A DNA stretch of 64,000 nucleotides from Ilumatobacter fluminis (lineage in GTDB: Bacteria; Actinomycetota; Acidimicrobiia; Acidimicrobiales; Ilumatobacteraceae), in contig NZ_SOAU01000001.1 in the NCBI RefSeq assembly GCF_004364865.1, positions 1,612,001 to 1,676,000 on the forward strand, read 5' to 3'. The notes under the pieces were generated by a model. The model did no database searches. It saw nothing but the letters and a program-made list of their open reading frames with translations, and was not told the DNA's origin. How positions within the stretch are numbered: position 1 is the stretch's first letter; each line of letters begins with the position of its first letter. Position numbers and translations under genes: made by a program. Shown here piece after piece: positions 1-64,000 of this stretch.

Positions 1-314
1 GCGTACACGGCGAGGATGGCGGCAATGCCGACGAGGAGAGCGATCTTGTCGTTCGTGCCGAACCAGTCGATCGCCAGTTCCTTGATCGAGTTGGGGACGC
101 TGTCGACGACCCGGTCGCCGACGTCGAGCACCGGCGATTGGAGCGATGCCGACATGCCGGCAACGAGTTCGGCCACGCCCAGACCGACCAGGGCAGCGAT
201 CAGACCGGCGACGATGCCCATGACCCACGGCACGCCGGTCGTGGCGGCCTCGTCGTGGTGTTCCTGGTCGTCGTCGGTGGTGTCGCTCGGTGCGATCGGG
301 GCGTCGGGGGACAT
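1..314 (-). CDS. Molybdopterin-dependent oxidoreductase, N-terminal part (truncated by window edge)
   Basis: Reverse-strand frame starting at ATG 314 and running off the left edge; 104 codons are visible. The N-terminus is acidic and His-rich, followed by a membrane segment (about residues 29-53). The conserved 'SPVLDVGDRVVDSVP' and 'FGTNDK' motifs come next, then a second hydrophobic segment. This order is typical of the membrane-anchored N-terminus of sulfite-oxidase-like molybdopterin oxidoreductases. The catalytic Moco domain would lie outside the window, so the family call rests on these membrane-region motifs only. The gene is divergent from the downstream DedA gene, and a palindromic repeat cluster lies between them. 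Confidence 0.7.
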   Translation of the reverse strand, partial: MSPDAPIAPSDTTDDDQEHHDEAATTGVPWVMGIVAGLIAALVGLGVAELVAGMSASLQSPVLDVGDRVVDSVPNSIKELAIDWFGTNDKIALLVGIAAILAVY

Positions 315-354
315 GTGTGTACTTCGGAGCCGACCACGCCCCGGATGGTCGGAT

Positions 355-461
355 GTCGGATGAGGTCAGACCCCATCGGTCGGTTGATGTCAGACATCAT
401 CCGACCGGGTTCGCGCTCTGGCGCGTCGTGGGCTGTCGGATGATGTCTGACATCAACCGAC
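355..461. repeat. Palindromic repeat cluster, site 1 (27-bp family)
   Basis: Two 27-nt copies at 379-405 and 435-461 are exact reverse complements with 29 nt between them. Each copy is itself a near-perfect palindrome around GATGTCTGACATC. A third, partly matching unit at 355-378 carries the GAGGTCAGACCCC core that is also seen at 49056-49180, so it links the two sub-types. This site lies between two divergent gene starts; the other two sites lie at gene ends. Confidence 0.85.
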
Positions 462-570
462 GGAATCATCCAGGTTGGGTGATCACGGGAGGTGGCGGGT
501 TCCGTAGCGTCTGCGTCGGGGCGAGGGAACGATCCGCGATCGGGGGGTCCGACTCGCCGAGACTGCTGCC

Positions 571-1311
571 ATGACGACGACCGACGACTCAGCTTCCGGC
601 GAACGCCGCTTCCAGCTGCCGGGCTATCCGATCCTGCTCGGTGGGGCGCTCGGCATCCTCGCCCTCATCTGGGTCGCGCCGACGATCGCCACGGCGCTGT
701 CGGCGATCGACTTCCAGAACGTCGAGTACCCCTACCTCATCATCGGTGGCTTCGTGGTGCTCGACGCGATCATCCCGATCTTCCCGAGCGAATCGCTGCT
801 CACCACGGCGTCGAACCTCGCCGCACAGGACGGCTCCGACATCGAACTGTGGCGCCTCGTCCTCGCCGGCTCGGTCGGCGCCGCGATCGGCGACTCGCTC
901 CTCTACTGGCTTTCACGAACCGTGCTCCGCCGCTTCATGGAGGACAAGGTCGAACGGGCTCAGCGCAACGACAAGATCGCCCGGTCGATGGAGGTCATGA
1001 GCCAGACGGCGCCATTGCTGATCGTGTTCGGCCGCTTCGTGCCCGGCCTCCGGTTCATGCTCGGCGCCACCATGGGCCTCACCCGGTATCCGTACCGCAG
1101 CTTCCTGCTGTGGGACGTGATCGGCGGCACGCTCTGGGCGTCGTACACCTGCGTGTTCAGCTACCTGGTCGCCTCGGTGATCCAGGACAAGCCGTTGCTG
1201 TCGATCGTGGTGTCCGTGATCGTCACGACGGCCATGCTCGGCCTCCTCTACAAGCCGCTCAAGAACAGCTGGGAGTCGAGCGGCCGACAGAACGAGCCGA
1301 CGGAGGCGTAG
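571..1311 (+). CDS. DedA family membrane protein
   Basis: 246 aa with an N-terminal membrane helix (about 18-38) and a re-entrant/TM region. It shows the hallmark DedA features: 'FPSES' near 63-67, G-x-x-x-G-D-x-x-x-Y/F-W ('AIGDSLLYWLSR', about 101-112) and the phosphate-binding-type segment 'GRFVPGLRFMLG' (about 148-159). Two C-terminal TM segments follow. DedA (SNARE-associated PF09335) proteins act in the cytoplasmic membrane; several family members recycle lipid carriers or move phospholipids. The exact substrate cannot be read from sequence. The ATG at 571 begins just before the polar N-tail. A small NTF2-like gene follows 5 nt after the stop and may be co-transcribed. Confidence 0.85.
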   Translation: MTTTDDSASGERRFQLPGYPILLGGALGILALIWVAPTIATALSAIDFQNVEYPYLIIGGFVVLDAIIPIFPSESLLTTASNLAAQDGSDIELWRLVLAGSVGAAIGDSLLYWLSRTVLRRFMEDKVERAQRNDKIARSMEVMSQTAPLLIVFGRFVPGLRFMLGATMGLTRYPYRSFLLWDVIGGTLWASYTCVFSYLVASVIQDKPLLSIVVSVIVTTAMLGLLYKPLKNSWESSGRQNEPTEA

Positions 1312-1316
1312 CCGAC

Positions 1317-1880
1317 ATGCCGCTCCTCGGACCGTTCGACCGGCCACTGCCGTTGCGCAGCGGGCGGTCGGGCGCCGCCGAGCCGAGACCGTCGACGTCG
1401 CCGGTCCCGACGGCGCCGGCACCCGACGACGTCATCCCGGTCGGATGTGAACGGACCGCCGCGCTCGCACGCTTCGTGACGCGGACCGTGCTCGGCGATG
1501 TCGAGACGGTCGACGCGTCGCACCACGAGCTGGTCGCCGTGTTCACCGAGGACGTCGAGGTGTGGAGCCCGTCGTTCCATCGCTGCGGACGAGAGGCGCT
1601 CATCAGTGCGTTGCGTGACCGGGACGACGCGTTGCGTCGGATCGAGGTGCGGATCACTCGGCAGATGGCCGCCGAACGGATCGCGTTCACCGAGTGGCGA
1701 CTGCAGGGCATCTTCGACCGCGCCGGGTTCGTCGACGACGACGTGCTCGTCGAACCGTCGCACCGCGCCGTCGAGTCGTCGGGTGTGCTGGTCTGTGAGT
1801 TCGACGGCGAACGGGTTCGTTCGGTCCGGTGCTACTACGACGAACTCGGTTTGATGGAGGAGCTGCTGCTGGCTCCGTGA
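1317..1880 (+). CDS. NTF2-like (SnoaL-type) domain protein
   Basis: 187 aa. The N-terminal 40 residues are Pro/Ser-rich and probably disordered. Residues 45-187 look like a cone-shaped NTF2/SnoaL fold: helices, then alternating strands with 'LVAVFTEDVEVWSPS', 'CGREALISALRDR', and a C-terminal 'GERVRSVRCYYDE' strand typical of SnoaL-like proteins. Such proteins bind small hydrophobic ligands or act as isomerases; no catalytic assignment is possible here. The ATG is 5 nt after the dedA stop, suggesting translational coupling. It converges with the regulator gene ending at 1905. Confidence 0.6.
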   Translation: MPLLGPFDRPLPLRSGRSGAAEPRPSTSPVPTAPAPDDVIPVGCERTAALARFVTRTVLGDVETVDASHHELVAVFTEDVEVWSPSFHRCGREALISALRDRDDALRRIEVRITRQMAAERIAFTEWRLQGIFDRAGFVDDDVLVEPSHRAVESSGVLVCEFDGERVRSVRCYYDELGLMEELLLAP

Positions 1881-1904
1881 ACGGTCGGCGTCTCGGTCGC
1901 TCGC

Positions 1905-4082
1905 TCAGGGGAGTGGCGACAACATGCCGGCTGCTCGGGCAGCGTCGACCGTCTCGGCGCGCGACGTTGTGCCGAGCTTGCGGTAGATCGACGCCGTGTG
2001 CGACTTGACCGTGTTGCGCGACACGAACAGCTCCGAGGCGATGTCGCCGAGGCTGAGGTTCGTCGGCAAGTACTGGAGCACGTTGAGCTCGGCGGTCGTG
2101 AGGGTCCAGGCCGGGTCGAGGCCGAGCTGTTCGGCAGCGGTGACCCGGGTTCGGAGGTCGTCGACGTGTGGCGTCAGCCCGTGCGGTGTGTCCTCGGGTC
2201 GCAACAGTGTCTCGGCGCGGTCGAGGTGGCGGCGCGCCGCCTTGGCGTCGCCGATGTGCAGCGAGGCGGTGGCCAGGATGACGAGGGTGTACGCCTGATA
2301 CCACGCCGACACCGGTCCGAAGCCGTCGAGCAGATGGAGGCACCGGTCGATCATGGCCGTGGCGCCGTCGCGCCGGCCGGAGCGGGCCTCGTCGAGCGCC
2401 ACCATCGAGACGAGGTTGGCCGACGGCGGCGTGATGTCGGGTACCGACCGTTCGAGGCGCCGGTAGGCGGCGACGGCGTTCGTCGATGCCGTCGGTGAGC
2501 CCTCGAGGAATTCGATCGTCGCCTTCATGCCGGCATTGTTGGCCTGGAGTCGGTGGACACCGGCGACCTGTGCTTCGAACGCACCGTCGTCGAGGATCGC
2601 CAGCGCTTCGGCGGTGTCGCCGTGCAGGTATCGGAAGGCGCCGAGCGCCCAACAACCAAACGATCGCCACGCCCCGCCCGGAAGCTCGCGAACGGCGGCT
2701 TCGAGTGGCGGCCTGAGCTCGGTGGTCGGCTGGAGTTCGAACGCTGCCGACAGCACGTCGGTCTGCAGGCGGAGATCGTCGGGAAGGCGGGTCCGTCCGT
2801 TGGTGTGAGCGAGGGCACGGGTCCAGCGCAACGCCGACGGGAAGTCGCCCAACTGCGTTTCGATGACGGCCGCCGTCGCGCACAGTTCTGGCCTGGCCCG
2901 AACGGCGTCGTCGCCGAGGGTCTCGAACCAACGCTGCACGGTGCGGTGTCGGCCGTCGGCGACGAACGAGCCGCCGTGCTCGGCAATGATGCCGACGCAG
3001 CGGTCGACGTCGCCCATCGTGTGGGCGAACTCGAAGACCAGGTCGACGTCGCCCTCCCGCTCCCACCAGTCGGCGGCGAGGCGATGGAGCTCGGCCCACC
3101 GCTCCGGCTGTTCACTCCGGAGCTCCCGTGAGAGCCAGTCCGCGACGAGGTGGTGGAGCCGGAACCACTCGCCGCGTTCGTCGAGTGCGTCGACCACGAA
3201 CTGGCGGCGTCGGAGGCGACGGAGGTCGGATCGGCAGCCGGTTCGGCCGAGGACGTCCCCACACATGTCGGGGTGGAAGCGACCGAGGCAGGCGAGTTCC
3301 GCCAGCAAAGCCCGATCGTCGGGATCGAGCTGTTCGAGCCAGACCGACACGACGGGCTCGTCCGAGCCGGCAGGGGAGTCGAAGGTGGCGCCGCCTCGAT
3401 TGGCGATCGCGAGTGCGAGTCCGGCAGGCCAGCCCTCGTACCTCGAGATCGTGGTGGCGAACGACCCGACGTCGGTGGCCGGGAGGCGGGCGTTCATCAG
3501 CGCCGTTGTCTCGGCGTCGCTGAACGCAAGCCGGTCCGACGCGAGCTCGATGGTGCCGGGGGCGAGACGCAGCGCAGTCGCCAGACCCTCCTCGAGGTCG
3601 CGACCGGCGAGCAGCAGCGTCGACTCGCCGCCGATCGCACGCGCGACGCGCTGGACGACGGCAGCGGCGGCGGGACTCCGGAGGTGGTCGACATCGTCGA
3701 TGACCAGCACGAACGGTTCGTCGATCGCATCGAGCATGACGTCGAACGACTCGTGGAGCAGACCATCGTCGAGCGGCGACTCGCCGAGACCGTCGAGACC
3801 GTCGAGGGCGGCGCCGATCGAGCGCATCAAGGCGACCGGGTCGTCGTCGACCGGCTCGAGGTCGAGCCATCGGACGGACCGTCGATCGGAACGGGTCCAG
3901 CGGGCAGCGAGCGTGCTCTTCCCGTAGCCGGTCGGTGCAGCGAGGACGAGCACCCGGCCACGAGCCTCCTCGTAGACGGTGTCGAGGCGGTGGCGTTCGA
4001 TCTCGCCGGCGAGCGGCTGCGGGGGCGCGAACCGTCCGCGGTCCCGAACTGCGCTCCCTGCCGTCGACGTTCCCACTCTCAT
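1905..4082 (-). CDS. MalT/LuxR-family ATP-dependent transcriptional regulator
   Basis: 725 aa from ATG 4082. A longer upstream frame is low-complexity Arg-rich and was not accepted as coding. Walker A is 'APTGYGKST' (49-57) and Walker B 'VLVIDDVDH' (about 125-133), followed by a STAND-type winged-helix/TPR-like middle region. The last 65 residues form a LuxR HTH ('LSLGDIASELFVSRNTVKSHTASIYRKL' split across helices, about 676-705). This is the domain order of MalT-type signal-transducing ATPases, which bind DNA when ligand and ATP are bound. The ligand is unknown. The gene is divergent from the SHOCT-domain gene at 4298, with 215 bp between starts. Confidence 0.85.
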   Translation of the reverse strand: MRVGTSTAGSAVRDRGRFAPPQPLAGEIERHRLDTVYEEARGRVLVLAAPTGYGKSTLAARWTRSDRRSVRWLDLEPVDDDPVALMRSIGAALDGLDGLGESPLDDGLLHESFDVMLDAIDEPFVLVIDDVDHLRSPAAAAVVQRVARAIGGESTLLLAGRDLEEGLATALRLAPGTIELASDRLAFSDAETTALMNARLPATDVGSFATTISRYEGWPAGLALAIANRGGATFDSPAGSDEPVVSVWLEQLDPDDRALLAELACLGRFHPDMCGDVLGRTGCRSDLRRLRRRQFVVDALDERGEWFRLHHLVADWLSRELRSEQPERWAELHRLAADWWEREGDVDLVFEFAHTMGDVDRCVGIIAEHGGSFVADGRHRTVQRWFETLGDDAVRARPELCATAAVIETQLGDFPSALRWTRALAHTNGRTRLPDDLRLQTDVLSAAFELQPTTELRPPLEAAVRELPGGAWRSFGCWALGAFRYLHGDTAEALAILDDGAFEAQVAGVHRLQANNAGMKATIEFLEGSPTASTNAVAAYRRLERSVPDITPPSANLVSMVALDEARSGRRDGATAMIDRCLHLLDGFGPVSAWYQAYTLVILATASLHIGDAKAARRHLDRAETLLRPEDTPHGLTPHVDDLRTRVTAAEQLGLDPAWTLTTAELNVLQYLPTNLSLGDIASELFVSRNTVKSHTASIYRKLGTTSRAETVDAARAAGMLSPLP

Positions 4083-4297
4083 TCGATGCCGTCGGCATCG
4101 TCGGCCGACGCCCGCACTGTAGTCAGCCCGGCGTCCGCCGAGAACGCTTCCGGTTCGCCCGATCGTGCAGGCGCTTCGAGCACGTCCGTTATCGCACCGA
4201 ATCGTCCGATGTGTACGAGGCGTCACCCGGTCGAGCGACCTAAGGTAAGCGCCGTGCGCGGTCGGATGGCCGCGACCGAACACTCAAGGAGACATCA

Positions 4298-4690
4298 ATG
4301 CTCGCGTACGACTACCCGCTGCTCGGCCTCTTCTGGACCATGCTCATGGTCTTCCTGTGGGTCGCCTGGCTGTTCCTGCTGTTCCGCATCTTCGCGGACA
4401 TCTTCCGCTCCGGCATGGGCGGCTGGAGCAAGGCGCTGTGGTCGCTGTTCGTGATCTTCCTGCCGTTCCTCGGCGTGCTCGTCTACATCATCGCCAACGG
4501 TGACGACATGCGGAAGCGCGACATCGAGACGATGCAGCAGAACGAAGCGGCGTTCCGCAGCTACGTGCAGGACGCGGCCGGCTCGGGCGGCGGCACCGCC
4601 ACCGAACTCGCCAAGCTCGCCGAACTGCGCGACAGCGGCGTGCTGTCGCCGGAAGAGTTCGAGGCCCAGAAGGCCAAGCTGCTCGCCTGA
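4298..4690 (+). CDS. PLDc_N/SHOCT domain membrane protein
   Basis: 130 aa. Two TM helices (about 9-33 and 46-66) with 'LFRIFADIFRS' between them match the phospholipase-D-nuclease N-terminal (PLDc_N) hairpin. A C-terminal SHOCT motif follows ('ELAKLAELRDSGVLSPEEFEAQ' region, about 104-128), a short helical oligomerisation module. A clear Shine-Dalgarno (AAGGAGA) sits just upstream of the ATG. Function is unknown; such proteins are common small membrane proteins in actinobacteria. The gene precedes gadB by 75 nt in the same direction. Confidence 0.75.
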   Translation: MLAYDYPLLGLFWTMLMVFLWVAWLFLLFRIFADIFRSGMGGWSKALWSLFVIFLPFLGVLVYIIANGDDMRKRDIETMQQNEAAFRSYVQDAAGSGGGTATELAKLAELRDSGVLSPEEFEAQKAKLLA

Positions 4691-4765
4691 TCGGCGCAGG
4701 CGAACACACTTCCGACACCAACCGAACAACCGATCCATCCACCATCCAGCCGCGGGAGCACCACG

Positions 4766-6139
4766 ATGGTCCACGTCCACCAGTCCGACGACGACAGCGT
4801 CTCCACCCCGGCCTACGCCGGGCGGTTGGGCATGTCACCGGTGCCGAAACACCGGATGCCCGACGATTCGTCGTCACCGGAGGCGACCTACCGGATGATC
4901 CACGACGAGTTGCTGCTCGACGGCAGCTCTCGGCTCAACATGGCCACGTTCGTGACCACGTGGATGGATCCTCAAGCCGAGCTGCTCATGGCCGAGACGT
5001 TCGACAAGAACATGATCGACAAGGACGAGTATCCGCAGACCGCCGAAATCGAGCGGCGCTGCGTGAACATGGTCGCCGATCTGTTCAACGCACCGAGCGG
5101 CGGCGACGCCGTCGGTGTCTCGACCATCGGCTCGAGTGAAGCCGTCATGCTCGGCGGTCTCGCGATGAAATGGCGCTGGCGCCAGCGTCGCGAGGCCGCC
5201 GGGCTCGACGCCACACGACCCAACATGGTCCTGGGATCCAACGTCCAGGTCGTGTGGGAGAAGTTCTGCAAGTACTGGGACGTCGAGGCTCGCTACGTGC
5301 CCGTCACCGAGAACCGCTTCGTCGTCGACCCGGACGACGTGATGGCCCGGGTCGACGAGAACACGATCGGCGTCATCCCGATCCTCGGCACCACCTACAC
5401 CGGTGAGTTCGAGCCGATCGAGGAGATCCACGACCGGGTCGTGGCGTACAACGCCGAACACGACCTCGACATCCCGATCCACGTCGACGCTGCCAGCGGC
5501 GGCTTCGTGGCCCCCTTCCTCCACCCCGATCTCCGGTGGGACTTCCGCCTGCCACAGGTGAAGTCGATCAACGTGTCGGGCCACAAGTACGGCCTCACGT
5601 ACCCGGGCATCGGGTTCGTGGTCTGGCGCTCGAACGACGACCTCCCCGAGGATCTCGTCTTCCACGTGAACTACCTCGGTGGCGACATGCCGACGTTCAC
5701 GCTCAACTTCTCGCGACCCGGCAACCAGATCGTCGGCCAGTACTACAACTTCGTGCGCCTCGGCCGCGAGGGCTACACCAAGATCATGGAGGGCTTGCGG
5801 GCGACCGCACTGCACATCTCGGCGGCCCTGCGCGACATGGACGTGTTCGACGTGGTCAGCGACGGCAGCGCGATCCCCGTGCTCGCGTTCCGGCTGCAGG
5901 GCGAGCACCCGTACACCGTGTTCCACATCTCCGACCGGCTGCGCCGCAACGGTTGGCAGGTGCCGGCGTACACGATGCCCGCCGACGCGACCGACGTCGC
6001 CGTGCTCCGGATCGTCATCCGGGAAGGCTTCGGGCTCGACCTCGCCGAGAACCTGATCGACGACATCCGCGAAGCCGTCGACTACCTCGAACAGCACCCA
6101 CCACGCGAAGAAGCACCCGCCGGCTTCTCCCACACCTGA
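4766..6139 (+). CDS. gadB: Glutamate decarboxylase (PLP-dependent)
   Basis: 457 aa, close to the length of E. coli GadB. It decarboxylates glutamate to GABA, consuming a cytosolic proton. Diagnostic segments are 'SSRLNMATFVTTWM' (54-67), 'STIGSSEAVMLGG' (119-131), 'HVDAASGGFVAPF' (239-251) with the PLP-pairing Asp241, and the Schiff-base Lys274 in 'INVSGHKYGLTYPG'. The C-terminus 'HT' resembles the flexible tail that plugs the active site of GadB at neutral pH. No GABA antiporter gene lies beside it. A hairpin of two perfect 23-bp arms follows the stop codon. Confidence 0.93.
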   Translation: MVHVHQSDDDSVSTPAYAGRLGMSPVPKHRMPDDSSSPEATYRMIHDELLLDGSSRLNMATFVTTWMDPQAELLMAETFDKNMIDKDEYPQTAEIERRCVNMVADLFNAPSGGDAVGVSTIGSSEAVMLGGLAMKWRWRQRREAAGLDATRPNMVLGSNVQVVWEKFCKYWDVEARYVPVTENRFVVDPDDVMARVDENTIGVIPILGTTYTGEFEPIEEIHDRVVAYNAEHDLDIPIHVDAASGGFVAPFLHPDLRWDFRLPQVKSINVSGHKYGLTYPGIGFVVWRSNDDLPEDLVFHVNYLGGDMPTFTLNFSRPGNQIVGQYYNFVRLGREGYTKIMEGLRATALHISAALRDMDVFDVVSDGSAIPVLAFRLQGEHPYTVFHISDRLRRNGWQVPAYTMPADATDVAVLRIVIREGFGLDLAENLIDDIREAVDYLEQHPPREEAPAGFSHT

Positions 6140-6150
6140 CGAAACCCGAC

Positions 6151-6199
6151 GAAGGCGTGAACAAACTGCGGAATAGTTCCGCAGTTTGTTCACGCCTTC
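6151..6199. repeat. Long perfect palindrome after gadB (terminator-like)
   Basis: Two perfect 23-nt arms (6151-6173 and 6177-6199) with a 3-nt loop 'tag'; core of the arm is AACAAACTGCGGAA. It begins 12 nt after the gadB stop. There is no T-run afterwards, so it is either a U-tract-less terminator or a mobile or REP-like palindrome. The architecture is the same as the element at 55751-55796, with a different sequence. Confidence 0.9.
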
Positions 6200-6324
6200 A
6201 GCGTTCTGGTGGGGGTGAGGCGGATCGTCCCATGTGGGTGATGACCCACCCACTCGATCGGTCGTACGGTCGGGATCGACGACATGGCGGATGGGTCGCT
6301 GTGTCCTGACGACGGAGGACATCC

Positions 6325-8697
6325 ATGACCGGAGCACCCGATCGCCACGCACGCGCCACGTTGCCGATCCCGGACGTGCCACGCCCGGGCCTGACGACGT
6401 ACGACGCGAAGGATCCGGACACGTCGTACCCGCCGATCGAGCCGCTCCTGCCTCCGTCGGAGGCACCCAACGTCCTCATCGTCCTGCTCGACGACGTCGG
6501 CTTCGGGGCGTCGAGCGCCTTCGGTGGCCCGTGCCACACCCCGACGGCCGAGCGCCTCGCCCAGGGTGGCCTCCGCTTCAACCGCTTCCACACCACAGCG
6601 CTGTGCGCCCCGACCCGCCAGGCGCTGCTGACCGGCCGCAACCACCACTCCGTCGGCATGGGGTCGATCACCGAGACGGCGACGTCGGCGCCCGGCAACA
6701 ACTCGCTGCGACCGAACACCAAGGCGCCGCTCGCCACCACCCTGAAGCTGAACGGCTACTCGACATCGCAGTTCGGGAAGTGCCACGAGGTGCCGGTCTG
6801 GCAGTCGTCGCCCATGGGACCGTTCGATGCGTGGCCGTCGGCCGGTGGCGGCTTCGAGTACTTCTACGGCTTCATCGGCGGCGAGAACAACCAGTACGAC
6901 CCGGCGCTGTACGAGGGCACCACCCCGATCGAGCCGCCGGCGACGGAGGAGGAGGGCTACCACCTCACCGAAGACCTCGCCGACAAGGCGATCTCGTGGA
7001 TCCGTCAGCAGAAGGCGCTGATGCCGAACCGGCCGTTCTTCACCTACTTCGCCCCGGGCGCCACGCACGCCCCGCACCACGTGCCCAAGGAGTGGGCCGA
7101 CAAGTACGCCGGCCAGTTCGACGACGGCTGGGACGTGCAGCGCGAGCGCACGTTCGCGAAGCAGAAGGAGATGGGCGTTATCCCCGCCGACGCCGACCTC
7201 ACCGAGCGTCACGACGAGATCTCGTCGTGGGACGAGATGCCCGACGCGCTCAAGCCGGTGCTCGCCCGTCAGATGGAGGTGTACGCCGGATTCCTCGAAC
7301 ACACCGACCATCACGTCGGCCGCGTCATCGACGCGATCGACGACCTCGGCATCCTCGACAACACGCTGATCTACTACATCATCGGCGACAACGGCGCCTC
7401 CGCCGAGGGCACCATGAACGGGGCCTTCAACGAGATGGCCAACTTCAACGGCATGGCGGCGCTCGAGACGCCCGAGTTCATGCTGTCGAAGATGGACGAG
7501 TTCGGGTCGCCCGACTCGTACAACCACTTCTCGGTCGGCTGGGCGTGGGCGATGAACACCCCGTTCCAGTGGACCAAGCAGGTCGCCTCGCACTGGGGTG
7601 GCACCCGCAACGGCACGATCGTGCACTGGCCGGACGGGATCGACGATCCGGGCGGCCTCCGCGAGCAGTTCACCCACGTGATCGACGTCGCCCCGACCGT
7701 GCTCGAAGCCGCCGGCCTGCCGCAGCCGACGTTCGTCAACGGTGTGCAGCAGTCGCCGATCGAGGGCACGAGCATGCTCTACGCCTTCAAGGGTGCCGAC
7801 GCCGACGAGCGTCACGACTTGCAGTACTTCGAGATGTTCGGCAACCGCGGCATCTACCACAAGGGCTGGAGCGCGGTCACCAAGCACAAGACGCCGTGGA
7901 TCCTCGTCGGCGGTCAGCTGCCCGACTTCGACGACGACGTGTGGGAGCTGTACGACGGCAACAGCGACTTCAGCCAGGCCAACGACCTGGTGGCCGAACA
8001 TCCCGAGCTACTGCACAAACTGCAGCGCCTCTGGCTCATCGAAGCCGTCAAGTACAACGTGCTCCCGATGGACGACCGCAGCGGCGAGCGCGTGAACCCC
8101 GAACTCGCCGGGCGTCCGACACTCGTGCACGGCAACACCCAGCTGTTCTTCCCCGGCATGGGTCGGCTGTCGGAGAACAGCGTCGTCAGCATCAAGAACA
8201 AGTCGTTCTCGATCACCGCCGAGCTCGAGGTGCCCGACGACGGCCTGCGCGGCGTCGTCATCGCACAGGGCGGCAAGTTCGGCGGCTGGGCGGTGTTCGC
8301 CGACGAGGGCAAGCTGGCCTTCGACTACAACGTGCTCGGCATCCAGCTGTTCGCGACCCGATCCGACTCGGTGCTGCCGACCGGCAAGCACCAGGTGCGC
8401 ATGGAGTTCGCCTACGACGGTGGCGGCCTGGCCAAGGGCGGCGACGTGACGCTGTACTGCGACGGCGAACAGATCGGCGCCGGACGGGTCGACGCGACGC
8501 AGCCCATGATCTTCTCCGCCGACGAGACCACCGACATCGGCTACGAGTCGGGTACCACCGTCAGCCCCTCGTACACGGCGGCGACGAGCAAGCTCAACGG
8601 CAAGCTCCACTGGGTGCAACTCGACGTCGGCGTCGACGACCACGACCACTTCATCGATCCCGAGGAGCGCTACCGCATCGCGGTCGCCCGTCAGTGA
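6325..8697 (+). CDS. Arylsulfatase-type sulfatase (formylglycine-dependent)
   Basis: 790 aa. Sulfatase domain over roughly residues 46-540: metal-binding Asp pair in 'LIVLLDDVGFG' (51-61) and the modification motif C-x-P-x-R as Cys94-Ala-Pro-Thr-Arg98, in which Cys would be converted to formylglycine. Also seen are 'TGRNHHSVGMG' and 'YIIGDNGASAEG'. The last ~180 residues ('SFSITAELEVP...LHWVQLDV') look like an added beta-sandwich of LamG type. No signal peptide is visible, so the enzyme appears cytosolic, which is unusual for a sulfate-ester scavenger. The formylglycine-generating enzyme is not in this window. Two small genes follow in the same direction. Confidence 0.9.
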   Translation: MTGAPDRHARATLPIPDVPRPGLTTYDAKDPDTSYPPIEPLLPPSEAPNVLIVLLDDVGFGASSAFGGPCHTPTAERLAQGGLRFNRFHTTALCAPTRQALLTGRNHHSVGMGSITETATSAPGNNSLRPNTKAPLATTLKLNGYSTSQFGKCHEVPVWQSSPMGPFDAWPSAGGGFEYFYGFIGGENNQYDPALYEGTTPIEPPATEEEGYHLTEDLADKAISWIRQQKALMPNRPFFTYFAPGATHAPHHVPKEWADKYAGQFDDGWDVQRERTFAKQKEMGVIPADADLTERHDEISSWDEMPDALKPVLARQMEVYAGFLEHTDHHVGRVIDAIDDLGILDNTLIYYIIGDNGASAEGTMNGAFNEMANFNGMAALETPEFMLSKMDEFGSPDSYNHFSVGWAWAMNTPFQWTKQVASHWGGTRNGTIVHWPDGIDDPGGLREQFTHVIDVAPTVLEAAGLPQPTFVNGVQQSPIEGTSMLYAFKGADADERHDLQYFEMFGNRGIYHKGWSAVTKHKTPWILVGGQLPDFDDDVWELYDGNSDFSQANDLVAEHPELLHKLQRLWLIEAVKYNVLPMDDRSGERVNPELAGRPTLVHGNTQLFFPGMGRLSENSVVSIKNKSFSITAELEVPDDGLRGVVIAQGGKFGGWAVFADEGKLAFDYNVLGIQLFATRSDSVLPTGKHQVRMEFAYDGGGLAKGGDVTLYCDGEQIGAGRVDATQPMIFSADETTDIGYESGTTVSPSYTAATSKLNGKLHWVQLDVGVDDHDHFIDPEERYRIAVARQ

Positions 8698-8737
8698 TCT
8701 CACCCGACTCGATTCACACCTCCGAAGGAGACCAGAC

Positions 8738-9355
8738 ATGCCACGACGAATCGGACGGCGGGCCGCAGCGCCCGTCGCTCGCCGACCCCTCGCCGCAGCC
8801 GCAGCGACCGGCGCCGTGGTCGGTGCCGCGAGCGGTGGCCGCCGCCGCGGCGGAGCCGGCCCGGCCGCGAACCGCTACCAGATGCGCCAGCGGATGTTCG
8901 CGCTCGGCGACGACTTCTTCATCACCGACGAGCAGGGCAACCGGGCCTTCAAGGTCGACGGCAAGGTGCTCCGTGTCCGCTCGACGCTCAAGTTCGAGAC
9001 GCCCGACGGGCGTGAGCTCTACAAGATCCAGGAGAAGATCGCCCGGATCCGCGACTCGATGACGATCGAGCGCGCCGACGGGTCGGCGGCGGCCAAGGTG
9101 CACAACGCACTGATCACCCCGCTGCGCGACCGCTGGACGATCGACGTGCCCGGCGGTGCCGACATGTCGACCAAGGGCAACATCGTGAACCACGAGTACA
9201 CGATCTCGCAGGGCGGTGCCACGGTCGCCACGGTGTCGCGGCGCTGGTTCCGGGTGCGCGACACCTACGGCGTCGAGATCGCCCCCGGGCAGGACGACGC
9301 GCTGTTGCTGGCGATCACGGTCGTGATCGACATGATGGCCCACCAGGGCCGATGA
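8738..9355 (+). CDS. LURP-one-related (tubby-like fold) protein
   Basis: 205 aa. The first ~45 residues are Arg/Ala/Gly-rich low complexity. From 'RYQMRQRMFALGDDFFITDEQGNRAFKVDGK' onward (about 47-205) it matches the LURP-one/scramblase-like family: 'VLRVRSTLKFETPDG', 'IERADG', 'VATVSRRWFRVRDTYGVEI', 'LLLAITVVIDMMAHQGR'. The fold is a membrane-binding tubby-like barrel; bacterial function is unknown. A good Shine-Dalgarno (GAAGGAGA) precedes the ATG. The gene sits 40 nt after the sulfatase and 13 nt before the DUF6325-like gene, so the three probably form a transcript. Confidence 0.8.
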   Translation: MPRRIGRRAAAPVARRPLAAAAATGAVVGAASGGRRRGGAGPAANRYQMRQRMFALGDDFFITDEQGNRAFKVDGKVLRVRSTLKFETPDGRELYKIQEKIARIRDSMTIERADGSAAAKVHNALITPLRDRWTIDVPGGADMSTKGNIVNHEYTISQGGATVATVSRRWFRVRDTYGVEIAPGQDDALLLAITVVIDMMAHQGR

Positions 9356-9368
9356 GAGGAACGACGAC

Positions 9369-10139
9369 ATGACCTTCGACGACATCGGACCCCTGCACCT
9401 GCTCGTGGTCGGCTTCGGCCCCGACGCCGACTTCTCCGGCGAGGTGATCGACGAGCTCGACGAGCTCGCCGCTCGCGGCACGATCCGCGTGATCGACCTC
9501 CGCTTCCTGACCCGTCTCGACGAGGAGACGGTCGCCGACGTCGAGATCAGCGATCTCGGCGACGACGAGGCCGCCGAGTACGGCGCCATCATCGACCGCC
9601 TCCGCGAGCTCGCCGACCGCGAGCCGACCGGTTCGCCGATGGGCATCGGCGGTGCCGAGATCGAACGGGTGGCGGACGAGCTCGCGGTCGGCGAGTCGAT
9701 CGGCATCTTGCTGTTCGAGCACGCCTGGGCCACCGAACTCAAAGCGGCATTGCGGGCCACCGGCGGCACCCTGATCACCCAGGGTCTACTCACGCCCGAG
9801 GCCGCCTTCATGGTCGGCGCCGAGGTGACCGCGGCGGCAGAGGCGGAGGCGGCGATCGAGCTCGCCGACGCGATTGCCGGTGCCGCCATGCTCGACGCGG
9901 CGATCGCCGTCGCCGAGGCCGAGGCCATCGAGCAGGCAGCGGCAGTCGAAGCCGTGCGTGCCCTGATCGCCGCAGGCATCATCATCGACACGGCAGCCGC
10001 GGCAGCGCTCGAAGCGCTCGTCGACGCCGAGCTGGTGCAGGAAGCCGCGATCGAAGCGGCGAACGACGCGGTGACGGCTGCCGAAGCCGAGGTCGAGCAG
10101 GCCCTCGAAGAGCTCGCCGCGGCTGCCGGCGACGAGTGA
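9369..10139 (+). CDS. DUF6325/DUF1269-like protein with long Ala/Glu-rich helix
   Basis: 256 aa. The N-terminal half (1-150) resembles the DUF1269/DUF6325 ferredoxin-like domain: 'DIGPLHLLVVGFG', 'ELDELAARGTIRVIDLRFLTR', 'IGILLFEHAWATELKAALRATGGTLI'. Residues ~150-256 are almost entirely Ala, Glu, Ile, Val and Asp, predicted to be one long amphipathic helix or coiled coil with repeated 'AEAE' steps. Function is unknown. An SD-like GAGAGGAA precedes the ATG. It is likely co-transcribed with the LURP-one protein. Confidence 0.7.
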   Translation: MTFDDIGPLHLLVVGFGPDADFSGEVIDELDELAARGTIRVIDLRFLTRLDEETVADVEISDLGDDEAAEYGAIIDRLRELADREPTGSPMGIGGAEIERVADELAVGESIGILLFEHAWATELKAALRATGGTLITQGLLTPEAAFMVGAEVTAAAEAEAAIELADAIAGAAMLDAAIAVAEAEAIEQAAAVEAVRALIAAGIIIDTAAAAALEALVDAELVQEAAIEAANDAVTAAEAEVEQALEELAAAAGDE

Positions 10140-10225
10140 CTCGGCGTGCGGCCGTGGACGCCCGCCCGGTCGCCGGGTGGGATGATGAGCCGCATGGGCC
10201 GACGTGACACATCGACGGTGTCCGG

Positions 10226-12082
10226 GTGAGCGACGACGGCTCGCCCGGTCTCCGGCAACGACTCCGCTACCGCTTCGACAACCTGCTGGCGCGCGGCACG
10301 TGGGCCGTGCTGCTCTGGCTCGGCGTCGTCACGTTCCTGACCGTCCTGCTCGGCGGGTTGCTCCTCGCCGTGTTCGGGGTCTCGTACACGAGCGACGAGG
10401 ACTCGTCGTGGCTCGAAGACCTGTGGCAGACCCTGATGCGGGTCATCGATCCCGGCACGATGGTGGGCGACGTCGGATGGGGGCGGCGCATCCTGGCGCT
10501 CGCCGTCACCATCTTCGGCATCCTGGTCGCCGGCACCTTGATCGGTGTGATCGCCGCCGGTGTCGAAGACCGAGTCGACCGGATGCGCCGCGGCCGGTCG
10601 GTGGTGATCGAGCGCGACCACGTCGTCGTGCTCGGGTCGGCCGACCATCTGCCGTTCGTCATCCGCGAGCTCGTCCACGCCCCTGCGCCCGACCGGCCGC
10701 CCGTGATCGTCGTGCTGGCGGACGCCGATCCCGCCGACATCCATGCGGCACGCCGCGGCATCGTCGACGACCTGCAGGGCGTCCGCCTCGTGGTCCGCTC
10801 GGGTGATCCCACCCGCCCGAGCGATCTCGAACTCGTCCGGCTCGACGTCGCTCGCTCCGTGATCGTGCTCGGCGACGCAGCCGACCCGGTGCGGCCCGTG
10901 CGTACCGCGCTCGCGGTGGCGGCGACGGGCGGGGGAGTGCTCCCGGCGACAACGGTCGTCGAGGTCGACGACGCCGAGACGGCGACCCGCCTCGTCGAAT
11001 CGCTCGGCCATCGGGTGCAGCCCGTCGTGAGCCGTGATGCCGTCGCCCGCATCGCTGCGTTCGCGCTCCGTCAACCCGGGCTGATCGCCGTCGTCGACGA
11101 GTTGATCGACGCCCCGAAGGTCGGGATCCGGATCAGCGCACCCGGCGCAGCGGCCGGCCTCACGTTCGGGTCGCTCGTCGCCGGGCTGCAGACGTCACGT
11201 CCGCTCGGTCGCATCGCCGCCGACGGGGCGATCGAGCTGACACCGTCGTTCGACGCGACGCTGGGCGACGACGACCGCCTCGTGTCGGTCGGCGCGGACG
11301 ACGACCTCGGACGGAGCGACCGACCGGTATCGCCGTGGAGCGGGCACGATCCGGCTGTCGACACGATCGGCGACACCGCCCACGTGGTCGTGGCCGGATG
11401 GAGTCGGGTCGGCGCTCTGATGCTCACGGAGTGGATCAGCACCGCCGATCCGACGTCGACGCTGACCCTCATCGCTCCGGCCGACAGTGAGGCTGCTCGG
11501 TTCGCCGACCGACGCGCCGACGACCGAATCCGAGTCGTCGCCACGGCGGACGAGGCGGTCGATCGACTGGGCGACGGGTCGCTCGGGGTCGTCGTTTTAC
11601 TCGCCGGGGCGGGAGCCGGACCAGCCCCACGCTCGTCGGCCAACGACGTCGACACCGACACCCTCCTCACCGCCGGCGGTATTGCGCACCGTCTGGCCGC
11701 GCTGCCGGCACGGCCGCGTCTCGTCGTCGAGTTGCTCGACCCCGACAGCGCCGAACTAGCGAGCCTCACCGGCACCGACGACTTCGTCATCAGCGACGCG
11801 CTGGCCAGCAAGTTCGTCGTCCAGCTCGCGATCGAGCCGCTGCGCCGTGACGTGTTGCTCTCGCTCTACGACCGGACACGTCCCGATCTCGTGATCGTCG
11901 ACGGGGGAGCGCTCGGCTTGGCGGGCACGGTCACGATGGGAGCCGTCGTCGATCGGGCCTGCGAACACGGCATGCTCGCGATCGGCTGGCGCGACGGCTC
12001 GACCGGCGAACTCGTGCTCGCCCCGCCACTGTCGGCCTCGGTCGACTGGAGCGACTCGCACCGCCTCGTCGTCGTCCGCTGA
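10226..12082 (+). CDS. CASTOR/POLLUX-type ion channel
   Basis: 618 aa from GTG 10226. TM segments at about 24-53 and 87-112 flank a pore-like stretch 'RVIDPGTMVGDVGWGRRI'. It is followed by 'EDRVDRMRRGRSVVIERDHVVVLG', which leads into tandem RCK-like Rossmann domains (two halves, about 124-330 and 385-618). This order is that of plant CASTOR/POLLUX nuclear cation channels and their bacterial relatives. The protein would gate cation flow across the plasma membrane through a cytosolic RCK ring. Ion selectivity cannot be stated. A DUF1622 membrane gene follows 31 nt later. Confidence 0.8.
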   Translation: MSDDGSPGLRQRLRYRFDNLLARGTWAVLLWLGVVTFLTVLLGGLLLAVFGVSYTSDEDSSWLEDLWQTLMRVIDPGTMVGDVGWGRRILALAVTIFGILVAGTLIGVIAAGVEDRVDRMRRGRSVVIERDHVVVLGSADHLPFVIRELVHAPAPDRPPVIVVLADADPADIHAARRGIVDDLQGVRLVVRSGDPTRPSDLELVRLDVARSVIVLGDAADPVRPVRTALAVAATGGGVLPATTVVEVDDAETATRLVESLGHRVQPVVSRDAVARIAAFALRQPGLIAVVDELIDAPKVGIRISAPGAAAGLTFGSLVAGLQTSRPLGRIAADGAIELTPSFDATLGDDDRLVSVGADDDLGRSDRPVSPWSGHDPAVDTIGDTAHVVVAGWSRVGALMLTEWISTADPTSTLTLIAPADSEAARFADRRADDRIRVVATADEAVDRLGDGSLGVVVLLAGAGAGPAPRSSANDVDTDTLLTAGGIAHRLAALPARPRLVVELLDPDSAELASLTGTDDFVISDALASKFVVQLAIEPLRRDVLLSLYDRTRPDLVIVDGGALGLAGTVTMGAVVDRACEHGMLAIGWRDGSTGELVLAPPLSASVDWSDSHRLVVVR

Positions 12083-12113
12083 GCCACACCTCACGATCTA
12101 CGATGGCCGATCG

Positions 12114-12515
12114 ATGACGGGACCACCACTGCTCGCGCTCACGATCGGTGATTGGGCGATCGCCGAAGACGTCTCGGAGTGGATCGAAGCGGTCGCCATC
12201 GCGGTCATCGCGGTCGCCGTGGTGGTCGCCTTCGTGCAAGGCACCCGGACGATGTTCCGCTCGGGCGCGACCGCAGCCGTCGAGGTCGTGAAGCAGCACA
12301 TCGGCAGGGCATTGCTGCTCGGGCTCGACCTGCTGATCGCTGCCGACGTCATCCGCACGGTGACACTCGAGCCGACGCTCGAGAACGTGAGCGCGCTCGG
12401 CGTGCTCGTCCTCGTGAGAACCTTCCTTGCTTGGTCGCTGGTGGTCGAACTCGAAGGCCGCTGGCCGTGGCAGTCGAAGGCTCGCCCGGCGACCGAGCCC
12501 GGCAAAGTGTCCTGA
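12114..12515 (+). CDS. DUF1622 family membrane protein
   Basis: 133 aa. Three hydrophobic helices (about 25-43, 60-77 and 92-112) and the family signatures 'IEAVAIAVIAVAVVVAF', 'VVKQHIGRALLLGLDLLIAADVIRTV' and 'LVLVRTFLAWSLVVELEGRWPW' identify DUF1622. This is a widespread small integral membrane family of unknown role. It starts 31 nt after the channel gene in the same direction, so an association with it is possible. Confidence 0.85.
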   Translation: MTGPPLLALTIGDWAIAEDVSEWIEAVAIAVIAVAVVVAFVQGTRTMFRSGATAAVEVVKQHIGRALLLGLDLLIAADVIRTVTLEPTLENVSALGVLVLVRTFLAWSLVVELEGRWPWQSKARPATEPGKVS

Positions 12516-12601
12516 CGCGGCACGCCGCTGCGAGCACCACGCCCCGGCCCCAGTGAGGCGTTCCCGCGCACGGAAAGATGAATTCTTTTCTATCCATATT
12601 G

Positions 12602-12619
12602 ACTCAATTCAGATTGAGT
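12602..12619. promoter_or_regulatory. Probable ArsR operator
   Basis: Perfect inverted repeat ACTCAAT-TCAG-ATTGAGT immediately upstream of the ArsR-phosphatase fusion start (14 nt to ATG 12634). It is AT-rich in a GC-rich surrounding. A TTGACT hexamer (12599-12604), possibly a -35 box, overlaps the left arm. Position and symmetry fit autoregulation by the encoded ArsR domain; this is an inference from sequence. Confidence 0.7.
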
Positions 12620-12633
12620 GATTGCATGATGAT

Positions 12634-13278
12634 ATGGAGCCTCTCGAACAGCGGGCGGCGTTGTACGCCGCACTGGGTGAACCGGTGCGGTTGGCCATCG
12701 TCGACGAGCTCGCCACGACCGACCGGTCGCCCAAAGAACTCGCCGAGCAGTTCTCGCTCCCGACCAACCTGCTGGCGCACCATCTCGACGTGCTCGCCAA
12801 CGTCGGGTTGATCGAGCGCTTCGTGTCGTCGGGTGACCGGCGACGTCGCTACGTGCGCCTCGTGCGCGAACCGGTCGCCGAACTGGGCATCGCGACCGCA
12901 CGGTCGGCCGGAACCGTCTTGTTCGTCTGCAGCCACAACTCGGCTCGCTCGCAGCTCGCTGCGGCGATGTGGACCGCCCGCACCGGAGAGGCAGCATCGT
13001 CGGCCGGGACGCATCCCGCCGAACGGGTGCACCCGGGCGCCGTCGCCGCAGGACGGCGCGTCGGGCTCGACCTGAGCGCAGCCGTGCCTCGCCTCCTCAC
13101 CCCGACCGATACCGCCGATCGCATCGTGACCGTGTGCGACCGAGCCCACGAAGAACTCGTACCCGGTGCCGACTGGTGGCACTGGTCATTGCCCGACCCG
13201 GTCGACAGCGGCACCGACGCCGCGTTCGACGACGTGGTCGCCCAACTCGACGACCGCATCGGTGCGGTCGCCACCTGA
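12634..13278 (+). CDS. ArsR-type HTH fused to low-molecular-weight phosphatase/arsenate reductase domain
   Basis: 214 aa from ATG 12634; an in-frame TTG at 12622 is an alternative. Residues 1-85 are an ArsR winged helix ('LGEPVRLAIVDELATTDRSPKELAEQF', 'NLLAHHLDVLANVGLIERFVSSGDRRRRYV'). No Cys is present in this part, so classical As(III) ligands are absent from the HTH. Residues 92-214 are an LMW-PTPase/ArsC domain with the P-loop CxxxxxR: Cys99-Ser-His-Asn-Ser-Ala-Arg105. The fusion is a known actinobacterial arrangement, but the sensing mechanism is unclear. It sits 23 nt before the second arsenate-reductase gene, with an operator upstream. Confidence 0.85.
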   Translation: MEPLEQRAALYAALGEPVRLAIVDELATTDRSPKELAEQFSLPTNLLAHHLDVLANVGLIERFVSSGDRRRRYVRLVREPVAELGIATARSAGTVLFVCSHNSARSQLAAAMWTARTGEAASSAGTHPAERVHPGAVAAGRRVGLDLSAAVPRLLTPTDTADRIVTVCDRAHEELVPGADWWHWSLPDPVDSGTDAAFDDVVAQLDDRIGAVAT

Positions 13279-13301
13279 ACATCGACGAACAGGAGTCACC
13301 G

Positions 13302-13979
13302 ATGTCCACCCATGACCCAGCACCCGACAGCGAGCGGGCGCCCCTCGAGCTGACGACCGAACAGATCATGCTCATCCGACAAGCCGCCGAGCGCTTGCGC
13401 GGCGAGTTCGACGGCACCTTCAACGCCGAGACGATCGAGCGCTACATGCTGAACTCGCAGGAGCTCCTGCAGTCGAAGGCGAAGTTCGCCATGTGGTTGC
13501 CACTGCTCATCGAGCGGCTCACGCGCGACCGGCTGCGAGCCTTGGCTCGTCTCGAGGTCGGCACGCTCGGCAAGCCGGCGGTGCTGTTCCTGTGCGTGCA
13601 CAACGCCGGCCGATCCCAGATGGGCGCCGGCTGGCTGCGGCACCTCGTCGGCGATCGGGTCGACGTGTTCTCCGGCGGCACCGATCCGGGTGTCGAACTC
13701 AATCCTGCTGTCGTCGACGCCATGGCCGAGGTCGGGATCGACATCGGGTCGTACCTGCCCCAGCCCTGGACCGACGAGATCGCCCGGGCCGCCGATGTCA
13801 TCGTGTCGATGGGCTGCGGCGACGCCTGCCCGATCTACCCGGGCAAGCGCTACGAGGACTGGGATCTGCCCAGCCCGTCGAGCCAGTCGATCGACGAGGT
13901 GCGCGAGATCCGGGACGACATCCGCACCTGCGTCGAAGCGCTCATCGCCACCCTGGAACTCGACCGCATCGGGGCCTGA
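13302..13979 (+). CDS. Arsenate-mycothiol transferase-like ArsC with three-helix dimerisation domain
   Basis: 225 aa. The N-terminal ~85 residues are all helical ('EQIMLIRQAAERLRGEF', 'WLPLLIERLTRDRLRAL') and match the three-helix-bundle domain that precedes the catalytic part in Corynebacterium-type ArsC. The catalytic P-loop is Cys98-Val-His-Asn-Ala-Gly-Arg104. 'VIVSMGCGDACPIYPGKRYEDWDLP' follows, with the C-terminal acid. It is likely to reduce arsenate using mycothiol/mycoredoxin. An SD (AGGAG) precedes the ATG. No arsenite exporter is visible next to it. A strong hairpin terminator follows 5 nt after the stop. Confidence 0.85.
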   Translation: MSTHDPAPDSERAPLELTTEQIMLIRQAAERLRGEFDGTFNAETIERYMLNSQELLQSKAKFAMWLPLLIERLTRDRLRALARLEVGTLGKPAVLFLCVHNAGRSQMGAGWLRHLVGDRVDVFSGGTDPGVELNPAVVDAMAEVGIDIGSYLPQPWTDEIARAADVIVSMGCGDACPIYPGKRYEDWDLPSPSSQSIDEVREIRDDIRTCVEALIATLELDRIGA

Positions 13980-13984
13980 ACCCG

Positions 13985-14018
13985 ACGACGCCCCGCCTGG
14001 AACCAGGCGGGGCGTCGT
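13985..14018 (+). terminator. Rho-independent-like terminator after the ars genes
   Basis: Perfect 16-nt arms (13985-14000 and 14003-14018) built on ACGACGCCCCGCCTGG, closing on GGAACC. The hairpin is very GC-rich and followed by a GT-rich stretch rather than a T-run. It lies just past the ArsC stop. Confidence 0.85.
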
Positions 14019-14099
14019 GTGTCGTGGGCTTACGCGGCCGACCAGCGTCGGTGTTCACGTCCGCCCCGCTTCGGGGCTCCGTGAACGCCGACGATGAGG

Positions 14100-16928
14100 T
14101 CAGCGTGGGAAGTAGCCCATGACGTCGGCGACGAGGTGGGTGTCGCCTTGGAAGTTGTAGAGGTTCACGGTTCCGTCAGGACCGACCTTGACGATGGCCA
14201 AGTTCGGCGTGTCGGCGCCGGGCAGCAGGTTGAGGATGCTCGCCAGCGGTCGATCGGACCCGCCGGGCCACACGGTGACGTGGCTCGGCATCGTCGGCCG
14301 GTTGCCGGTGATGTTGAGCACCACCGAGCCGACGCCGTCCTCGGGCACTCCTTCGACGCCGGTGACGTCGAGGGTCAGCACCTCACCAGGACCGACCGTG
14401 CCCTCGGGGGCACCGATCCCTTCTCGGGTGTCGAGGACGCGGCCGGGGGTGAGGCCGGTGAAGTCGGTGTCCTCGGGGAAGTAGCCGAACACGTCGGCGA
14501 CCATGTCGGTCTCGCCCTGCAGGTTGTACAGGGAGATGTTGCCGTCGTCTCCGACCTTGACGACTGCCAGGTTCGACTGGATGAAGTCCGGTCGAACGTT
14601 CACGGCGCTGGCCGTCGGACGATCGCCGTCGCCGGGCCACGCAGTGATGTGGCTCGCCTCGGTCGCCGTCGCAGGCGTCAGATTGACCACCACGGAATCG
14701 ACACCGTCGGCGGGGATGCCCCCGACACCGGTGACGTCGAACTCCAGGGTCTCACCTGGACCGATCGCCTCGTCCGGCGCACCGGTACCGTCGCGAGTGT
14801 CGAGAACACGCGCGGGCTGCACGGCGGTCATCTGGGAGCCGGCCGGGAAGTACCCCATGACGTCGGCGACCAGTTCGACCTGTCCGTACTCGTTGTACAG
14901 CGACACCTCGCCGCTGCTTCCGACCTGCACGATCACGAGATTCGGCAGGTCGATGCCCGGAACCGGGTTGAGGTTGCTCGTGAAGGGCTGCTCCGCACCG
15001 GTCGGCCAGGCAGTCACGAACGTGGGCTCGGTCGCCTGGGTGGCGGTGACGTTCAACACGACGGCGTCGACGCCGACCGACGGAACGCCGCCTTCACCGG
15101 TGACCTTGATGTCGATCGTCTCTTCGGCACCGACCGGTGCCTGATCGGCACCGGTGCCGTCACGAGTGTCGAGCAGTCGGGTCGGGTTGAGCGCCGTGTA
15201 GGCGTTGTCGAGCGACACCGGTCCACACGCGGCGGGCACGGTGGCCTCGAGCGGCAGGTCCGGGTCGAGCGAACTGACGGCGTCACCGTCGTACGCTCCG
15301 CTCCCGTCGAAGTCGACGCCGTGCAGGACGACGGCGGCGTTGACGATGTTCTCGGCGACCTCGTCGGACACCGTGAACGTGCGGGTGTAGGTGTATTCAC
15401 CGTCATCGCCACCGACCGGGAAGCGGTCGACGGCCAATGCCGATGCCGGCGTGGTGTCGCCGGTCGTCGTGAGTGAGACCTGCACCGAGCCGTAGCTCGG
15501 GATGCCTTCGACGGTGTCGACGATGCCGTCCGAATTGTCGTCGTCGTCGATCGTCGGGCACACCGCCGTCATGGCCGGTGGACCGATGGGGATGTGGAGG
15601 TGCTGTGCATGGGGAAGGCCCGGGGCCACGCCATAAGCATTGATGTTGACCGTCACCTCGTTGCCCTCCAGATAGACGTCGGCATCGAACCAGGCGCCGG
15701 AGTCGTTGAGGGACATGCCCGTCGCCGAGGCGATGAACGACGTCGCGGTGATCTCACCACAAGCGACCGGCAGGGTCGCCTCCTGTGGGACCGATCCGTC
15801 GAGCGTGCTCGGCACGCCGTCGTACGAACCGCTGTCGTCCTGATCGATGCCGTGCACGACCACGACGCCGTTGGTGATCTGGTCGACGATCTCGTCGGTG
15901 GTCTCGATCGTGCGCACGTAGGTGTACGAACCGTCATCGGTCACCGGCATCCGATCGATCGCCAGCGCCGAGGCGGGTGATGTGTCGCCGCTCGTGGTGA
16001 GCGAGAGCTGAACCCCGCCGTACAAGGGCGCACCCTCGAGCGTCGTCAGCACGCCATCGGTGTCGTCGGGATCATCGCTCTGGGTCGGGCACACGCCTTG
16101 CGTGCCGAGCGGGATGTGAACGTGTTGAGCGTGGGGAAGATCTGCATCGACGCCGTCGACCTGCAGCGTGACGGTCACGTTGTTGCCGTCGAGCTGCACC
16201 ATCCCGTCGAGGGTCACGCCCGAGGAGTTGAGCTCGCTGGTGACGAGACCGGCCTCGTACTGCTGGGCGACGATCTCGCCGCACGCAACAGGCACGGTGG
16301 CCTCGAGCGGCACGCTCGGATCGAGCGAGCTCGGGGCGTCGCCGTCGTAGGCCCCGCTGTCGTCGAAGTCCTCTCCGTGCACCACGATGGCGCCGGCCGC
16401 GACTCGCTCGGCAATCTCGGGATCGACGGTGATCGTGCGGGTGTAGCTGTATGCGCCGTCGGCGTCGGCGACCGGGAATCGATCGAGCGCCAGGGCCGAC
16501 GATGCGGTCGCGTCGCCGGTCGTGGTCAGTGCCACGCGAACGCTGCCGTACGAGGGGATGCCCTCGACCGTCGTCACGACGCCATCGTTGTCGGCGTCGT
16601 CAGCCGGGGACGGGCACACGGCGGAGCCGGTGTCAGGGACGTGGATGTGCTGGGCATGTGCCAGACCCGGCGAGACGCCGGTGGCCTCGACCGAGACGGT
16701 GACGTCGTTGCCGTCGACGGTGATCGACGACTCGAACGACGCGCCGGTCTCGTTCAGCTGGCTCCCGGGTGAAGCGCCCCCGTTGTGGAACGCAGCGGCC
16801 GGCGCAGCGACGGCCAACCCCAGACCGGCTGCAGCGACTGCAGCCAAGCGACTTCGTCTTCCTCGCCGACCGGCTCGGTGATCACCGCCTCGCCGTTGTT
16901 CGTCGGACCCGAAGGCTCGTCGCAACAT
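14100..16928 (-). CDS. Large secreted protein: three CHRD-like repeats plus three C-terminal LDTR repeats
   Basis: 942 aa from ATG 16928, preceded by GAGGAGA. Arg-rich n-region, hydrophobic core (about 28-45) and Ala-x-Ala give a secretion signal. Residues ~48-584 hold three ~180-aa repeats with 'HAQHIHVP', a Cys, 'SYGSVRVALTTTGD', 'FPVxDxxGxYxYxRT' and 'HGxDxDxSGxYDG'; the His cluster and fold pattern recall CHRD domains. Residues ~585-942 hold three ~119-aa repeats, each starting 'RxLDTRDGTGA' and ending 'VADVMGYFP'. Likely an extracellular or surface protein, possibly metal-binding through the His/Asp motifs (inference). It is divergent from the winged-helix hydrolase gene, with 289 bp between starts and no obvious feature there. 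Confidence 0.8.
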   Translation of the reverse strand: MLRRAFGSDEQRRGGDHRAGRRGRRSRLAAVAAAGLGLAVAAPAAAFHNGGASPGSQLNETGASFESSITVDGNDVTVSVEATGVSPGLAHAQHIHVPDTGSAVCPSPADDADNDGVVTTVEGIPSYGSVRVALTTTGDATASSALALDRFPVADADGAYSYTRTITVDPEIAERVAAGAIVVHGEDFDDSGAYDGDAPSSLDPSVPLEATVPVACGEIVAQQYEAGLVTSELNSSGVTLDGMVQLDGNNVTVTLQVDGVDADLPHAQHVHIPLGTQGVCPTQSDDPDDTDGVLTTLEGAPLYGGVQLSLTTSGDTSPASALAIDRMPVTDDGSYTYVRTIETTDEIVDQITNGVVVVHGIDQDDSGSYDGVPSTLDGSVPQEATLPVACGEITATSFIASATGMSLNDSGAWFDADVYLEGNEVTVNINAYGVAPGLPHAQHLHIPIGPPAMTAVCPTIDDDDNSDGIVDTVEGIPSYGSVQVSLTTTGDTTPASALAVDRFPVGGDDGEYTYTRTFTVSDEVAENIVNAAVVLHGVDFDGSGAYDGDAVSSLDPDLPLEATVPAACGPVSLDNAYTALNPTRLLDTRDGTGADQAPVGAEETIDIKVTGEGGVPSVGVDAVVLNVTATQATEPTFVTAWPTGAEQPFTSNLNPVPGIDLPNLVIVQVGSSGEVSLYNEYGQVELVADVMGYFPAGSQMTAVQPARVLDTRDGTGAPDEAIGPGETLEFDVTGVGGIPADGVDSVVVNLTPATATEASHITAWPGDGDRPTASAVNVRPDFIQSNLAVVKVGDDGNISLYNLQGETDMVADVFGYFPEDTDFTGLTPGRVLDTREGIGAPEGTVGPGEVLTLDVTGVEGVPEDGVGSVVLNITGNRPTMPSHVTVWPGGSDRPLASILNLLPGADTPNLAIVKVGPDGTVNLYNFQGDTHLVADVMGYFPR

Positions 16929-17217
16929 ACTGAATCTCCTCTGTGGTAGGGAATCGTGGGCAGAAAGCCGAGTGGCTCCCCGACCCCGGAACGGTCGAAA
17001 CCGTGTGTCGCGGCCTACCCGACACCACCGATCTCAAACATCACGGGATGTCGGGGCTTCGAAGCGCAGCAGGTTTCGGATTGGTCGTTGCGACAGATTC
17101 GTCGCATCGTGCGACCGAGCGACGACGTCACCCCGTCGTCCGGTGGTCGTGGCCGCCGTTGTGACAGTTCACGGCACGTTCACGGATGCTGAGCTGTGCC
17201 GCCGGTATGGTCGCCGG

Positions 17218-18432
17218 ATGGGCGGTGAGGTCTATCGGTTCGACGACTGTGAGCTCCACACCTCGTCGTTCCAACTCCTTCGGGACGGTCAGCCCGTACA
17301 CGTCGAACCACGCGCGCTCGACGTGCTCCGGCACCTCATCGAGCACCGCGATCGGGTCGTGTCGAAGGAGGAGATCCTCGACCAGTGCTGGGGTGACACC
17401 TACGTCAGCGAGGCGGCGCTCACGACGGCGTTGCGGACGGCACGGATCGCCGTGGGTGATTCCGGCGCCGAGCAGCGCGTCATCCGGACGATCCAGCGTC
17501 GTGGGTACCGGTTCGTCGCGGCGGTCGAGGCACGGGTCGACGGGGGAGTCCGTCAGACGACCGTCGAACGGGTCGACGCCGCAGGTGCGAGCCAGTCGAT
17601 CCGCTACTGCACCGCTGCCGACGGTGCCCGGATCGCGTATGCGACCGTGGGCGACGGACCGCCGCTCCTGAAGGCGGCGAACTGGATGACGCACGTCGAC
17701 CTGGAGTGGTCGTCGCCGGTGTGGTCGCACTGGCTGCACGGCCTGGCCCGCGACCGACGTCTGATCCGCTACGACGAACGGGGCTGCGGGATGTCCGACT
17801 GGGACGTTCCGAGCTTCACGTTCGACGACTGGGTCGACGATCTCGAAACCGTCGTCGACGCAGTCGGCCTCGACCGGTTTCCACTGCTGGGTGTTTCCCA
17901 GGGTGGCGCCGTTGCGATCGCCTACGCCGTCCGGCATCCCGAGCGGGTGAGCCGCTTGATCTTGGCCGGTTCCTACGCCCGTGGACGTCAGGTGCGTGCC
18001 TCGAACGACCACGAGCGCGCCGAGGCTGCCCTCGATCTCGACCTCGCCCGGGTCGGCTGGGCTCGACAGGATCCGAGCTTTCTCCGCGTGTTCGCGACCC
18101 AGTTCCTGCCGGACGGCACGTCGGACGACTGGGCCGACTTCACCGACTTCCAGCGTCGGACCACGTCGCCGGAGAACGCGGTTCGCTTCCTCGAGGCATT
18201 CGCCCGGATCGATGTCTCCGACATCGCCGGATCCGTGTCGTGCCCGACCCTGGTGCTCCACGCTCGGGACGACGTCCGCGTGCCGGCGTCGCAGGCCAAG
18301 GAGCTCGCGGCCCTCATCCCGGACAGTCGGTTGGCGCTGCTCGACAGCAGCAACCACCTGCTCAGTGCCGACGAGCCGGCCTGGCCGGAGTTCCTGCGCT
18401 TCATCGACGACTTCCTCGCCGAGGGGGAGTGA
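17218..18432 (+). CDS. Winged-helix (OmpR/CadC-type) DNA-binding domain fused to alpha/beta hydrolase
   Basis: 404 aa from ATG 17218. Residues 1-100 are a Trans_reg_C winged helix ('LDVLRHLIEHRDRVVSKEEILDQCWGD', 'RTIQRRGYRFVAAV'). Residues ~125-404 are an alpha/beta hydrolase with nucleophile Ser in 'GVSQGG' (about 225-230), acid Asp in 'HARDDVRVP' and His in 'SSNHLL'. No receiver domain or TM segment is present. The hydrolase fold could sense or turn over a ligand controlling DNA binding (inference). Upstream sequence in the same frame is Arg-rich and was not accepted as coding. Confidence 0.82.
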   Translation: MGGEVYRFDDCELHTSSFQLLRDGQPVHVEPRALDVLRHLIEHRDRVVSKEEILDQCWGDTYVSEAALTTALRTARIAVGDSGAEQRVIRTIQRRGYRFVAAVEARVDGGVRQTTVERVDAAGASQSIRYCTAADGARIAYATVGDGPPLLKAANWMTHVDLEWSSPVWSHWLHGLARDRRLIRYDERGCGMSDWDVPSFTFDDWVDDLETVVDAVGLDRFPLLGVSQGGAVAIAYAVRHPERVSRLILAGSYARGRQVRASNDHERAEAALDLDLARVGWARQDPSFLRVFATQFLPDGTSDDWADFTDFQRRTTSPENAVRFLEAFARIDVSDIAGSVSCPTLVLHARDDVRVPASQAKELAALIPDSRLALLDSSNHLLSADEPAWPEFLRFIDDFLAEGE

Positions 18433-18483
18433 GGACGACCGACCCGGTCAACGGAACAGCCGTCCTCACTCGTCACTCGTCGC

Positions 18484-21400
18484 TCAACCCCCGGTCAGCC
18501 ATCCGTTCACATCGATGACGAAGTCGGCTCGTGCGACCGTGTACAGGCAGACGGTTCCGTCGTCGGACAGCTTGGTGATGGTGTTGTTGGCTCGGACGAT
18601 GCCGGCTCGGGTGTGGTTCAGGTTGCTGGTCGTGGGCACCTCGGCGCAGGGGTAGACCGTGACATGCCCGGCGACTCGGTCTGGCCGGACGATGGTGACG
18701 TTGAGGATCGCAGCGGTTGCGTCGGCGGGGACGCCACCGCGGCCTGCGACCTGCACCTCGACGAGCTGGCCTGCCCCGATCGGTCCACCGCCGCTCGAGA
18801 CGCCGTCGACCGTCGGCCGGTTCGGCCGGGTCTCGAGGAAACGCGCCGGCCGAGCAGTGTCGACGGTGGTGGTACCGGCGGGGACGAACCCGGCGACGTC
18901 GAGTGCGAGGTGGGCGGCCTCGAGTGTGAAGACGCACAGCGAGCCGTCGTCGGACAGTTCGACGAGTGCACCGTTCGGGATCACGTCCCCGGCGACGTAG
19001 TTCAGCGTCGACGCCTCGGGGAGCGTGCCGCACGGGAACAACGTGACATGCCCGGGGCCGTCGGCCCCGATCAGGGTGACGTTGACGATCGCCGCGGTTG
19101 CGTCGGTGGGGATGTTGCCGCGTCCGGCGATCGGGACCTCGACGACGGCGCCGGCGCCGAGCCGGCCCTGCCCGGACGACGTGCCGTCGAACGTGGGCTG
19201 CGAACGGGTGTCGAGGTAGCGCACGGGATCGAGCAGGCCGAGGGGCGACCCGGCGGGCACGTAGCCGTTGACGTCGAGCGCGAAGTGGGCGTCGGCGAGG
19301 GCGAAGATGCACAGCTCGCCGTCGTCGCTCAGCGGGATGATGGCGTTGTTGGCGACGACGTCGCCGGGTACGTAGTTGGCGTGCGACGCCGTCGGGACAT
19401 CGTCGGTGCAGCCGAACATCGTGGCGTGACCGGGGGCGGCGGGTCGGATCGCCGTCAGGTTGGCGACGACGCCGACGGCGTCACCGGGGATGCTGCCGCG
19501 ACCGGCCACGTCGATCCGGACGATGTTGCCGGCGCCGGGCGACCCGACGCCCGAGAACTGTCCGTCGAAGGTGGGTTGATCTCGCGTGTCGAGGAACCGT
19601 GCCGGAACGACCGGCACGATCGCAGCGGCCTCGTTGCCGTCGGCGATGGTGACGGTCGTGGTCGTCGCAGTCCCGACGTTCACACCGGACGGGTTCGACA
19701 GGGAGACCGTGAACGTCTCGTCGGCCTCGACGACGTCATCCGCGATGGCGCTGATGTCGACCGTCTTGGGGCCGGTCTCGCCGTCGATCCACGAGAGGGT
19801 CGTGTCGACGGCGACGAAGTCGGTCGAACCCGCCGTACCGGCCGTCGTGGTCACGTCGACCGTGGCCGGGCCGTCGGCGACGCCGACGCGGGTGACCTCG
19901 ACGGCAGCGGTGCTGCCCTCGGCGATCGTCATCGTCGCAGGGGCGATCGACACGACGCCGGCATCGAACTCCACGGCACCGGCATCGAGGCGGCCGCCTG
20001 CGACCCGGGCGACGCCGCGCTGGTCCACCTCGGGGGGAGCGGCGAACGCCGGATCACCCGCATCGATCGCGGGCGAGCCCGCCAGCGGGCGCATCGTCGG
20101 TGTCGTCCCACCGAAGTCGCCGAGCGGCGAGAGTCGTGGGTCGTCGGCGGCGATGTTGCCGTTGATGTCGGCGTCGGGGTTGTCGACCGGCAACACCGAG
20201 TGGAAGGTCGCGATCGAGGAGTCCTGGAGCAGGAACGGGTTGTCGGCCGATGCATTGTCGGTGACGATCGAGTCGCTGACGATCGTGTTGGTGTCGACGA
20301 ACTCGGCCAGCGGTGCGGTGTCGGAACCGTTCTGCGTCACGGTGCTGTGATCGATCTCCACCGACTCGATGCCGAACACCCCGAATGTCGGCCTGCCCGA
20401 GGTCGACGCGTTCTGCGTTGCCGTCGAGTTCACGATCCGGAGCGAGCTTGCGGTCTCGGCGAACACGGCGTGCGTCTCCGAGCCGATGACCGTCGACCGG
20501 TTGATCAGGCCCTCGCCGAAGTCGGACAGGACGATGCCGACGCCGTCACGGTCGAGCGTGTCGCCCTCCTCGCCGCTGCCGGCGACGAACGACTCGACGA
20601 TGACGACCCCACCGGCCGTGGCGATGTCGATGCCGTTGTCGGCGCTCTCTCGGACGTCCACCTCGGCGACGGTGACCGCACCGACGATCCCGTCGAGCTC
20701 GATCCCTTCTGCCTGGCTGCGGGTCGCGCTGACGCGGCGGATGTCGACGCTCCCGCTGATCGTCCCGAGGCGGATCGCTTCGTCGTCGGTGTCCTCGACT
20801 GTGACGTCGCTGATGGACACGTCGCCGCCCACGATGGTGATCTCGATGCCTTCGTCGTCCTGGGCGGTCGTGGTGACACCGCTCACGGTCACGTCGCCGG
20901 TGACCTCGTTGATGTCGACACCGTTGCCTGCGCCCGTTTCGGTGAAGTCCAGGTCCGTCACGGTGAGTCCGCCGTCCACGTCGTCGACGTCGAGATGATC
21001 ATCGCGGTTCGATGACGCACTGACGTCGGCGACCGTCACAGCGGCGGCACCGTCGACCACGACACCGTCGCTGCCGTTGTCGTTCGACGCGAGACGCTCG
21101 AGGCGAACCTCGCCGACGTTCTGGATGAAGATCCCGTCGCTCGCGGACTCGAGCGCCGTGACGTCGGTCAGCGTGACGGCGCCGGCCCCCACGATGTTGA
21201 CGCCGTGCTCGCCGGACTCGTCGCCGCTCCCCGAGACCGTCACCTGGCTGATCGTGACGTCGCCGCCACCGTCGACCCTGATGCCGTGGCTGGTCGAGCC
21301 CGCAACGGTCACGCCGGACAGCTCGAAGTCGGCCGCTCCGGCGACGCGGACGACGGCGTCGTCGGGATGGGTCAGTGCCAACTGCGCCACGCCCGGCCCG

Positions 21401-21684
21401 ACGATCGTGAGGTTGTCGGTGATCACCGGGGTTGCCGCCATGTCGATGGTGCCGTTCAGCCCCGGGGCGAAGGTGATGACGTCCGGCCCGGCTGCCGTGT
21501 TCGCGTCTGCGATCCGGTCGGCAAGGCTGCCCTCACCGCTGACGTCGAGATTCGTGACGACGAACGAGGCGGCACTGACGCTCGACGTGTCGAGCACGAA
21601 CCCCGCCGTGAGGGCGACAATGGAGCCGATCAGCGAGCAGGTCGCCCGCCGGGCGCGTCGCAAGGATGTTGGAGAGAAGAACAT
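18484..21684 (-). CDS. Very large secreted parallel beta-helix protein with Calx-beta and LDTR repeats
   Basis: 1066 aa from ATG 21684. A signal peptide covers about residues 1-38 ('SVSAASF' cleavage region). Residues ~40-560 are repetitive beta-helix with many 'VTVSDVxxxDxxxxGI' rungs and 'SPAIDAGDPAF' at its end, typical of right-handed parallel beta-helix (choice-of-anchor type) proteins. Residues ~570-685 resemble a Calx-beta domain ('EADETFTVSLSNPSGVNVG'). Residues 687-1066 hold three ~125-aa LDTR repeats ('ARFLDTRDQPTFDG', 'GRGSIPGDA', 'ALDVNGYVPAG') with two conserved Cys each. Predicted surface or adhesin protein. The C-terminal module type is shared with the gene at 14100-16928. Confidence 0.82.
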   Translation of the reverse strand: MFFSPTSLRRARRATCSLIGSIVALTAGFVLDTSSVSAASFVVTNLDVSGEGSLADRIADANTAAGPDVITFAPGLNGTIDMAATPVITDNLTIVGPGVAQLALTHPDDAVVRVAGAADFELSGVTVAGSTSHGIRVDGGGDVTISQVTVSGSGDESGEHGVNIVGAGAVTLTDVTALESASDGIFIQNVGEVRLERLASNDNGSDGVVVDGAAAVTVADVSASSNRDDHLDVDDVDGGLTVTDLDFTETGAGNGVDINEVTGDVTVSGVTTTAQDDEGIEITIVGGDVSISDVTVEDTDDEAIRLGTISGSVDIRRVSATRSQAEGIELDGIVGAVTVAEVDVRESADNGIDIATAGGVVIVESFVAGSGEEGDTLDRDGVGIVLSDFGEGLINRSTVIGSETHAVFAETASSLRIVNSTATQNASTSGRPTFGVFGIESVEIDHSTVTQNGSDTAPLAEFVDTNTIVSDSIVTDNASADNPFLLQDSSIATFHSVLPVDNPDADINGNIAADDPRLSPLGDFGGTTPTMRPLAGSPAIDAGDPAFAAPPEVDQRGVARVAGGRLDAGAVEFDAGVVSIAPATMTIAEGSTAAVEVTRVGVADGPATVDVTTTAGTAGSTDFVAVDTTLSWIDGETGPKTVDISAIADDVVEADETFTVSLSNPSGVNVGTATTTTVTIADGNEAAAIVPVVPARFLDTRDQPTFDGQFSGVGSPGAGNIVRIDVAGRGSIPGDAVGVVANLTAIRPAAPGHATMFGCTDDVPTASHANYVPGDVVANNAIIPLSDDGELCIFALADAHFALDVNGYVPAGSPLGLLDPVRYLDTRSQPTFDGTSSGQGRLGAGAVVEVPIAGRGNIPTDATAAIVNVTLIGADGPGHVTLFPCGTLPEASTLNYVAGDVIPNGALVELSDDGSLCVFTLEAAHLALDVAGFVPAGTTTVDTARPARFLETRPNRPTVDGVSSGGGPIGAGQLVEVQVAGRGGVPADATAAILNVTIVRPDRVAGHVTVYPCAEVPTTSNLNHTRAGIVRANNTITKLSDDGTVCLYTVARADFVIDVNGWLTGG

Positions 21685-21962
21685 GATGGGCTCCGGGCAG
21701 TCGAGGGATGCTGGGTTCGTCCCTCATCATCGATTGCCGACGCAACGAATGCTTGGGGGACCCCTGAGGAACCTCTGAGGATCGAGCGATCGCGTCACTG
21801 CGGGATGCTTCACGGGTCGCCGGGTTCGGATCTCGTCGAGCCGACTCGATGGTGGGCGGTGCAACGGCTGAGCGAAGATGACGAGCCGGAGCGCTGCCGA
21901 TGACTTCGGGCCTCCTGGTCGAGATTGACGTGGCCTCACTTCTGTGCCAGGTTGACGTCCGA

Positions 21963-23075
21963 GTGGTCACGCTGGATTTGGTACATATCGCTTCCCGACG
22001 AGCCGTCGCAACGATGATCGCGATGGCGGTTCCATTCGCACTGTGCGCAGCGTGTTCGGACAGCGACGAGACCGGTCCCACGGCGACGGCCCAGGAGGGG
22101 ATTGCCGACAGCAGTGGCTTGGGCCCGTTCGAGCCGCTGCTGGGAGTGGGCTCGGTGGTCGACGCCACCGTCGAGGCTCTGGAAGGACCGACCGCCACAC
22201 TGGACGAGCTCGGCGGCCTGGAGTACGCGGGACGCTCGGAGTCGCCCGACGAGTGGACGACCCCGCTCGGTTTGCCGGTCGTCGTGCTGGCGGACGTCGC
22301 TCACGTCGAGAGTGTCGGCGGCTCGGAGCGAGCTGAGTCGGTCGACCGGATGGCGAAGGAAGCTGCCGCCGGCGACGGAAGCCTCGAGGTCCTCGCTCCG
22401 GTCGGGGTGTTCACCGTAGGAACGCGGTACGAGTTCTGGTTGGCCCCGGAATCGGACGGCGGTCTCATGACGTATCTGGCGTTCGATGAAGATGGCAAGC
22501 CGGTGCCGGGACTCGGGCTGCCGGGTGCCGAAGACGCCTTCGCCCGTGCCAGCGATGTGGCGGCAGCGGGTCGGATTCCTGCGCTGGCTCAGCTGGCGAG
22601 CGAGCTGAATGCAGCCAGCAAGGGTGCCGCCGACGGGCCGATGATGGTGGAGTTGTTCGGCGCAGATTCGTCGGCGTCGTCCGTCGACGCCGACCAGGTT
22701 CCGGCGACGTCGGACGGCCCAGTCGATGGCGTCGAGTACGCCGACGTGGCGGTGCTGGTGTCGGGAGTGACCGACGGAGAGGCCTACAGCCTGGCGGGGT
22801 CGACAACGCTGGGCTGGTTCGCCGCCGGGAACGGGCTCGCCAGCATTCGTGGACGAGTTCCCCAGGGCGAGTCGCTCCGACTCATACGCCGCGCCGAACC
22901 CGGTGGCGGAGCGGTGCCGGTCGAGGGAGCACCGATCTTGAGGGCTCCGACGGAGTCGGGAGTGCAGTGGTTTCTCTACGAGATCGACAGAGACGGGACC
23001 CCCACCCTCGACACAGACCTGGCACCGGAGGAGGTCGACGCCGTGATCCAGGTCACGGTCGGCATCGATCCGTGA
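21963..23075 (+). CDS. Predicted lipoprotein, unknown function
   Basis: About 370 aa from GTG 21963. ATG 22014 is an alternative start, and the frame stays open upstream to 21900. The N-terminus has Arg-Arg, a hydrophobic core and the lipobox-like 'ALCAACSDSDE', so it is probably lipid-anchored after the second Cys. The mature part is acidic and mostly beta-like with 'GLPVVVLADVAHVES', 'RYEFWLAPESDGG' and 'TLDTDLAPEEVDAVIQVTVG'. I do not recognise the family. It is upstream of the tRNA on the opposite strand, with no operon partner evident. Confidence 0.65.
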   Translation: MVTLDLVHIASRRAVATMIAMAVPFALCAACSDSDETGPTATAQEGIADSSGLGPFEPLLGVGSVVDATVEALEGPTATLDELGGLEYAGRSESPDEWTTPLGLPVVVLADVAHVESVGGSERAESVDRMAKEAAAGDGSLEVLAPVGVFTVGTRYEFWLAPESDGGLMTYLAFDEDGKPVPGLGLPGAEDAFARASDVAAAGRIPALAQLASELNAASKGAADGPMMVELFGADSSASSVDADQVPATSDGPVDGVEYADVAVLVSGVTDGEAYSLAGSTTLGWFAAGNGLASIRGRVPQGESLRLIRRAEPGGGAVPVEGAPILRAPTESGVQWFLYEIDRDGTPTLDTDLAPEEVDAVIQVTVGIDP

Positions 23076-23106
23076 CGAGCGCTCGACGCGAACCGTCAGG
23101 TCGTGC

Positions 23107-23184
23107 TGGTCGGGATGGCGGGATTCGAACCCGCGACCCCCTGCTCCCAAAGCAGGTGCGCTAGCCAGGCTGCGCCACATCCCG
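23107..23184 (-). tRNA. tRNA-Pro (anticodon UGG)
   Basis: Reverse strand, 5' end at 23184. The acceptor stem CGGGATG/CATCCCG closes, the anticodon stem CCTGC/GCAGG carries loop TTTGGGA with anticodon TGG, and the T-arm GGGTTCGAATCCC is present. The discriminator A is at 23110 and CCA (23107-23109) is encoded. Confidence 0.95.
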
Positions 23185-23285
23185 TCGGCGCTCGCAGCGC
23201 CGCCGGGCAGTGTAACTGGGTCCACCCTGAGACGGTGGCGGTCGATCGGGGTTCGACGGAGGGCGGCGCGGGGAATCGTCGTACC

Positions 23286-23879
23286 ATGACGTCGATGAGC
23301 TCTTCCGGCTGGGACCCGCCCTCCGATCCGCCCGAGACGGCGCCGATCACGACCCCGATCGACGAGATCGAGACCGATCAGGCGCTGGTCGGCATCTCCT
23401 TCCGCGACGCGTTCCGTGCCCAGGAATTCCTCACCGCCATGGCGCGGCTCGCGAGCAAGCAGTCGTTGAAGCTGCGCGACGCCGTGATCGTCACGAAGGA
23501 CGACAGGGGCGACGTGAAGGTGCGCGAGACGATGGACCTGCAGCCCGGTCGCACCGCCTTCTCCGGCGCCGTCTGGTCGGGGCTGCTCGGTCTGCTGATC
23601 GGCGGACCGGTCGGTTGGGTCGCCGGGCTCGGCGTCGGTGCGGGTGCCGGTGCCGTCGCCGCCAAGGTGGTCGACCTCGGCGTGCCCGACGAATGGGTCG
23701 ACTGGTTCCGTGCCGCCGTCGCCGACGGCACCACCACGGTGGTGCTGCTCGCCGAAGACCTCGACGTGCGGGCACTCGAAGAGGAGCTGCACCGATTCGC
23801 CGGTGCCGAACTCGTCCACTCGACGCTGCCGGCGTACACGATCGACCAGCTGCGCGCTGCGCTCCGCGACGAGCACTGA
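23286..23879 (+). CDS. DUF1269-family (TM-linker) protein
   Basis: 197 aa from ATG 23286; the frame further upstream runs through the tRNA and was rejected. Residues ~30-95 form the DUF1269 beta-alpha unit ('ALVGISFRDAFRAQEFLTAMARLASK', 'DAVIVTKDDRGDVKVRETMD'). A Gly-zipper membrane hairpin follows ('WSGLLGLLIGGPVGWVAGLGVGAGAGAVA', spanning ~100-128). A second ferredoxin-like half ends with 'VVLLAEDLDVRALEEELHRF'. Function is unknown; the family is common near stress genes. It converges with the gene ending at 23907. Confidence 0.75.
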   Translation: MTSMSSSGWDPPSDPPETAPITTPIDEIETDQALVGISFRDAFRAQEFLTAMARLASKQSLKLRDAVIVTKDDRGDVKVRETMDLQPGRTAFSGAVWSGLLGLLIGGPVGWVAGLGVGAGAGAVAAKVVDLGVPDEWVDWFRAAVADGTTTVVLLAEDLDVRALEEELHRFAGAELVHSTLPAYTIDQLRAALRDEH

Positions 23880-23906
23880 TCCCGGGCTCGGCGCAGGCCG
23901 GCGTCG

Positions 23907-25112
23907 TCAGACGACGTCGAACGTGAGGCCGGCTTCGGCCTCGAGGCGCTCGATGAGGAGGTCACCGAACGCCGTCGCGGGCGTCCAGAAGCCGCCGCCG
24001 ACGTCGGTGTGCGACAGGTCGAGGAACGCCAGCGCCGACTCGGCCAGCATCTTGGCGGTCGAGCCGTAGCCGGGATCGCGGTCGCCCGTGACCTTCGTGA
24101 CGATCTCGTCGCCTCCCGCGGTGCGGCCGTAGAGGCGCAGATCGAAGAAGCCGGCCTCCTGCGCCTCGGGCGACGGGCCTTCGCCGGGCTCGGGGACGAC
24201 CTTGCGGAGCAGGGACCGGGTCGGGCCGAAGGCCGCCATCCCGGCGAACGCGCCCATCCCGCCGGCGACCATCGACGCCTTGACGGCGCCCCCGACCCCG
24301 CCGCCGACCATCATCGCCTCGTCGTAGAGGAAGTCGGGTCCCCACGGCCGGCCCAGCAGCGCGTGGCTGCGCTGCACGACTCGGGTGTTGGTGGCCGCCA
24401 TGATGAACGGTGCGACCCACTGGCCGGAAGCCTCGTCGCGCTGCGGTCGCCCGACGTTCGGCTGACGAGGGCCGTTGCGGAGGTCGGCGGGTGCGAGTGC
24501 GTACGGGTCGGCGAGCAGGGTGCGGAGCTCGGCGTCGCCACGGGCCTCCTCGATCAGGTTCAGTCCGCTGGCGATCGTGCCACCGCTCGCTCCGCCCTTC
24601 ATCGCCTTCACGCGTAGTGCGATCGACGTGCACGGTTCGCCGAACTGTTCCTGGGCGCGTTGCTGGGTGAACCACACACCGAGGTCGCTCGGGATGGAAT
24701 CGAAGCCGCACGCGTGCACGACCCGGGCGCCCGATGCGACGGCGGCGTCGTGGTGCTCGTCGATCATGCGGCGCATCCACTGCGGTTCGCCGGTGAGGTC
24801 GCAGTAGTCGGTGCCGACGGCCGCGACCGCCTCGACCAGGGGTGAGCCGTACAGGGCGTACGGGCCGACGGTGGAGGCGACGACCTTCGTCCGCTCGGCG
24901 AGGGACCGCATCGCATCGGCATCCGCGGCGTCGGCCACGATCTGAGGGACGTCGACACCGGCCTCGTCGGCGACCGACGCCAGCTTGTCGGCGTTGCGAC
25001 CGGCGATCGCCCAGCTGACCGCCGAGCCGCGTTCGGCCAGGTGCTTCGTCAGGATCTGGCCGACGAAACTCGTCGCACCGAACACGATCAGGTCGAACTC
25101 ACGGTCGCTCAT
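23907..25112 (-). CDS. Saccharopine-dehydrogenase-like / trans-acting enoyl reductase family oxidoreductase
   Basis: 401 aa. N-terminal Rossmann motif 'IVFGATSFVGQILTKHLAERG' in two parts (about 8-28), then 'ASTVGPYALYGSPLVEA' and 'CGFDSIPSDLGVWF'. Both are typical of the saccharopine-dehydrogenase-like family that includes the mycobacterial trans-acting enoyl reductase of lipid synthesis. It should bind NAD(P)H; the substrate is not determinable. The start is an ATG within 'MSDREFDLIV'. It is followed on the same strand, upstream by position, by the XRE-cupin regulator at 25135, 22 nt away. Confidence 0.85.
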   Translation of the reverse strand: MSDREFDLIVFGATSFVGQILTKHLAERGSAVSWAIAGRNADKLASVADEAGVDVPQIVADAADADAMRSLAERTKVVASTVGPYALYGSPLVEAVAAVGTDYCDLTGEPQWMRRMIDEHHDAAVASGARVVHACGFDSIPSDLGVWFTQQRAQEQFGEPCTSIALRVKAMKGGASGGTIASGLNLIEEARGDAELRTLLADPYALAPADLRNGPRQPNVGRPQRDEASGQWVAPFIMAATNTRVVQRSHALLGRPWGPDFLYDEAMMVGGGVGGAVKASMVAGGMGAFAGMAAFGPTRSLLRKVVPEPGEGPSPEAQEAGFFDLRLYGRTAGGDEIVTKVTGDRDPGYGSTAKMLAESALAFLDLSHTDVGGGFWTPATAFGDLLIERLEAEAGLTFDVV

Positions 25113-25134
25113 CGGGCCAGTCTCGCACGGTCGA

Positions 25135-25701
25135 TCAGTCGTGATCGGTGTGGACGTGGGCGCGCTGCCCGTCGCGGTCGAACACCATGATGACCTCGGC
25201 CGGTTCGTCGATCGCCCAGAAGGCGTGCGGTGTCATCGTGCCGAACTCGGCTGCTTCGCCGGTCTCGACGACGATCTCGCGATCACCGAGCACGAGCATG
25301 ACTCGACCCTCGAGCACGAAGAACCAGTCGTGGCCGGGATGCACGCGGGGTTCGCTCCGCCGGGCCACCGGTTCGAGGCGCATCTTCATGGCGAAGGTGT
25401 TGCCGGTCGGTCGGCTCAGCAGCCAGGTGGTGCGGTGCGGCTGCGTGGTCGGGACCGGTCGGATGACCACGTCGTCGTCGCGTCGCACGTCGAGCAGCGC
25501 GTCCATGTCGACCTGCAGTGCCCCGGCGAGGGCGACGAGCACGTCGAGGCTGATCGAGCGCTTGCCGTTCTCGATCCGGCTGATGGTCGACGCACTCAGG
25601 TTGCTTCGCTCGGCCAGATCGTCGAGCGACCAACCGAAGGTGGACCGGAGGCTACGAACGCGGGTGCGTACGAGTTGTTCGATGTCGGCGAGGTCGCTCA
25701 C
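25135..25701 (-). CDS. XRE-family regulator with C-terminal cupin sensor domain
   Basis: 188 aa from GTG 25701. HTH_3 occupies residues 8-62 ('SLDDLAERSNLSASTISRIENGKRSISLDVL'). A cupin follows (about 95-185, 'PGHDWFFVLEGRVMLVLGDREI', 'FGTMTPHAFWAI'). This order is typical of single-input sensors that repress neighbouring genes. It starts 78 bp from the divergent oxidoreductase-methyltransferase fusion, which is its likely target. The intergenic strip contains the AT-rich 'AAAACTGAAAAG', plausible promoter sequence. Confidence 0.87.
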   Translation of the reverse strand: MSDLADIEQLVRTRVRSLRSTFGWSLDDLAERSNLSASTISRIENGKRSISLDVLVALAGALQVDMDALLDVRRDDDVVIRPVPTTQPHRTTWLLSRPTGNTFAMKMRLEPVARRSEPRVHPGHDWFFVLEGRVMLVLGDREIVVETGEAAEFGTMTPHAFWAIDEPAEVIMVFDRDGQRAHVHTDHD

Positions 25702-25779
25702 GCATCCAGTCTGCGGGCGAACCTTGCGAATTCCGCAAGTCGTTCGGCGAAAACTGAAAAGCCCTCTACCGTTTCCGAC

Positions 25780-27327
25780 ATGAGCGATTCGAACGGATTC
25801 CAGCGCTGGTGCGACGTGGCGGTGATCGGCGGCTCGGCCGCAGGTCTGGCCGGAGCGTTGATGCTCGCCCGGTCACGACGGTCGGTGATCGTCGTCGACG
25901 GCGGCGAGCCGCGCAATGCGCCGGCGGCCCACATGCACGGCTACCTCGGCTACGAGGGCAAGTCGCCGAGTGAACTCGTCGCCGCCGGGCGGGAAGAGGT
26001 GCGCAGCTACGGCGTCGAAATCCTCGAGGGACAGGTCGACACGGTCGAGCGCGACGGCGACCGCTTCGTCGCCCGCCTCGCCGACGGTGTCGTGCGCGCA
26101 CGCAAGGTGCTCGTGGCCACCGGAGCGACCGACGAGCTGCCCGCCATCGACGGACTCGCCGACCACTGGGGCGACCAGGTGATCCACTGCCCGTACTGCC
26201 ACGGGTGGGAAGTGCGCGACCAGCGGATCGTGGTCGTCGCCTCCAATCCGATGGCGGCACACCAGGCCGGCCTGTTCCGCCAGCTGAGCGACGACGTCAC
26301 GGTCGTCGTGCACGACCCCGAGGCGGTGGGGGAGCAGGGGCTCGCAGCCCTGGTCGACCTGTCGCAGCACGGTGTCGAGGTGGTCGCCGAGCCGGCGATG
26401 CGGGTCGTGGCATCGGGCGGTCGAATGACGGGCCTGGAGCTCCGCAGCGGCCAGATCGTCGACGCCGACGCGGTTGCCGTCGCCACCTTCATCCGGGCCC
26501 GAGCCGACATGCTCGCCCCGCTCGGCATCGAACCGGTCGTCCACCCGTCCGGCATCGCGACGTCGATCGAGGTCGGCGACATGGGCGCGACCGCGGTGCG
26601 CGGCGTGTACGCCGCCGGCAACGTCGCCAACCCGATGTTGCAGGTGCTGCCGGCGGCGGCAGCGGGCAGCATGGCCGGCGCCGTCATCAACGCCGAGTTG
26701 GTGCACGACGACCTGGCCGACGCTGCGGCGTCGCCGAACGAGTGGGACCTCCGGTACGGCTCCGCCGACCAGGTGTGGAGCGGGAACCCGAACGGGACGC
26801 TGGTCGTGGAGGTCGACGCGATGGAGCCCGGTCGGGTGCTCGACGTCGGGTGTGGTGAGGGCGCCGATTCGGTCTGGCTGGCCGAGCAGGGGTGGAAGGT
26901 CGTCGCGCTCGACGTCGCAGCGCCGGCCCTGGAGCGGGCGTCGGCCGCCGCGGCCTCGCGGGGTGTGTCGGTCGAGACGGTGTGTGCCGACCTGCCGTCG
27001 GCCGGGTTCGAGCCCGGATCGTTCGATCTCGTGTCGCTCTTCTACCCGGCCATTCCCCGCACGCCGGAGGGCGAGGCGATCGAGGCGATGCTCGACGCCG
27101 TGTCGCCCGGCGGGACGCTGCTGGTGGTCGGGCACTCCTTCGACGGCCACGTCCACCACGGCCACACGCCTGCGTTCGACCAGCGGGCGTACGTCCAGGT
27201 CGACGACATCGCCGCCCGGCTCGACACCGCTACCTGGACGATCGTCGAACACGGTGTCCGCAACCGCCCCGCCGGCCACAACACCCACCACCACGACGAC
27301 ATCGTCCTTCGCGCGACCAAGCACTGA
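25780..27327 (+). CDS. Thioredoxin-reductase-like FAD oxidoreductase fused to SAM methyltransferase
   Basis: 515 aa from ATG 25780. Residues 10-310 are a TrxR-like enzyme: FAD motif 'VIGGSAAGLAGALML' (15-29), redox motif Cys137-Pro-Tyr-Cys140, and 'GVYAAGNVANPMLQ' near 275-288. Residues ~320-515 are a class I methyltransferase starting 'EWDLRYGSADQVWSGNPNG' with SAM motif 'DVGCGEGADSVWLA' (355-368) and a His-rich tail 'HHHHD'-like (NTHHHDD). The pairing suggests that a dithiol-activated or metal/metalloid substrate is both reduced and methylated (inference). It is under likely control of the divergent XRE-cupin gene. Confidence 0.85.
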   Translation: MSDSNGFQRWCDVAVIGGSAAGLAGALMLARSRRSVIVVDGGEPRNAPAAHMHGYLGYEGKSPSELVAAGREEVRSYGVEILEGQVDTVERDGDRFVARLADGVVRARKVLVATGATDELPAIDGLADHWGDQVIHCPYCHGWEVRDQRIVVVASNPMAAHQAGLFRQLSDDVTVVVHDPEAVGEQGLAALVDLSQHGVEVVAEPAMRVVASGGRMTGLELRSGQIVDADAVAVATFIRARADMLAPLGIEPVVHPSGIATSIEVGDMGATAVRGVYAAGNVANPMLQVLPAAAAGSMAGAVINAELVHDDLADAAASPNEWDLRYGSADQVWSGNPNGTLVVEVDAMEPGRVLDVGCGEGADSVWLAEQGWKVVALDVAAPALERASAAAASRGVSVETVCADLPSAGFEPGSFDLVSLFYPAIPRTPEGEAIEAMLDAVSPGGTLLVVGHSFDGHVHHGHTPAFDQRAYVQVDDIAARLDTATWTIVEHGVRNRPAGHNTHHHDDIVLRATKH

Positions 27328-27352
27328 ACGATGAGTCCGGTCGCGCACCCGT

Positions 27353-27548
27353 CCCGGGTCAGGTGATCTGCCGGTAACGGCTCGTTCCTCGCCGTCACCT
27401 CCGACACCTGACCCGGAGTGGCGGGCCGAGTTCGTTCGCCACCTCCGACACCTGACCCGGAGTGGCGGGCCGAGTTCGCCGTCACCTCCGACACCTGACC
27501 CGGAGTGGCGGGCCGAGTTCGTTCGTCACCTCCGACACCTGACCCGGG
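27353..27548. repeat. Tandem repeat, ~43-44-bp period, four core copies
   Basis: The 21-nt core CACCTCCGACACCTGACCCGG begins at 27396, 27440, 27483 and 27527, so unit lengths are 44, 43 and 44. Units are joined by AGTGGCGGGCCGAGTTCG with short insertions (GTTC, GCC). At the left edge (27353-27365) CCCGGGTCAGGTG is the reverse complement of the right end CACCTGACCCGGG (27536-27548), so the array is bracketed by an inverted pair. It lies between the fusion gene and the CDDC gene; no gene is called inside it. Confidence 0.9.
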
Positions 27549-27600
27549 AACGGTGGGCGGCTCGGAAACTGTGTGACAGCCCTTCGTCAGGATGGGGTGC

Positions 27601-27816
27601 ATGAACAAGAACGGTTGGGGCATCACCATCAGCTGCGACGACTGCCGGATGCAGAGCACCTCGGCGTGCGACGACTGCGTCGTCAGCTTCCTCCTACGAG
27701 ACGACGAACAGGTCGAGCAGACGCCGCTCGTGCTCGACCTCGATCAGGTGCGAGTCGTGCGCCTGCTCGGCAAGGCCGGGCTGGTGCCCGACCTGCGGTA
27801 CGACGTCGCCAGCTGA
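27601..27816 (+). CDS. Small protein with two CDDC motifs (putative metal-binding), unknown function
   Basis: 71 aa from ATG 27601. Cys-Asp-Asp-Cys occurs twice near the N-terminus ('ISCDDCRM' and 'SACDDCVV'), 8 residues apart. This is followed by 'LVLDLDQVRVVRLLGKAGLVPDL'. Paired CxxC motifs suggest zinc or Fe-S binding. The pattern is conserved, as far as I recall, as an unnamed actinobacterial family. It lies directly upstream of queG in the same direction. Confidence 0.6.
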   Translation: MNKNGWGITISCDDCRMQSTSACDDCVVSFLLRDDEQVEQTPLVLDLDQVRVVRLLGKAGLVPDLRYDVAS

Positions 27817-27845
27817 CCCGGCGAGGCTGCTCGTACGCTGGTCGC

Positions 27846-28940
27846 ATGCGACGCACCGAGCCGCTCCCGACCTGGGACGAACTGGTCGCGCTCGCGTCCG
27901 AGCACGACATCCACCACGTCGGTGTCGCACCGGCCGATGTGCTCGAGCGTGCCCGCATCGCGCTCGTCGAACGCAAGGAGGCCGGTCTCCACGCCGGCAT
28001 GGAGTTCACGTACCGCAATCCCGACCGATCCACCGACCCGTCCCGAGCGGTCGAAGGCGCCCGCTCGGTGCTCGTGTTCGCCAAGCCGTACCTGGCCGAG
28101 CACGAACCGGAACGCCCTCCCGGCGTCCAGGGGCGAGTCGGCCGCTACGCCTGGGTCGACCACTACGGCCCATTGCGCACGAGCCTGCAGGAGATCGCCC
28201 GTCGCATCCGCCGTTCCGGCCACCGGGCCACGGCGTTCACCGACGACAACTCGATCGTCGACCGCGAAGTCGCCTACCGCGGCGGTCTCGGCTGGTTCGG
28301 CAAGAACGCCAACCTGCTCCTCCCCGGCGCCGGCAGTTTCTTCGTGCTCGGTTCGATCATCACCACTGCCCACTACGAGCCGAACGAGCCGGTCAAGGAC
28401 GGCTGCGGTAGCTGCCGCCGGTGCCTCGACGGGTGCCCCACCGGGGCGATCGTCGCCCCCGGGGTGGTCGACGCCAATCGGTGTCTCGCCTGGCTGGTGC
28501 AACAGCCGGGCACGTTCCCGCACGAGTATCGCGAAGCGCTCGGCGATCGCTTCTACGGGTGCGACGACTGCCAGGAGGTGTGTCCGCCCACGGTGCGCCT
28601 GGGAGGCCGCCACGAGGTCGACATCGTCGAACTGGCGCGGCACCCCCGTGGCCAGCACCCACCCGACGGCGGGGTGCAGGCCTGGGTCGACATGCTCGAC
28701 GTGCTCGAGATGTCCGACGACGACCTGGTCGCCCACTTCGGTCGTTGGTACCTCGCCGGCCGCGACCCCATCTGGTGGCGACGCAACGCCCTCGTCGTAC
28801 TCGGCAACGTCGGCGATGCCGCCGATGAACGCACCCGCCGCGTGCTCGACCACTACCGTGCCCACGACAGCGAGCTGCTGCGCGAGCACGCCGACTGGGC
28901 GGCCGGGCGGCTCGGCCTGCAATCCAGCGAACGACCGTGA
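27846..28940 (+). CDS. queG: Epoxyqueuosine reductase QueG
   Basis: 364 aa. It catalyses the last step of queuosine tRNA modification, reducing epoxyqueuosine with cobalamin and two [4Fe-4S] clusters. Seen: 'DNSIVDREVAYRGGLGWFGKN' region with the conserved Asp in 'DNS' and the ferredoxin-type clusters 'CGSCRRCLDGCPTGAI' and 'CDDCQEVCPP'. A C-terminal helical tail follows. The stop codon overlaps the next gene's GTG (4 nt), so translation is coupled. No other queuosine gene lies in the window. Confidence 0.93.
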   Translation: MRRTEPLPTWDELVALASEHDIHHVGVAPADVLERARIALVERKEAGLHAGMEFTYRNPDRSTDPSRAVEGARSVLVFAKPYLAEHEPERPPGVQGRVGRYAWVDHYGPLRTSLQEIARRIRRSGHRATAFTDDNSIVDREVAYRGGLGWFGKNANLLLPGAGSFFVLGSIITTAHYEPNEPVKDGCGSCRRCLDGCPTGAIVAPGVVDANRCLAWLVQQPGTFPHEYREALGDRFYGCDDCQEVCPPTVRLGGRHEVDIVELARHPRGQHPPDGGVQAWVDMLDVLEMSDDDLVAHFGRWYLAGRDPIWWRRNALVVLGNVGDAADERTRRVLDHYRAHDSELLREHADWAAGRLGLQSSERP

Positions 28941-30061
28941 AGCACCTCCTCGTCACCAACGACTTCCCACCCAAGATCGGCGGCATCCAGTCCCTCCTGT
29001 GGGAGTGGTGGCGTCGGCTGCCGCCCGAGCAGTTCGCCGTGCTCACCAGCCCGTACGACGGCGCCGCCGAGTTCGATGCCGAGCAGGCGTTCCGCGTCGA
29101 CCGGGTGCCCGAGCCGGTGCTGTTGCCGCACCCGATCATGACCAAGCGCGTCAACGACATGGCGAAGGAGTTCGGTGCCGAACTCGTCGTGCTCGACCCT
29201 GCCGTGCCGCTCGGGCTGATCGGGCCCACCCTCGACCTCCCGTATGACGTCGTGCTCCACGGCGCCGAGGTCACCGTGCCCGGTCGTCTCCCCGGCAGCA
29301 AGCAGGCGCTGGCCTGGGTGCTCCGCAACGCCCGGCACGTGATCGCAGCGGGTGAGTACTCGTCGGCCGAGGCCGATCGTGCAGCCGGGCGAGCATTGCC
29401 GACCACCGTCGTGCCACCCGGCGTCGACACCGAACGGTTCCGCCCCCTGACCGCCCCCGAGCGCTCCGCCGCCCGCGCCGATTTCGGTCTGCCCGTCGAC
29501 GGTCAGGTGATCGTCGGCGTGTCGCGCCTCGTACCCCGCAAGGGATTCGACACCGCGATCCGGGCGGTCGCTCGCATGCGCGAGTCGCATCCCGACCTCG
29601 TGTTGGCGATCGCCGGGAAGGGCCGCGACGACGACCGCCTCCGCAAGCTCGCCGACGAGCTCGACGCACCCGTCCGCTTCCTCGGCCGAGTGGCGAACGA
29701 CGATCTCCCGCGCATCTACGGCTGCGCCGACGTGTTCACCATGCTGTGCCGCAACCGGTGGGGCGGTCTCGAGCAGGAAGGATTCGGCATCGTGTTCGTC
29801 GAAGCGGCCGCTTGCGGGGTTCCCCAGGTCGCCGGCCAGAGCGGCGGAGCTGCCGAAGCGGTGGCCGACGGTGAGACCGGTCTGGTGCTCGACGAGCCGG
29901 GCGCCGACGACGCTCCGGCCCGCGCCGCCGAGGCGTTCGCGACCCTGCTCGACGACGAGGCGCTGCGGACCCGGATGGGCGCGGCGGCACGCGAACGGGC
30001 GCTGACCGACTTCAGCTACGACGTCTTGGCCGCCCGCCTCGGGGCCGCCCTCGACGTCTGA
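28937..30061 (+). CDS. pimB: GT4 glycosyltransferase, PimB-like (phosphatidylinositol mannosyltransferase)
   Basis: 374 aa from GTG 28937, overlapping queG by 4 nt. GT-B fold: N-terminal 'NDFPPKIGGIQSLLWEWWRRLP', middle 'GVPPG'-type 'VVPPGVDTERF', nucleotide-binding 'GVSRLVPRKGFDTAIRAV' and the GT4 motif 'EQEGFGIVFVEAAACG' near 278-293. These match actinobacterial PimB', which adds the second mannose to phosphatidylinositol. The neighbours (small membrane protein, SRPBCC protein, ROK kinase) resemble the pimB surroundings in other actinobacteria. The exact acceptor is not proven here. Confidence 0.8.
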   Translation: MKHLLVTNDFPPKIGGIQSLLWEWWRRLPPEQFAVLTSPYDGAAEFDAEQAFRVDRVPEPVLLPHPIMTKRVNDMAKEFGAELVVLDPAVPLGLIGPTLDLPYDVVLHGAEVTVPGRLPGSKQALAWVLRNARHVIAAGEYSSAEADRAAGRALPTTVVPPGVDTERFRPLTAPERSAARADFGLPVDGQVIVGVSRLVPRKGFDTAIRAVARMRESHPDLVLAIAGKGRDDDRLRKLADELDAPVRFLGRVANDDLPRIYGCADVFTMLCRNRWGGLEQEGFGIVFVEAAACGVPQVAGQSGGAAEAVADGETGLVLDEPGADDAPARAAEAFATLLDDEALRTRMGAAARERALTDFSYDVLAARLGAALDV

Positions 30062-30106
30062 TCGCCCGACCCCCGCAACCGGGCTCGTCACCCGTAGCCT
30101 GGGGGT

Positions 30107-30598
30107 ATGGAGCACCGCGACGCGATCATCCGGGTCGATATCGCGCTGACGCTCGTGTTCGCCGTCACCGCCACCTATGCCGCGGTCGTGTTCGACACGA
30201 CAGCCCAGTGGATCGGTGCGATCACGGCGATGATCCTGTTCACCATCGGTGTGTTCGCGTTCTTGTGGTCGTACTGGTCGGCCGTGCAGCGCAGCCGCAC
30301 CGAGGAGATCGCCGTCACCCAGCTCTACATGCTGATGGGAGCGGCGATCCCGAGCGTGGTCCGACGCACGATGAACCTGGCACTGCTCGCCCAGTTCCTC
30401 ATCGCACTCGTGACGACGTTCATGCGGCCGAACGGCCCCGAGGGCAACCCCGGCTCGTCCCTGGCGGTCGGTTTCCTGGTGCCGATGCTCGGGTTCGGAC
30501 TGAACGGACTGTGGGCGGTGACCCACGGCACCTTCGAGCCGCGCCGACAAACCACCCCATCAGATGAGGAAATCAGGCAGAATGCAGACCATGGCTGA
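30107..30598 (+). CDS. Conserved membrane protein of unknown function
   Basis: 163 aa with four hydrophobic helices (about 11-28, 36-57, 85-108 and 118-143). An 'RSRTEEIAVTQLY' loop and 'PSVVRRTMNLALLAQF' are the most distinctive segments. I recognise it only as an actinobacterial family often found next to pimB-like and SRPBCC genes. Its last codons overlap the SRPBCC gene start, indicating a shared transcript. Confidence 0.65.
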   Translation: MEHRDAIIRVDIALTLVFAVTATYAAVVFDTTAQWIGAITAMILFTIGVFAFLWSYWSAVQRSRTEEIAVTQLYMLMGAAIPSVVRRTMNLALLAQFLIALVTTFMRPNGPEGNPGSSLAVGFLVPMLGFGLNGLWAVTHGTFEPRRQTTPSDEEIRQNADHG

Positions 30599-31025
30599 GA
30601 CCGCGACCGAATCGATCACCATTGCGGCGCCTCTCGACAAGGTGTGGGAGATCGCCACCGATCTCGAGAACTACCCGACGTGGACCCACGACGTGAAGGA
30701 AGTCGTCATCACCAACCGTGACGACGAAGGCCGCCCGCACGAGGTCGAGTTCCGCACGTCCGCACTCGGGCGCAGCACGCACTACACCCTCGAGTACGAC
30801 TACACCTCCGCACCGAAGAAGCTCGCCTGGAGCATGGTGAAGGGCGACATCCAGCGATCGATCGACGGCGCGTTCACGTTCCAGTCCACCGACGACGGCA
30901 ACACCCACGTGCAGTACGACCTCGCCATCGAACTGGTCGTCCCGCTGCCGGGTTTCGTGAAGCGTCGCGCCGAGCGCCGCATCCTGAACGCCATCAAGGA
31001 ACTGAAGACGTTCGCCGAGGCCTGA
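30582..31025 (+). CDS. SRPBCC (START-like) family protein
   Basis: 147 aa. The start at ATG 30582 has the better SD (GAGGA); ATG 30591 is an alternative. The fold is the helix-grip of SRPBCC: 'ESITIAAPLDKVWEIATDLENYPTWTHDVK' at the start and 'RRAERRILNAIKELKTFAEA' as the long C-terminal helix. It should bind a lipid or other hydrophobic ligand. It overlaps the preceding membrane protein by 17 nt and is followed by the ROK kinase after 10 nt. Members of this group lie near pimB in mycobacteria. Confidence 0.85.
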   Translation: MQTMAETATESITIAAPLDKVWEIATDLENYPTWTHDVKEVVITNRDDEGRPHEVEFRTSALGRSTHYTLEYDYTSAPKKLAWSMVKGDIQRSIDGAFTFQSTDDGNTHVQYDLAIELVVPLPGFVKRRAERRILNAIKELKTFAEA

Positions 31026-31035
31026 GGGGCCTCCC

Positions 31036-31986
31036 GTGTCGACCGGTCTGTCCGTCGGCATCGACGTCGGCGGCACCAAGTGCCTCGGCATCGCGCTCGA
31101 CGCCGACGGTGAGATCGTCGCCGAAGAGCGTCGACCCACCCCGCGCGGCGACGGCTCGATCCCGCTGCTGATCGACACCCTCGCCGAACTCGCCGACGCG
31201 CTCGGACCGTACGACGAACTCGGCGTCGGTGTGCCCGGCCTCGTGACCCGAGCCGGTGTCCTGCGGGCCGCCCCGAACCTCGACGGCGTCGCCGACGTCG
31301 ACATCGCCGGCCGGCTCGGCGCCGAGGTCGGTCATCGCGTCCGCGTCGACAACGATGCGACGTGCGCCACCGTGGCCGAGTGGATGTTCGGCGCCGCGCA
31401 GGGCGTGTCCGACATGGTGCTCGTCACCCTCGGCACCGGCATCGGCGGTGGACTCGTGCAATCCGGTCACCTCCAGCGCGGTCGAAACGGGTTCGCGGGG
31501 GAGTACGGCCACATGGTGGTCGACCCGGCCGGACCGCCCTGCCCGTGCGGCCGACGCGGCTGCTGGGAACGCTACGCCTCCGGTTCCGGCCTCGCCCGGC
31601 TCGCTCGCGAAGCGGCGGTCGGGCGGCGGGTGAGCAGGGTGCTCGAACTCGCCGGCGGCGACCCCGAAGCGGTTCGCGGCGAGATGGTGCAGCAGGCAGC
31701 CCGAGAAGGCGACGCCGACTCGCTCGCCGTCATCGACGACTTCGGCCGGTGGGTCGCGATCGGACTCGTCTCACTGTCGAACGCACTCGATCCGGAGATG
31801 TTCGTGCTCGGTGGGGGACTGGCGGCGGGCGCCGACCTGTACCTCGACCCGATCAAGGCGTGGTACCAGGAGCTGATCTACCAGCCCGACCTTCGCCCGA
31901 TGCCGCGCATCGAGTTCGCCCGCTGGAGCGAACGAGCCGGCGCCGTCGGCGCCTCCCTCCTCTGGGCGGCCCACGACGCCTGGTGA
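31036..31986 (+). CDS. ROK-family glucokinase
   Basis: 316 aa from GTG 31036. ATP-binding 'GIDVGGTKCLGIAL' (8-21), catalytic Asp in 'VDNDATCAT' (about 103-111), 'LGTGIGGGLV' (about 134-143), and the ROK zinc-binding segment 'CPCGRRGCWERYASG'. Phosphorylates glucose (ATP, possibly polyphosphate; not distinguishable) as entry to glycolysis, which fits the pfkA genes in the window. An SRPBCC gene lies immediately upstream in the same direction. Confidence 0.9.
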   Translation: MSTGLSVGIDVGGTKCLGIALDADGEIVAEERRPTPRGDGSIPLLIDTLAELADALGPYDELGVGVPGLVTRAGVLRAAPNLDGVADVDIAGRLGAEVGHRVRVDNDATCATVAEWMFGAAQGVSDMVLVTLGTGIGGGLVQSGHLQRGRNGFAGEYGHMVVDPAGPPCPCGRRGCWERYASGSGLARLAREAAVGRRVSRVLELAGGDPEAVRGEMVQQAAREGDADSLAVIDDFGRWVAIGLVSLSNALDPEMFVLGGGLAAGADLYLDPIKAWYQELIYQPDLRPMPRIEFARWSERAGAVGASLLWAAHDAW

Positions 31987-32025
31987 GACGACGCAAGCCG
32001 TCGCGACGCCGGCGAACCGCCGTCG

Positions 32026-32535
32026 TCAGTGGGGGTTGGCGGCGAAGTTCTGCTGGGAGGTCCTGATCTCTTCCCAGGCCTCGTCGCGGCCGCCCATGCC
32101 CTGGGCGGAGGAGTACTTGTCGGGCTCGAGGGCCTTGTAGACCTCGAAGAAGTGCGTGATCTCGGCCCGGAGCTGCGGGGTGAGGTCGTCGATGTCGTGC
32201 ACGTTCGCCCAGCGCGGTTCCTTCGGCGGCACGCAGATGAGTTTGGCGTCCTCGCCCGCCTCGTCGCGCATGTACAGCACACCGATCGGGCGAGCCTCGA
32301 CCCAGACCCCCGGGTACACCGGATCTTCGAGCAGGACGAGGGCGTCGAGCGGGTCGCCGTCGCCGGCCAGCGTGTCGGGCACGAAGCCGTAGTCGGCCGG
32401 ATACGTGGTGGCCGTGAACAGGCGGCGGTCGAGGAAGACCCGGCCGCCTTCGTGGTCGATCTCGTACTTGTTGCGGCTCCCACGCGGGATCTCGATCACG
32501 ACGAAGATGCAGCCATCAGCAGGCGTCTTGCTCAT
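32026..32535 (-). CDS. ppa: Inorganic pyrophosphatase
   Basis: 169 aa from ATG 32535. It hydrolyses PPi to two phosphates in the cytosol. Family I signatures: 'VVIEIPRGSRNKYEIDHEGG', 'YPADYGFVP' and the metal-binding 'GDGDPLDALVLLEDP', then 'DEAGEDAKLICVP'. The length is typical. It is divergent from the aminotransferase gene, with 91 bp between starts. Confidence 0.95.
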   Translation of the reverse strand: MSKTPADGCIFVVIEIPRGSRNKYEIDHEGGRVFLDRRLFTATTYPADYGFVPDTLAGDGDPLDALVLLEDPVYPGVWVEARPIGVLYMRDEAGEDAKLICVPPKEPRWANVHDIDDLTPQLRAEITHFFEVYKALEPDKYSSAQGMGGRDEAWEEIRTSQQNFAANPH

Positions 32536-32626
32536 TCCGGTGAGCTTACGACCGCCGAACCCGGCTGCTTCACTTTGCGTCAATCGCACCATGGGCGGGC
32601 GGGGCCGAGCCTGTAGCGTCGCTCAC

Positions 32627-33832
32627 ATGGAATTCCGCCGGATCTCGAATCTGCCGCCGTACGTGTTCACGATCATCAACAACCTGAAGGTCGAAGCACG
32701 TCGAGCAGGCGCAGACGTGATCGACCTGGGTTTCGGCAACCCCGACATCCCGTCGCCCGAGATCGCGGTCCAGAAGCTGACCGAGGCGGCCCAGAACCCG
32801 CGCAACCACCGCTACTCGCTCAGCCGTGGTCTGCCGAAGCTGCGTGAGGCGATCGCCGGCTACTACAAGGACACCTGGGACGTCGACCTCGACCCCGAGC
32901 TCGAGATCACCAACACGATCGGCTCGAAGGAAGGCTTCAGCCACCTCATGTGGGTACTGCTCGAACAGGGCGACGCCGCGATCGTCCCCACGCCGAGCTA
33001 CCCGATCCACATGTACGGCCCGCTGTTCGCCGGCGCCGACCTGCGCCAGGTGCCGATCAAGGGCCTGAGCCACCCCGAGGCCCGCGAGAACTTCACGGAG
33101 AACTTCTTCGACAGCCTCCACACCGCGTACGACGTCGGCTGGCCCAAGCCGCGCGTGCTCGTCATCTCGTTCCCGCACAACCCGACCGGCGCCTGTGTCG
33201 ACCTCGACTTCATGCAGCGCGTCGTCGACTTCTGCCGCGAGCGAGAGATGATCGTGGTGCACGACTTCGCCTACGCCGACGTCGGCTTCGACGGGGTCCA
33301 GCCCCCGTCGATCCTCCAGGCCGAGGGCGCCAAGGAAGTCGCGGTCGAGCAGTACTCGATGACGAAGAGCTTCTCGATGGCCGGCTGGCGCAGCGCGTTC
33401 ATGCTCGGCAACGCCGAAGTCGTCCAGGCGCTCGTCAAGCTGAAGAGCTATCTCGACTACGGCATGTTCCAGCCGGTGCAGATCGCGTCGACCGTGACGA
33501 TCAACGAGGCCGCCGACTTCCCGAAGGAGGTGTGCGCCACGTACGAGAGCCGCTGCGACACCCTGATCGACGGGCTCGGACGGATCGGCTGGGACGTCCC
33601 CAAGCCCGGCGGCACCATGTTCGTGTGGGCGCCGATTCCCGAGGCATACGCCGAGATGGATTCGGTGGAGTTCTGCTCGATGGTCGTCAACGAGTGCGAC
33701 GTCGCACTCTCGCCCGGTGTCGGCTTCGGCCCCGGCGGCGAGGGATACGCCCGCTTCGCACTGATCGAGAACGAGAAGCGGATCCAGCAGGCGATCCGCA
33801 ATCTGCGCAAGGGCCTCACCAAGCTCGGCTGA
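32627..33832 (+). CDS. Class I/II aminotransferase (AlaC/aspartate-type)
   Basis: 401 aa from ATG 32627. Fold-type I PLP enzyme with 'LGFGNPDIPSPE' (34-45), 'SFPHNPTGA' (181-189) with the PLP-anchoring Asn, 'VVHDFAYADVGF' (210-221) and the Schiff-base Lys247 in 'SMTKSFSMAGWR'; conserved Arg near the C-terminus ('GYARFALIENEKR'). Closest in pattern to AlaC/LL-DAP-aminotransferase-like enzymes that use alanine or glutamate donors. The ACT protein that follows 70 nt later may regulate or share the pathway (inference). Confidence 0.87.
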   Translation: MEFRRISNLPPYVFTIINNLKVEARRAGADVIDLGFGNPDIPSPEIAVQKLTEAAQNPRNHRYSLSRGLPKLREAIAGYYKDTWDVDLDPELEITNTIGSKEGFSHLMWVLLEQGDAAIVPTPSYPIHMYGPLFAGADLRQVPIKGLSHPEARENFTENFFDSLHTAYDVGWPKPRVLVISFPHNPTGACVDLDFMQRVVDFCREREMIVVHDFAYADVGFDGVQPPSILQAEGAKEVAVEQYSMTKSFSMAGWRSAFMLGNAEVVQALVKLKSYLDYGMFQPVQIASTVTINEAADFPKEVCATYESRCDTLIDGLGRIGWDVPKPGGTMFVWAPIPEAYAEMDSVEFCSMVVNECDVALSPGVGFGPGGEGYARFALIENEKRIQQAIRNLRKGLTKLG

Positions 33833-33902
33833 GGCCGACGCTCCACACGCGTCCGCGGCGGGGCGAGACTGTCACGTCGCCGACACAGAGGCGTTACATC
33901 CC

Positions 33903-34538
33903 GTGTCTACCCTGCCGCCCGTGTACACTGTCGTCGTCCGCGTCTGGCTGCCCGATCGCCCCGGCGCGCTCGGCCAGGTGGCCAGCCGCGTCGGTGCCGT
34001 GAAGGGCGACGTGCTCGCGATCGAGATCCTCGAGTCGGGCGGCGGCCGCGTGATCGACGAACTCGTCGTGGCGTTGCCCGATGCCGACCTCGTCGACTTG
34101 ATGATGAACGAGGTGCACGCCATCGACGGGGTGTCGGTCGAGCACGTCCGCCCGCTCGACGGCGGCTACGTCGACGGCGGGTTGCTGGCGCTGTCGCTCG
34201 CCGCCGAGGTCGCCGAGGCGGCCGCGAGTGAGCGACTCGACCGGTTCGCCGACGCAGCGCTCCGCCTGACGGAGTCGGAGTGGACGATGGTCGTGCGCGA
34301 CGGTGCGATCGTCGCATCGCGAGGGGATACGCCGAACGCCGAGTTCGTGTCGTCGCTCCTGGCCGGGCGGAGCCACCTCATCGACCCGAGCCAGGCGACG
34401 GGCGATCTGTTCTGGGCCGATCTGCCCCTCGCCGGCGCGTGGATCGCAGCCGGCCGGAGCGACCGCCCGATCCACGAACGCGAACGGGTCCGCCTCGACC
34501 TCTTCACCCGAGTCGCCGACCCCCTCCTCGTCGGTTGA
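33903..34538 (+). CDS. ACT-domain protein
   Basis: 211 aa from GTG 33903. Residues 8-80 form an ACT domain ('YTVVVRVWLPDRPGALGQVASRVGAVKGDVLAIEIL' region, 'RVIDELVVALPD'). The rest is helix/strand without a recognised enzyme motif but with 'WTMVVRDGAIVASRGDTPNAEFVSSLL', reminiscent of a GAF/roadblock-like sensor. Likely an amino-acid-sensing regulator. Its TGA stop (34536-34538) lies inside the first half-unit of the palindromic repeat at 34531-34622. Confidence 0.75.
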   Translation: MSTLPPVYTVVVRVWLPDRPGALGQVASRVGAVKGDVLAIEILESGGGRVIDELVVALPDADLVDLMMNEVHAIDGVSVEHVRPLDGGYVDGGLLALSLAAEVAEAAASERLDRFADAALRLTESEWTMVVRDGAIVASRGDTPNAEFVSSLLAGRSHLIDPSQATGDLFWADLPLAGAWIAAGRSDRPIHERERVRLDLFTRVADPLLVG

Positions 34539-34622
34539 TGTCGGTTGATGTCTGACATCAACCGACCAGGTCGTTCGAGCCCGAGTTCCTGGTTGGTCGG
34601 TTGATGTCTGACATCAACCGAC
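34531..34622. repeat. Palindromic repeat cluster, site 2 (27-bp family)
   Basis: Two identical 27-nt copies at 34540-34566 and 34596-34622, each 13 nt + T + 13 nt perfect palindrome with left half GTCGGTTGATGTC. A further half unit sits at 34530-34540. The stop codon of the ACT gene is inside the half unit, and the end of glpK is 7 nt away. The spacing of 29 nt between copies equals that at site 1. Confidence 0.92.
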
Positions 34623-34628
34623 CGGTCG

Positions 34629-36116
34629 TCAGTCGGCCCAGGCTCGGCTGCGGTCGACGGCTCGTAGCCACTGGGCGTGGGCGGTGTCGCTGACGGTGCG
34701 ATCGGGCTCGGGTTCGAACGTGGCGTCGAGCTGCCAGGCGGCCTGGATGGCGTCGAGATCGGGCCACACACCCTCCGCGAGGCCGGCCAGGAACGCCGCG
34801 CCGATCGCCGTCGTCTCCTGATCGACCGGACGGCGGACGGTGACGCCGAGCTGGTCGGCCTGCATCTGCAACATGTCGTCCATCACCGACGCCCCACCGT
34901 CGACCCGCAGATCGGTGATCGGGGTGCCGCTGGCGGCGACCATGGCATCGACGACGTCGCGGGTCTGGTACGTCATCGACTCGACGACCGCCCGGGCGAT
35001 GTGAGCTCGGGTCGTGCCACGGGTGATGCCGACGATCGTGCCACGGGCGTACGGATCCCACCACGGTGAGCCGAGCCCGGTGAACGCCGGCACCACGAAG
35101 ACGCCGTCGGAGTCGGGGACACTCGCCGCCATCGGGCCGATCTCGGCCGCCTCGTCGATGATGCCGAGCCCGTCGCGCAGCCACTGGATCGCGGCGCCGG
35201 TCACGAAGATGGCACCCTCGAGGGCGTAGGCGACGGTGCCGTCGGCGAGCTCCCAGGCGATGGTGGTCAGCATGCCCTCGGTCGGTTCGGGGTAGTCGGC
35301 TCCCACGTTGAGCAGGACGAAACTGCCGGTGCCGTAGGTGTTCTTCGCCATGCCGGGCTCGAAGCAGGCCTGGCCGAACAGTGCGGCTTGCTGGTCGCCA
35401 GCGACTCCGCTGACCGGGATACCGGCGGGCACACCGCACCGGTCGGAGGTGACGCCGAACCTGCCACTCGAGGGACGCACCTCCGGCAGGGCGTCGATCG
35501 GTACGTGGAGCAGCTCACAGAGGTCGGGGCACCAACGGCGTTCGCCGATGTCGAACAGCATCGTGCGGCTGGCGTTGGTCACGTCGGTCGCGTGGACGTC
35601 GCCGCCCGTCAGGTTCCAGATCAGCCAGGAGTCGATCGTGCCGAGTGCGAGATCGTCGTCGGTCGGGATGTCTCGTTCGCGCAGCAGCCATTCGAACTTG
35701 GTGCCGGAGAAGTACGGGTCGAGCACGAGCCCGGTCCGGTCGCGGACCAGTTCGAGATGGCCCGCCGCTTCGAGCTCGTCACAGCGCCCGGCGGTTCGAC
35801 GGTCTTGCCACACGATCGCCGTGCCGTACGGCTCGCCGGTGGTGCGGTTCCAGGCGACGACCGTCTCGCGCTGGTTGGTGATCCCGATCGCGGCGACGTG
35901 GTCGAGCCCGACCTCGGCGATCACGTCGTCGAGGGTCGTGCGAGCCGCCTCCCAGATCTCGGTGGCGTCGTGCTCGACCCAGCCCGGTTGCGGGTAGTGC
36001 TGGGTGAACTCGCGGTACGACGCGACCGCCGGCCGCCCATCGGGGAACACGGCTCGACTGCGGACGCCGGTCGTGCCGGCGTCGATGGCGATGACGCACA
36101 CATCTCGATCACTCAC
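34629..36116 (-). CDS. glpK: Glycerol kinase
   Basis: 495 aa from GTG 36116. FGGY kinase converting glycerol + ATP to sn-glycerol-3-phosphate. Motifs: 'AIDAGTTGVRSR' (about 9-20), 'GYREFTQHYPQPGWVEHD' type segment near 33-51, 'GVAGDQQAALFGQ' and 'RVDGGASVMDDMLQMQ' (about 395-410). The length is normal. No glpF/glpD beside it. It converges with the ACT gene across a palindromic repeat cluster. Confidence 0.95.
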   Translation of the reverse strand: MSDRDVCVIAIDAGTTGVRSRAVFPDGRPAVASYREFTQHYPQPGWVEHDATEIWEAARTTLDDVIAEVGLDHVAAIGITNQRETVVAWNRTTGEPYGTAIVWQDRRTAGRCDELEAAGHLELVRDRTGLVLDPYFSGTKFEWLLRERDIPTDDDLALGTIDSWLIWNLTGGDVHATDVTNASRTMLFDIGERRWCPDLCELLHVPIDALPEVRPSSGRFGVTSDRCGVPAGIPVSGVAGDQQAALFGQACFEPGMAKNTYGTGSFVLLNVGADYPEPTEGMLTTIAWELADGTVAYALEGAIFVTGAAIQWLRDGLGIIDEAAEIGPMAASVPDSDGVFVVPAFTGLGSPWWDPYARGTIVGITRGTTRAHIARAVVESMTYQTRDVVDAMVAASGTPITDLRVDGGASVMDDMLQMQADQLGVTVRRPVDQETTAIGAAFLAGLAEGVWPDLDAIQAAWQLDATFEPEPDRTVSDTAHAQWLRAVDRSRAWAD

Positions 36117-36163
36117 GGCCGATCACCGTAGTTCGCCGATCTGCGCAGACGCCCGTTCGCCGG

Positions 36164-36517
36164 TCAGCGGCGCTTGCGCTTGCCGCCGGGGCGGGACTGG
36201 CCGCCACCGGTGCGGCTGGTGGGCGCCGCCTTCGGCTTGGGGCCGGCCGGGGCAGCCTCGTCGGCCTTCGACGACGATGCCTTGGCGGCCGACTCGGCGC
36301 GCAGTTCCTTCAGCGTCTTGCGTCGATATCCGAACTTCGCCAACACGTAGCCGAACCCCAGGTAGAGCGGGCCGCTGACGAGCAGGCCGGCCGTCACGCC
36401 GACGATCGACGAGTTGTCGAACACGAACAGGAACAGCACGAACATGATGGCGACGTAGATCAGCCATTCGTTGACCATCCGTCGCCACGGAACCGGGCGG
36501 GTGGAATCCCATGCCAT
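36164..36517 (-). CDS. Small two-helix membrane protein (DUF4229-like)
   Basis: 117 aa. TM1 is about 17-33 ('WLIYVAIMFVLFLFVF') and TM2 about 41-57, then a cytosolic Lys/Arg/Ala-rich tail ending 'GGKRKRR'. The pattern fits DUF4229-type actinobacterial proteins. Function is unknown. It lies between glpK (same strand, 47 nt downstream) and the divergent pfkA. Confidence 0.7.
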   Translation of the reverse strand: MAWDSTRPVPWRRMVNEWLIYVAIMFVLFLFVFDNSSIVGVTAGLLVSGPLYLGFGYVLAKFGYRRKTLKELRAESAAKASSSKADEAAPAGPKPKAAPTSRTGGGQSRPGGKRKRR

Positions 36518-36637
36518 GGCTCGTTCCTACCATCTGAGACGAAAAACCGGCCAGAAAACCCCTGGCGGAACGTGACGCGGCGCCCGTCGGGTCGGGAGCG
36601 GTTGCAGCCCCACCCCGGACGCGTAGGCTCAACGGCC

Positions 36638-37672
36638 GTGCGTGTCGGAGTGCTCACCGGTGGAGGCGACTGCCCAGGGCTGAACGCGGTCCTGCGCGCC
36701 ATCGCCCGCAAGGGCGAACGCGTCTTCGGCGACGAGCTCGTCGGTTTCGTCGACGCGTGGGACGGCGTGATGGAACGTCGAACGACGCCGCTCACCATCG
36801 AGACGATGCGCGGCTCGCTGCCCCGCGGTGGCACCGTGCTCGGCACCCGTCGCGGCAGCCCGTTCGATCATCCCGACGGCGTCGACCGCGTCAAGACCGC
36901 GATGGCCGAGCTCGGCCTCGAGGCGCTCATCGTGATCGGCGGCAACGGCTCGTTGTCGGTCGCGTGCAAGCTGTACAACGAGCACGGCATCCCCGTCGTC
37001 GGTGTTCCCAAGACGATCGACAACGACATCGAGGGCACCGACGTCACCTTCGGCTTCAACACCGCCGTCCAGATCGCGACCGACGCCATCGACCGGCTCC
37101 ACACCACCGCCGAGAGTCACGACCGTGTGATGGTCGTCGAGGTGATGGGCCGACACAGTGGCTGGATCGCGACGACGGCCGGCATCGCCGGCGGTGCGAC
37201 GGCCGTCCTGATCCCGGAGCACCCATTCGACATCGACGAGGTATGCGAACGCATCATCCGTCGGCACAACCGTGGCCGGTTCGCCTCGATCATCGTCGTC
37301 GCCGAGGGCGCCACGCCCAAGGAAGGCACGTTCGACGTCGGCGAGCGCGAGATCGACCGCTTCGGTCATGTCCGGCTCGGCGGCATCGGCAACCTGCTCG
37401 CCTCCGAGATCGGCCTCCGCACCGGGTTCGAGACGCGGCCGGTGCTGCTCGGTCACGTGCAGCGCGGCGGCACCCCGACCGCGTACGACCGCGTGCTGTC
37501 GACCCGGTTCGGCGTCGCAGCGATCGACGCCGTCCACCGTGGTGCGTTCGGCACGATGGTGGCCCTGCACGGTGCCGAGATCGGGGAGACCCCGCTCGTC
37601 GACGTGATCGGCCGGACCCGGCCGGTCGACCCTGCCCTCTACACCGACGTCGCCGAGATCTTCTTCGCCTGA
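36638..37672 (+). CDS. pfkA: 6-phosphofructokinase, copy 1 (GGNGS variant)
   Basis: 344 aa from GTG 36638. Motifs 'GVLTGGGDCPGLNAVLRAI' (about 4-22), 'GVPKTIDNDIEGTDVTFGF', 'EVMGRHSGWIATTAGIA' and 'LGHVQRGGTPTAYDR' identify the actinobacterial PfkA group. The phosphoryl-donor loop reads Gly101-Gly-Asn103-Gly-Ser105, where E. coli-type ATP enzymes have Asp at 103. This could alter Mg/ATP handling or donor choice (ATP versus PPi). It is divergent from the DUF4229-like gene and separate from the second PFK at 60847. Confidence 0.92.
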   Translation: MRVGVLTGGGDCPGLNAVLRAIARKGERVFGDELVGFVDAWDGVMERRTTPLTIETMRGSLPRGGTVLGTRRGSPFDHPDGVDRVKTAMAELGLEALIVIGGNGSLSVACKLYNEHGIPVVGVPKTIDNDIEGTDVTFGFNTAVQIATDAIDRLHTTAESHDRVMVVEVMGRHSGWIATTAGIAGGATAVLIPEHPFDIDEVCERIIRRHNRGRFASIIVVAEGATPKEGTFDVGEREIDRFGHVRLGGIGNLLASEIGLRTGFETRPVLLGHVQRGGTPTAYDRVLSTRFGVAAIDAVHRGAFGTMVALHGAEIGETPLVDVIGRTRPVDPALYTDVAEIFFA

Positions 37673-38269
37673 TCAGGCGTTGCTGACGGGCCCGGCCGGG
37701 AAGGCGGGCTGGCTGGTCTGGATCAGACCGGGATAGTCGTAGACGCGCAGCGGCGAGGCCGTCGTGTCGCCGCCCGGCGTCGGTGCGGAGAGGCGCTCGT
37801 TGTCGATCTCGATCTGGACGGTCTCGATGCCGTCGAGCTCGGTCGCCGTGTACACGATCTGTGCGATCGCACGCACGAGGCTCTGGGTGTCGAGCTCGAT
37901 GATGTCGGCCGACAGGTCGACCGTCAGGTTCTGTCCCTGGATGGTCGCGTCGTTGAGTTCGGTCGTCGACGGGATGGCCGTCGTGAACTGCGCCTCGATC
38001 TCGTCATCGTTCGGTCCGCGCAGCAGGGTCTCCATCAGATCGGTCGCCGAGTCGGCTTCACGCTGCACCGAGCGGAGCAGGCGGTCGTCGCCCGGACCGA
38101 TCAGGTAGATGCGGTCGGCGCCCGCCGCGATGTCTCCCGACGACTCGTCGGACGTCTCGAGTGCCTGCTCGGCCTCGGGCAGGTCGCGCGGCGACGAGTC
38201 GGGCTGCACGCCGCACGCCGCGGCCGCGAGCAGCCCGATGGTCAGGCAGGCGAGTCGGATGCGGGTCAT
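37673..38269 (-). CDS. GerMN-domain lipoprotein (LpqB-like), module A
   Basis: 198 aa from ATG 38269, overlapping the histidine kinase stop (ATGA). Lipobox 'LAAAACGVQ' (Cys19) marks it as membrane-anchored. Residues ~50-180 are a GerMN (spore-germination/LpqB) domain: 'ADRIYLIGPGDDRLLRSVQREAD', 'METLLRGPNDDEIEAQFTTAIP', 'LTVDLSADIIELDTQSLVRAIAQIVYTATEL'. In mycobacteria LpqB follows mtrAB and modulates MtrB. This short form lacks the large C-terminal part of LpqB. Same order as the module at 45894-48055. Confidence 0.85.
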   Translation of the reverse strand: MTRIRLACLTIGLLAAAACGVQPDSSPRDLPEAEQALETSDESSGDIAAGADRIYLIGPGDDRLLRSVQREADSATDLMETLLRGPNDDEIEAQFTTAIPSTTELNDATIQGQNLTVDLSADIIELDTQSLVRAIAQIVYTATELDGIETVQIEIDNERLSAPTPGGDTTASPLRVYDYPGLIQTSQPAFPAGPVSNA

Positions 38270-39738
38270 TCGTCGAGTTCCTCCGCCGGCAACTCGATCA
38301 CGAACCGGGCGCCTGGTTCGCCGTCGAGACGGTCGGTCACCCACACCTTGCCACCGTGCATCCGGACATGTTCGTCGACCAGCGACAGGCCGAGGCCCGC
38401 ACCGTCGTTCGAGGCCCGTCGACCTGCCACGCCGCCACGGGCGAAGCGTTCGAACACGAGGTCGCGTTCGTGCTCCGGGACGCCGGCACCGTGGTCTTCG
38501 ACAGCGATCCGGACGAGTGTGATCGGCCCATCGCCGTCGGGGGTGACCTCGCTGATCGCAACCTCCGGCCGGCCGCCACCGTGGACCCGTGCGTTGTCGA
38601 TCAGGTTGGCGACGACGCGGGCGAGGCGGCGACGGTCGCCGTTGATCAGCAGCATCTCGGCTCGTTCGCTCACTGCGACCGACGTGTCGGGCAGGCTGCT
38701 CACCGACACCGCCGCCCGCACGAACTCTGCGACGAGCAGCTCTTCCATGTGAAGCCGGACCGCGCCGGCATCGAACCGGCTGATCTCGAGCAGGTCCTCG
38801 ACGAGCCCCTGGAACCGGATCACGTCGCTCTTGAGCAGATCGAGCGCCGCCTGCGCACGCTCGGGCATCTCGTCGCGCCGGGCGTCCATCACCTCGACCG
38901 AGGCCGAGAGCGTCATGAGCGGTGACCGCAGCTCGTGGCTGACGTCGGAAGCGAATCGGGCGTCGCGTTCGATGCGCGTCTGGAGCGAGTTCGCCATGTC
39001 GTTGAACGAGTTGGCGAGCACGCTCAGGTCGGGATCTTCGGTCGGTTCGAGTCGGGTGTCGAGCCGGCCGCCCGCGATCGCCTTGGCGGCCTGCGCGGCC
39101 ACACCCACGGGCCGCACCGCTCGACGAGCAGCGAACGACCCCAGTGCGATGCCGAGCGCCGTGGTGATCAGGGTGCCGAGCAGCAGTGACAGCCGCACTG
39201 ACTGCAGCGTCTCCTCGACCTCGCCGAGGCTGAAGAACTCGAAGTACGCGGACTCGTCGTCGTCGAGCGGGTATCCGACGAGCAGGTTCGGTTCGCCACG
39301 AACGTCGACGATCTTGCGGGAGGCGACGCCCTCGAGGATCACGCGCTCGCTCAGGTCGTCGGGGACCTCGGTCTCGTCGTAGAACGTCTCGCCCTCGCGC
39401 CAGTCGGCGTTGTACCAGATCAGGGGGCGGTCGACGCCGATGCTCTCGAGCGCCTCCAGCGCCTGCGCCGAGTTCGGCGGACCCGCTCGCAACGCCTGCT
39501 GGGTCTGGATGGCGTGCAACCTGGCGGCGTCGCGCGAGGCCGTGTCGTGCTGCTGCACCACCGACGTCCGGGCGAAGCCGTAGGTGAGGAACGCGAGCAG
39601 CACCGACAGGCCCAGTGCGCCGAACGAGAACGTCAGCAGGATGCGGCGACGCAGACCCCACCCGCCGCGTGCGGGAGGTGCGGGACCGTCCTGGAGCGAG
39701 CCGATCGTGGCCGGTGGGGCGCTGGCGATCGTGCTCAC
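38266..39738 (-). CDS. MtrB-like sensor histidine kinase, module A
   Basis: 490 aa. TM1 about 33-55, extracytoplasmic sensor ~56-182, TM2 about 183-203, HAMP (~204-256), HisKA with phospho-acceptor His268 in 'FASDVSHELRSPL', and HATPase with 'NLIDNARVHGGG' and 'GAGLGLSLVDEHV'. Pairs with the response regulator 34 nt upstream and overlaps the GerMN lipoprotein by 4 nt; together they resemble mtrA-mtrB-lpqB, which controls cell-wall and osmotic responses in actinobacteria. The stimulus is unknown. Confidence 0.9.
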   Translation of the reverse strand: MSTIASAPPATIGSLQDGPAPPARGGWGLRRRILLTFSFGALGLSVLLAFLTYGFARTSVVQQHDTASRDAARLHAIQTQQALRAGPPNSAQALEALESIGVDRPLIWYNADWREGETFYDETEVPDDLSERVILEGVASRKIVDVRGEPNLLVGYPLDDDESAYFEFFSLGEVEETLQSVRLSLLLGTLITTALGIALGSFAARRAVRPVGVAAQAAKAIAGGRLDTRLEPTEDPDLSVLANSFNDMANSLQTRIERDARFASDVSHELRSPLMTLSASVEVMDARRDEMPERAQAALDLLKSDVIRFQGLVEDLLEISRFDAGAVRLHMEELLVAEFVRAAVSVSSLPDTSVAVSERAEMLLINGDRRRLARVVANLIDNARVHGGGRPEVAISEVTPDGDGPITLVRIAVEDHGAGVPEHERDLVFERFARGGVAGRRASNDGAGLGLSLVDEHVRMHGGKVWVTDRLDGEPGARFVIELPAEELDE

Positions 39739-39772
39739 GGCGTCAACTCGAACGAGGCGCCCACCGCGCCGC

Positions 39773-40462
39773 TCAGGTCTGGAGGCGGTAGCCGAGGCCG
39801 CGCACCGTCACGACGTGGCGGGGGTTGGCGGGATCGTTCTCGACCTTGGTGCGCAGACGGCGGACGTGCACGTCGACCAGACGGCCGTCACCGAAGTAGT
39901 CGTAGCCCCACACCTTGTCGAGCAGGGCCTCACGGCTGAACACCTTGCCCGGGTTCTCGGCGAGTTCGCACAGCAACCGGAACTCGGTCTTGGTGAGGTG
40001 CACCTCGTCGCCGTCCTTGAGGACCTTGCCCTCCTCGGGGACGAGTTCGAGGTCGCCGAACACCAGGCGAGCGTGCGACGGGCCCGACGGGCGCACACGG
40101 CGGAGCAGCGCCCGGATCCGGGCCGACAGCTCCTTGGCCTGGAACGGCTTGGTGAGGTAGTCGTCGGCGCCGGCTTCGAGACCGGCGACGATGTCATGGG
40201 TGTCGTTGCGCGCCGTGACCATTACGACGGGGACGTCGCTCGTGCGGCGGATCGTGCGACACAGCTCGAATCCGTCGATGCCGGGCAGCATGATGTCGAT
40301 CAGGACGACGTCGGGGACGACCTGGTTGAACAGCTCGATCGCGACCTCGCCGCTCTCGGCTTCGTCGACCGTCCAGCCCTCGTCTTCGAGCGCGAGTTTG
40401 ACCGCCGAACGGATGCGTTCGTCGTCTTCCACGGCGAGGATGCGGGTACCCACGGCCTCCAT
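39773..40462 (-). CDS. MtrA-like OmpR-family response regulator, module A
   Basis: 229 aa. Receiver with phosphorylation site Asp56 in 'VLIDIMLPGIDG', acidic pair 'EDDER' (12-16), Lys in 'YLTKPFQAKEL'. C-terminal OmpR winged helix 'LTKTEFRLLCELAENPGKVFSREALLDKVWGYDY' region with 'VDVHVRRLRTK' and 'RGLGYRL'. Upstream gene of the module A operon, preceded on the same strand by inositol monophosphatase (36 nt). Near-identical architecture to the regulator at 48357. Confidence 0.92.
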   Translation of the reverse strand: MEAVGTRILAVEDDERIRSAVKLALEDEGWTVDEAESGEVAIELFNQVVPDVVLIDIMLPGIDGFELCRTIRRTSDVPVVMVTARNDTHDIVAGLEAGADDYLTKPFQAKELSARIRALLRRVRPSGPSHARLVFGDLELVPEEGKVLKDGDEVHLTKTEFRLLCELAENPGKVFSREALLDKVWGYDYFGDGRLVDVHVRRLRTKVENDPANPRHVVTVRGLGYRLQT

Positions 40463-40498
40463 GATGCCGCAAAACGACGCCGTTCGGCGGGCAATAGG

Positions 40499-41320
40499 TC
40501 AGGAAGTGCCTGGTGAGGCGTCGATCGCCCGCTGCAGCACGGCCAGAAACGCCGCGTGGACCTGCGGCGCGGCGGCCACCGTGTCGTCGGGTCGGGCACG
40601 GCCGCCCACGCTGTCGCTGGTGATCGCGCCGGCTTCGCGGGCGATGAGCTCGCCCGCCGCGGCGTCCCACGAGTTCAGGTGACGCTCGTAGTAGACGTCG
40701 AGGCGACCGCACGCGACCATGCACAGGTCGTACGCGGCGGAGCCCAGCCGACGGATGTCGCGGACGTCGCCGATCAGCTCGGCGACGATGCCGGCCTGGA
40801 CTCGACGCACGTCGGCGGCGTAGGCGAACCCGGTGCCGACGAGGGCGAGCGCGACGTCGCTGCGGTCGCTCGCCTCGATGGCGACGCCGTTGCGGGTGGC
40901 GCCGCCGCCGAGGTGGGCGCTGAAGAGCTCGTCAACCGGTGGCACGGCGACCGCACCGGCGATCATCTCGTCACCGTGGGCGACGGCGACCGAGCACGAC
41001 CAGGCCTGGTGGTCGTAGACGTAGTTCGTCGTGCCGTCGATCGGGTCGACGTGCCAGGCGAAGCCCGACGTGCCGGTGTCGTCCGTGCCTTCCTCGCCGA
41101 CGATCGCATCGTCGGGACGGATACGGCGGAGTTCACCGACGATGTGGGCCTCTGCGGCGCGGTCGAACTCGGTGACGAGGTCGGTGCTGGTCGACTTGGT
41201 GTCGCCGCCGAACGAGCTACCGGCCGCCCGTCGACCGTCGAGCGCGATGGCGCCGGCTTCGCGTGCGAGGCGCTCGGCCAGCGCCCGGAGTTCGCGGCGC
41301 TCGTCGTCGGAGACGCTCAT
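40499..41320 (-). CDS. Inositol monophosphatase family protein
   Basis: 273 aa from ATG 41320. Mg-dependent Li-sensitive-type phosphatase fold: 'DLVTEFDRAAE', 'IVGEEGTDD' (metal Glu), 'HVDPIDGTTNYVYDH' (metal Asp/Asp) and 'LNSWDAAAGELIAREAGA' (catalytic Asp). It could act on inositol-1-phosphate (substrate for phosphatidylinositol and mycothiol synthesis) or on a related sugar phosphate. It overlaps the downstream stop of the small membrane gene by 4 nt. Confidence 0.88.
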   Translation of the reverse strand: MSVSDDERRELRALAERLAREAGAIALDGRRAAGSSFGGDTKSTSTDLVTEFDRAAEAHIVGELRRIRPDDAIVGEEGTDDTGTSGFAWHVDPIDGTTNYVYDHQAWSCSVAVAHGDEMIAGAVAVPPVDELFSAHLGGGATRNGVAIEASDRSDVALALVGTGFAYAADVRRVQAGIVAELIGDVRDIRRLGSAAYDLCMVACGRLDVYYERHLNSWDAAAGELIAREAGAITSDSVGGRARPDDTVAAAPQVHAAFLAVLQRAIDASPGTS

Positions 41321-41598
41321 CGGGGAGCGTGCCCGGCGCGTTCGCGGTCGTTGATCTCGCGCCATTCGCCCATCGCACGCAGGGCGAGCACCGCGACGAT
41401 GGCGAGACCGGCGGCGCACAGGACGGCACCGATGAGCAGCCCGAAGCCCTTGGCGACCGTGTTGTCGCCGCTCGTCTGGAGATCGACGAGTGCGTAGCCG
41501 ATGAGGCCGCCGGCCAGGCCGCCGAGGAGGATCGTCACGAACGCGATCGCTCGGGCGGCAACGGGCGGAATCGCGGAGAGGGGTCGGGATTCGCTCAC
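41317..41598 (-). CDS. Small membrane protein, unknown
   Basis: 93 aa from GTG 41598. Two TM helices (about 16-38 and 52-73) and a short polar C-tail 'MGEWREINDRERAGHAPR'. Its stop overlaps the inositol monophosphatase start (ATGA), so the two are translationally coupled. No recognised family. Confidence 0.65.
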   Translation of the reverse strand: MSESRPLSAIPPVAARAIAFVTILLGGLAGGLIGYALVDLQTSGDNTVAKGFGLLIGAVLCAAGLAIVAVLALRAMGEWREINDRERAGHAPR

Positions 41599-41708
41599 GA
41601 CTCCGAGGCTACCGACGCCGCCTGGACGCCGCAGGCAGGAGTCCGAGGCGTGCCCCGCTCGGTCCGGTCGACATCTTCCGGTGGGGGTGGCCGATAGTGT
41701 TCGCGGCC

Positions 41709-42446
41709 GTGCGAGTGACGGTGGTGATCCCCACCTATCAGGAGGCGGGCAACATCGAGGCGGTGCTCCGAGGGGTGCGAGCCTCGTTGCCCGACGCCCG
41801 CGTGCTCGTCGTCGACGACGCAAGCCCCGACGGCACGGCCGACATCGCCCGGTCACTGGCGGACGAACTCGGGGCGGTCGACGTCGTCGATCGGCCCGCC
41901 AAGTCGGGTCTCGGGAGCGCCTATCGCGACGGTTTCCGTCGTGCGATCGACGACGGCGCCGAGATCTGCGTCCAGCTCGATGCCGACATGTCTCACGACC
42001 CGACCCTGTTGCCGGTGCTCGTCGCCAACGTCGAACTGGGTGCCGACCTGGCGATCGGCAGTCGGTACGTGCCCGGTGGTCGCACGGTCGACTGGCCGGG
42101 CAGCCGCCGGGCTCTGTCGCGCTGGGGCAACCGGTATGCCGCCGGCGTGCTCGGCCTCGCGGTCAACGACGCAACGGCCGGCTATCGGGCCTATTCGAGC
42201 GAAGCGCTCGAACGGATGGGGTTCGAGGCCGTCCGAGCCGAGGGATACGGCTTCCAGGTCGAGATGACGCACCGGCTCGTCCGCGCCGAGGGGAAGGTCG
42301 TCGAGTTCCCGATCACGTTCCGGGAACGGACGGCGGGCGAGTCGAAGCTCTCCGGCGGCATCGTGCGAGAGGCGGCCGGTCTGGTCGTGCGGCTCTGGCT
42401 CGCCGATCGCCGCGGTCGTCGCGAGCGGCGTCGACGCGGCTTCTGA
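41709..42446 (+). CDS. GT2 glycosyltransferase, polyprenol-phosphate mannose synthase type
   Basis: 245 aa from GTG 41709. GT2 features: 'VTVVIPTYQEAGNIEAVLRG' near the start, 'VVDDASPDGTADIARSL' with 'DDASPDGT', metal-binding 'VQLDADMSHDP', 'AIGSRYVPGG' and the C-terminal 'FRERTAGESKLSGG'. This matches dolichol/polyprenol-phosphate mannose synthases (Ppm1/DPM1 type, soluble form). It would supply polyprenyl-P-mannose for envelope glycolipids and fits PimB in the same window. No C-terminal TM segment. Confidence 0.85.
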   Translation: MRVTVVIPTYQEAGNIEAVLRGVRASLPDARVLVVDDASPDGTADIARSLADELGAVDVVDRPAKSGLGSAYRDGFRRAIDDGAEICVQLDADMSHDPTLLPVLVANVELGADLAIGSRYVPGGRTVDWPGSRRALSRWGNRYAAGVLGLAVNDATAGYRAYSSEALERMGFEAVRAEGYGFQVEMTHRLVRAEGKVVEFPITFRERTAGESKLSGGIVREAAGLVVRLWLADRRGRRERRRRGF

Positions 42447-42453
42447 CCCGCCG

Positions 42454-43869
42454 TCAGTCGTCGGCGGGCTTCACCTCGTACTGCTGCACGCGTGCCGGCC
42501 GCATCGGCGCCAGCGAGAACGTGACGACGAACCGTCGATCGTCGCCGTCGTGGCAGACGACTCGTGCCGCAGCGTCGCTGGTCGGCTCGATCGTGTCGAT
42601 CGACAACGCGCCGTGCCGTCGCGCCCGTTCGGCACGGCGGGTATGGGCATCGTCGGGGTCGACGTTGTCGGCGAACAGATCGGTCAGCGTGTCGGCGTCG
42701 ACCTCACTGCCCGAGGCCCACCTCGACAGCACGTCGACGAGCAGGCGGCCTGCGTCGTCGAGTTCGGCGCTCGGTGACGGCGTCGGGACGCTGTCGGCTC
42801 CGAGTTCGTGGAGCCGGTCGTGGATCCGAGCACCCAGCTCGGTCATCGGGGCGTAGGTGGTGTTCGACAGGGTCACGATGCCGAGCGAGCCGCCCGGCGT
42901 CCACCGCATGTTCGAGCCGTAGCCGGGCAACCCGCCGCTGTGGGAGATGACCGTGCCGAGTTCGGGTTCGTCGAGGATCCGCACGCCGTAGCCGTAGCTC
43001 GACGGGAACCGGACACCGCGCAGGGTGCGCTGCCCCACGTAGCGCTGCGGCGTCTGCATCTCGCGTCTCGACGCCCGCGAGAGCGGACCGTCGTCGGCGC
43101 CGTCGCGGGCCGGGAACGCATCGGCCAGCCACGACACCCATCGTGCGAGGTCGGCGACTGTCGTCCAGATGCCACCCATCGGGGCGATCAGCCCGTCGGG
43201 CGGGGTCGGCAGCTCCTCCGCCCACACGCCGTCGTCGCAGCGCATCGGCCGCGCCCAATCGTCGTGGTCGGGCTGGTCCCAGGTCGTCCGGGTCATCCCG
43301 AGCGGGTCGAGCAGGCGCGTCGACACGTGTTCCCGCAGCCGGACCCCGGTGGCGCGGTGGATCACCCGTCCGAGCAGGGCGAACCCGAAGTTCGAGTACT
43401 CGTGACAGGATCCGGTGGGTCGGGCGAACACGAGGCCACCGGCGATGATGCGGTCGAACTCGTCGTCGGTGAGGTCGAGGTGCCGGTCGGCCCACGGGTC
43501 GTCGGTGACGAGTCCGCTCGACATGCACAGCAGGTCGCGGACCGTGATCGGCGGCGCGTCGGAGGTCGGCGACCGGACGTCGGCCAGCTCGGGGGCGTAC
43601 TCGCCGAGGGGCGCGTCGAGCCGCAGGACGCCGTCGTCGCGCAGCAGCAACGTGACGGCCGCCGAGAACGACTTGGTCATCGACGCGATCCGGTACACCG
43701 TGTGCTCGGTCGGCGCCGACTCGCCGACCTCGCCGGTCGATCCGGTCAGCGTCAGCTCGCCGTGGCGGACGATGCCCCAGGCGATCGAGGAACAGGTGCG
43801 TCCAGCGGCGAAGTCGGCAACGAGCCGGTCGATCTCGTCGACGTCGATGAGGGGGTCCTGGTCGGTCAC
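42454..43869 (-). CDS. Serine hydrolase of the beta-lactamase/penicillin-binding family
   Basis: 471 aa from GTG 43869. Class C beta-lactamase-like fold with the SxxK catalytic motif Ser63-Met-Thr-Lys66 and Tyr-x-Asn as Tyr158-Ser-Asn160. A His-Ser-Gly stretch ('TVISHSGGLPGYGSNM') forms the third motif. No signal peptide, so it is probably cytosolic; esterase, amidase or peptidase activity is possible. The last ~100 residues form an extra beta-domain. It is divergent from the carbonic anhydrase gene. Confidence 0.87.
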   Translation of the reverse strand: MTDQDPLIDVDEIDRLVADFAAGRTCSSIAWGIVRHGELTLTGSTGEVGESAPTEHTVYRIASMTKSFSAAVTLLLRDDGVLRLDAPLGEYAPELADVRSPTSDAPPITVRDLLCMSSGLVTDDPWADRHLDLTDDEFDRIIAGGLVFARPTGSCHEYSNFGFALLGRVIHRATGVRLREHVSTRLLDPLGMTRTTWDQPDHDDWARPMRCDDGVWAEELPTPPDGLIAPMGGIWTTVADLARWVSWLADAFPARDGADDGPLSRASRREMQTPQRYVGQRTLRGVRFPSSYGYGVRILDEPELGTVISHSGGLPGYGSNMRWTPGGSLGIVTLSNTTYAPMTELGARIHDRLHELGADSVPTPSPSAELDDAGRLLVDVLSRWASGSEVDADTLTDLFADNVDPDDAHTRRAERARRHGALSIDTIEPTSDAAARVVCHDGDDRRFVVTFSLAPMRPARVQQYEVKPADD

Positions 43870-43960
43870 CCCGCCATCATGGTCGATCGTGTTCCCGGCG
43901 CGCCGGGCGACGGGTCGACGGGCAGGTGTGGAACCGGGGTGGTTCGGCTATTTTCCGGTC

Positions 43961-44491
43961 ATGGACCTCGACCCCGCCACCGCTGCCGACGCCGCCTCGT
44001 TCACGCCGAGCGCCGACGAGTTCGTGCGTCGCAACAACGAGTACGCCGAGCACTTCGCCCATGGCGGACTGCCGGTGCAGCCCGCCCGACACGTCGCGAT
44101 CGTCGCGTGCATGGACTCGCGGATGCCGATCTTCCAGATCCTCGGCATGGAGTACGGCGAGGCGCACGTCATCCGCAACGCCGGTGGCGTCATCACCGAC
44201 GACGTCATCCGCTCGTTGACCCTGTCGCAGCGCTACCTCGGCACCCGCGAGATCATCCTCATGCACCACACCGACTGCGGCCTGCAGCGGGTGACCGAGG
44301 ACCAGCTGAAGAGCGAGCTCGAAGCCGAGCTCGGCATCAAGCCGTGGTGGTCGGTCGAGTCGTTCACCGACCCGTACGCCGACACCCGTCAGTCGATCGA
44401 GCGGTTGAAGCTGACGCCGTTCCTGCCGTTCAAGGAGCACATCCGCGGCTTCGTGTACGACGTCGACACCGGTCGCCTCGACGAGGTCTGA
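43961..44491 (+). CDS. Beta-class carbonic anhydrase
   Basis: 176 aa from ATG 43961. Interconverts CO2 and bicarbonate. Zinc ligands Cys50, His103 and Cys106 with the Asp52-Arg54 dyad ('ACMDSRMP', 'MHHTDCGLQ') and 'IRNAGG' are all present. The short length resembles the type II-like bacterial subfamily. It could supply bicarbonate to PEP carboxylase (62080). Confidence 0.93.
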   Translation: MDLDPATAADAASFTPSADEFVRRNNEYAEHFAHGGLPVQPARHVAIVACMDSRMPIFQILGMEYGEAHVIRNAGGVITDDVIRSLTLSQRYLGTREIILMHHTDCGLQRVTEDQLKSELEAELGIKPWWSVESFTDPYADTRQSIERLKLTPFLPFKEHIRGFVYDVDTGRLDEV

Positions 44492-44518
44492 CGACCTCGC
44501 CGAGGCCCGGCAACGGCC

Positions 44519-44977
44519 TCACTCGTACGAGCGGAAGATGATCTCGGCGACGCAGCTCGGCTTGGCGGCGCCCTCACACTCGAAGGTGAACTCGAGCGTG
44601 GTCTGCACGCCGCCGGCGATGTCGTCGACCTGGAGCAGCTTGACGCCGAGGCGGACCTTCGAGCCGACCGGCACAGGCGACGGGAAGCGGACCTTGTTGG
44701 CGCCGTAGTTGACGCCCATCGAGAACCCGGTGATCGAGACGACCTGCGGGTAGAGCATCGGTCCGAGCGACAGGGTCAGGTAGCCGTGGGCGATCGGGCC
44801 GCCGAACGGGCCGGCCTTGGCCTTTTCGACGTCGACGTGGATCCACTGGTGGTCGCCGGTGGCCTCCGCGAACTGGTTGACCTGTTCCTGGGTCACTTCG
44901 ACGTAGGGGCTGTAGCCGAGATGTTCGCCGACGAGCGACTTGAGTTCGTCGGCACCGTTGATCACGCGTGCTGTCAT
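44519..44977 (-). CDS. MaoC-like (R-hydratase) dehydratase
   Basis: 152 aa from ATG 44977. Hot-dog fold with the hydratase signature 'FAEATGDHQWIHVDVEKAKAG' (Asp42/His47-type catalytic pair) and 'GGPIAHGYLTLSLGPML'. Predicted (R)-specific enoyl-CoA hydration; the exact chain specificity is unknown. It is divergent from era, with 64 bp between starts. Confidence 0.9.
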   Translation of the reverse strand: MTARVINGADELKSLVGEHLGYSPYVEVTQEQVNQFAEATGDHQWIHVDVEKAKAGPFGGPIAHGYLTLSLGPMLYPQVVSITGFSMGVNYGANKVRFPSPVPVGSKVRLGVKLLQVDDIAGGVQTTLEFTFECEGAAKPSCVAEIIFRSYE

Positions 44978-45041
44978 GCGGCCAAGCTTGCCACCGGTGT
45001 GGGGGAGCGGACGAATGGGCGGTGCGCCGTAGCCTGTCGGC

Positions 45042-45890
45042 ATGTCGGAGTTCCGCTCGGGATTCATCACGTTCGTCGGTCGGCCCAATGTCGGCAAGTC
45101 GTCGCTCGTCAACGCGATCTGCGGCCGCAAGATCTCGATCGTGTCCGACAAGCCGCAGACGACCCGCCACCGGATCATGGGCGTGCTGACCCGACCCGAC
45201 GCCCAGCTCGTCTTCGTCGACACGCCCGGACTGCACAAGCCGGTCTCGGCGCTGGGCGAACGTGTGAACGCCACGGCCCTCGAGTCGACCGAAGACGTCG
45301 ACGTGCAGTGCCTGGTGCTCGACGCCACGAAGCCGTTCGGCAAGGGCGACCGCTGGGTCGCCGACCGCCTGCACCTGCCGCGCGCGGTGGTGATCGTCAA
45401 CAAGATCGACGCGGCGTCCGAACAGCAGGTCATCGCCATGCTCGGCGCCGCATCCGAGCTCGATGCCGAGGCGTACTTCCCGGTGTCGGCCAAGTCGGGC
45501 AAGGGGATCGGCCCGCTCGTCGACCACCTGACGGGTCGCCTGCCCGAGGGGCCGAAGTTCTTCGGTGACGACGAAGCGTCCGACATGCCCGAGGAGCAGT
45601 TCGTCGCCGAGCTGGTTCGCGAGCAGCTGCTCGCGGTCACCCGTGACGAGCTCCCCTATTCGATCGCCACCCGCGTCACCGAGTGGGAGTGGCCTCGCAT
45701 ACGCGTCGACATCGTGGTCGAGCGCGAGAGCCAGAAGGGCATGGTGATCGGCAAGGGCGGCTCGGTGCTCAAAGAGGTCGGCAAACGCGCCCGTGCCCAG
45801 ATGCCGGAGGGCGTCTATCTCGAACTGCGCGTGAAGGTCGACAAGGACTGGCAGCGCCGAGCCGACCGCGTCGAGCGACTCGGGTACTGA
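45042..45890 (+). CDS. era: GTPase Era
   Basis: 282 aa. Ribosome-associated GTPase needed for 16S rRNA maturation. G1 'GRPNVGKSS' (13-21), G2 'QTTRHRI', G3 'DTPG', G4 'NKID', then a KH domain with 'GMVIGKGGSVLKEVGKRAR'. No fused or missing parts. It converges with the GerMN lipoprotein gene, 3 nt between stops. In many actinobacteria era precedes recO, but here recO is 7 kb away. Confidence 0.95.
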   Translation: MSEFRSGFITFVGRPNVGKSSLVNAICGRKISIVSDKPQTTRHRIMGVLTRPDAQLVFVDTPGLHKPVSALGERVNATALESTEDVDVQCLVLDATKPFGKGDRWVADRLHLPRAVVIVNKIDAASEQQVIAMLGAASELDAEAYFPVSAKSGKGIGPLVDHLTGRLPEGPKFFGDDEASDMPEEQFVAELVREQLLAVTRDELPYSIATRVTEWEWPRIRVDIVVERESQKGMVIGKGGSVLKEVGKRARAQMPEGVYLELRVKVDKDWQRRADRVERLGY

Positions 45891-45893
45891 CGC

Positions 45894-46673
45894 CTACCCG
45901 TCCTGGCTCGGCGCGACCGTCGTCGTGGTGGTGGTCGTCGTGGTCTCGGTCGCGGCCGAGCTGCTGACGATCAGGTCGGCGAAGTCGTCGAAGGCCAACA
46001 GGTCGTCGGGGCCGCTCATGTCGTCGACCGCCGGCACGAACACCACGTACGGCTCTCCGTCGGACTCGAACGTGACGAACGCGATGTTCCCCTGATCCGG
46101 TGTACGGAACGAGGTGAACGTGAGCACCATCTGGGCGATGGCGCGCCGTTGCTGTGCCTCCGACATGCGGTCGAGCACGGTCGGGTCGAGAATGATCGTC
46201 GCGACACCCCGTTCGGGGACGACGTCGACGATCAGGCCGGGCCTGACCGACGTCCGCAGGCCGAGCGCCGACAGACCGGTGGTCGACTCCAGGGCGGCGA
46301 CCACCTCTTGCGTCGACGGGTTCTGCCGTCGGTTCACCTCGAGCGGGCTCAGGTCATCGGACGACCCGATCGTGTAGTACACGGTGATCGGCTCGACCTG
46401 TGCGGGCAGCGTGGTCGTCGTGCTCGAGGGCGGCGGGGGCGCCGTCTCGCCCGGCACGGTCGGCGGCGGCATGGTCGTGGTGGTCGTCGTGGTGGTCGTC
46501 GACGTGGTGGTGGTCGTCTGCTCGGTCAGCTGATCGGGGATGTCGTCGACGTTGTACGGGGTGACCCGTTCGTCGGTCGGGAGTCCGCACGCAGCGACGA
46601 CGACGGACACGAAGGCCATGAGTGCGACGAGCGCCGCCGTCCGTCGGGCGACTCGGGGGTTGGGGTCGGTCAT
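45894..46673 (-). CDS. GerMN-domain lipoprotein (LpqB-like), module B
   Basis: 259 aa from ATG 46673, overlapping the kinase stop (ATGA). Signal/lipobox 'VSVVVAACGLPTDE'. A Thr/Pro-rich low-complexity linker (a long Thr run near residues 57-70) precedes a GerMN domain ('VYYTIGSS', 'LSPLEVNRRQNPSTQEVVAALE', 'AQQRRAIAQMVLTFTSF') and a second Thr-run at the end. Paralogous in position and domain to 37673-38269. Confidence 0.83.
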   Translation of the reverse strand: MTDPNPRVARRTAALVALMAFVSVVVAACGLPTDERVTPYNVDDIPDQLTEQTTTTTSTTTTTTTTTMPPPTVPGETAPPPPSSTTTTLPAQVEPITVYYTIGSSDDLSPLEVNRRQNPSTQEVVAALESTTGLSALGLRTSVRPGLIVDVVPERGVATIILDPTVLDRMSEAQQRRAIAQMVLTFTSFRTPDQGNIAFVTFESDGEPYVVFVPAVDDMSGPDDLLAFDDFADLIVSSSAATETTTTTTTTTVAPSQDG

Positions 46674-48055
46674 CCTGCGTCCTCCGTCGGGATCCGCACG
46701 ACGAAGCGTGCACCCCCACCTCGTCGGTCCTCCACCCACGCCTCACCGCCGAGCGCCGCAGCGTGCTCGGCCACCAGCGCCAGGCCCAGACCGGTACCGA
46801 TCCGGTTGCGGGCGGCGCTGCCGCGGGCGAACCGCTCGAAGATGCGGGTCTTCTCGCTCGCCGCCACGCCGGGACCGGCATCCTCGACCGCGATCAGGAC
46901 GGCGTGCTTGATGTCGGCCGGTTCGATGGCGATCCGGGTCGGTCCGCCGCCGTGGTTCTCGGCGTTGTCGAGCAGGTTCCCGAGCACCCGCTCGAATCGG
47001 ATGCGGTCGATGAGGGCCTTGCGGGGCGCCTTGGCGTGGACTTCGATCGGCAGCTCGCCGTACCCGTAGCGCTGCGACACCCGGTCGCACAGCTCGACGA
47101 TGTCGATCGGTTCGCGGTGGAGGTCTTGTGCACCGGCTTCGAGACGGGACAGTTCGAGCAGGTCGATGACCATGTCGTCGAACCGGCGGACCTGGCTGAC
47201 GACCACGTCGAGCGCCTGCTGGGTGCGTTCGGGCAGATCGTCCCGCCGAGCGTCGAGCACCTCGACGGCGGCGGTGAGCGCAGTGATGGGGGAGCGGAGC
47301 TCGTGGCTGACGTCGGACGCGAAGCGTTGCTCGCGTTCGATCCGTTCCTGAACGGCGTCGGCCATCTCGTTGAACGAGCCGGCGAGGCGGTTGAGGTCGG
47401 GGTCGGACTCCTCGTCCATGCGCACCTCGAGCGAACCGGACGCGATGTCGCCGGCGGCATCGGCGACGCGCGAGACCGGGCGCAGGAGCCGACGGCTGGT
47501 CGACCAGCCGAAGAACGTCGCCACGATCGCGGCGAGCGCGGTGCCGATGATCAGTGCGGTCGCCAGGACTCGCAGGGCGTTCTCGGTGCTGTCGAGCGGG
47601 AACGCCTCGATGTAGCCGACGTCGTAGGCCCGGATGTTCACACCGACGGCGAGCCAGGTGTCGCCCTCGTACTCGTACAGCTGCTGCCCGTACTGGCGGG
47701 ACGCGACCGCCTCGACCAGCTCGGACGGAAGATCCTCGATCGACCAGCCGGACCGCGACGAGATCTGTCGGAGCGGCTCGGTCTCGAGGTCGGGGAGGAG
47801 CACCCCGAACGCGTCGGGTTCGTAGTCGAGGTCGATCACGAACTCGCCGATGTCGGCGTCGGCGTCGTAGGCGCCTCGGATGTCCTGAGCGTGGAAGATG
47901 GCGTCGTTGCGGGCGTCGGCGATGCGTTGTTCGAGCAGCGAGTTGCGAGCGAACAAGAACGTGGCGACGGCGAGCGCCATGCCGCCGATCAAGGCCATGG
48001 CGCCGAAGAACAGGGTGACCCGCGTGCTGAGGCGGAGTGATCGCTGGCGAGCCAT
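46670..48055 (-). CDS. MtrB-like sensor histidine kinase, module B
   Basis: 461 aa. TM1 about 13-35, sensor ~36-160, TM2 about 162-185, HAMP, HisKA with His251 in 'FASDVSHELRSPIT', HATPase with 'NLLDNAENHGGG' and 'IGTGLGLALVAEH'. The 'FASDVSHELRSP' and 'VEVxDARRD' stretches are shared with module A, so the two kinases are paralogues. It overlaps the GerMN lipoprotein and is divergent from the regulator at 48357. Confidence 0.9.
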   Translation of the reverse strand: MARQRSLRLSTRVTLFFGAMALIGGMALAVATFLFARNSLLEQRIADARNDAIFHAQDIRGAYDADADIGEFVIDLDYEPDAFGVLLPDLETEPLRQISSRSGWSIEDLPSELVEAVASRQYGQQLYEYEGDTWLAVGVNIRAYDVGYIEAFPLDSTENALRVLATALIIGTALAAIVATFFGWSTSRRLLRPVSRVADAAGDIASGSLEVRMDEESDPDLNRLAGSFNEMADAVQERIEREQRFASDVSHELRSPITALTAAVEVLDARRDDLPERTQQALDVVVSQVRRFDDMVIDLLELSRLEAGAQDLHREPIDIVELCDRVSQRYGYGELPIEVHAKAPRKALIDRIRFERVLGNLLDNAENHGGGPTRIAIEPADIKHAVLIAVEDAGPGVAASEKTRIFERFARGSAARNRIGTGLGLALVAEHAAALGGEAWVEDRRGGGARFVVRIPTEDAG

Positions 48056-48356
48056 GGCGCGGACCAGTGTGGCACGATGGTGCGGCGATCGGGATCCGGA
48101 GGAGGTGCTCCGTGCGGTGCCTGCGCCCGAGGAGATGGACTCGACTCGAGGAGTTTCTCGCTGCCGGTGAGGCTCCAGGGGGAGGAAGGAACCCCACCGG
48201 GGCAGCGTGAACAGTCATCATTGTGAAGTTCGTGTGTGACGGTGGAGCGTTCGAACTGTGCGATTTCTGTAACAAAGATCGACGAAATCGCTCACATCAC
48301 CCCAGTTCAGAGGGGTTTCTCCCACGGAACGGGATTCATGACAGACTGACCGGACC
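48056..48356. promoter_or_regulatory. Divergent control region of module B (301 bp)
   Basis: No gene is seen. The strip contains an 8-bp inverted repeat GCGATTTC (48260-48267) / GAAATCGC (48284-48291) in an AT-rich context with TGTG/CACA just outside. It sits about 65-97 bp upstream of the GTG of the regulator, so it is a candidate operator or hairpin. The stretch 48300-48356 (CAGAGGGGTTTCTCCC region) probably carries the regulator promoter; no clean -35/-10 pair is obvious. Confidence 0.5.
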
Positions 48357-49040
48357 GTGAACACCCTCCTCTTCATCGAAGACGACGACGGCATCCGACT
48401 CGCCCTCCGGCTCGCGCTGGAAGACGAGGGCTACACCGTGCACGAGGCCGTCGACGGCGGGACGGGGCTCGCCGCCTTCGCCGAGCACGACGTCGATCTG
48501 GTGCTGCTCGACCTGCGTCTGCCCGACATGTCGGGCTTCGACGTGTGCCGCTCGATCCGCGCCGAGTCGATCACCCCGATCATCATGATCACCGCACAGA
48601 CCGACACCCACGACATGGTGGCCGGACTCGAGGCGGGCGCCGACGACTACGTCACGAAGCCGGTCGTGCCGAAAGAGCTCGCCGCCCGCATCCGGGCGTT
48701 GCTGCGCCGGGTGCATCTGCACGAGGCGACGTCATCGACGTCGTCGACCCGGTTCGGTGATCTCGAGCTGCGTCGTGAGCAGGGGATCGTGCTGAAGGGT
48801 GGTGACGAGCTGAGTCTCACCAAGACCGAGTACCGACTGCTGTGCGAGTTCGCCGACCATGCCGGCGCCGTGTTGTCGCGCGATCAGTTGCTCGAACGGG
48901 TGTGGGGTTACGAGTACCTCGGCGATTCCCGCCTGGTCGATGCCCACGTGCGCCGACTGCGCCTGAAGATCGAAGACCACCCCGACGACCCGAAGCTCAT
49001 CGTCACCGCACGAGGCATCGGCTATCGCCTCATGACGTGA
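48357..49040 (+). CDS. MtrA-like OmpR-family response regulator, module B
   Basis: 227 aa from GTG 48357. Receiver with acidic pair 'EDDDG', phosphorylation site Asp52 in 'LVLLDLRLPDMSG', Lys in 'YVTKPVVPKEL'. OmpR winged helix with 'LTKTEYRLLCEFADHAGAVLSRDQLLERVWGYEYL' region and 'VDAHVRRLRLK'. It is divergent from its likely kinase, unlike module A. A palindromic repeat begins immediately after its stop. Confidence 0.92.
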   Translation: MNTLLFIEDDDGIRLALRLALEDEGYTVHEAVDGGTGLAAFAEHDVDLVLLDLRLPDMSGFDVCRSIRAESITPIIMITAQTDTHDMVAGLEAGADDYVTKPVVPKELAARIRALLRRVHLHEATSSTSSTRFGDLELRREQGIVLKGGDELSLTKTEYRLLCEFADHAGAVLSRDQLLERVWGYEYLGDSRLVDAHVRRLRLKIEDHPDDPKLIVTARGIGYRLMT

Positions 49041-49180
49041 GTCGGATGAGGCCAAGTCGGATGAGGTCAGACCCCAACCGACGAGGTGGCCGTGATCACC
49101 GAAGTGGGACGGTCGGTTGGGGACGGTCGGTTGGGGTCTGACCTCATCCGACGGTCGGTTGGGGTCTGACCTCATCCGAC
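49041..49180. repeat. Palindromic repeat cluster, site 3 (27-bp family)
   Basis: A 27-nt unit at 49056-49082 (left part GTCGGATGAGGTCAG) and two reverse-complement copies at 49126-49152 and 49154-49180, plus partial units at 49041 and 49111. The stop codon of the enoyl-CoA hydratase (49172-49174 on the reverse strand) lies inside the last unit. The unit differs from sites 1-2 in the core (GAGGTCAGACCCC versus GATGTCTGACATC) but keeps the ends GTCGG...CCGAC. Confidence 0.92.
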
Positions 49181-49927
49181 GGGCCAGGTGGGGCGGCGCT
49201 TTTCTTTGAAGGCGGCCATGCCTTCCTGGGCGTCGGGGCCGGCGAACAGTTCGTCGCTGAGGGCTCGCATCTCGTCGAACGCCGCGTCGCGGTCGAGGGT
49301 CGGCACCCGGTGCAACAGGTGCTTGGTCTCGCGGACGGCTCGCGGTGCGCCGGCGCGGATGCCGTCGCACAGCTCGGCGACCGTCGCCGCGACGTCGTCG
49401 CTCACGTGCGTCACCAGCCCGATCGATCGGGCCTCGTCGGCGTCGAACACCTCGCCGGTCAGCATCGCTGCAGCGATCTTGCCCGGCGGTACGCGCCGCA
49501 GGATCGGCACCGAGATGATCGCCGCAGCGACGCCGATGCGCACCTCGGTGAGCGCGAACGTCACCGACCGGTCGACCACGACGAGGTCGCACGAGGCCAT
49601 CAGTCCGATGCCGCCCGCCCGTACCGCGCCGTCGACGGCGGCGATGGTGGGTCGGCCCGTGTCCATCAACCGTCGCATCACATCGACCATCGGCGACGAA
49701 TCGGGCGGACCGCTCGCCGACGACCGCTCCTTCAGGTCGGCACCGGCACAGAACGCCGGGCCTTCGTGACGCAGAACGATCGCCCGGGCGTCGGCGGCTT
49801 CGGCCTCGTCGAGGCATTCGGCGAGCTCGCGGATCAGGTGCGACGACAGGGCGTTGCGGTTGTGCTGCGAGTCGAGCGTGATCGTGGCGACGCCGTCGGC
49901 GAGTTCGTGACGAACGAGTTCTCCCAT
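49172..49927 (-). CDS. Enoyl-CoA hydratase/isomerase family protein
   Basis: 251 aa. Crotonase fold with 'DSQHNRNALSSHLIRELAECLDEAEA' near the start, oxyanion 'FCAGADLKE' (about 59-67) and 'GAVRAGGIGLMASCDLVV'. The catalytic Glu pair is partly replaced ('LTEVRIGVAAAIISVPI'), so hydration is not certain. It is the last gene of a run with dinG and uppS upstream; its stop codon lies inside the palindromic repeat. Confidence 0.87.
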   Translation of the reverse strand: MGELVRHELADGVATITLDSQHNRNALSSHLIRELAECLDEAEAADARAIVLRHEGPAFCAGADLKERSSASGPPDSSPMVDVMRRLMDTGRPTIAAVDGAVRAGGIGLMASCDLVVVDRSVTFALTEVRIGVAAAIISVPILRRVPPGKIAAAMLTGEVFDADEARSIGLVTHVSDDVAATVAELCDGIRAGAPRAVRETKHLLHRVPTLDRDAAFDEMRALSDELFAGPDAQEGMAAFKEKRRPTWPVG

Positions 49928-49955
49928 CCGCCCGACCGTACTCAGACGGTCGACG

Positions 49956-51875
49956 TCAGGAGGCTTCGGGCGACTCGTCGGCGGTCAGCTCGCGCAGGAA
50001 CGCCTCGACGTCGGCGCGTTCGCGGGTCCGCTTCATCGGAGGGAGCGCCTTGACGATGTCCCAGCGGTAGCGGGCGGTGCCGAGGCGGGGGTCGAGCACG
50101 GCGACGACGCCGCGGTCGTCCATCGTGCGGATGAGTCGGCCGCAGGCCTGTGCCAGCAGTGTCGAGGCGCGCGGCACGTCGATCTCGGAGAACGCAGACG
50201 CCCCGAGCTGATCGCGACGTGCCGACAGCAGCGGATCGTCGGGACGGGGGAACGGCAGCTTGTCGATCACGACCAGCGACAGCGTCCGGCCCGGCACGTC
50301 GACACCCTGGAACATGCCGGTCGTCGCGAACAGGCAGGTTTCCTCCGAGTCGGCGAACGCCTTCACCAGCGCCGGCTTGGGGAGATCGCGCTGGGTGAGG
50401 ATCGGCACCGAGATCTCGTCGCGCACGGCCTCGACGGCGTGATCCATCGCCGCCCAGCTCGTGAACAGGGCGAGGGTGCGGCCGCCTGCTGCCTCGATCA
50501 GCGCGATCAACTCGTCGGCGACCTGATCGCGGAACTTCGGCGACCGGGGCTGCGGCATGTGCATCGCGCAGTACAGCATCGCCTGCTGCTCGTAGTCGAA
50601 CGGGCTGCCGACGTCGGCGCTGTGCGTGCGTTCGGCGGGGAGGCCGACGCGCGCCGCCAACGACGACGGCACCGTCGCGCTGGTGAGGATGGCGGTGTGG
50701 TCGCCCCAGACGTTCGCCCCGAGTACCGGGCCGACGTCGAGCGGAGCGACCTCGAGCCGGGGCGACTGGGGTGCGCCCGACACGAACGGCACCTTGTCGT
50801 CGCCGGCGGTGAGCGCCGCCTCGACGGCCTCCATCGAGCGGGCGATCATCTTCTGAGCGCGGAGCTTGCGTTGTTTCGCGTCCTCGACGTCGGTCTGGAT
50901 CGACTCGACCGCCTCACCGACCCGGGTCAGTCGGAGCCGGGCGTCCTCGAGCGCGTCGGTGATGTCGGAAGGCAGCGGTGTGGAGAGCCGCTCGTTGAGG
51001 TGCCGCGAGAACACGTCGCGCAGGAGCGGGGCGAGGTCGGCGATCGTCCCGACGAGCTGAGGGTCGTCGAGGAAGCGGCGCACCGTGGCCGACACGGTGA
51101 CGAAGCGGCCGGGGGAGATGTCGACCCCGACGGTGTCGCTCATCGTGTCCTCCAACACGTGGGCCTCGTCGAACACGACGACGTCGTGCTCCGGCAGGAT
51201 CGCGCCGCCGCTGCCCACGTGCAGCCCGTACAGGTAGGTGTTGACGACGATGACGTCGGAGGTCTGCGCACGGCGGCGTGCCGACTCGGCGAAGCACTCC
51301 TGGCCCATCGGGCAGCGGTCGCCGCCCGGACACTCGTCGCTCCCGACGCTGACGGCGCGCCACGCCTGGTCGCTCGGGCTCCACTCCATCTCGGCCTGGT
51401 CGCCGGTCTCGCTCTCGCCGGCCCACTCGGCGATCTTCTTGATCTCGAGCTTGTTGGTGGCCGACAGTTCGTCGAGTTCGAGCTGTCCGGTCGAGGGCTG
51501 GCTCATCTCGCGCAGGCGCTGCAGGCAGACGTAGTTGCTGCGGCCCTTGAGCACGGCCCAGTCGAGGTCGTGTCCGAGTTCGGACAGTTCCTCGGCGAGG
51601 AACGGGAGGTCTTTCGTCGCCAACTGGTCCTGCAGCGCCTTGGTCGCGGTGGCGACGACCGTCCGTTTCCCCGAGGTGATGGCCGGCACCAGGTAGGCGA
51701 GGGTCTTGCCGGTGCCGGTTCCGGCCTGCACCACGAGGTGCCGCCCACGTTCGATGGACGCGGCGACGAGTTCGGTCATCTCTCGCTGACCCGGGCGGTC
51801 TTCCGCTGCGGGCAGGGCGGCCGTGACGGCCGCGAGGGCCTCGAGCGCGGCCGAGGCCGCCGTGGGGTCGGTCAT
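49956..51875 (-). CDS. dinG: DinG-family ATP-dependent DNA helicase
   Basis: 639 aa from ATG 51875, overlapping the uppS stop (ATGA). XPD-like superfamily 2 helicase: Walker A 'AGTGTGKTLAYL' (about 51-62), DEAH in 'VVVFDEAHVLEDT', 'TSATVPSS', and C-terminal 'QACGRLIRTMDDRGVVAVLDPR'. Cys residues at 'YVCLQRL' and 'ECPGGDRCPMGQEC' form the Fe-S cluster. 5'-3' helicase in DNA repair or R-loop resolution. The size fits actinobacterial DinG. Confidence 0.9.
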   Translation of the reverse strand: MTDPTAASAALEALAAVTAALPAAEDRPGQREMTELVAASIERGRHLVVQAGTGTGKTLAYLVPAITSGKRTVVATATKALQDQLATKDLPFLAEELSELGHDLDWAVLKGRSNYVCLQRLREMSQPSTGQLELDELSATNKLEIKKIAEWAGESETGDQAEMEWSPSDQAWRAVSVGSDECPGGDRCPMGQECFAESARRRAQTSDVIVVNTYLYGLHVGSGGAILPEHDVVVFDEAHVLEDTMSDTVGVDISPGRFVTVSATVRRFLDDPQLVGTIADLAPLLRDVFSRHLNERLSTPLPSDITDALEDARLRLTRVGEAVESIQTDVEDAKQRKLRAQKMIARSMEAVEAALTAGDDKVPFVSGAPQSPRLEVAPLDVGPVLGANVWGDHTAILTSATVPSSLAARVGLPAERTHSADVGSPFDYEQQAMLYCAMHMPQPRSPKFRDQVADELIALIEAAGGRTLALFTSWAAMDHAVEAVRDEISVPILTQRDLPKPALVKAFADSEETCLFATTGMFQGVDVPGRTLSLVVIDKLPFPRPDDPLLSARRDQLGASAFSEIDVPRASTLLAQACGRLIRTMDDRGVVAVLDPRLGTARYRWDIVKALPPMKRTRERADVEAFLRELTADESPEAS

Positions 51876-52546
51876 CGGGCGAGTGCGATCGCCCGGTCGA
51901 GGTCGGCGCCGTCGAACTCCGGCCACGACGCGTCGGTGAAGTGGATCTTGGCGCCCGCGCCCTGCCAGAGCAGGAAGTTCGACACCCGCAACTCACCGGA
52001 GGTGCGCACCATCACGTCGACCGGCGGCAGCTCGGGCAGGTACAGGTGCTTCTCGATGGTCTCCGGGGTGACCGGCTGGCCCTGGGCCCGCACCTGGCGC
52101 ACTGCGCTCATCAGCTCGGCCCGACCGCCGTAGTCGAACGCGACGGTGAGGGTCATGCCCGTGTTCGAGGCCGTGTCGTTGATCGCCTTGCGGATCGCTC
52201 GCTGGACGTACTTCGGGGTGCGTGCCGACGGCGAATCGAACGGTCGCCCGATCCACTGGATCCGGACGTTCAACTCGTTCAGCTCCTTCACGCGACCGAA
52301 GAGCTTCTCGTGGAGACCGAGGATGTGGCGGACCTCGGCGCGGGGACGAACCCAGTTCTCGGTGGAGAAGCCGAACACGGTCAACCAGCCGATGTCGCGC
52401 GTGACGGCCACCCGGACGATGCGGGCGAGATTCTCCTCACCCTCGGTGTGGCCCTCGGTCCGTGGCAGGTCGCGCGCCGCGGCCCATCGACCGTTGCCGT
52501 CCATGATGCAGGCGACGTGCAGGCGCTGGGATTCCTCCACGGCCAC
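51872..52546 (-). CDS. uppS: Polyprenyl diphosphate synthase UppS, catalytic subunit lacking C-terminal tail
   Basis: 224 aa from GTG 52546, shorter than usual (about 245-260). Cis-prenyltransferase making the polyprenyl diphosphate carrier for envelope polymers. Present: catalytic Asp16 in 'IMDGNGRWAAAR' (14-25), 'LTVFGFSTENWVRP' (55-68), 'FDYGGRAEL' (137-145) and 'VRTSGELRVSNFLLWQ' (180-195). Missing: the residue equal to E. coli Glu213, here Lys200 in 'WQGAGAKIHFTDA' where 'AYAEL' is expected, and the C-terminal 'RERRFGG' (RxG) tail, since the frame ends at Arg224 and overlaps dinG. The divergent gene at 52583 carries both missing parts. Start choice is GTG 52546; GTG 52540 is a near alternative. 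Confidence 0.9.
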   Translation of the reverse strand: MAVEESQRLHVACIMDGNGRWAAARDLPRTEGHTEGEENLARIVRVAVTRDIGWLTVFGFSTENWVRPRAEVRHILGLHEKLFGRVKELNELNVRIQWIGRPFDSPSARTPKYVQRAIRKAINDTASNTGMTLTVAFDYGGRAELMSAVRQVRAQGQPVTPETIEKHLYLPELPPVDVMVRTSGELRVSNFLLWQGAGAKIHFTDASWPEFDGADLDRAIALAR

Positions 52547-52582
52547 CGAGGTTACCGACGTCCGACGTGTGAGAATGGGGAC

Positions 52583-53149
52583 ATGTCCCCCTCGGCTGCG
52601 ACCCCGGCTGCGAGCTCGACCCCGTCGACCTCGTCGCTGCGTCACGTCCTGGTCGTCGGCGGCACCCTCGCCGAGTGGTCCGACCTGACCGACGAGCAGT
52701 GGCGGCGACGCCTCGAGACGTTCGGTGAGCTGTGCGAACGGCTCGGCGTCACGTGGCTCACCGTCCGGGCGTACGAACACGGCGACCGCTCGGCGGCGAC
52801 GCCGCCCGAACACCGACGCCACCGCCTGCGTGACGTCGAGGTGATCGCCGATCCGCAACCCGACGGCCGGCAGCGGTTCGCCGACGCCATGGCACGCATC
52901 GACGACGACGACGAGGTCAACGAGGCCACCGTCGCCTCGGCGCTCTACGAACCGGCCGACAGCGAACCCGACCTGGTCGTGGTGCTCGGCCCGCCCACAC
53001 AACTGCCGCCGTCGCTCGTCTGGGAACTCGCCTACGCCGAACTCGTCTTCATCGACGTCGCCTGGGCCGACCTGACCGCCGATCACGTGGCCGCCGCCAT
53101 CGACGACTTCGCCAACCGCCGCCGTCGTTTCGGCGGGCTCGACGAGTGA
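52583..53149 (+). CDS. UppS-like non-catalytic partner (NgBR/Nus1-like cis-prenyltransferase subunit)
   Basis: 188 aa from ATG 52583, only 36 bp from the uppS start on the other strand. N-terminal 'RHVLVVGGTLAEWSDL' replaces the catalytic 'IMDGNGRWA', and 'ERLGVTWLTVRAYEHGDRS' replaces 'TxxAFSxENW'. The RTSGE motif is absent ('PDLVVVLGPPTQLPPS'). The C-terminus is fully UppS-like: 'WELAYAELVFIDVAWADL' with the Glu that UppS lacks, then 'AIDDFANRRRRFGGLDE' with the RxG motif. This complements the uppS product and matches the split known for NgBR (as I recall it, 'DPDLVLKFGPV' and 'TEIVSLP', ending RLG). It could also be a regulator or a decaying paralogue. Confidence 0.8.
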   Translation: MSPSAATPAASSTPSTSSLRHVLVVGGTLAEWSDLTDEQWRRRLETFGELCERLGVTWLTVRAYEHGDRSAATPPEHRRHRLRDVEVIADPQPDGRQRFADAMARIDDDDEVNEATVASALYEPADSEPDLVVVLGPPTQLPPSLVWELAYAELVFIDVAWADLTADHVAAAIDDFANRRRRFGGLDE

Positions 53150-53162
53150 CGGCGTCGTCCCG

Positions 53163-53891
53163 ATGAGCGAGCTGTACCGCGACACCGGCGTGGTGCTGCG
53201 CACCTACAAGCTGCGCGAATCCGACCGGATCGTCGTGTTCATGACCGCCGAGAACGGCAAGGTCCGTGCCGTCGCGAAGGGCGTCCGCAAGACGAAGTCG
53301 AAGTTCGGTGCCCGACTCGAACCGATGAGTCACGTGCGGCTCCTGCTCTACCGCGGACGCGAGCTCGACATCGTGAGCCAGGCCGAGTCGGTGGAGCCGC
53401 TCGCCCCGCTGCTCTCGTCGCTCGACCGAGCGTCACAGGCCATGGCGGCGATCGAGGCCGTCGACCAGATGTCGCTCGAGCGCGAGCCGAACCCGCAGCT
53501 GTACCGCATGACCGTCGGCGTGCTCCGCACCATCGCAGACCGTCCGGCACCGCTCAACGTGCCGGCGTTCTACTGGAAGCTGCTCCGCAACGAGGGGCTC
53601 GAACCCCAGCTCGACGCGTGCGTTCGGTGCGGTGAGACCGAGCCGGGCACCGAGCTCGTCGCGTTCGACCTGAACGAGGGCGGCGTCCAGTGTCGCCAGT
53701 GCCGCACCGGCTCGGCGATCTCGCCGGGCGCGCTGGCCATCATGCGCGACATCTTCGGTGGGCGACTCAACCAGGCGCTGGCGCTGGAGGAGTCGCCCTT
53801 CACCCACGAAGTCGGCAGCCTGGCGACGAAGGCACTCGAACACCACATCGAGCGCCACCTCAAGACAATCGCCATGTTCGAGCGCCACTGA
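53163..53891 (+). CDS. recO: DNA repair protein RecO
   Basis: 242 aa. OB-fold N-terminus 'YRDTGVVLRTYKLRESDRIVVFMTAENGKVRAVAKGVRKTKSKFG' region, helical middle, and a zinc-finger C-terminus 'CVRCGE...CRQC' (about 153-182). Mediator loading RecA at gapped DNA. It lies 13 nt after the UppS-like partner gene in the same direction, followed by the riboswitch. Confidence 0.95.
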   Translation: MSELYRDTGVVLRTYKLRESDRIVVFMTAENGKVRAVAKGVRKTKSKFGARLEPMSHVRLLLYRGRELDIVSQAESVEPLAPLLSSLDRASQAMAAIEAVDQMSLEREPNPQLYRMTVGVLRTIADRPAPLNVPAFYWKLLRNEGLEPQLDACVRCGETEPGTELVAFDLNEGGVQCRQCRTGSAISPGALAIMRDIFGGRLNQALALEESPFTHEVGSLATKALEHHIERHLKTIAMFERH

Positions 53892-53904
53892 TCTCGCTGG
53901 AGTA

Positions 53905-54065
53905 GCCTCGGCGTCACCGGAAGAAGGGTGGCTAGGGTTCCGCCGCTCCGTCGATCGTCTCTCCGACGTCATCGGCCGAGCGGGCCAGGTCCGAGCGCCA
54001 CGGAAGGCCCCACACGACCGGGGCTCGCACCTCATGGGACAAAAGCCTCGAGTGGAGAATCCGGC
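53905..54065 (+). promoter_or_regulatory. ykkC-type riboswitch (guanidine-I like)
   Basis: Conserved strings in the right order: GGTGGCTAGGGTTCCG (53927-53942), a variable hairpin, CAGGTCCGAGCGCCACGG (53987-54004), a second hairpin (GGCCCC...GGGGC, about 54006-54024), then ATGGGACAAAAGCCTCGAG (54034-54052). These are the hallmarks of the ykkC class. Sub-class (guanidine versus ppGpp/PRPP) was not resolved by folding, but the downstream gene is a DMT-type exporter, typical of guanidine-I. The ATG is 36 nt beyond the element with SD AGGAG (54090-54094). Confidence 0.85.
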
Positions 54066-54100
54066 ACCAGTTCAACGCGTGCCGACTCCAGGAGCAACCC

Positions 54101-54997
54101 ATGTCCCGACCGTCCCATCTCGACCATCGACGAGCGATCGCGCTCGCCGTCCTCGTCACCGTCCTCTGGAGTTCGTCGTGGGTGCTGATCCGCTTCGGAC
54201 TCGACGACGCCGATCTCCCTCCGATCACGTTCGCCGGGTTGCGGTACGGCCTCGCAGCGATCGTGTTGTGGGCATCGCTGGCGGTGCGCGCCCGGCGGGG
54301 TGACGCGCTGCCGAGGCCGAGCCGCCGCGACCTGGCGGCGTACGCCGCGCTGGGACTCGTCTTCTACGGCGTGACCCAAGGGGCCCAGTTCGTCGCGATC
54401 GACCGACAACCGGCCGCGACCACCAGCCTGCTGTTGTCGCTCACCCCGCTGATCGTCGCCGGGGTCGGCGTCGTCGCGCTCGGGGAGACCGTGACCCGAC
54501 GCCAGATCGTCGGTGCGCTGCTGGTCGTCGGCGGCGCCGCGCTCTACCTGGCAGGCGATCTGGGTGCCACGACGGTCGGACTCGTCGCGGCCGGCATCGG
54601 ATTGGCCGCCAACGCCACGAGCAGCATCGCCGGCCGGAGCGTCAACCGACGCTCGACGAGTTCGCCGCTGGTCGTGACGACGGTGTCGATGACCGTCGGT
54701 GCCATCTCGTTGATCGTCGTCGGCCTCGTGATCGATGGTGCGCCGACACTGAGCGGGGAGGCGATTGCCATCGTCGGTTGGCTGGCCGTGGTGAACACGG
54801 CCTTGGCGTTCACGTTGTGGAACGTGTCGCTGCGGTCGCTCACCGCCGTCGAGTCGGCCGGCATCAACAATCTGATGCTCGTGCAGATCGCGCTGCTCGC
54901 CTGGTTGTTCCTCGACGAGGCCCCCGGTGCGTTCGGCCTGGTGGGCATCGTCGTCGTGTCGGCCGGGGTGTTCCTCACCCAGACACGTCCACATTGA
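54101..54997 (+). CDS. EamA/DMT-family transporter (putative guanidinium exporter)
   Basis: 298 aa, ten TM helices in two five-helix EamA repeats ('ALAVLVTVLWSSSWVLIRFGL', 'SITPLIVAGVGVVALGETVTRRQIVGALLV', 'AFTLWNVSLRSLTAVESAGINNLMLVQIAL' regions). Drug/metabolite transporter superfamily. The ykkC-type riboswitch directly upstream suggests export of guanidine or a similar small cation; the substrate is an inference. Confidence 0.87.
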   Translation: MSRPSHLDHRRAIALAVLVTVLWSSSWVLIRFGLDDADLPPITFAGLRYGLAAIVLWASLAVRARRGDALPRPSRRDLAAYAALGLVFYGVTQGAQFVAIDRQPAATTSLLLSLTPLIVAGVGVVALGETVTRRQIVGALLVVGGAALYLAGDLGATTVGLVAAGIGLAANATSSIAGRSVNRRSTSSPLVVTTVSMTVGAISLIVVGLVIDGAPTLSGEAIAIVGWLAVVNTALAFTLWNVSLRSLTAVESAGINNLMLVQIALLAWLFLDEAPGAFGLVGIVVVSAGVFLTQTRPH

Positions 54998-55045
54998 CGA
55001 CGGTCCGACACGCTCGTCGACGGTAACGGACCGTACGGTTCGGGC

Positions 55046-55741
55046 ATGCGGATCAGGCTTCGACAGATCGTGATGGTGGCCGCCGACCTGGCTGCCGCCG
55101 AGCAGCGGATCAGCGACGAGCTCGGCCTCGAGCTCTGCTACCGCGACCCTGGCGTCGGGGTGTTCGGACTGCGCAATGCGCTGTTCCCGATCGGCGACAA
55201 GTTGCTCGAGGTGGTGTCGCCGATCGAGGACGGCACCACGGCGGGTCGCTTCCTCGACAAGCGCGGCGGCGACGGCGGCTACATGGTCATCTTCGAGACC
55301 GACGACATCGAGGCAGCCCGCCGCCGCTTCGAGCAAGCCGGCGTTCGCATCGTGTTCGAGGCCGAGGACGACGGCGTGCTCGGCTTGCACCTGCACCCCG
55401 CCGACGTCGGTGGCGCGATCGTGTCGATCGACCGCACCGACGTGTGGGGGGAGTGGCCCTGGGCCGGGCCCGAGTGGCGCGACCACGTGCGGACCGGCAC
55501 CGTGGCCGACGTGCTCGGCGTGGAGATCGAGGCTGCCGACCCCGACGCCATGGCCGAGCGGTGGTCGGCGGTGTTGGGTCGCCCGGTGGTCGATCGTCGG
55601 ATCGAACTCGACGAGGGCGTCATGACCTTCGTCGAGGCGGGGGAGCGGGGCGACGGTGTCGCCGGCTTCACGCTCGCCGCCGCCGACAGCGCCGACCCCG
55701 TCGACACCACGATCTGCAACTGCCGCTTCACCTCCCGCTGA
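55046..55741 (+). CDS. VOC (glyoxalase-like) family protein
   Basis: 231 aa. Two glyoxalase-like halves: residues 1-130 ('RQIVMVAADLAAAEQRISDELGLEL', 'GGYMVIFETDDIEAARRRFEQAGVRIVFE', 'LHLHPADVGGAIVSIDR') and a shorter second half ('TVADVLGVEIEAADPDAMAERWSAVLGRPV'). Metal-dependent lyase/dioxygenase fold; no assignable substrate. It converges with the enoyl-CoA hydratase gene across a long palindrome. Confidence 0.8.
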   Translation: MRIRLRQIVMVAADLAAAEQRISDELGLELCYRDPGVGVFGLRNALFPIGDKLLEVVSPIEDGTTAGRFLDKRGGDGGYMVIFETDDIEAARRRFEQAGVRIVFEAEDDGVLGLHLHPADVGGAIVSIDRTDVWGEWPWAGPEWRDHVRTGTVADVLGVEIEAADPDAMAERWSAVLGRPVVDRRIELDEGVMTFVEAGERGDGVAGFTLAAADSADPVDTTICNCRFTSR

Positions 55742-55750
55742 CCGACGAAG

Positions 55751-55796
55751 GGGGTCGGATACGTTTCGTCGGGACCGACGAAACGTATCCGACCCC
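55751..55796. repeat. Long perfect palindrome between convergent genes
   Basis: Two perfect 22-nt arms (55751-55772 and 55775-55796) with 2-nt loop; arm core is GTCGGATACGTTTCGTCGG. It lies 10 nt after the VOC stop and 4 nt before the enoyl-CoA hydratase stop (reverse strand). Bidirectional terminator or REP-type palindrome. No T-run on either side. The design parallels 6151-6199. Confidence 0.92.
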
Positions 55797-55799
55797 TGG

Positions 55800-56636
55800 T
55801 CAGGTGCCGGTGAAGTTCGGGGGGCGCTTCTCGACGAAGGCGAGTGCTGCTTCTTTGTGGTCGGCGGTCCGCATCGTGCGGACCATGTTCGTCGCCTCGG
55901 CGTCGAGGGCCGTGGCCAGGTCGCAAGTGAGCGCCCGGTTCAGGTTCTCCTTCATCAGCCGCTGCGCGATCGGGGCGCGGGTCGCCAACGCGCGGCAGTA
56001 GTCGAGCGCGGCCTGGTCGAAGCCGTCGTCGGGCAGCACCTGATTCACGAGCCCGAGTTCGAGCGCCTCGGCCGACGACAACTTCGGTGACGTCCAGTAC
56101 AGCTCGCGGGCCTTGGCCGGGCCCACCAACTGGGTCAGGAACCACGAACCACCGAAGTCGCCCGAGGCGCCGACGTTCGCGAACGCCGTCACCAACACCG
56201 CCCGCTCGGCGGCGAGTCGGATGTCGGCGGCCAGTGCGATCGACAAGCCGGCGCCGGCCGCCGCACCGGGAAGGGCTGCGATGACGGGCTTCGGGAACTC
56301 GTGGAGGGCCAGCGACACCTTCCGCTGGAGACCTCGCAGATGGTTGATGCCGTCGTCGAGCCCGGCCGGGCGGCCGGCGCGCTGTCCGCCGGCCTGGTTG
56401 GCGTCGTTCATCTGCTTGACGTCGCCGCCCGCACAGAATGCGCCACCGTTGCCGGTGACGAGCACGACTCGCACGTCGGGGTCGGCCGCCATCGTCGGCA
56501 GCGCGGCGTCGAACCCGTCGTACACCGCGTCGGAGAGCGCGTTGCGCCGCTCGGGCCGGTTGAAGGTGATGATGCCGACGTTGCCCTCGACGCGTGCGAG
56601 GAGGTCGTCGGTGCCGGTGTCGATGTCGCGAGCCAT
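55800..56636 (-). CDS. Enoyl-CoA hydratase/isomerase family protein
   Basis: 278 aa from ATG 56636. Crotonase signatures: 'ITFNRPERRNALSDAVYDGFDAAL' near 21-44, 'GAFCAGGDVKQMN' (oxyanion hole), 'PGAAAGAGLSIALAADIRLAAE' and 'FANVGASGDFGGSWFLTQLVG'. Fatty-acid or amino-acid catabolism. It is divergent from the oxygenase gene at 56719 (82 bp between starts). Confidence 0.92.
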   Translation of the reverse strand: MARDIDTGTDDLLARVEGNVGIITFNRPERRNALSDAVYDGFDAALPTMAADPDVRVVLVTGNGGAFCAGGDVKQMNDANQAGGQRAGRPAGLDDGINHLRGLQRKVSLALHEFPKPVIAALPGAAAGAGLSIALAADIRLAAERAVLVTAFANVGASGDFGGSWFLTQLVGPAKARELYWTSPKLSSAEALELGLVNQVLPDDGFDQAALDYCRALATRAPIAQRLMKENLNRALTCDLATALDAEATNMVRTMRTADHKEAALAFVEKRPPNFTGT

Positions 56637-56718
56637 CCGCCGAGCTTGGCACTCCGATGGTTCGCGACGTCGAGTCGGTGACGCTGCGACCGCCGGTCCG
56701 GCGCGCGACAATGCAGCC

Positions 56719-57459
56719 ATGACGCTGGCGTTGAAGGACGGTTACGACACGGGTGTGCAACTCGCCGACGACCCCCAGGTGTGGGTGTTCGACAACTTCC
56801 TGACGCCCGACGAGTGCCTCCACATCATCGAGCTGGCCGAGCCGCGCATGGACGATGCGCTCGTCAGCCGGCTCGGCACGAACACCGCCAGCACGCGCCG
56901 CACCGGACAGGTCGCCTGGGTCAAACACGACGAGGACGACGTGGTGCGGGGCGTGATCGGGCGCGTGAGCGAGTTGGTCGCCGTTCCGGCGAACCACGCC
57001 GAGAACCTCCAGGTCATCCACTACGGCGAGACCGAGGAGTATCAGTCGCACTTCGACGCCTGGGACATCGAGACCGACAAGGGCAAGGAGAAGACGGCTC
57101 GCGGCGGCAACCGCGCCGTCACCGCCCTGCTCTACCTCAACGAGGTCGACGGAGGCGGCGGCACCGGCTTCCCGAAGCTCGACCTCGAGGTCGAGGCGCA
57201 GCCCGGCCGCATGGTCATCTTCCACAACCTCTACGAGGGCTACAGCACACGCCACCGCAAGTCACTGCACGGCGGCCTGCCGGTCAGCGCCGGCGAGAAG
57301 TGGGCGTGCAACCTGTGGTTCCGTGAGCAGCCGTATCAGGGCGTCACCGCAGCTGCGGCCTCGCCGGCGAAGGCGGCCGCCCGACCGGCGCCCGACACCG
57401 CAGCGAACCGGGCAGCCCGCCGGCGCGCCCAGCGCGCCAGCCGCAAACGCAACCGCTGA
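56719..57459 (+). CDS. 2-oxoglutarate/Fe(II) oxygenase, prolyl-4-hydroxylase type
   Basis: 246 aa. Jelly-roll with iron ligands His111-x-Asp113 ('YQSHFDAWD') and His184 ('SLHGGLPV'), and 2OG-binding Lys194 ('AGEKWACNLWF'). It begins 'VWVFDNFLTPDECLHIIELAEPRM', the typical P4H N-terminus. The last ~40 residues are Ala/Arg-rich and basic ('RRRAQRASRKRNR'). The substrate protein is unknown. Confidence 0.88.
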   Translation: MTLALKDGYDTGVQLADDPQVWVFDNFLTPDECLHIIELAEPRMDDALVSRLGTNTASTRRTGQVAWVKHDEDDVVRGVIGRVSELVAVPANHAENLQVIHYGETEEYQSHFDAWDIETDKGKEKTARGGNRAVTALLYLNEVDGGGGTGFPKLDLEVEAQPGRMVIFHNLYEGYSTRHRKSLHGGLPVSAGEKWACNLWFREQPYQGVTAAAASPAKAAARPAPDTAANRAARRRAQRASRKRNR

Positions 57460-57475
57460 CCCCCAGGAACGGGAG

Positions 57476-57679
57476 TCAGGCGACGTCGAGGTCGTCGCCT
57501 TGGTACTCGTCGAGGGCGGAGCCGAGCCACGCGGCCGAGCCGGCCAGGCCGATCAGCGACGGGAGGACGGCACCGGAGCCCTTGTTCTTGCCGAACAGCG
57601 CCGAGCCGAGGCCGATCACCGCAGCGAGGGTCGACAGGGAGGCGGCGGCGAGGTTGAGGGTGCGCTTGTCGAGTTGCAT
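57476..57679 (-). CDS. Small hydrophobic protein, unknown
   Basis: 67 aa from ATG 57679; GTG 57682 is an alternative. Two hydrophobic stretches (about 9-26 and 36-51) separated by 'FGKNKGSGAVLP' and an acidic tail 'SALDEYQGDDLDVA'. Could be a membrane hairpin. No family recognised. It lies between the convergent oxygenase and the TauD-like gene. Confidence 0.55.
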   Translation of the reverse strand: MQLDKRTLNLAAASLSTLAAVIGLGSALFGKNKGSGAVLPSLIGLAGSAAWLGSALDEYQGDDLDVA

Positions 57680-57726
57680 CACGGGTCAGTTTGGCAGACG
57701 GGTCGGCCCGGGCGAACCCGCCCCGC

Positions 57727-58779
57727 TCACCACTTGCCGGGAACGGCGCCGACCCGGTCGAACGACCCGCCGAGCACGACGCCGAGCTCGCGTTCTTCAC
57801 CAGGACCCAGATGGATCGCCGGTCGACCGTGCGCGAAGCGGTAGTTGTCGATGACGGCGACGTCGCCGACCCGCCAGTCGATCGGCGTGCCGAACCGGTC
57901 GTAGACGTCGACGAAGGTGCGGAGTTCGTCGGCCGTGAAGTCGGAGTCGTCGCCGAACGTCATCCACAGAGGACGCTGTCCGGGCGGGAGCTGCTCGACG
58001 AGCGGCCAGGCGTCGAACCACAGGTAGTGGTCGGCGACGCTGCAGTAGAGCAGGTTGCGGTCGACCGACGGCGTGTACTCGAACGCCGATGTGTAGTACC
58101 GCGTGCGCAGGAGCCGGTCGGGGCCCCAGTCGGTCGACAGGCCCTGGTCGTGCGCCCGCTGGGCCGCCTCCTCGGGGTCGTCGGTCTCGAGCGACTGCTG
58201 CCAGTGGTTGTACACGCCGATCGGCTCCCGGCCGGTGAATGCCTCCCGGTCGGTGAGGTCGCGTCGATAGCAGACGCCCAGCTCGGCGAGCTTGCGGCCG
58301 AGCTCGGTCTCGAGGATCGCCTCGGTCGCTCGCACGTTGTCGGCGACGAAGGTGGCGCCGCGACCGGGCAGCGCCGCTCGGCAGGTGAAGGCGATCGCGC
58401 TGGTGCTCGTGCCGACGTATGCCATCTCGTGGTGGTAGTGCAGCCAGGCCGAGAGCGGCGCGCCGATCTCGTAGACGTTCGGGGCGATCGATCCGCGCGG
58501 GTTCGCTCCGGCCCGGTACGGCATCTCGGCGTCGAGCACGTGCTTCGCGACGAGTCGCATCGCGACGTGATCGGTGATGCCGGTGCCCACGGCGTGGACG
58601 AGTCCGACGCGCTCATAGGTGGCTCGCATCGTCGCTGCGAAGTCGCTTGCGGGGTCGGTCAGCGTGGTCGGATCGAAGTGCCGGGCGTCGACCTCGTACG
58701 ACGCGCGGTCGAGGGCGGGTGTTCCGGTCCAGAAACGGGGTTCGATCGGCGTCGGCCGAGTCGCCACGATGTCACTCAT
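57727..58779 (-). CDS. TauD/TfdA-family (clavaminate-synthase-like) 2-oxoglutarate oxygenase
   Basis: 350 aa. Iron ligands His116-x-Glu118 in 'WLHYHHEMAY' and the distal His in 'NYRFAHGRPAI', followed by the 2OG-binding Arg. The HxE rather than HxD triad is typical of clavaminate-synthase-like and some TauD relatives. It should hydroxylate a small molecule, perhaps a sulfonate or amino acid, and is divergent-adjacent to the LysR regulator at 58891, a likely control. The sequence is complete. Confidence 0.85.
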   Translation of the reverse strand: MSDIVATRPTPIEPRFWTGTPALDRASYEVDARHFDPTTLTDPASDFAATMRATYERVGLVHAVGTGITDHVAMRLVAKHVLDAEMPYRAGANPRGSIAPNVYEIGAPLSAWLHYHHEMAYVGTSTSAIAFTCRAALPGRGATFVADNVRATEAILETELGRKLAELGVCYRRDLTDREAFTGREPIGVYNHWQQSLETDDPEEAAQRAHDQGLSTDWGPDRLLRTRYYTSAFEYTPSVDRNLLYCSVADHYLWFDAWPLVEQLPPGQRPLWMTFGDDSDFTADELRTFVDVYDRFGTPIDWRVGDVAVIDNYRFAHGRPAIHLGPGEERELGVVLGGSFDRVGAVPGKW

Positions 58780-58890
58780 GGGGCACTCCAGCGGGGCAGG
58801 GGTGTGCGGGTCGGCGGTCAGCGTAGCTGCGTCGAACGCCTTTTGTCGACAAGATCGGTCGGATTTGTCGGGTATCGACGAATTCCCAGC

Positions 58891-59811
58891 TCAGACAGGG
58901 TGTGTGAGCTCGTCCTCGAGCGGACGTGTGACGTCGATCGCGAGGTCGACGAAGCGTCGGACGGCCGGTGGAACCGCCGGGCCCTCGCGCCAGACCACCA
59001 CGATCGTGCGCGGCTCGACGGCGTCCGCGAGTTCGTGGACGCCGATGTTCGGGTCGTGCAGGTCGACCGACAGGCGAGGCATGACGGCCACGCCGCGCCC
59101 GGCCCGCGCCATGGCCTGGACGGTCGCGTTGTCGATCGACCGGAACACCACGTTCGGTTCGTGACCGACGCTGCGAAGACCTCGTTCGATGTCGATCTGG
59201 CACACATCGTTCAGGGGCTGGGCGATCACGTCGTGCCGGACGACATCGGCGGACGAGACGGGGCCGTCGGGGAAGGTGCCCGCCGGCGCCACGACGACGT
59301 ACGGGTCGTGGAAAAGGAGTTGTTCGCGGAAGTGGTGATCGAGGTGGTCGCCGACCAGGAAGCCGGCATCGAGCTCGCGCCGCTCGATCAGCTCGACGAT
59401 CTTGCTCGGGTCGTCGGTTTCGATCAGGTCGAGCTCGACGTCGGGGAGTTCGGTGGCGAGGGCGCGCGCCACGAGGGGCAGCACCTTGACCGACACGCTC
59501 TGGAACGAGCCGACCCGCAACCGTCCGCGCTCGCCTGATCGGAGCGCAGCCAGCCGGTCGTCGGCGGCGCGCATCTCGGCGGCGATGGCGTTGGCGTACT
59601 CGCGCAGCGCCGAGCCGGCGTCGGTGAGCTCGACGGGGCGCGGGCCGCCCGGTCGGATGAACAGCGGGATACCTGCCGCCCGCTCGAGAGCGGCGATCTG
59701 CTGGCTGACCGCCGACTGGGTGTAGCCGAGGCGGGCGGCGGCGCGTCCGAACGACCGCTCGTCGGCGACCGCGAGGAAGGTGAAGAGGTGCCGGAGCTCG
59801 ATCTGACCCAT
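58891..59811 (-). CDS. LysR-family transcriptional regulator
   Basis: About 306 aa from ATG 59811, giving 'MGQIELRHLFTFL'; ATGs at 59817 and 59823 are close alternatives. N-terminal HTH 'FGRAAARLGYTQSAVSQQIAALERAAGIPLF' region and substrate-binding domain ('LRVGSFQSVSVKVLPLVARAL', 'AMARAGRGVAVMPRLSVDL'). It lies on the same strand just upstream of the TauD-like gene (111 bp), so it may regulate that gene or itself. Confidence 0.9.
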   Translation of the reverse strand: MGQIELRHLFTFLAVADERSFGRAAARLGYTQSAVSQQIAALERAAGIPLFIRPGGPRPVELTDAGSALREYANAIAAEMRAADDRLAALRSGERGRLRVGSFQSVSVKVLPLVARALATELPDVELDLIETDDPSKIVELIERRELDAGFLVGDHLDHHFREQLLFHDPYVVVAPAGTFPDGPVSSADVVRHDVIAQPLNDVCQIDIERGLRSVGHEPNVVFRSIDNATVQAMARAGRGVAVMPRLSVDLHDPNIGVHELADAVEPRTIVVVWREGPAVPPAVRRFVDLAIDVTRPLEDELTHPV

Positions 59812-59894
59812 CAGCATGATCATCAGGATAGCTAATGGACATGATCGTGAATCATCGATGGACGGAATCGACAACCGTCCGTATCGTCGATGAC

Positions 59895-60143
59895 ATGGAC
59901 GAACGCCTCACCCTCCTCGACCTCGACCGGCTCGCCCATGGCATCGACCGCGACGGCATCGTCGCCCACGAGCGCGATGCCGAGATGCTGGCCGGACGCG
60001 CACGTGCACTCGACATCGCCCCGGTGGCGGTCGACGTGCTGCTCGACCACGACGAAAAGACCGTCGTCCGCGAGCGCGCGTTCCTTCGCGTCACGATGGC
60101 GCTCTCGCGCACGGGCCGGCGCGAACCAGCCCTCGTCGGCTGA
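59895..60143 (+). CDS. Small conserved-looking protein of unknown function
   Basis: 82 aa from ATG 59895; ATG 59835 is possible. Helical, charged: 'ERLTLLDLDRLAHGIDRDGIVAHERDAEMLAGRARALDIAPVAVDVLLDHDEKTVVRERAF'. No family recognised. It is divergent from the LysR gene (84 bp between starts) and precedes the DUF503 gene. Confidence 0.5.
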   Translation: MDERLTLLDLDRLAHGIDRDGIVAHERDAEMLAGRARALDIAPVAVDVLLDHDEKTVVRERAFLRVTMALSRTGRREPALVG

Positions 60144-60183
60144 CACCTGCCGGTCGTCGCTCGTCGCGGTTAGCGTCCGCGGC

Positions 60184-60468
60184 ATGCATGCGGCCGCGGT
60201 CGAGATCGAGATCCGGATACCCGACGCCCAGTCCCTGAAGGACCGCCGCCAGGTCGTGCGGTCGCTGCTCGACGGCGCCCGTCATCGATTCGGGGTGTCC
60301 GCCGCCGAAGTCGGCGGTCAGGACACGTGGCAGTCCGCAACGTTGGGGTTCGCCGTGGTGGCGAGCGAGGCCCGCCTCGTCGACGAACAGCTCGATGCGA
60401 TCGATCGATTCCTGTGGAGCCGCCCCGAGATCGAGGTGCTCGACGGCGAGACCCACTGGCTCGCCTGA
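60184..60468 (+). CDS. DUF503 family protein
   Basis: 94 aa from ATG 60184. 'VEIEIRIPDAQSLKDRRQVVRSLLDGARHRFGVSAAEVG' and 'ATLGFAVVASEARLVDEQLDAIDRFLW' match DUF503 (YlxP), a small ferredoxin-like family usually near translation genes such as rbfA. Its role is unknown. Confidence 0.82.
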   Translation: MHAAAVEIEIRIPDAQSLKDRRQVVRSLLDGARHRFGVSAAEVGGQDTWQSATLGFAVVASEARLVDEQLDAIDRFLWSRPEIEVLDGETHWLA

Positions 60469-60495
60469 GCGAGGCTCAACCGAGCTGGGGGTTAC

Positions 60496-60765
60496 TCAGC
60501 GTTCGTAGACCGGGACGCCGTCGGCGTGGCGCGTCCGGAACAGTGCGAGCACTTCGCCCGGTTCGGCGTGGCGGCCCGTCTGGTGCTTCGAGTAGAGCGT
60601 CTCGCCGTCGACGACGACGTCGAAGACACCCTTGCCGCCGGTCACCAGCGTCAACTGCTCGATGACGTGCTGGTAGTCGTGGAGGAGATCACGTGCGGCG
60701 CTCACGGCGCGCTCGGAATAGTCTCAAGGGACGCAGTACTCGATGCTGATGACGTGTCCGGCCAT
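60496..60765 (-). CDS. SelT/SelW/SelH (Rdx) family selenoprotein with in-frame UGA
   Basis: 90 codons from ATG 60765 to the stop at 60496. Codon 14 (60726-60724) is TGA and falls exactly at the second redox residue: 'IEYC-V-P-U' (Cys11, Sec14) where most relatives have CxxC. The rest is a typical Rdx fold: 'ARDLLHDYQHVIEQLTL', 'GGKGVFDVVVDGETLYSKHQTGRHAEPGEVLALFR'. If not recoded, only a headless 69-codon frame from GTG 60705 remains. Thiol-redox role, partner unknown. A candidate SECIS hairpin follows the UGA. Confidence 0.85.
60698..60726 (-). other. Candidate bacterial SECIS region
   Basis: Starts with the UGA (60726-60724). About 12-26 nt further (60712-60698) a GCGC/GCGC stem can be drawn with loop GCCGTGA containing GU, roughly at the distance known for bacterial SECIS loops. 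Not computed; a weak short stem. Confidence 0.4.
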
Positions 60766-60794
60766 GTCGTCACGGTACCCGGCGGCGCTGCGGT

Positions 60795-60824
60795 CCGAAC
60801 CTCCCCGAACCTCCCCGAACCTCG
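60795..60824. repeat. Short tandem repeat, 10-bp unit x3
   Basis: CCGAACCTCC twice, then CCGAACCTCG, between the PFK stop and the start of the selenoprotein gene. On the reverse strand each unit reads GGGGAGGTTCGG, i.e. it contains repeated Shine-Dalgarno-like GGGGAGG, but lies 30-60 nt upstream of the ATG. Confidence 0.8.
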
Positions 60825-60846
60825 ACGCGCCCGTCGGACGATCCCG

Positions 60847-62004
60847 TCAGAGCACGGTGTTCGGCGTCCAGACCTCGTCGAGGTCGTGGGGCATCTCGTC
60901 ACCGAAGTTGATGCCCATGTCGCGTGCGGTGAGCATCGTGTCGCAATCGATCGGCACGTGCTTCTGGCGCTTGGTCACCGACGCCAACGGCACGTAGTCG
61001 ACCGTCGGCGGGTTGAGTGCCACCATGATGCCGTCCTTGCCCTCCTCGAGCGCACGGATGGCGGCAGCGCCGAACCGGAGCCCGAGGAGGCGGTCGTACG
61101 CCGTCGGGGAGCCGCCGCGGATCAGGTGACCGAGGACGACGACGCGTGACTCCTTCCCGGTCAGTGCGGTGAGGCCGTCGGCGACCTTCTGGCCGACACC
61201 GCCGAGCTTCTCGGCCTGACCGACCGCCTTGCCCAGCACCGAGACCTCGCCGCCCTGCGGCCGGGCGCCCTCGGCGACGACGACGATCGAGAACTTGGCA
61301 CCTCGCTCTTCGCGCTGGCGGATCGTCTCGGCGACCGGTTCGAGGTCGAACTCGATCTCGGGGATCAGCACCGCATGCGCCCCGCAGGCGACCCCCGAGT
61401 GGAGCGCGATCCAGCCGGCGTAGCGGCCCATCACCTCGACCACGATCACGCGACCGTGCGACGTCGCCGTCGAGAAGAGGCGGTCGATGCACTGGGCCGC
61501 GAAGTCGACGGCGGTGTGGAACCCGAACGTCGACTGGGTGTTCTCGAGATCGTTGTCGATCGTCTTCGGGACACCGATCACGCGCAGCCCGCGCTCGTGG
61601 AGGTGGTTGCCGATCGTCAGTGACCCGTCGCCGCCGATCGTCACGAGCGCATCGATCTCGCGCTCTCGGAACTTGGCGATCAGCTCGTCGGAGCGGTCTT
61701 CTTCGACCCACGATCCGTCGGGCTGCTGGACCGGGTAGGCGGTCGGGTTGCCCCGGTTTGTGGTGCCGAGGATGGTGCCGCCCGTGTGGACGATGCCGCG
61801 GACCGATTCGCGCGACAGCTCGATCACGCCGTCGCCCCGCGGATACTCCTCCGGTGCCATCAGGCCGTTGAAGCCGTCTCGGATGCCGACCACATCCCAA
61901 CCCCGGTTGCGGGCAGCGAGCGTGGCGGCTCGGATGACGGCGTTCAGGCCGGGGGCGTCGCCGCCGCCGGTGCTCAGCGCGATGCGCTTGATGGGGGAGG
62001 TCAT
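60847..62004 (-). CDS. pfkA: 6-phosphofructokinase, copy 2 (GGDGS)
   Basis: 385 aa from ATG 62004. 'TGGGDAPGLNAVIRA' (12-26), 'GVPKTIDNDLENTQSTFGF', 'EVMGRYAGWIALHSGVA' and 'GHLIRGGSPTAYDR'. The donor loop is Gly124-Gly-Asp126-Gly-Ser128 (standard ATP-type Asp). Longer than copy 1, with an extra segment around residues 85-110 ('NPTAYPVQQPDGSWVEED'), typical of the longer bacterial subgroup. It lies upstream of the selenoprotein gene on the same strand (81 nt). Confidence 0.92.
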   Translation of the reverse strand: MTSPIKRIALSTGGGDAPGLNAVIRAATLAARNRGWDVVGIRDGFNGLMAPEEYPRGDGVIELSRESVRGIVHTGGTILGTTNRGNPTAYPVQQPDGSWVEEDRSDELIAKFREREIDALVTIGGDGSLTIGNHLHERGLRVIGVPKTIDNDLENTQSTFGFHTAVDFAAQCIDRLFSTATSHGRVIVVEVMGRYAGWIALHSGVACGAHAVLIPEIEFDLEPVAETIRQREERGAKFSIVVVAEGARPQGGEVSVLGKAVGQAEKLGGVGQKVADGLTALTGKESRVVVLGHLIRGGSPTAYDRLLGLRFGAAAIRALEEGKDGIMVALNPPTVDYVPLASVTKRQKHVPIDCDTMLTARDMGINFGDEMPHDLDEVWTPNTVL

Positions 62005-62079
62005 GCGCCCGACGCTAGTGGCCGCGAACGGGTGGGCCGAACGGACCAAGGTCCCGTGCCCGCCGCGCGCCGGACCGGA

Positions 62080-64000
62080 TCAGCCGGAGTTGCGGAGGCC
62101 CGTCGCGATCGTGTTCAACGTGAGCTGGATGCCGCGCTCGACGAGCTCGTCGCGGTCGCCGTCGCGGTATCGCCGGAGCAGCTCGACCTGCATCACGTGG
62201 AGCGGGTCGAGGTAGGGGAACCGGTTGCGGATGCTCCGCGCCAGCGCCGGGTTGTCGACGAGGGGCACCTCGGAGCCGGTCAGCTCGGCGTGCCAGCGGC
62301 GAGTGCGGGCATGCTCGTCGGCGATCGCACCGAAGACGGCGTCGCGCAGCCCGTCATCGGTCACGAGCACGTCGGCGTAGCGACGTCCGATGTCGAGATC
62401 GGTCTTGGCGAGCACCATGCCCATGTTGTTGAGCATCGCCTTGAAGAACGGCCAGCGGTCGTGCATCTCGACCAGCAGGGCTCGACGTTCGTCGGTGGTG
62501 GCGAAGGCATCGAACGCCGAGCCGGCGCCGAACCAACCCGGGATGTTCAGGCGGGCTTGGCTCCAGCCGAACACCCACGGGATCGCCCGGAGGTCTTCGA
62601 TACGGTCCGACTTCTTGCGGCTCGCAGGACGACTGCCGACGTTGAGGCTCGCGATCTCGGCGATCGGGGTGATCTGCCGGAAGAAGTCGACGAACTCGCC
62701 GGGACGTCCGACGGCGGTCCCTTCGATGAGGCCCCGATACGTCTCGTAGGCGAGCTGGGCGATCTCACCCATCGTCTCGCGATAGCGGTCGCCGTCGGCG
62801 CCGAGACGCTCACCGTCGAGGCAGCTCGCCTCCAACGTCGCCGACAACAACGTCTCCAGGTTGCGGCGGGCCGAGGTGGCCTGTGCGTACTTGGCGGCGA
62901 CCATCTCGCCCTGTTCGGTGATGCGCAGTTCGCCGTGCACCGAGCCGGGCGGTTGGGCGAGGATCGCCTGGTAGGCGGGGCCGCCGCCGCGACCTACGGT
63001 GCCACCACGCCCGTGGAAGAGGCGGATCCGGATGCCGGCTCGCTCCGCCGCCGCCACCAGCGCGCGCTGGGCTCGGTAGAGCTCCCACTGCGACGTGACG
63101 TAGCCGCCGTCCTTGTTCGAGTCGGAGTAGCCGATCATCACCTCGTGCCAGCCATCGCGACTCTCGACGATCTGCGCGTAGCGCGGGTGCTCGAGGAGCG
63201 CCGTGAGTGTCGTGTCGGCGGCACGGAGGTCGGCGATCGTCTCGAACAGGGGAGCGATGTCGAGCGCCGAGGTGATGGCGCCCGAGTCGACGTCGACCGA
63301 GACCAGCCCCACCTCCTTGAGGAGGACGGCGACCTCGAGGACGTCGGAGACCGACTGGGCCATCGAGATGACGTAGTGCGGGATCGTTCGTGCGCCGAAA
63401 CGCTGATGGGCCGACGCCGCCTCTCGGAGGACGGCGATCTCGCCGGCGGTCAGGTCGCTGTAGCTCGCGTGCGGTGACACGAGCGGTCGGGCGTTCGACA
63501 GTTCGGCCGTCAGGAGCTCGACGCGCTCGCTCTCGTCGAGCGATGCGTAGTCGGCTGCGACGCCTCCGACGCGGAACAGCTCGGCGACGACCTCTTCGTG
63601 GATCGCCGAGTTCTGGCGCATGTCGAGTCCGCAGAGGTGCGTGCCGAAGATCTCGACACTGCGCCGGAGCGGGTCGACGCGCTCGTCGGCCAGGAGGCCG
63701 GCGCCGTGCGATCGCAGCGACTCGGTGACGACGTGGAGGTCGGCGACGAGTTCGTCGGCCGACCCGTACGGTTCGAGCTCGGCATGGGGGAGCGGCCCGG
63801 GAACCTCGTCGAGCACGGTCGCGGCCATCGCCCACATGCGGGCGTGCATGCCGCGCATCGCCCGCCGGTACGGCTCGTCGGCTCGGAACGGCGAGTCGTC
63901 GGCCGACCGGTCGGCGAGGGTCATCAGCGCCGGTGTCGGCGTGATCAGACGCAACGACATCGAGAGTTCACGCGACAGGCGGTGCAGCTCGACGAGGTGG
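62080..64000 (-). CDS. ppc: Phosphoenolpyruvate carboxylase, C-terminal part (5' end outside window)
   Basis: About 640 residues seen; the frame continues past position 64000 ('HLVELHRLSRELS' precedes Met63960). Carboxylates PEP to oxaloacetate. Present: 'GTHLCGLDMRQNS', 'MIGYSDSNKDGGYVTSQWELYRAQ', 'FHGRGGTVGRGGGP', 'GEMVAAKYA', 'VFGWSQARLNIPGWFGAGSAF' and a C-terminus '...TIATGLRNSG' (canonical end is NTG, here NSG). The missing N-terminal third includes the first catalytic His. Confidence 0.93.
   Translation of the reverse strand, partial: HLVELHRLSRELSMSLRLITPTPALMTLADRSADDSPFRADEPYRRAMRGMHARMWAMAATVLDEVPGPLPHAELEPYGSADELVADLHVVTESLRSHGAGLLADERVDPLRRSVEIFGTHLCGLDMRQNSAIHEEVVAELFRVGGVAADYASLDESERVELLTAELSNARPLVSPHASYSDLTAGEIAVLREAASAHQRFGARTIPHYVISMAQSVSDVLEVAVLLKEVGLVSVDVDSGAITSALDIAPLFETIADLRAADTTLTALLEHPRYAQIVESRDGWHEVMIGYSDSNKDGGYVTSQWELYRAQRALVAAAERAGIRIRLFHGRGGTVGRGGGPAYQAILAQPPGSVHGELRITEQGEMVAAKYAQATSARRNLETLLSATLEASCLDGERLGADGDRYRETMGEIAQLAYETYRGLIEGTAVGRPGEFVDFFRQITPIAEIASLNVGSRPASRKKSDRIEDLRAIPWVFGWSQARLNIPGWFGAGSAFDAFATTDERRALLVEMHDRWPFFKAMLNNMGMVLAKTDLDIGRRYADVLVTDDGLRDAVFGAIADEHARTRRWHAELTGSEVPLVDNPALARSIRNRFPYLDPLHVMQVELLRRYRDGDRDELVERGIQLTLNTIATGLRNSG

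Follow-up and report, generated by a model that had tools for sequence, protein, structure and literature searches.

A divergent gene pair in Ilumatobacteraceae that appears to encode a two-subunit undecaprenyl diphosphate synthase

Heteromeric and homodimeric cis-prenyltransferases

Heteromeric cis-prenyltransferases make the dolichol precursor, mutations in the human pair cause disease (PMC7573591), and relatives take part in rubber synthesis (PMC5110245). In a review homodimers are assigned to bacteria and plants, and the heteromeric type to fungi, animals and plants (PMC7839719). In the solved human complex of DHDDS with NgBR (NUS1), the NgBR tail crosses the interface into the DHDDS site (PMC7573591). 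NUS1 has Glu at the position of E. coli Glu213 (WHIRLTEI) and ends in RLGK, while DHDDS has Cys at the Glu213 position (WQTSHSCLVF) and appears to have no RxG tail of its own. In yeast Rer2/Srt1–Nus1 the tail Arg of Nus1 is replaced by Asn (PMC7839719). A prokaryotic two-subunit enzyme making C45-50 products, MM_0618/MM_1083, is known from the archaeon Methanosarcina mazei (PMC8131916). In the homodimeric bacterial UppS (E. coli, M. tuberculosis Rv2361c), one complete chain carries both pocket and tail. No bacterial heteromeric case was seen in the open-access listings that we searched, which leave out subscription papers and preprints.

A truncated uppS and its divergent partner

The locus lies in a window of 64,000 nucleotides from Ilumatobacter fluminis (NZ_SOAU01000001.1, positions 1,612,001 to 1,676,000 of the forward strand). 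The original prediction, that a truncated UppS and a divergent NgBR/Nus1-like neighbour form a heteromeric cis-prenyltransferase, is supported, although it gave no strand for uppS, which lies on the minus strand. The features are as follows, dinG and recO having been named by inspection.

49956 to 51875, minus strand: dinG-family helicase gene, downstream of the catalytic subunit, a conserved neighbour
51872 to 52546, minus strand: catalytic subunit, a tail-less UppS homologue of 224 aa, with a GTG start at 52546 and TGA at 51874-51872
52547 to 52582: 36-bp divergent region between the two start codons, which presumably holds or overlaps both promoters
52583 to 53149, plus strand: non-catalytic partner, a predicted shortened cis-prenyltransferase fold of 188 aa
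53163 to 53891, plus strand: recO gene, downstream of the partner, a conserved neighbour

The stop codon of uppS shares the sequence ATGA with the dinG start (ATG at 51875, minus strand). In the catalytic protein DGNGR begins at residue 16 and RTSGE at residue 181, and Lys is found at residue 200, which aligns with E. coli Glu213. The partner lacks DGNGR and RTSGE but keeps Glu153 (E. coli Glu213) and the RRFGG tail, ending in ANRRRRFGGLDE. The Pfam profile PF01255 matches UppS over profile positions 1-209 of 219 (E 4.6e-64) and the partner over positions 129-219 (E 1.9e-13), far beyond chance. These are the only two PF01255 matches (E<=10) in the single-contig, 99.97%-complete genome, and no second complete uppS was found.

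In order to probe how the active site is divided, we aligned 36 canonical UppS, 27 catalytic and 28 partner sequences. D26, N28, R30, R39, H43, R194 and S202 are intact in 36 of 36 canonical UppS and in all catalytic rows that have a letter there (26-27 of 27), but in 0 of 28 partners. Conversely, E213 is present in 36 of 36 canonical UppS and 28 of 28 partners but in only 2 of 27 catalytic rows, and R241, R242 and G244 are present in 36 of 36 canonical UppS and 28 of 28 partners but in 0, 1 and 0 of 27 catalytic rows, respectively. The division is not absolute, since partners keep R200 in 13, S71 in 5, E73 in 4 and R77 in 3 of 28, although the alignment is uncertain near gaps. Nor is the residue at the Glu213 position always Lys, as in the I. 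fluminis protein; of 73 named catalytic loci readable there it is K in 30, A in 24, R in 8, E in 6, Q in 3 and T in 2, so that loss of Glu is not strict. Of 72 complete named catalytic proteins none has RRFGG and one has any RxG after the WP motif, ending in GRRTG, which contains an RxG by letters. By contrast, 79 of 80 named partners have RRFGG and one has RRFGA.

Structure prediction gave a cPT fold for the partner (pLDDT 88; VIA Z 12.0 to E. coli UppS 3sgt_B, rmsd 3.6 over 161), and the predicted catalytic protein gave Z 27.5 to 1x09 (rmsd 2.7 over 218). Interestingly, the partner is predicted to have two adjacent strands (78-82 and 85-90) beside a deletion, and Nus1 is described as having an antiparallel beta pair where NgBR has helix 3 (PMC7573591). 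Neither an NgBR-like membrane anchor nor a DHDDS-like C-terminal helix-turn-helix was seen by inspection alone, residues 1-20 of the partner being rich in Ser/Thr/Pro/Ala with no long hydrophobic stretch.

Distribution and gene order

To determine how widely the pair occurs, we examined related genomes. The pair, with no complete UppS, is found in 27 of 29 sampled family genomes, and the pair occurs in 76 of 80 named loci (Ilumatobacter/Ilumatobacteraceae). In 3 of the 80 named loci the genes are not adjacent, though both are present, and in 102 of 102 loci holding both genes they are divergent. One family member (G238) has neither gene at the locus, dinG and recO lying about 70 bp apart, and has one complete UppS elsewhere. 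The gene mraY, whose product is expected to use undecaprenyl phosphate, is present in 6 of 6 family genomes tested.

In the samples examined the system is confined to this one family rather than spread over Acidimicrobiia. The 40 other-family genomes looked at in detail have one or two complete UppS and no pair. No partner-like gene was found among the listed matches (E<=1e-20) of a phylum sample of 396, in which the weakest family hit is 1.6e-59 and the best other, a canonical UppS, 5e-31, although a strongly diverged partner could fall below that threshold. A scan with a peptide pattern that includes the Glu, and that canonical UppS can also match, does not amount to a survey of the rest of the bacterial domain.

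Outgroups often show the order dinG<->uppS-recO, with recO following the single complete uppS, whereas the family has dinG-uppS<->partner-recO. Head-to-head duplication of uppS with reciprocal decay is therefore the simplest origin. In this scheme the copy in the old position beside recO became the tail donor and the copy beside dinG lost its tail, probably inside this family's ancestor. UppS2, the second full-length cPT of other Acidimicrobiia (3 rows), forms a separate clade in the tree, although a grouping of the partner with UppS2 was not tested under constraint. Co-divergence gave a partial r of 0.45 for catalytic–partner against 0.18 and 0.02 for partner–recO and partner–dinG, but this measure is confounded, since catalytic–recO gives 0.39.

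A probable heteromeric enzyme and alternative explanations

Although neither complex formation, activity nor product length has been shown, we consider it highly likely that the two genes encode one enzyme, an obligate heteromeric cis-prenyltransferase that makes the undecaprenyl (or similar medium-chain) diphosphate needed for peptidoglycan. In this view the minus-strand protein supplies the catalytic pocket, comprising DGNGR with the Mg-binding Asp, FSTENW, RTSGE and the hydrophobic tunnel. The plus-strand protein, with a decayed pocket and the tunnel helices deleted, would pair with it as the second half of the usual cPT dimer and reach across with its C-terminal RRFGG tail, and probably its Glu153, to complete that single active site; we found no paper stating that Glu213 binds metal across the dimer. 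The fold and pocket residues are those of homodimeric bacterial UppS, and product and pathway role are presumed to be the same, but pocket and tail are here divided over two chains. The human pair divides Glu and tail alike, whereas the pair described here is bacterial, is encoded by divergent genes, has an RRFGG tail of the bacterial type and is closer in sequence to bacterial UppS. The partner also keeps the tail Arg that yeast Nus1 lacks.

It also seems likely, with somewhat less confidence, that this is a second, independent invention of the DHDDS–NgBR design, forming the cell's only source of undecaprenyl diphosphate and the first such enzyme in bacteria. On this reading, G238 has exchanged the pair for a single complete UppS, a natural swap suggesting that the two genes together equal one. 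An independent bacterial case would allow a comparative test of why a symmetric enzyme becomes asymmetric, which residues must be divided, and whether asymmetry goes with longer chains, and it offers small, probably soluble subunits with G238 as a natural control. The partner would probably be annotated as a fragmentary UppS or a hypothetical protein, so that a likely essential gene is overlooked and an antibiotic target has an unexpected form in a whole family.

An unlikely alternative is that the tail-less UppS works alone as a homodimer, the partner being a regulator or chaperone, or modulating chain length, without completing the active site. Loss of RxG alone does not prove dependence, since M. 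mazei MM_0014 lacks RXG, crystallised as a homodimer and is active (PMC8131916). Moreover, the pocket residues of the catalytic protein are intact and a minority of catalytic proteins retain Glu at the Glu213 position. However, a regulator has no obvious reason to keep just the residues that the other protein lost, the scarcity of RxG among catalytic proteins contrasts with its retention in partners, and both genes are absent from the locus in G238, which has a complete UppS.

It is more doubtful still that the pair belongs to the NgBR/Nus1–DHDDS family by descent, through transfer from a eukaryote or archaeon. The division of parts is the same and the partner profile finds human NUS1 (E 8.5e-7). 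Nevertheless, the profile scores E. coli UppS at 87 bits against 32 bits for human NUS1 and 14.8 bits for 6jcn NUS1 (probably the yeast protein), and in the phylum sample the best non-family hits are UppS of the same order. Thus, the partner is NgBR/Nus1-like in architecture and probably in function but is not shown to be so by descent. In a tree that contained no eukaryotic or archaeal sequence, and is therefore not a direct test, the catalytic clade sits among Acidimicrobiia UppS, and catalytic and partner sequences as one clade have a higher likelihood than the free search found and are not rejected. Gene order likewise places the partner at the outgroup uppS site. Finally, we found nothing to favour a frameshift, a misassembly or a decaying pseudogene with a complete UppS missed elsewhere; the pair is conserved in 27 family genomes and 76 named loci with invariant catalytic residues, and the genome, rated complete, has no other PF01255 match at E<=10.

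Arrangement and distribution of the gene pair

The two cis-prenyltransferase (cPT) genes are arranged divergently, their start codons facing away from each other across 36 bp:

51872-52546, minus strand: catalytic gene (tail-less UppS), GTG at 52546 to TGA at 51874-51872, 224 aa
52583-53149, plus strand: partner gene, 188 aa

The stop codon of the catalytic gene shares ATGA with the dinG start, and the partner is followed by recO (gene names assigned by eye and from the original prediction). The Pfam profile PF01255 matches the catalytic protein over positions 1-209 of 219, and the partner over positions 129-219. In NCBIfam, the partner gives only C-terminal, sub-threshold UppS matches, whereas the catalytic protein passes TIGR00055 (200 bits, cut-off 110). 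The window lies in a single contig of 4,775,416 bp rated 99.97% complete, and a PF01255 search at E<=10 identified these two genes and nothing else. Since mraY, whose product is expected to use undecaprenyl phosphate, is present in 6 of 6 family genomes tested, the two genes presumably supply this substrate.

To determine how widely the pair is distributed, we examined a sample of 395 genomes of the class, 29 of which belong to the same family. Of these, 27 have the tail-less gene plus the partner and no complete UppS, one shows only the partner, at a contig edge, and one (genome G238) has a single complete UppS. The two genes are divergent neighbours in 26 of the 27 genomes, and in the remaining one they sit on two contig ends. 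In contrast, the 40 non-family genomes examined in detail have one or two complete UppS genes plus a few fragments, several at contig ends. Other Acidimicrobiia often carry two complete cPTs, a high-scoring UppS1 and a lower-scoring UppS2, the latter forming a clade (3 rows in the tree); roughly 1-Mb genomes of another family (f34) also have two in the four examined. No PF01255 match was observed in 15 of the 395 genomes, although gaps and unusual UppS were not distinguished here; four of these are rated 90-100% complete (95%, in 30 contigs; 100%, in 260 contigs; 98%; and 90%). When the partner profile was used to search a phylum sample of 396 genomes (matches to E<=1e-20), the 10 family genomes scored E<=1.6e-59 and the next hit (5e-31) was a canonical UppS of the same order.

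A scan of named genomes returned 80 loci, the best of 350 stretches, titled Ilumatobacter, Ilumatobacteraceae, Acidimicrobiaceae, Actinomycetota and the like, with a few titles such as Acidobacteria or Bifidobacterium that look like mislabelled MAGs. Of the 80, 76 hold the tail-less UppS beside the partner, 4 of them cut by a contig end. Of the 4 without it, one is at a contig edge; in another (L105) the genes are about 10 kb apart on one contig, and in two (L128 and L131) they are on different contigs. Adjacency is therefore not needed, although both genes are kept. Over the window, the family and the named loci together (sets that overlap), the genes are divergent in 102 of 102 loci holding both. 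Among the named genomes is Ilumatobacter nonamiensis YM16-303, in which only the pair was found.

Division of active-site residues and predicted folds

To gain more insight into how the active site is divided, we compared 36 canonical UppS of the class (taken mostly from the best-scoring matches), 27 catalytic rows and 28 partners, using E. coli numbering. D26, N28, R30, R39, H43, N74, W75, R194 and S202 are intact in 36/36 canonical sequences and in every catalytic row with a letter there (26 or 27 of 27), and in 0/28 partners, where R39 and mostly W75 fall in gaps. S71, E73, R77 and R200 are intact in canonical and catalytic rows and kept in 5, 4, 3 and 13 of 28 partners, respectively. The reverse pattern was observed at the Glu213 position, which is Glu in 36/36 canonical sequences and 28/28 partners but in only 2/27 catalytic rows; in the 73 named catalytic loci readable there it is K 30, A 24, R 8, E 6, Q 3, T 2. 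The loss of this Glu is thus not complete across the family, since it is still present in the catalytic subunits of genomes G014 and G047 and of named loci L110, L114, L121, L123, L126 and L132 (L123 being the same contig as G014). The tail residues R239, R241, R242 and G244 are found in 36/36 canonical sequences and 28/28 partners, and in 2, 0, 1 and 0 of 27 catalytic rows. The partner tail is RRFGG in 79 of 80 named loci and RRFGA in the other, whereas one of 72 complete named catalytic proteins has an RxG after the WP motif (GRRTG at its end). Notably, the partner is less conserved than the catalytic subunit (mean column identity 32% against 65%).

AlphaFold2 models gave pLDDT 88 and pTM 0.83 for the partner, and 87 and 0.86 for the catalytic subunit. 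The predicted partner fold aligns to cPTs (5hc8, Z 12.4, rmsd 3.5, 164 aligned; E. coli UppS 3sgt_B, Z 12.0, rmsd 3.6, 161; human DHDDS 7pb1_A, Z 11.4, rmsd 3.8, 161); Foldseek alone gave E 4.6e-7 and TM 0.55 for its first row. The catalytic subunit aligns at Z 27.5 (1x09, rmsd 2.7, 218). The region of the long UppS helices after FSxENW is deleted in the partner, which has two short strands nearby. The end of the partner model is poorly defined alone (last 8 residues, mean pLDDT 59), as expected if it orders only in a complex.

In the human DHDDS-NUS1 complex, the NgBR C-terminus with its RxG motif crosses the dimer interface; backbone atoms of L291 and G292 hold the S2 phosphate, and the tail braces the loop that binds FPP (PMC7573591). 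Human NUS1 has Glu (WHIRLTEI) and ends RLGK, while DHDDS has Cys at the Glu position (WQTSHSCL), the correspondence with Glu213 being read by eye from the W...E spacing and, for DHDDS, also from alignments. The actinobacterial pair divides the same parts, although by profile score it is nearer to bacterial UppS (E. coli 87 bits) than to NUS1 (32 bits). Absence of the tail alone would not prove dependence on a partner, because a tail-less archaeal homodimer (MM_0014) is active (PMC8131916); the argument rests instead on the reciprocal pattern and on exclusivity. Overall, the pair is real and conserved, and probably constitutes an obligate two-subunit undecaprenyl diphosphate synthase, as inferred from sequence, predicted folds and distribution. 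No bacterial heteromeric cis-prenyltransferase was apparent from titles or the starts of abstracts in the open-access literature searched, although an earlier description elsewhere, in subscription papers or preprints, cannot be excluded.

Origin and exclusivity of the pair in the family

Next, we wanted to determine whether gene order could account for the origin of the pair. In 32 complete-UppS loci, none from the family and 27 of the same order, recO is found on the uppS strand in 30 and dinG on the opposite strand, upstream, in 16 (flanks of only about 1.5 kb were examined). In the family set, recO lies on the partner's strand in 108 of 109 loci, the odd one being a G238 locus (L051) that has no partner, and dinG lies on the catalytic gene's strand in 94 of 102, in 5 of those 0.9-1.3 kb away. 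So the partner sits in the outgroup uppS position and the catalytic gene between it and dinG, which is the arrangement expected from a head-to-head duplication followed by reciprocal decay. Each subunit forms one clade (SH-aLRT 100). A tree in which the two subunits were held as one clade has a log-likelihood 22.5 higher than the free search found and is not rejected (p-AU 0.78), although long branches and quick searches make these placements tentative.

We also measured co-divergence of the subunits over 81 non-redundant loci. The catalytic-partner distance correlation is 0.74, and 0.45 after removing recO and dinG, in comparison with 0.18 and 0.02 for partner-recO and partner-dinG. None of 500 label permutations reaches it, but these do not control for relatedness, and the catalytic-recO partial value (0.39) is also raised. 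This analysis provides weak support.

Interestingly, G238 groups with the family in the RecO tree (support 98), its exact place being unresolved, and may represent a natural swap, although it is not resolved whether it lost the pair or never had it. In the family sample the pair and a complete UppS exclude each other. The dinG and recO genes of G238 are direct neighbours, about 70 bp apart with neither cPT gene between them, and its one complete UppS lies on another contig, beside what reads by eye as a polyprenyl synthetase gene; the G238 loci concerned are L051 (3056-3826, minus strand) and L160 (about 3306-3375). This UppS has RTSSE instead of RTSGE and a tail RRRRKG without FG.
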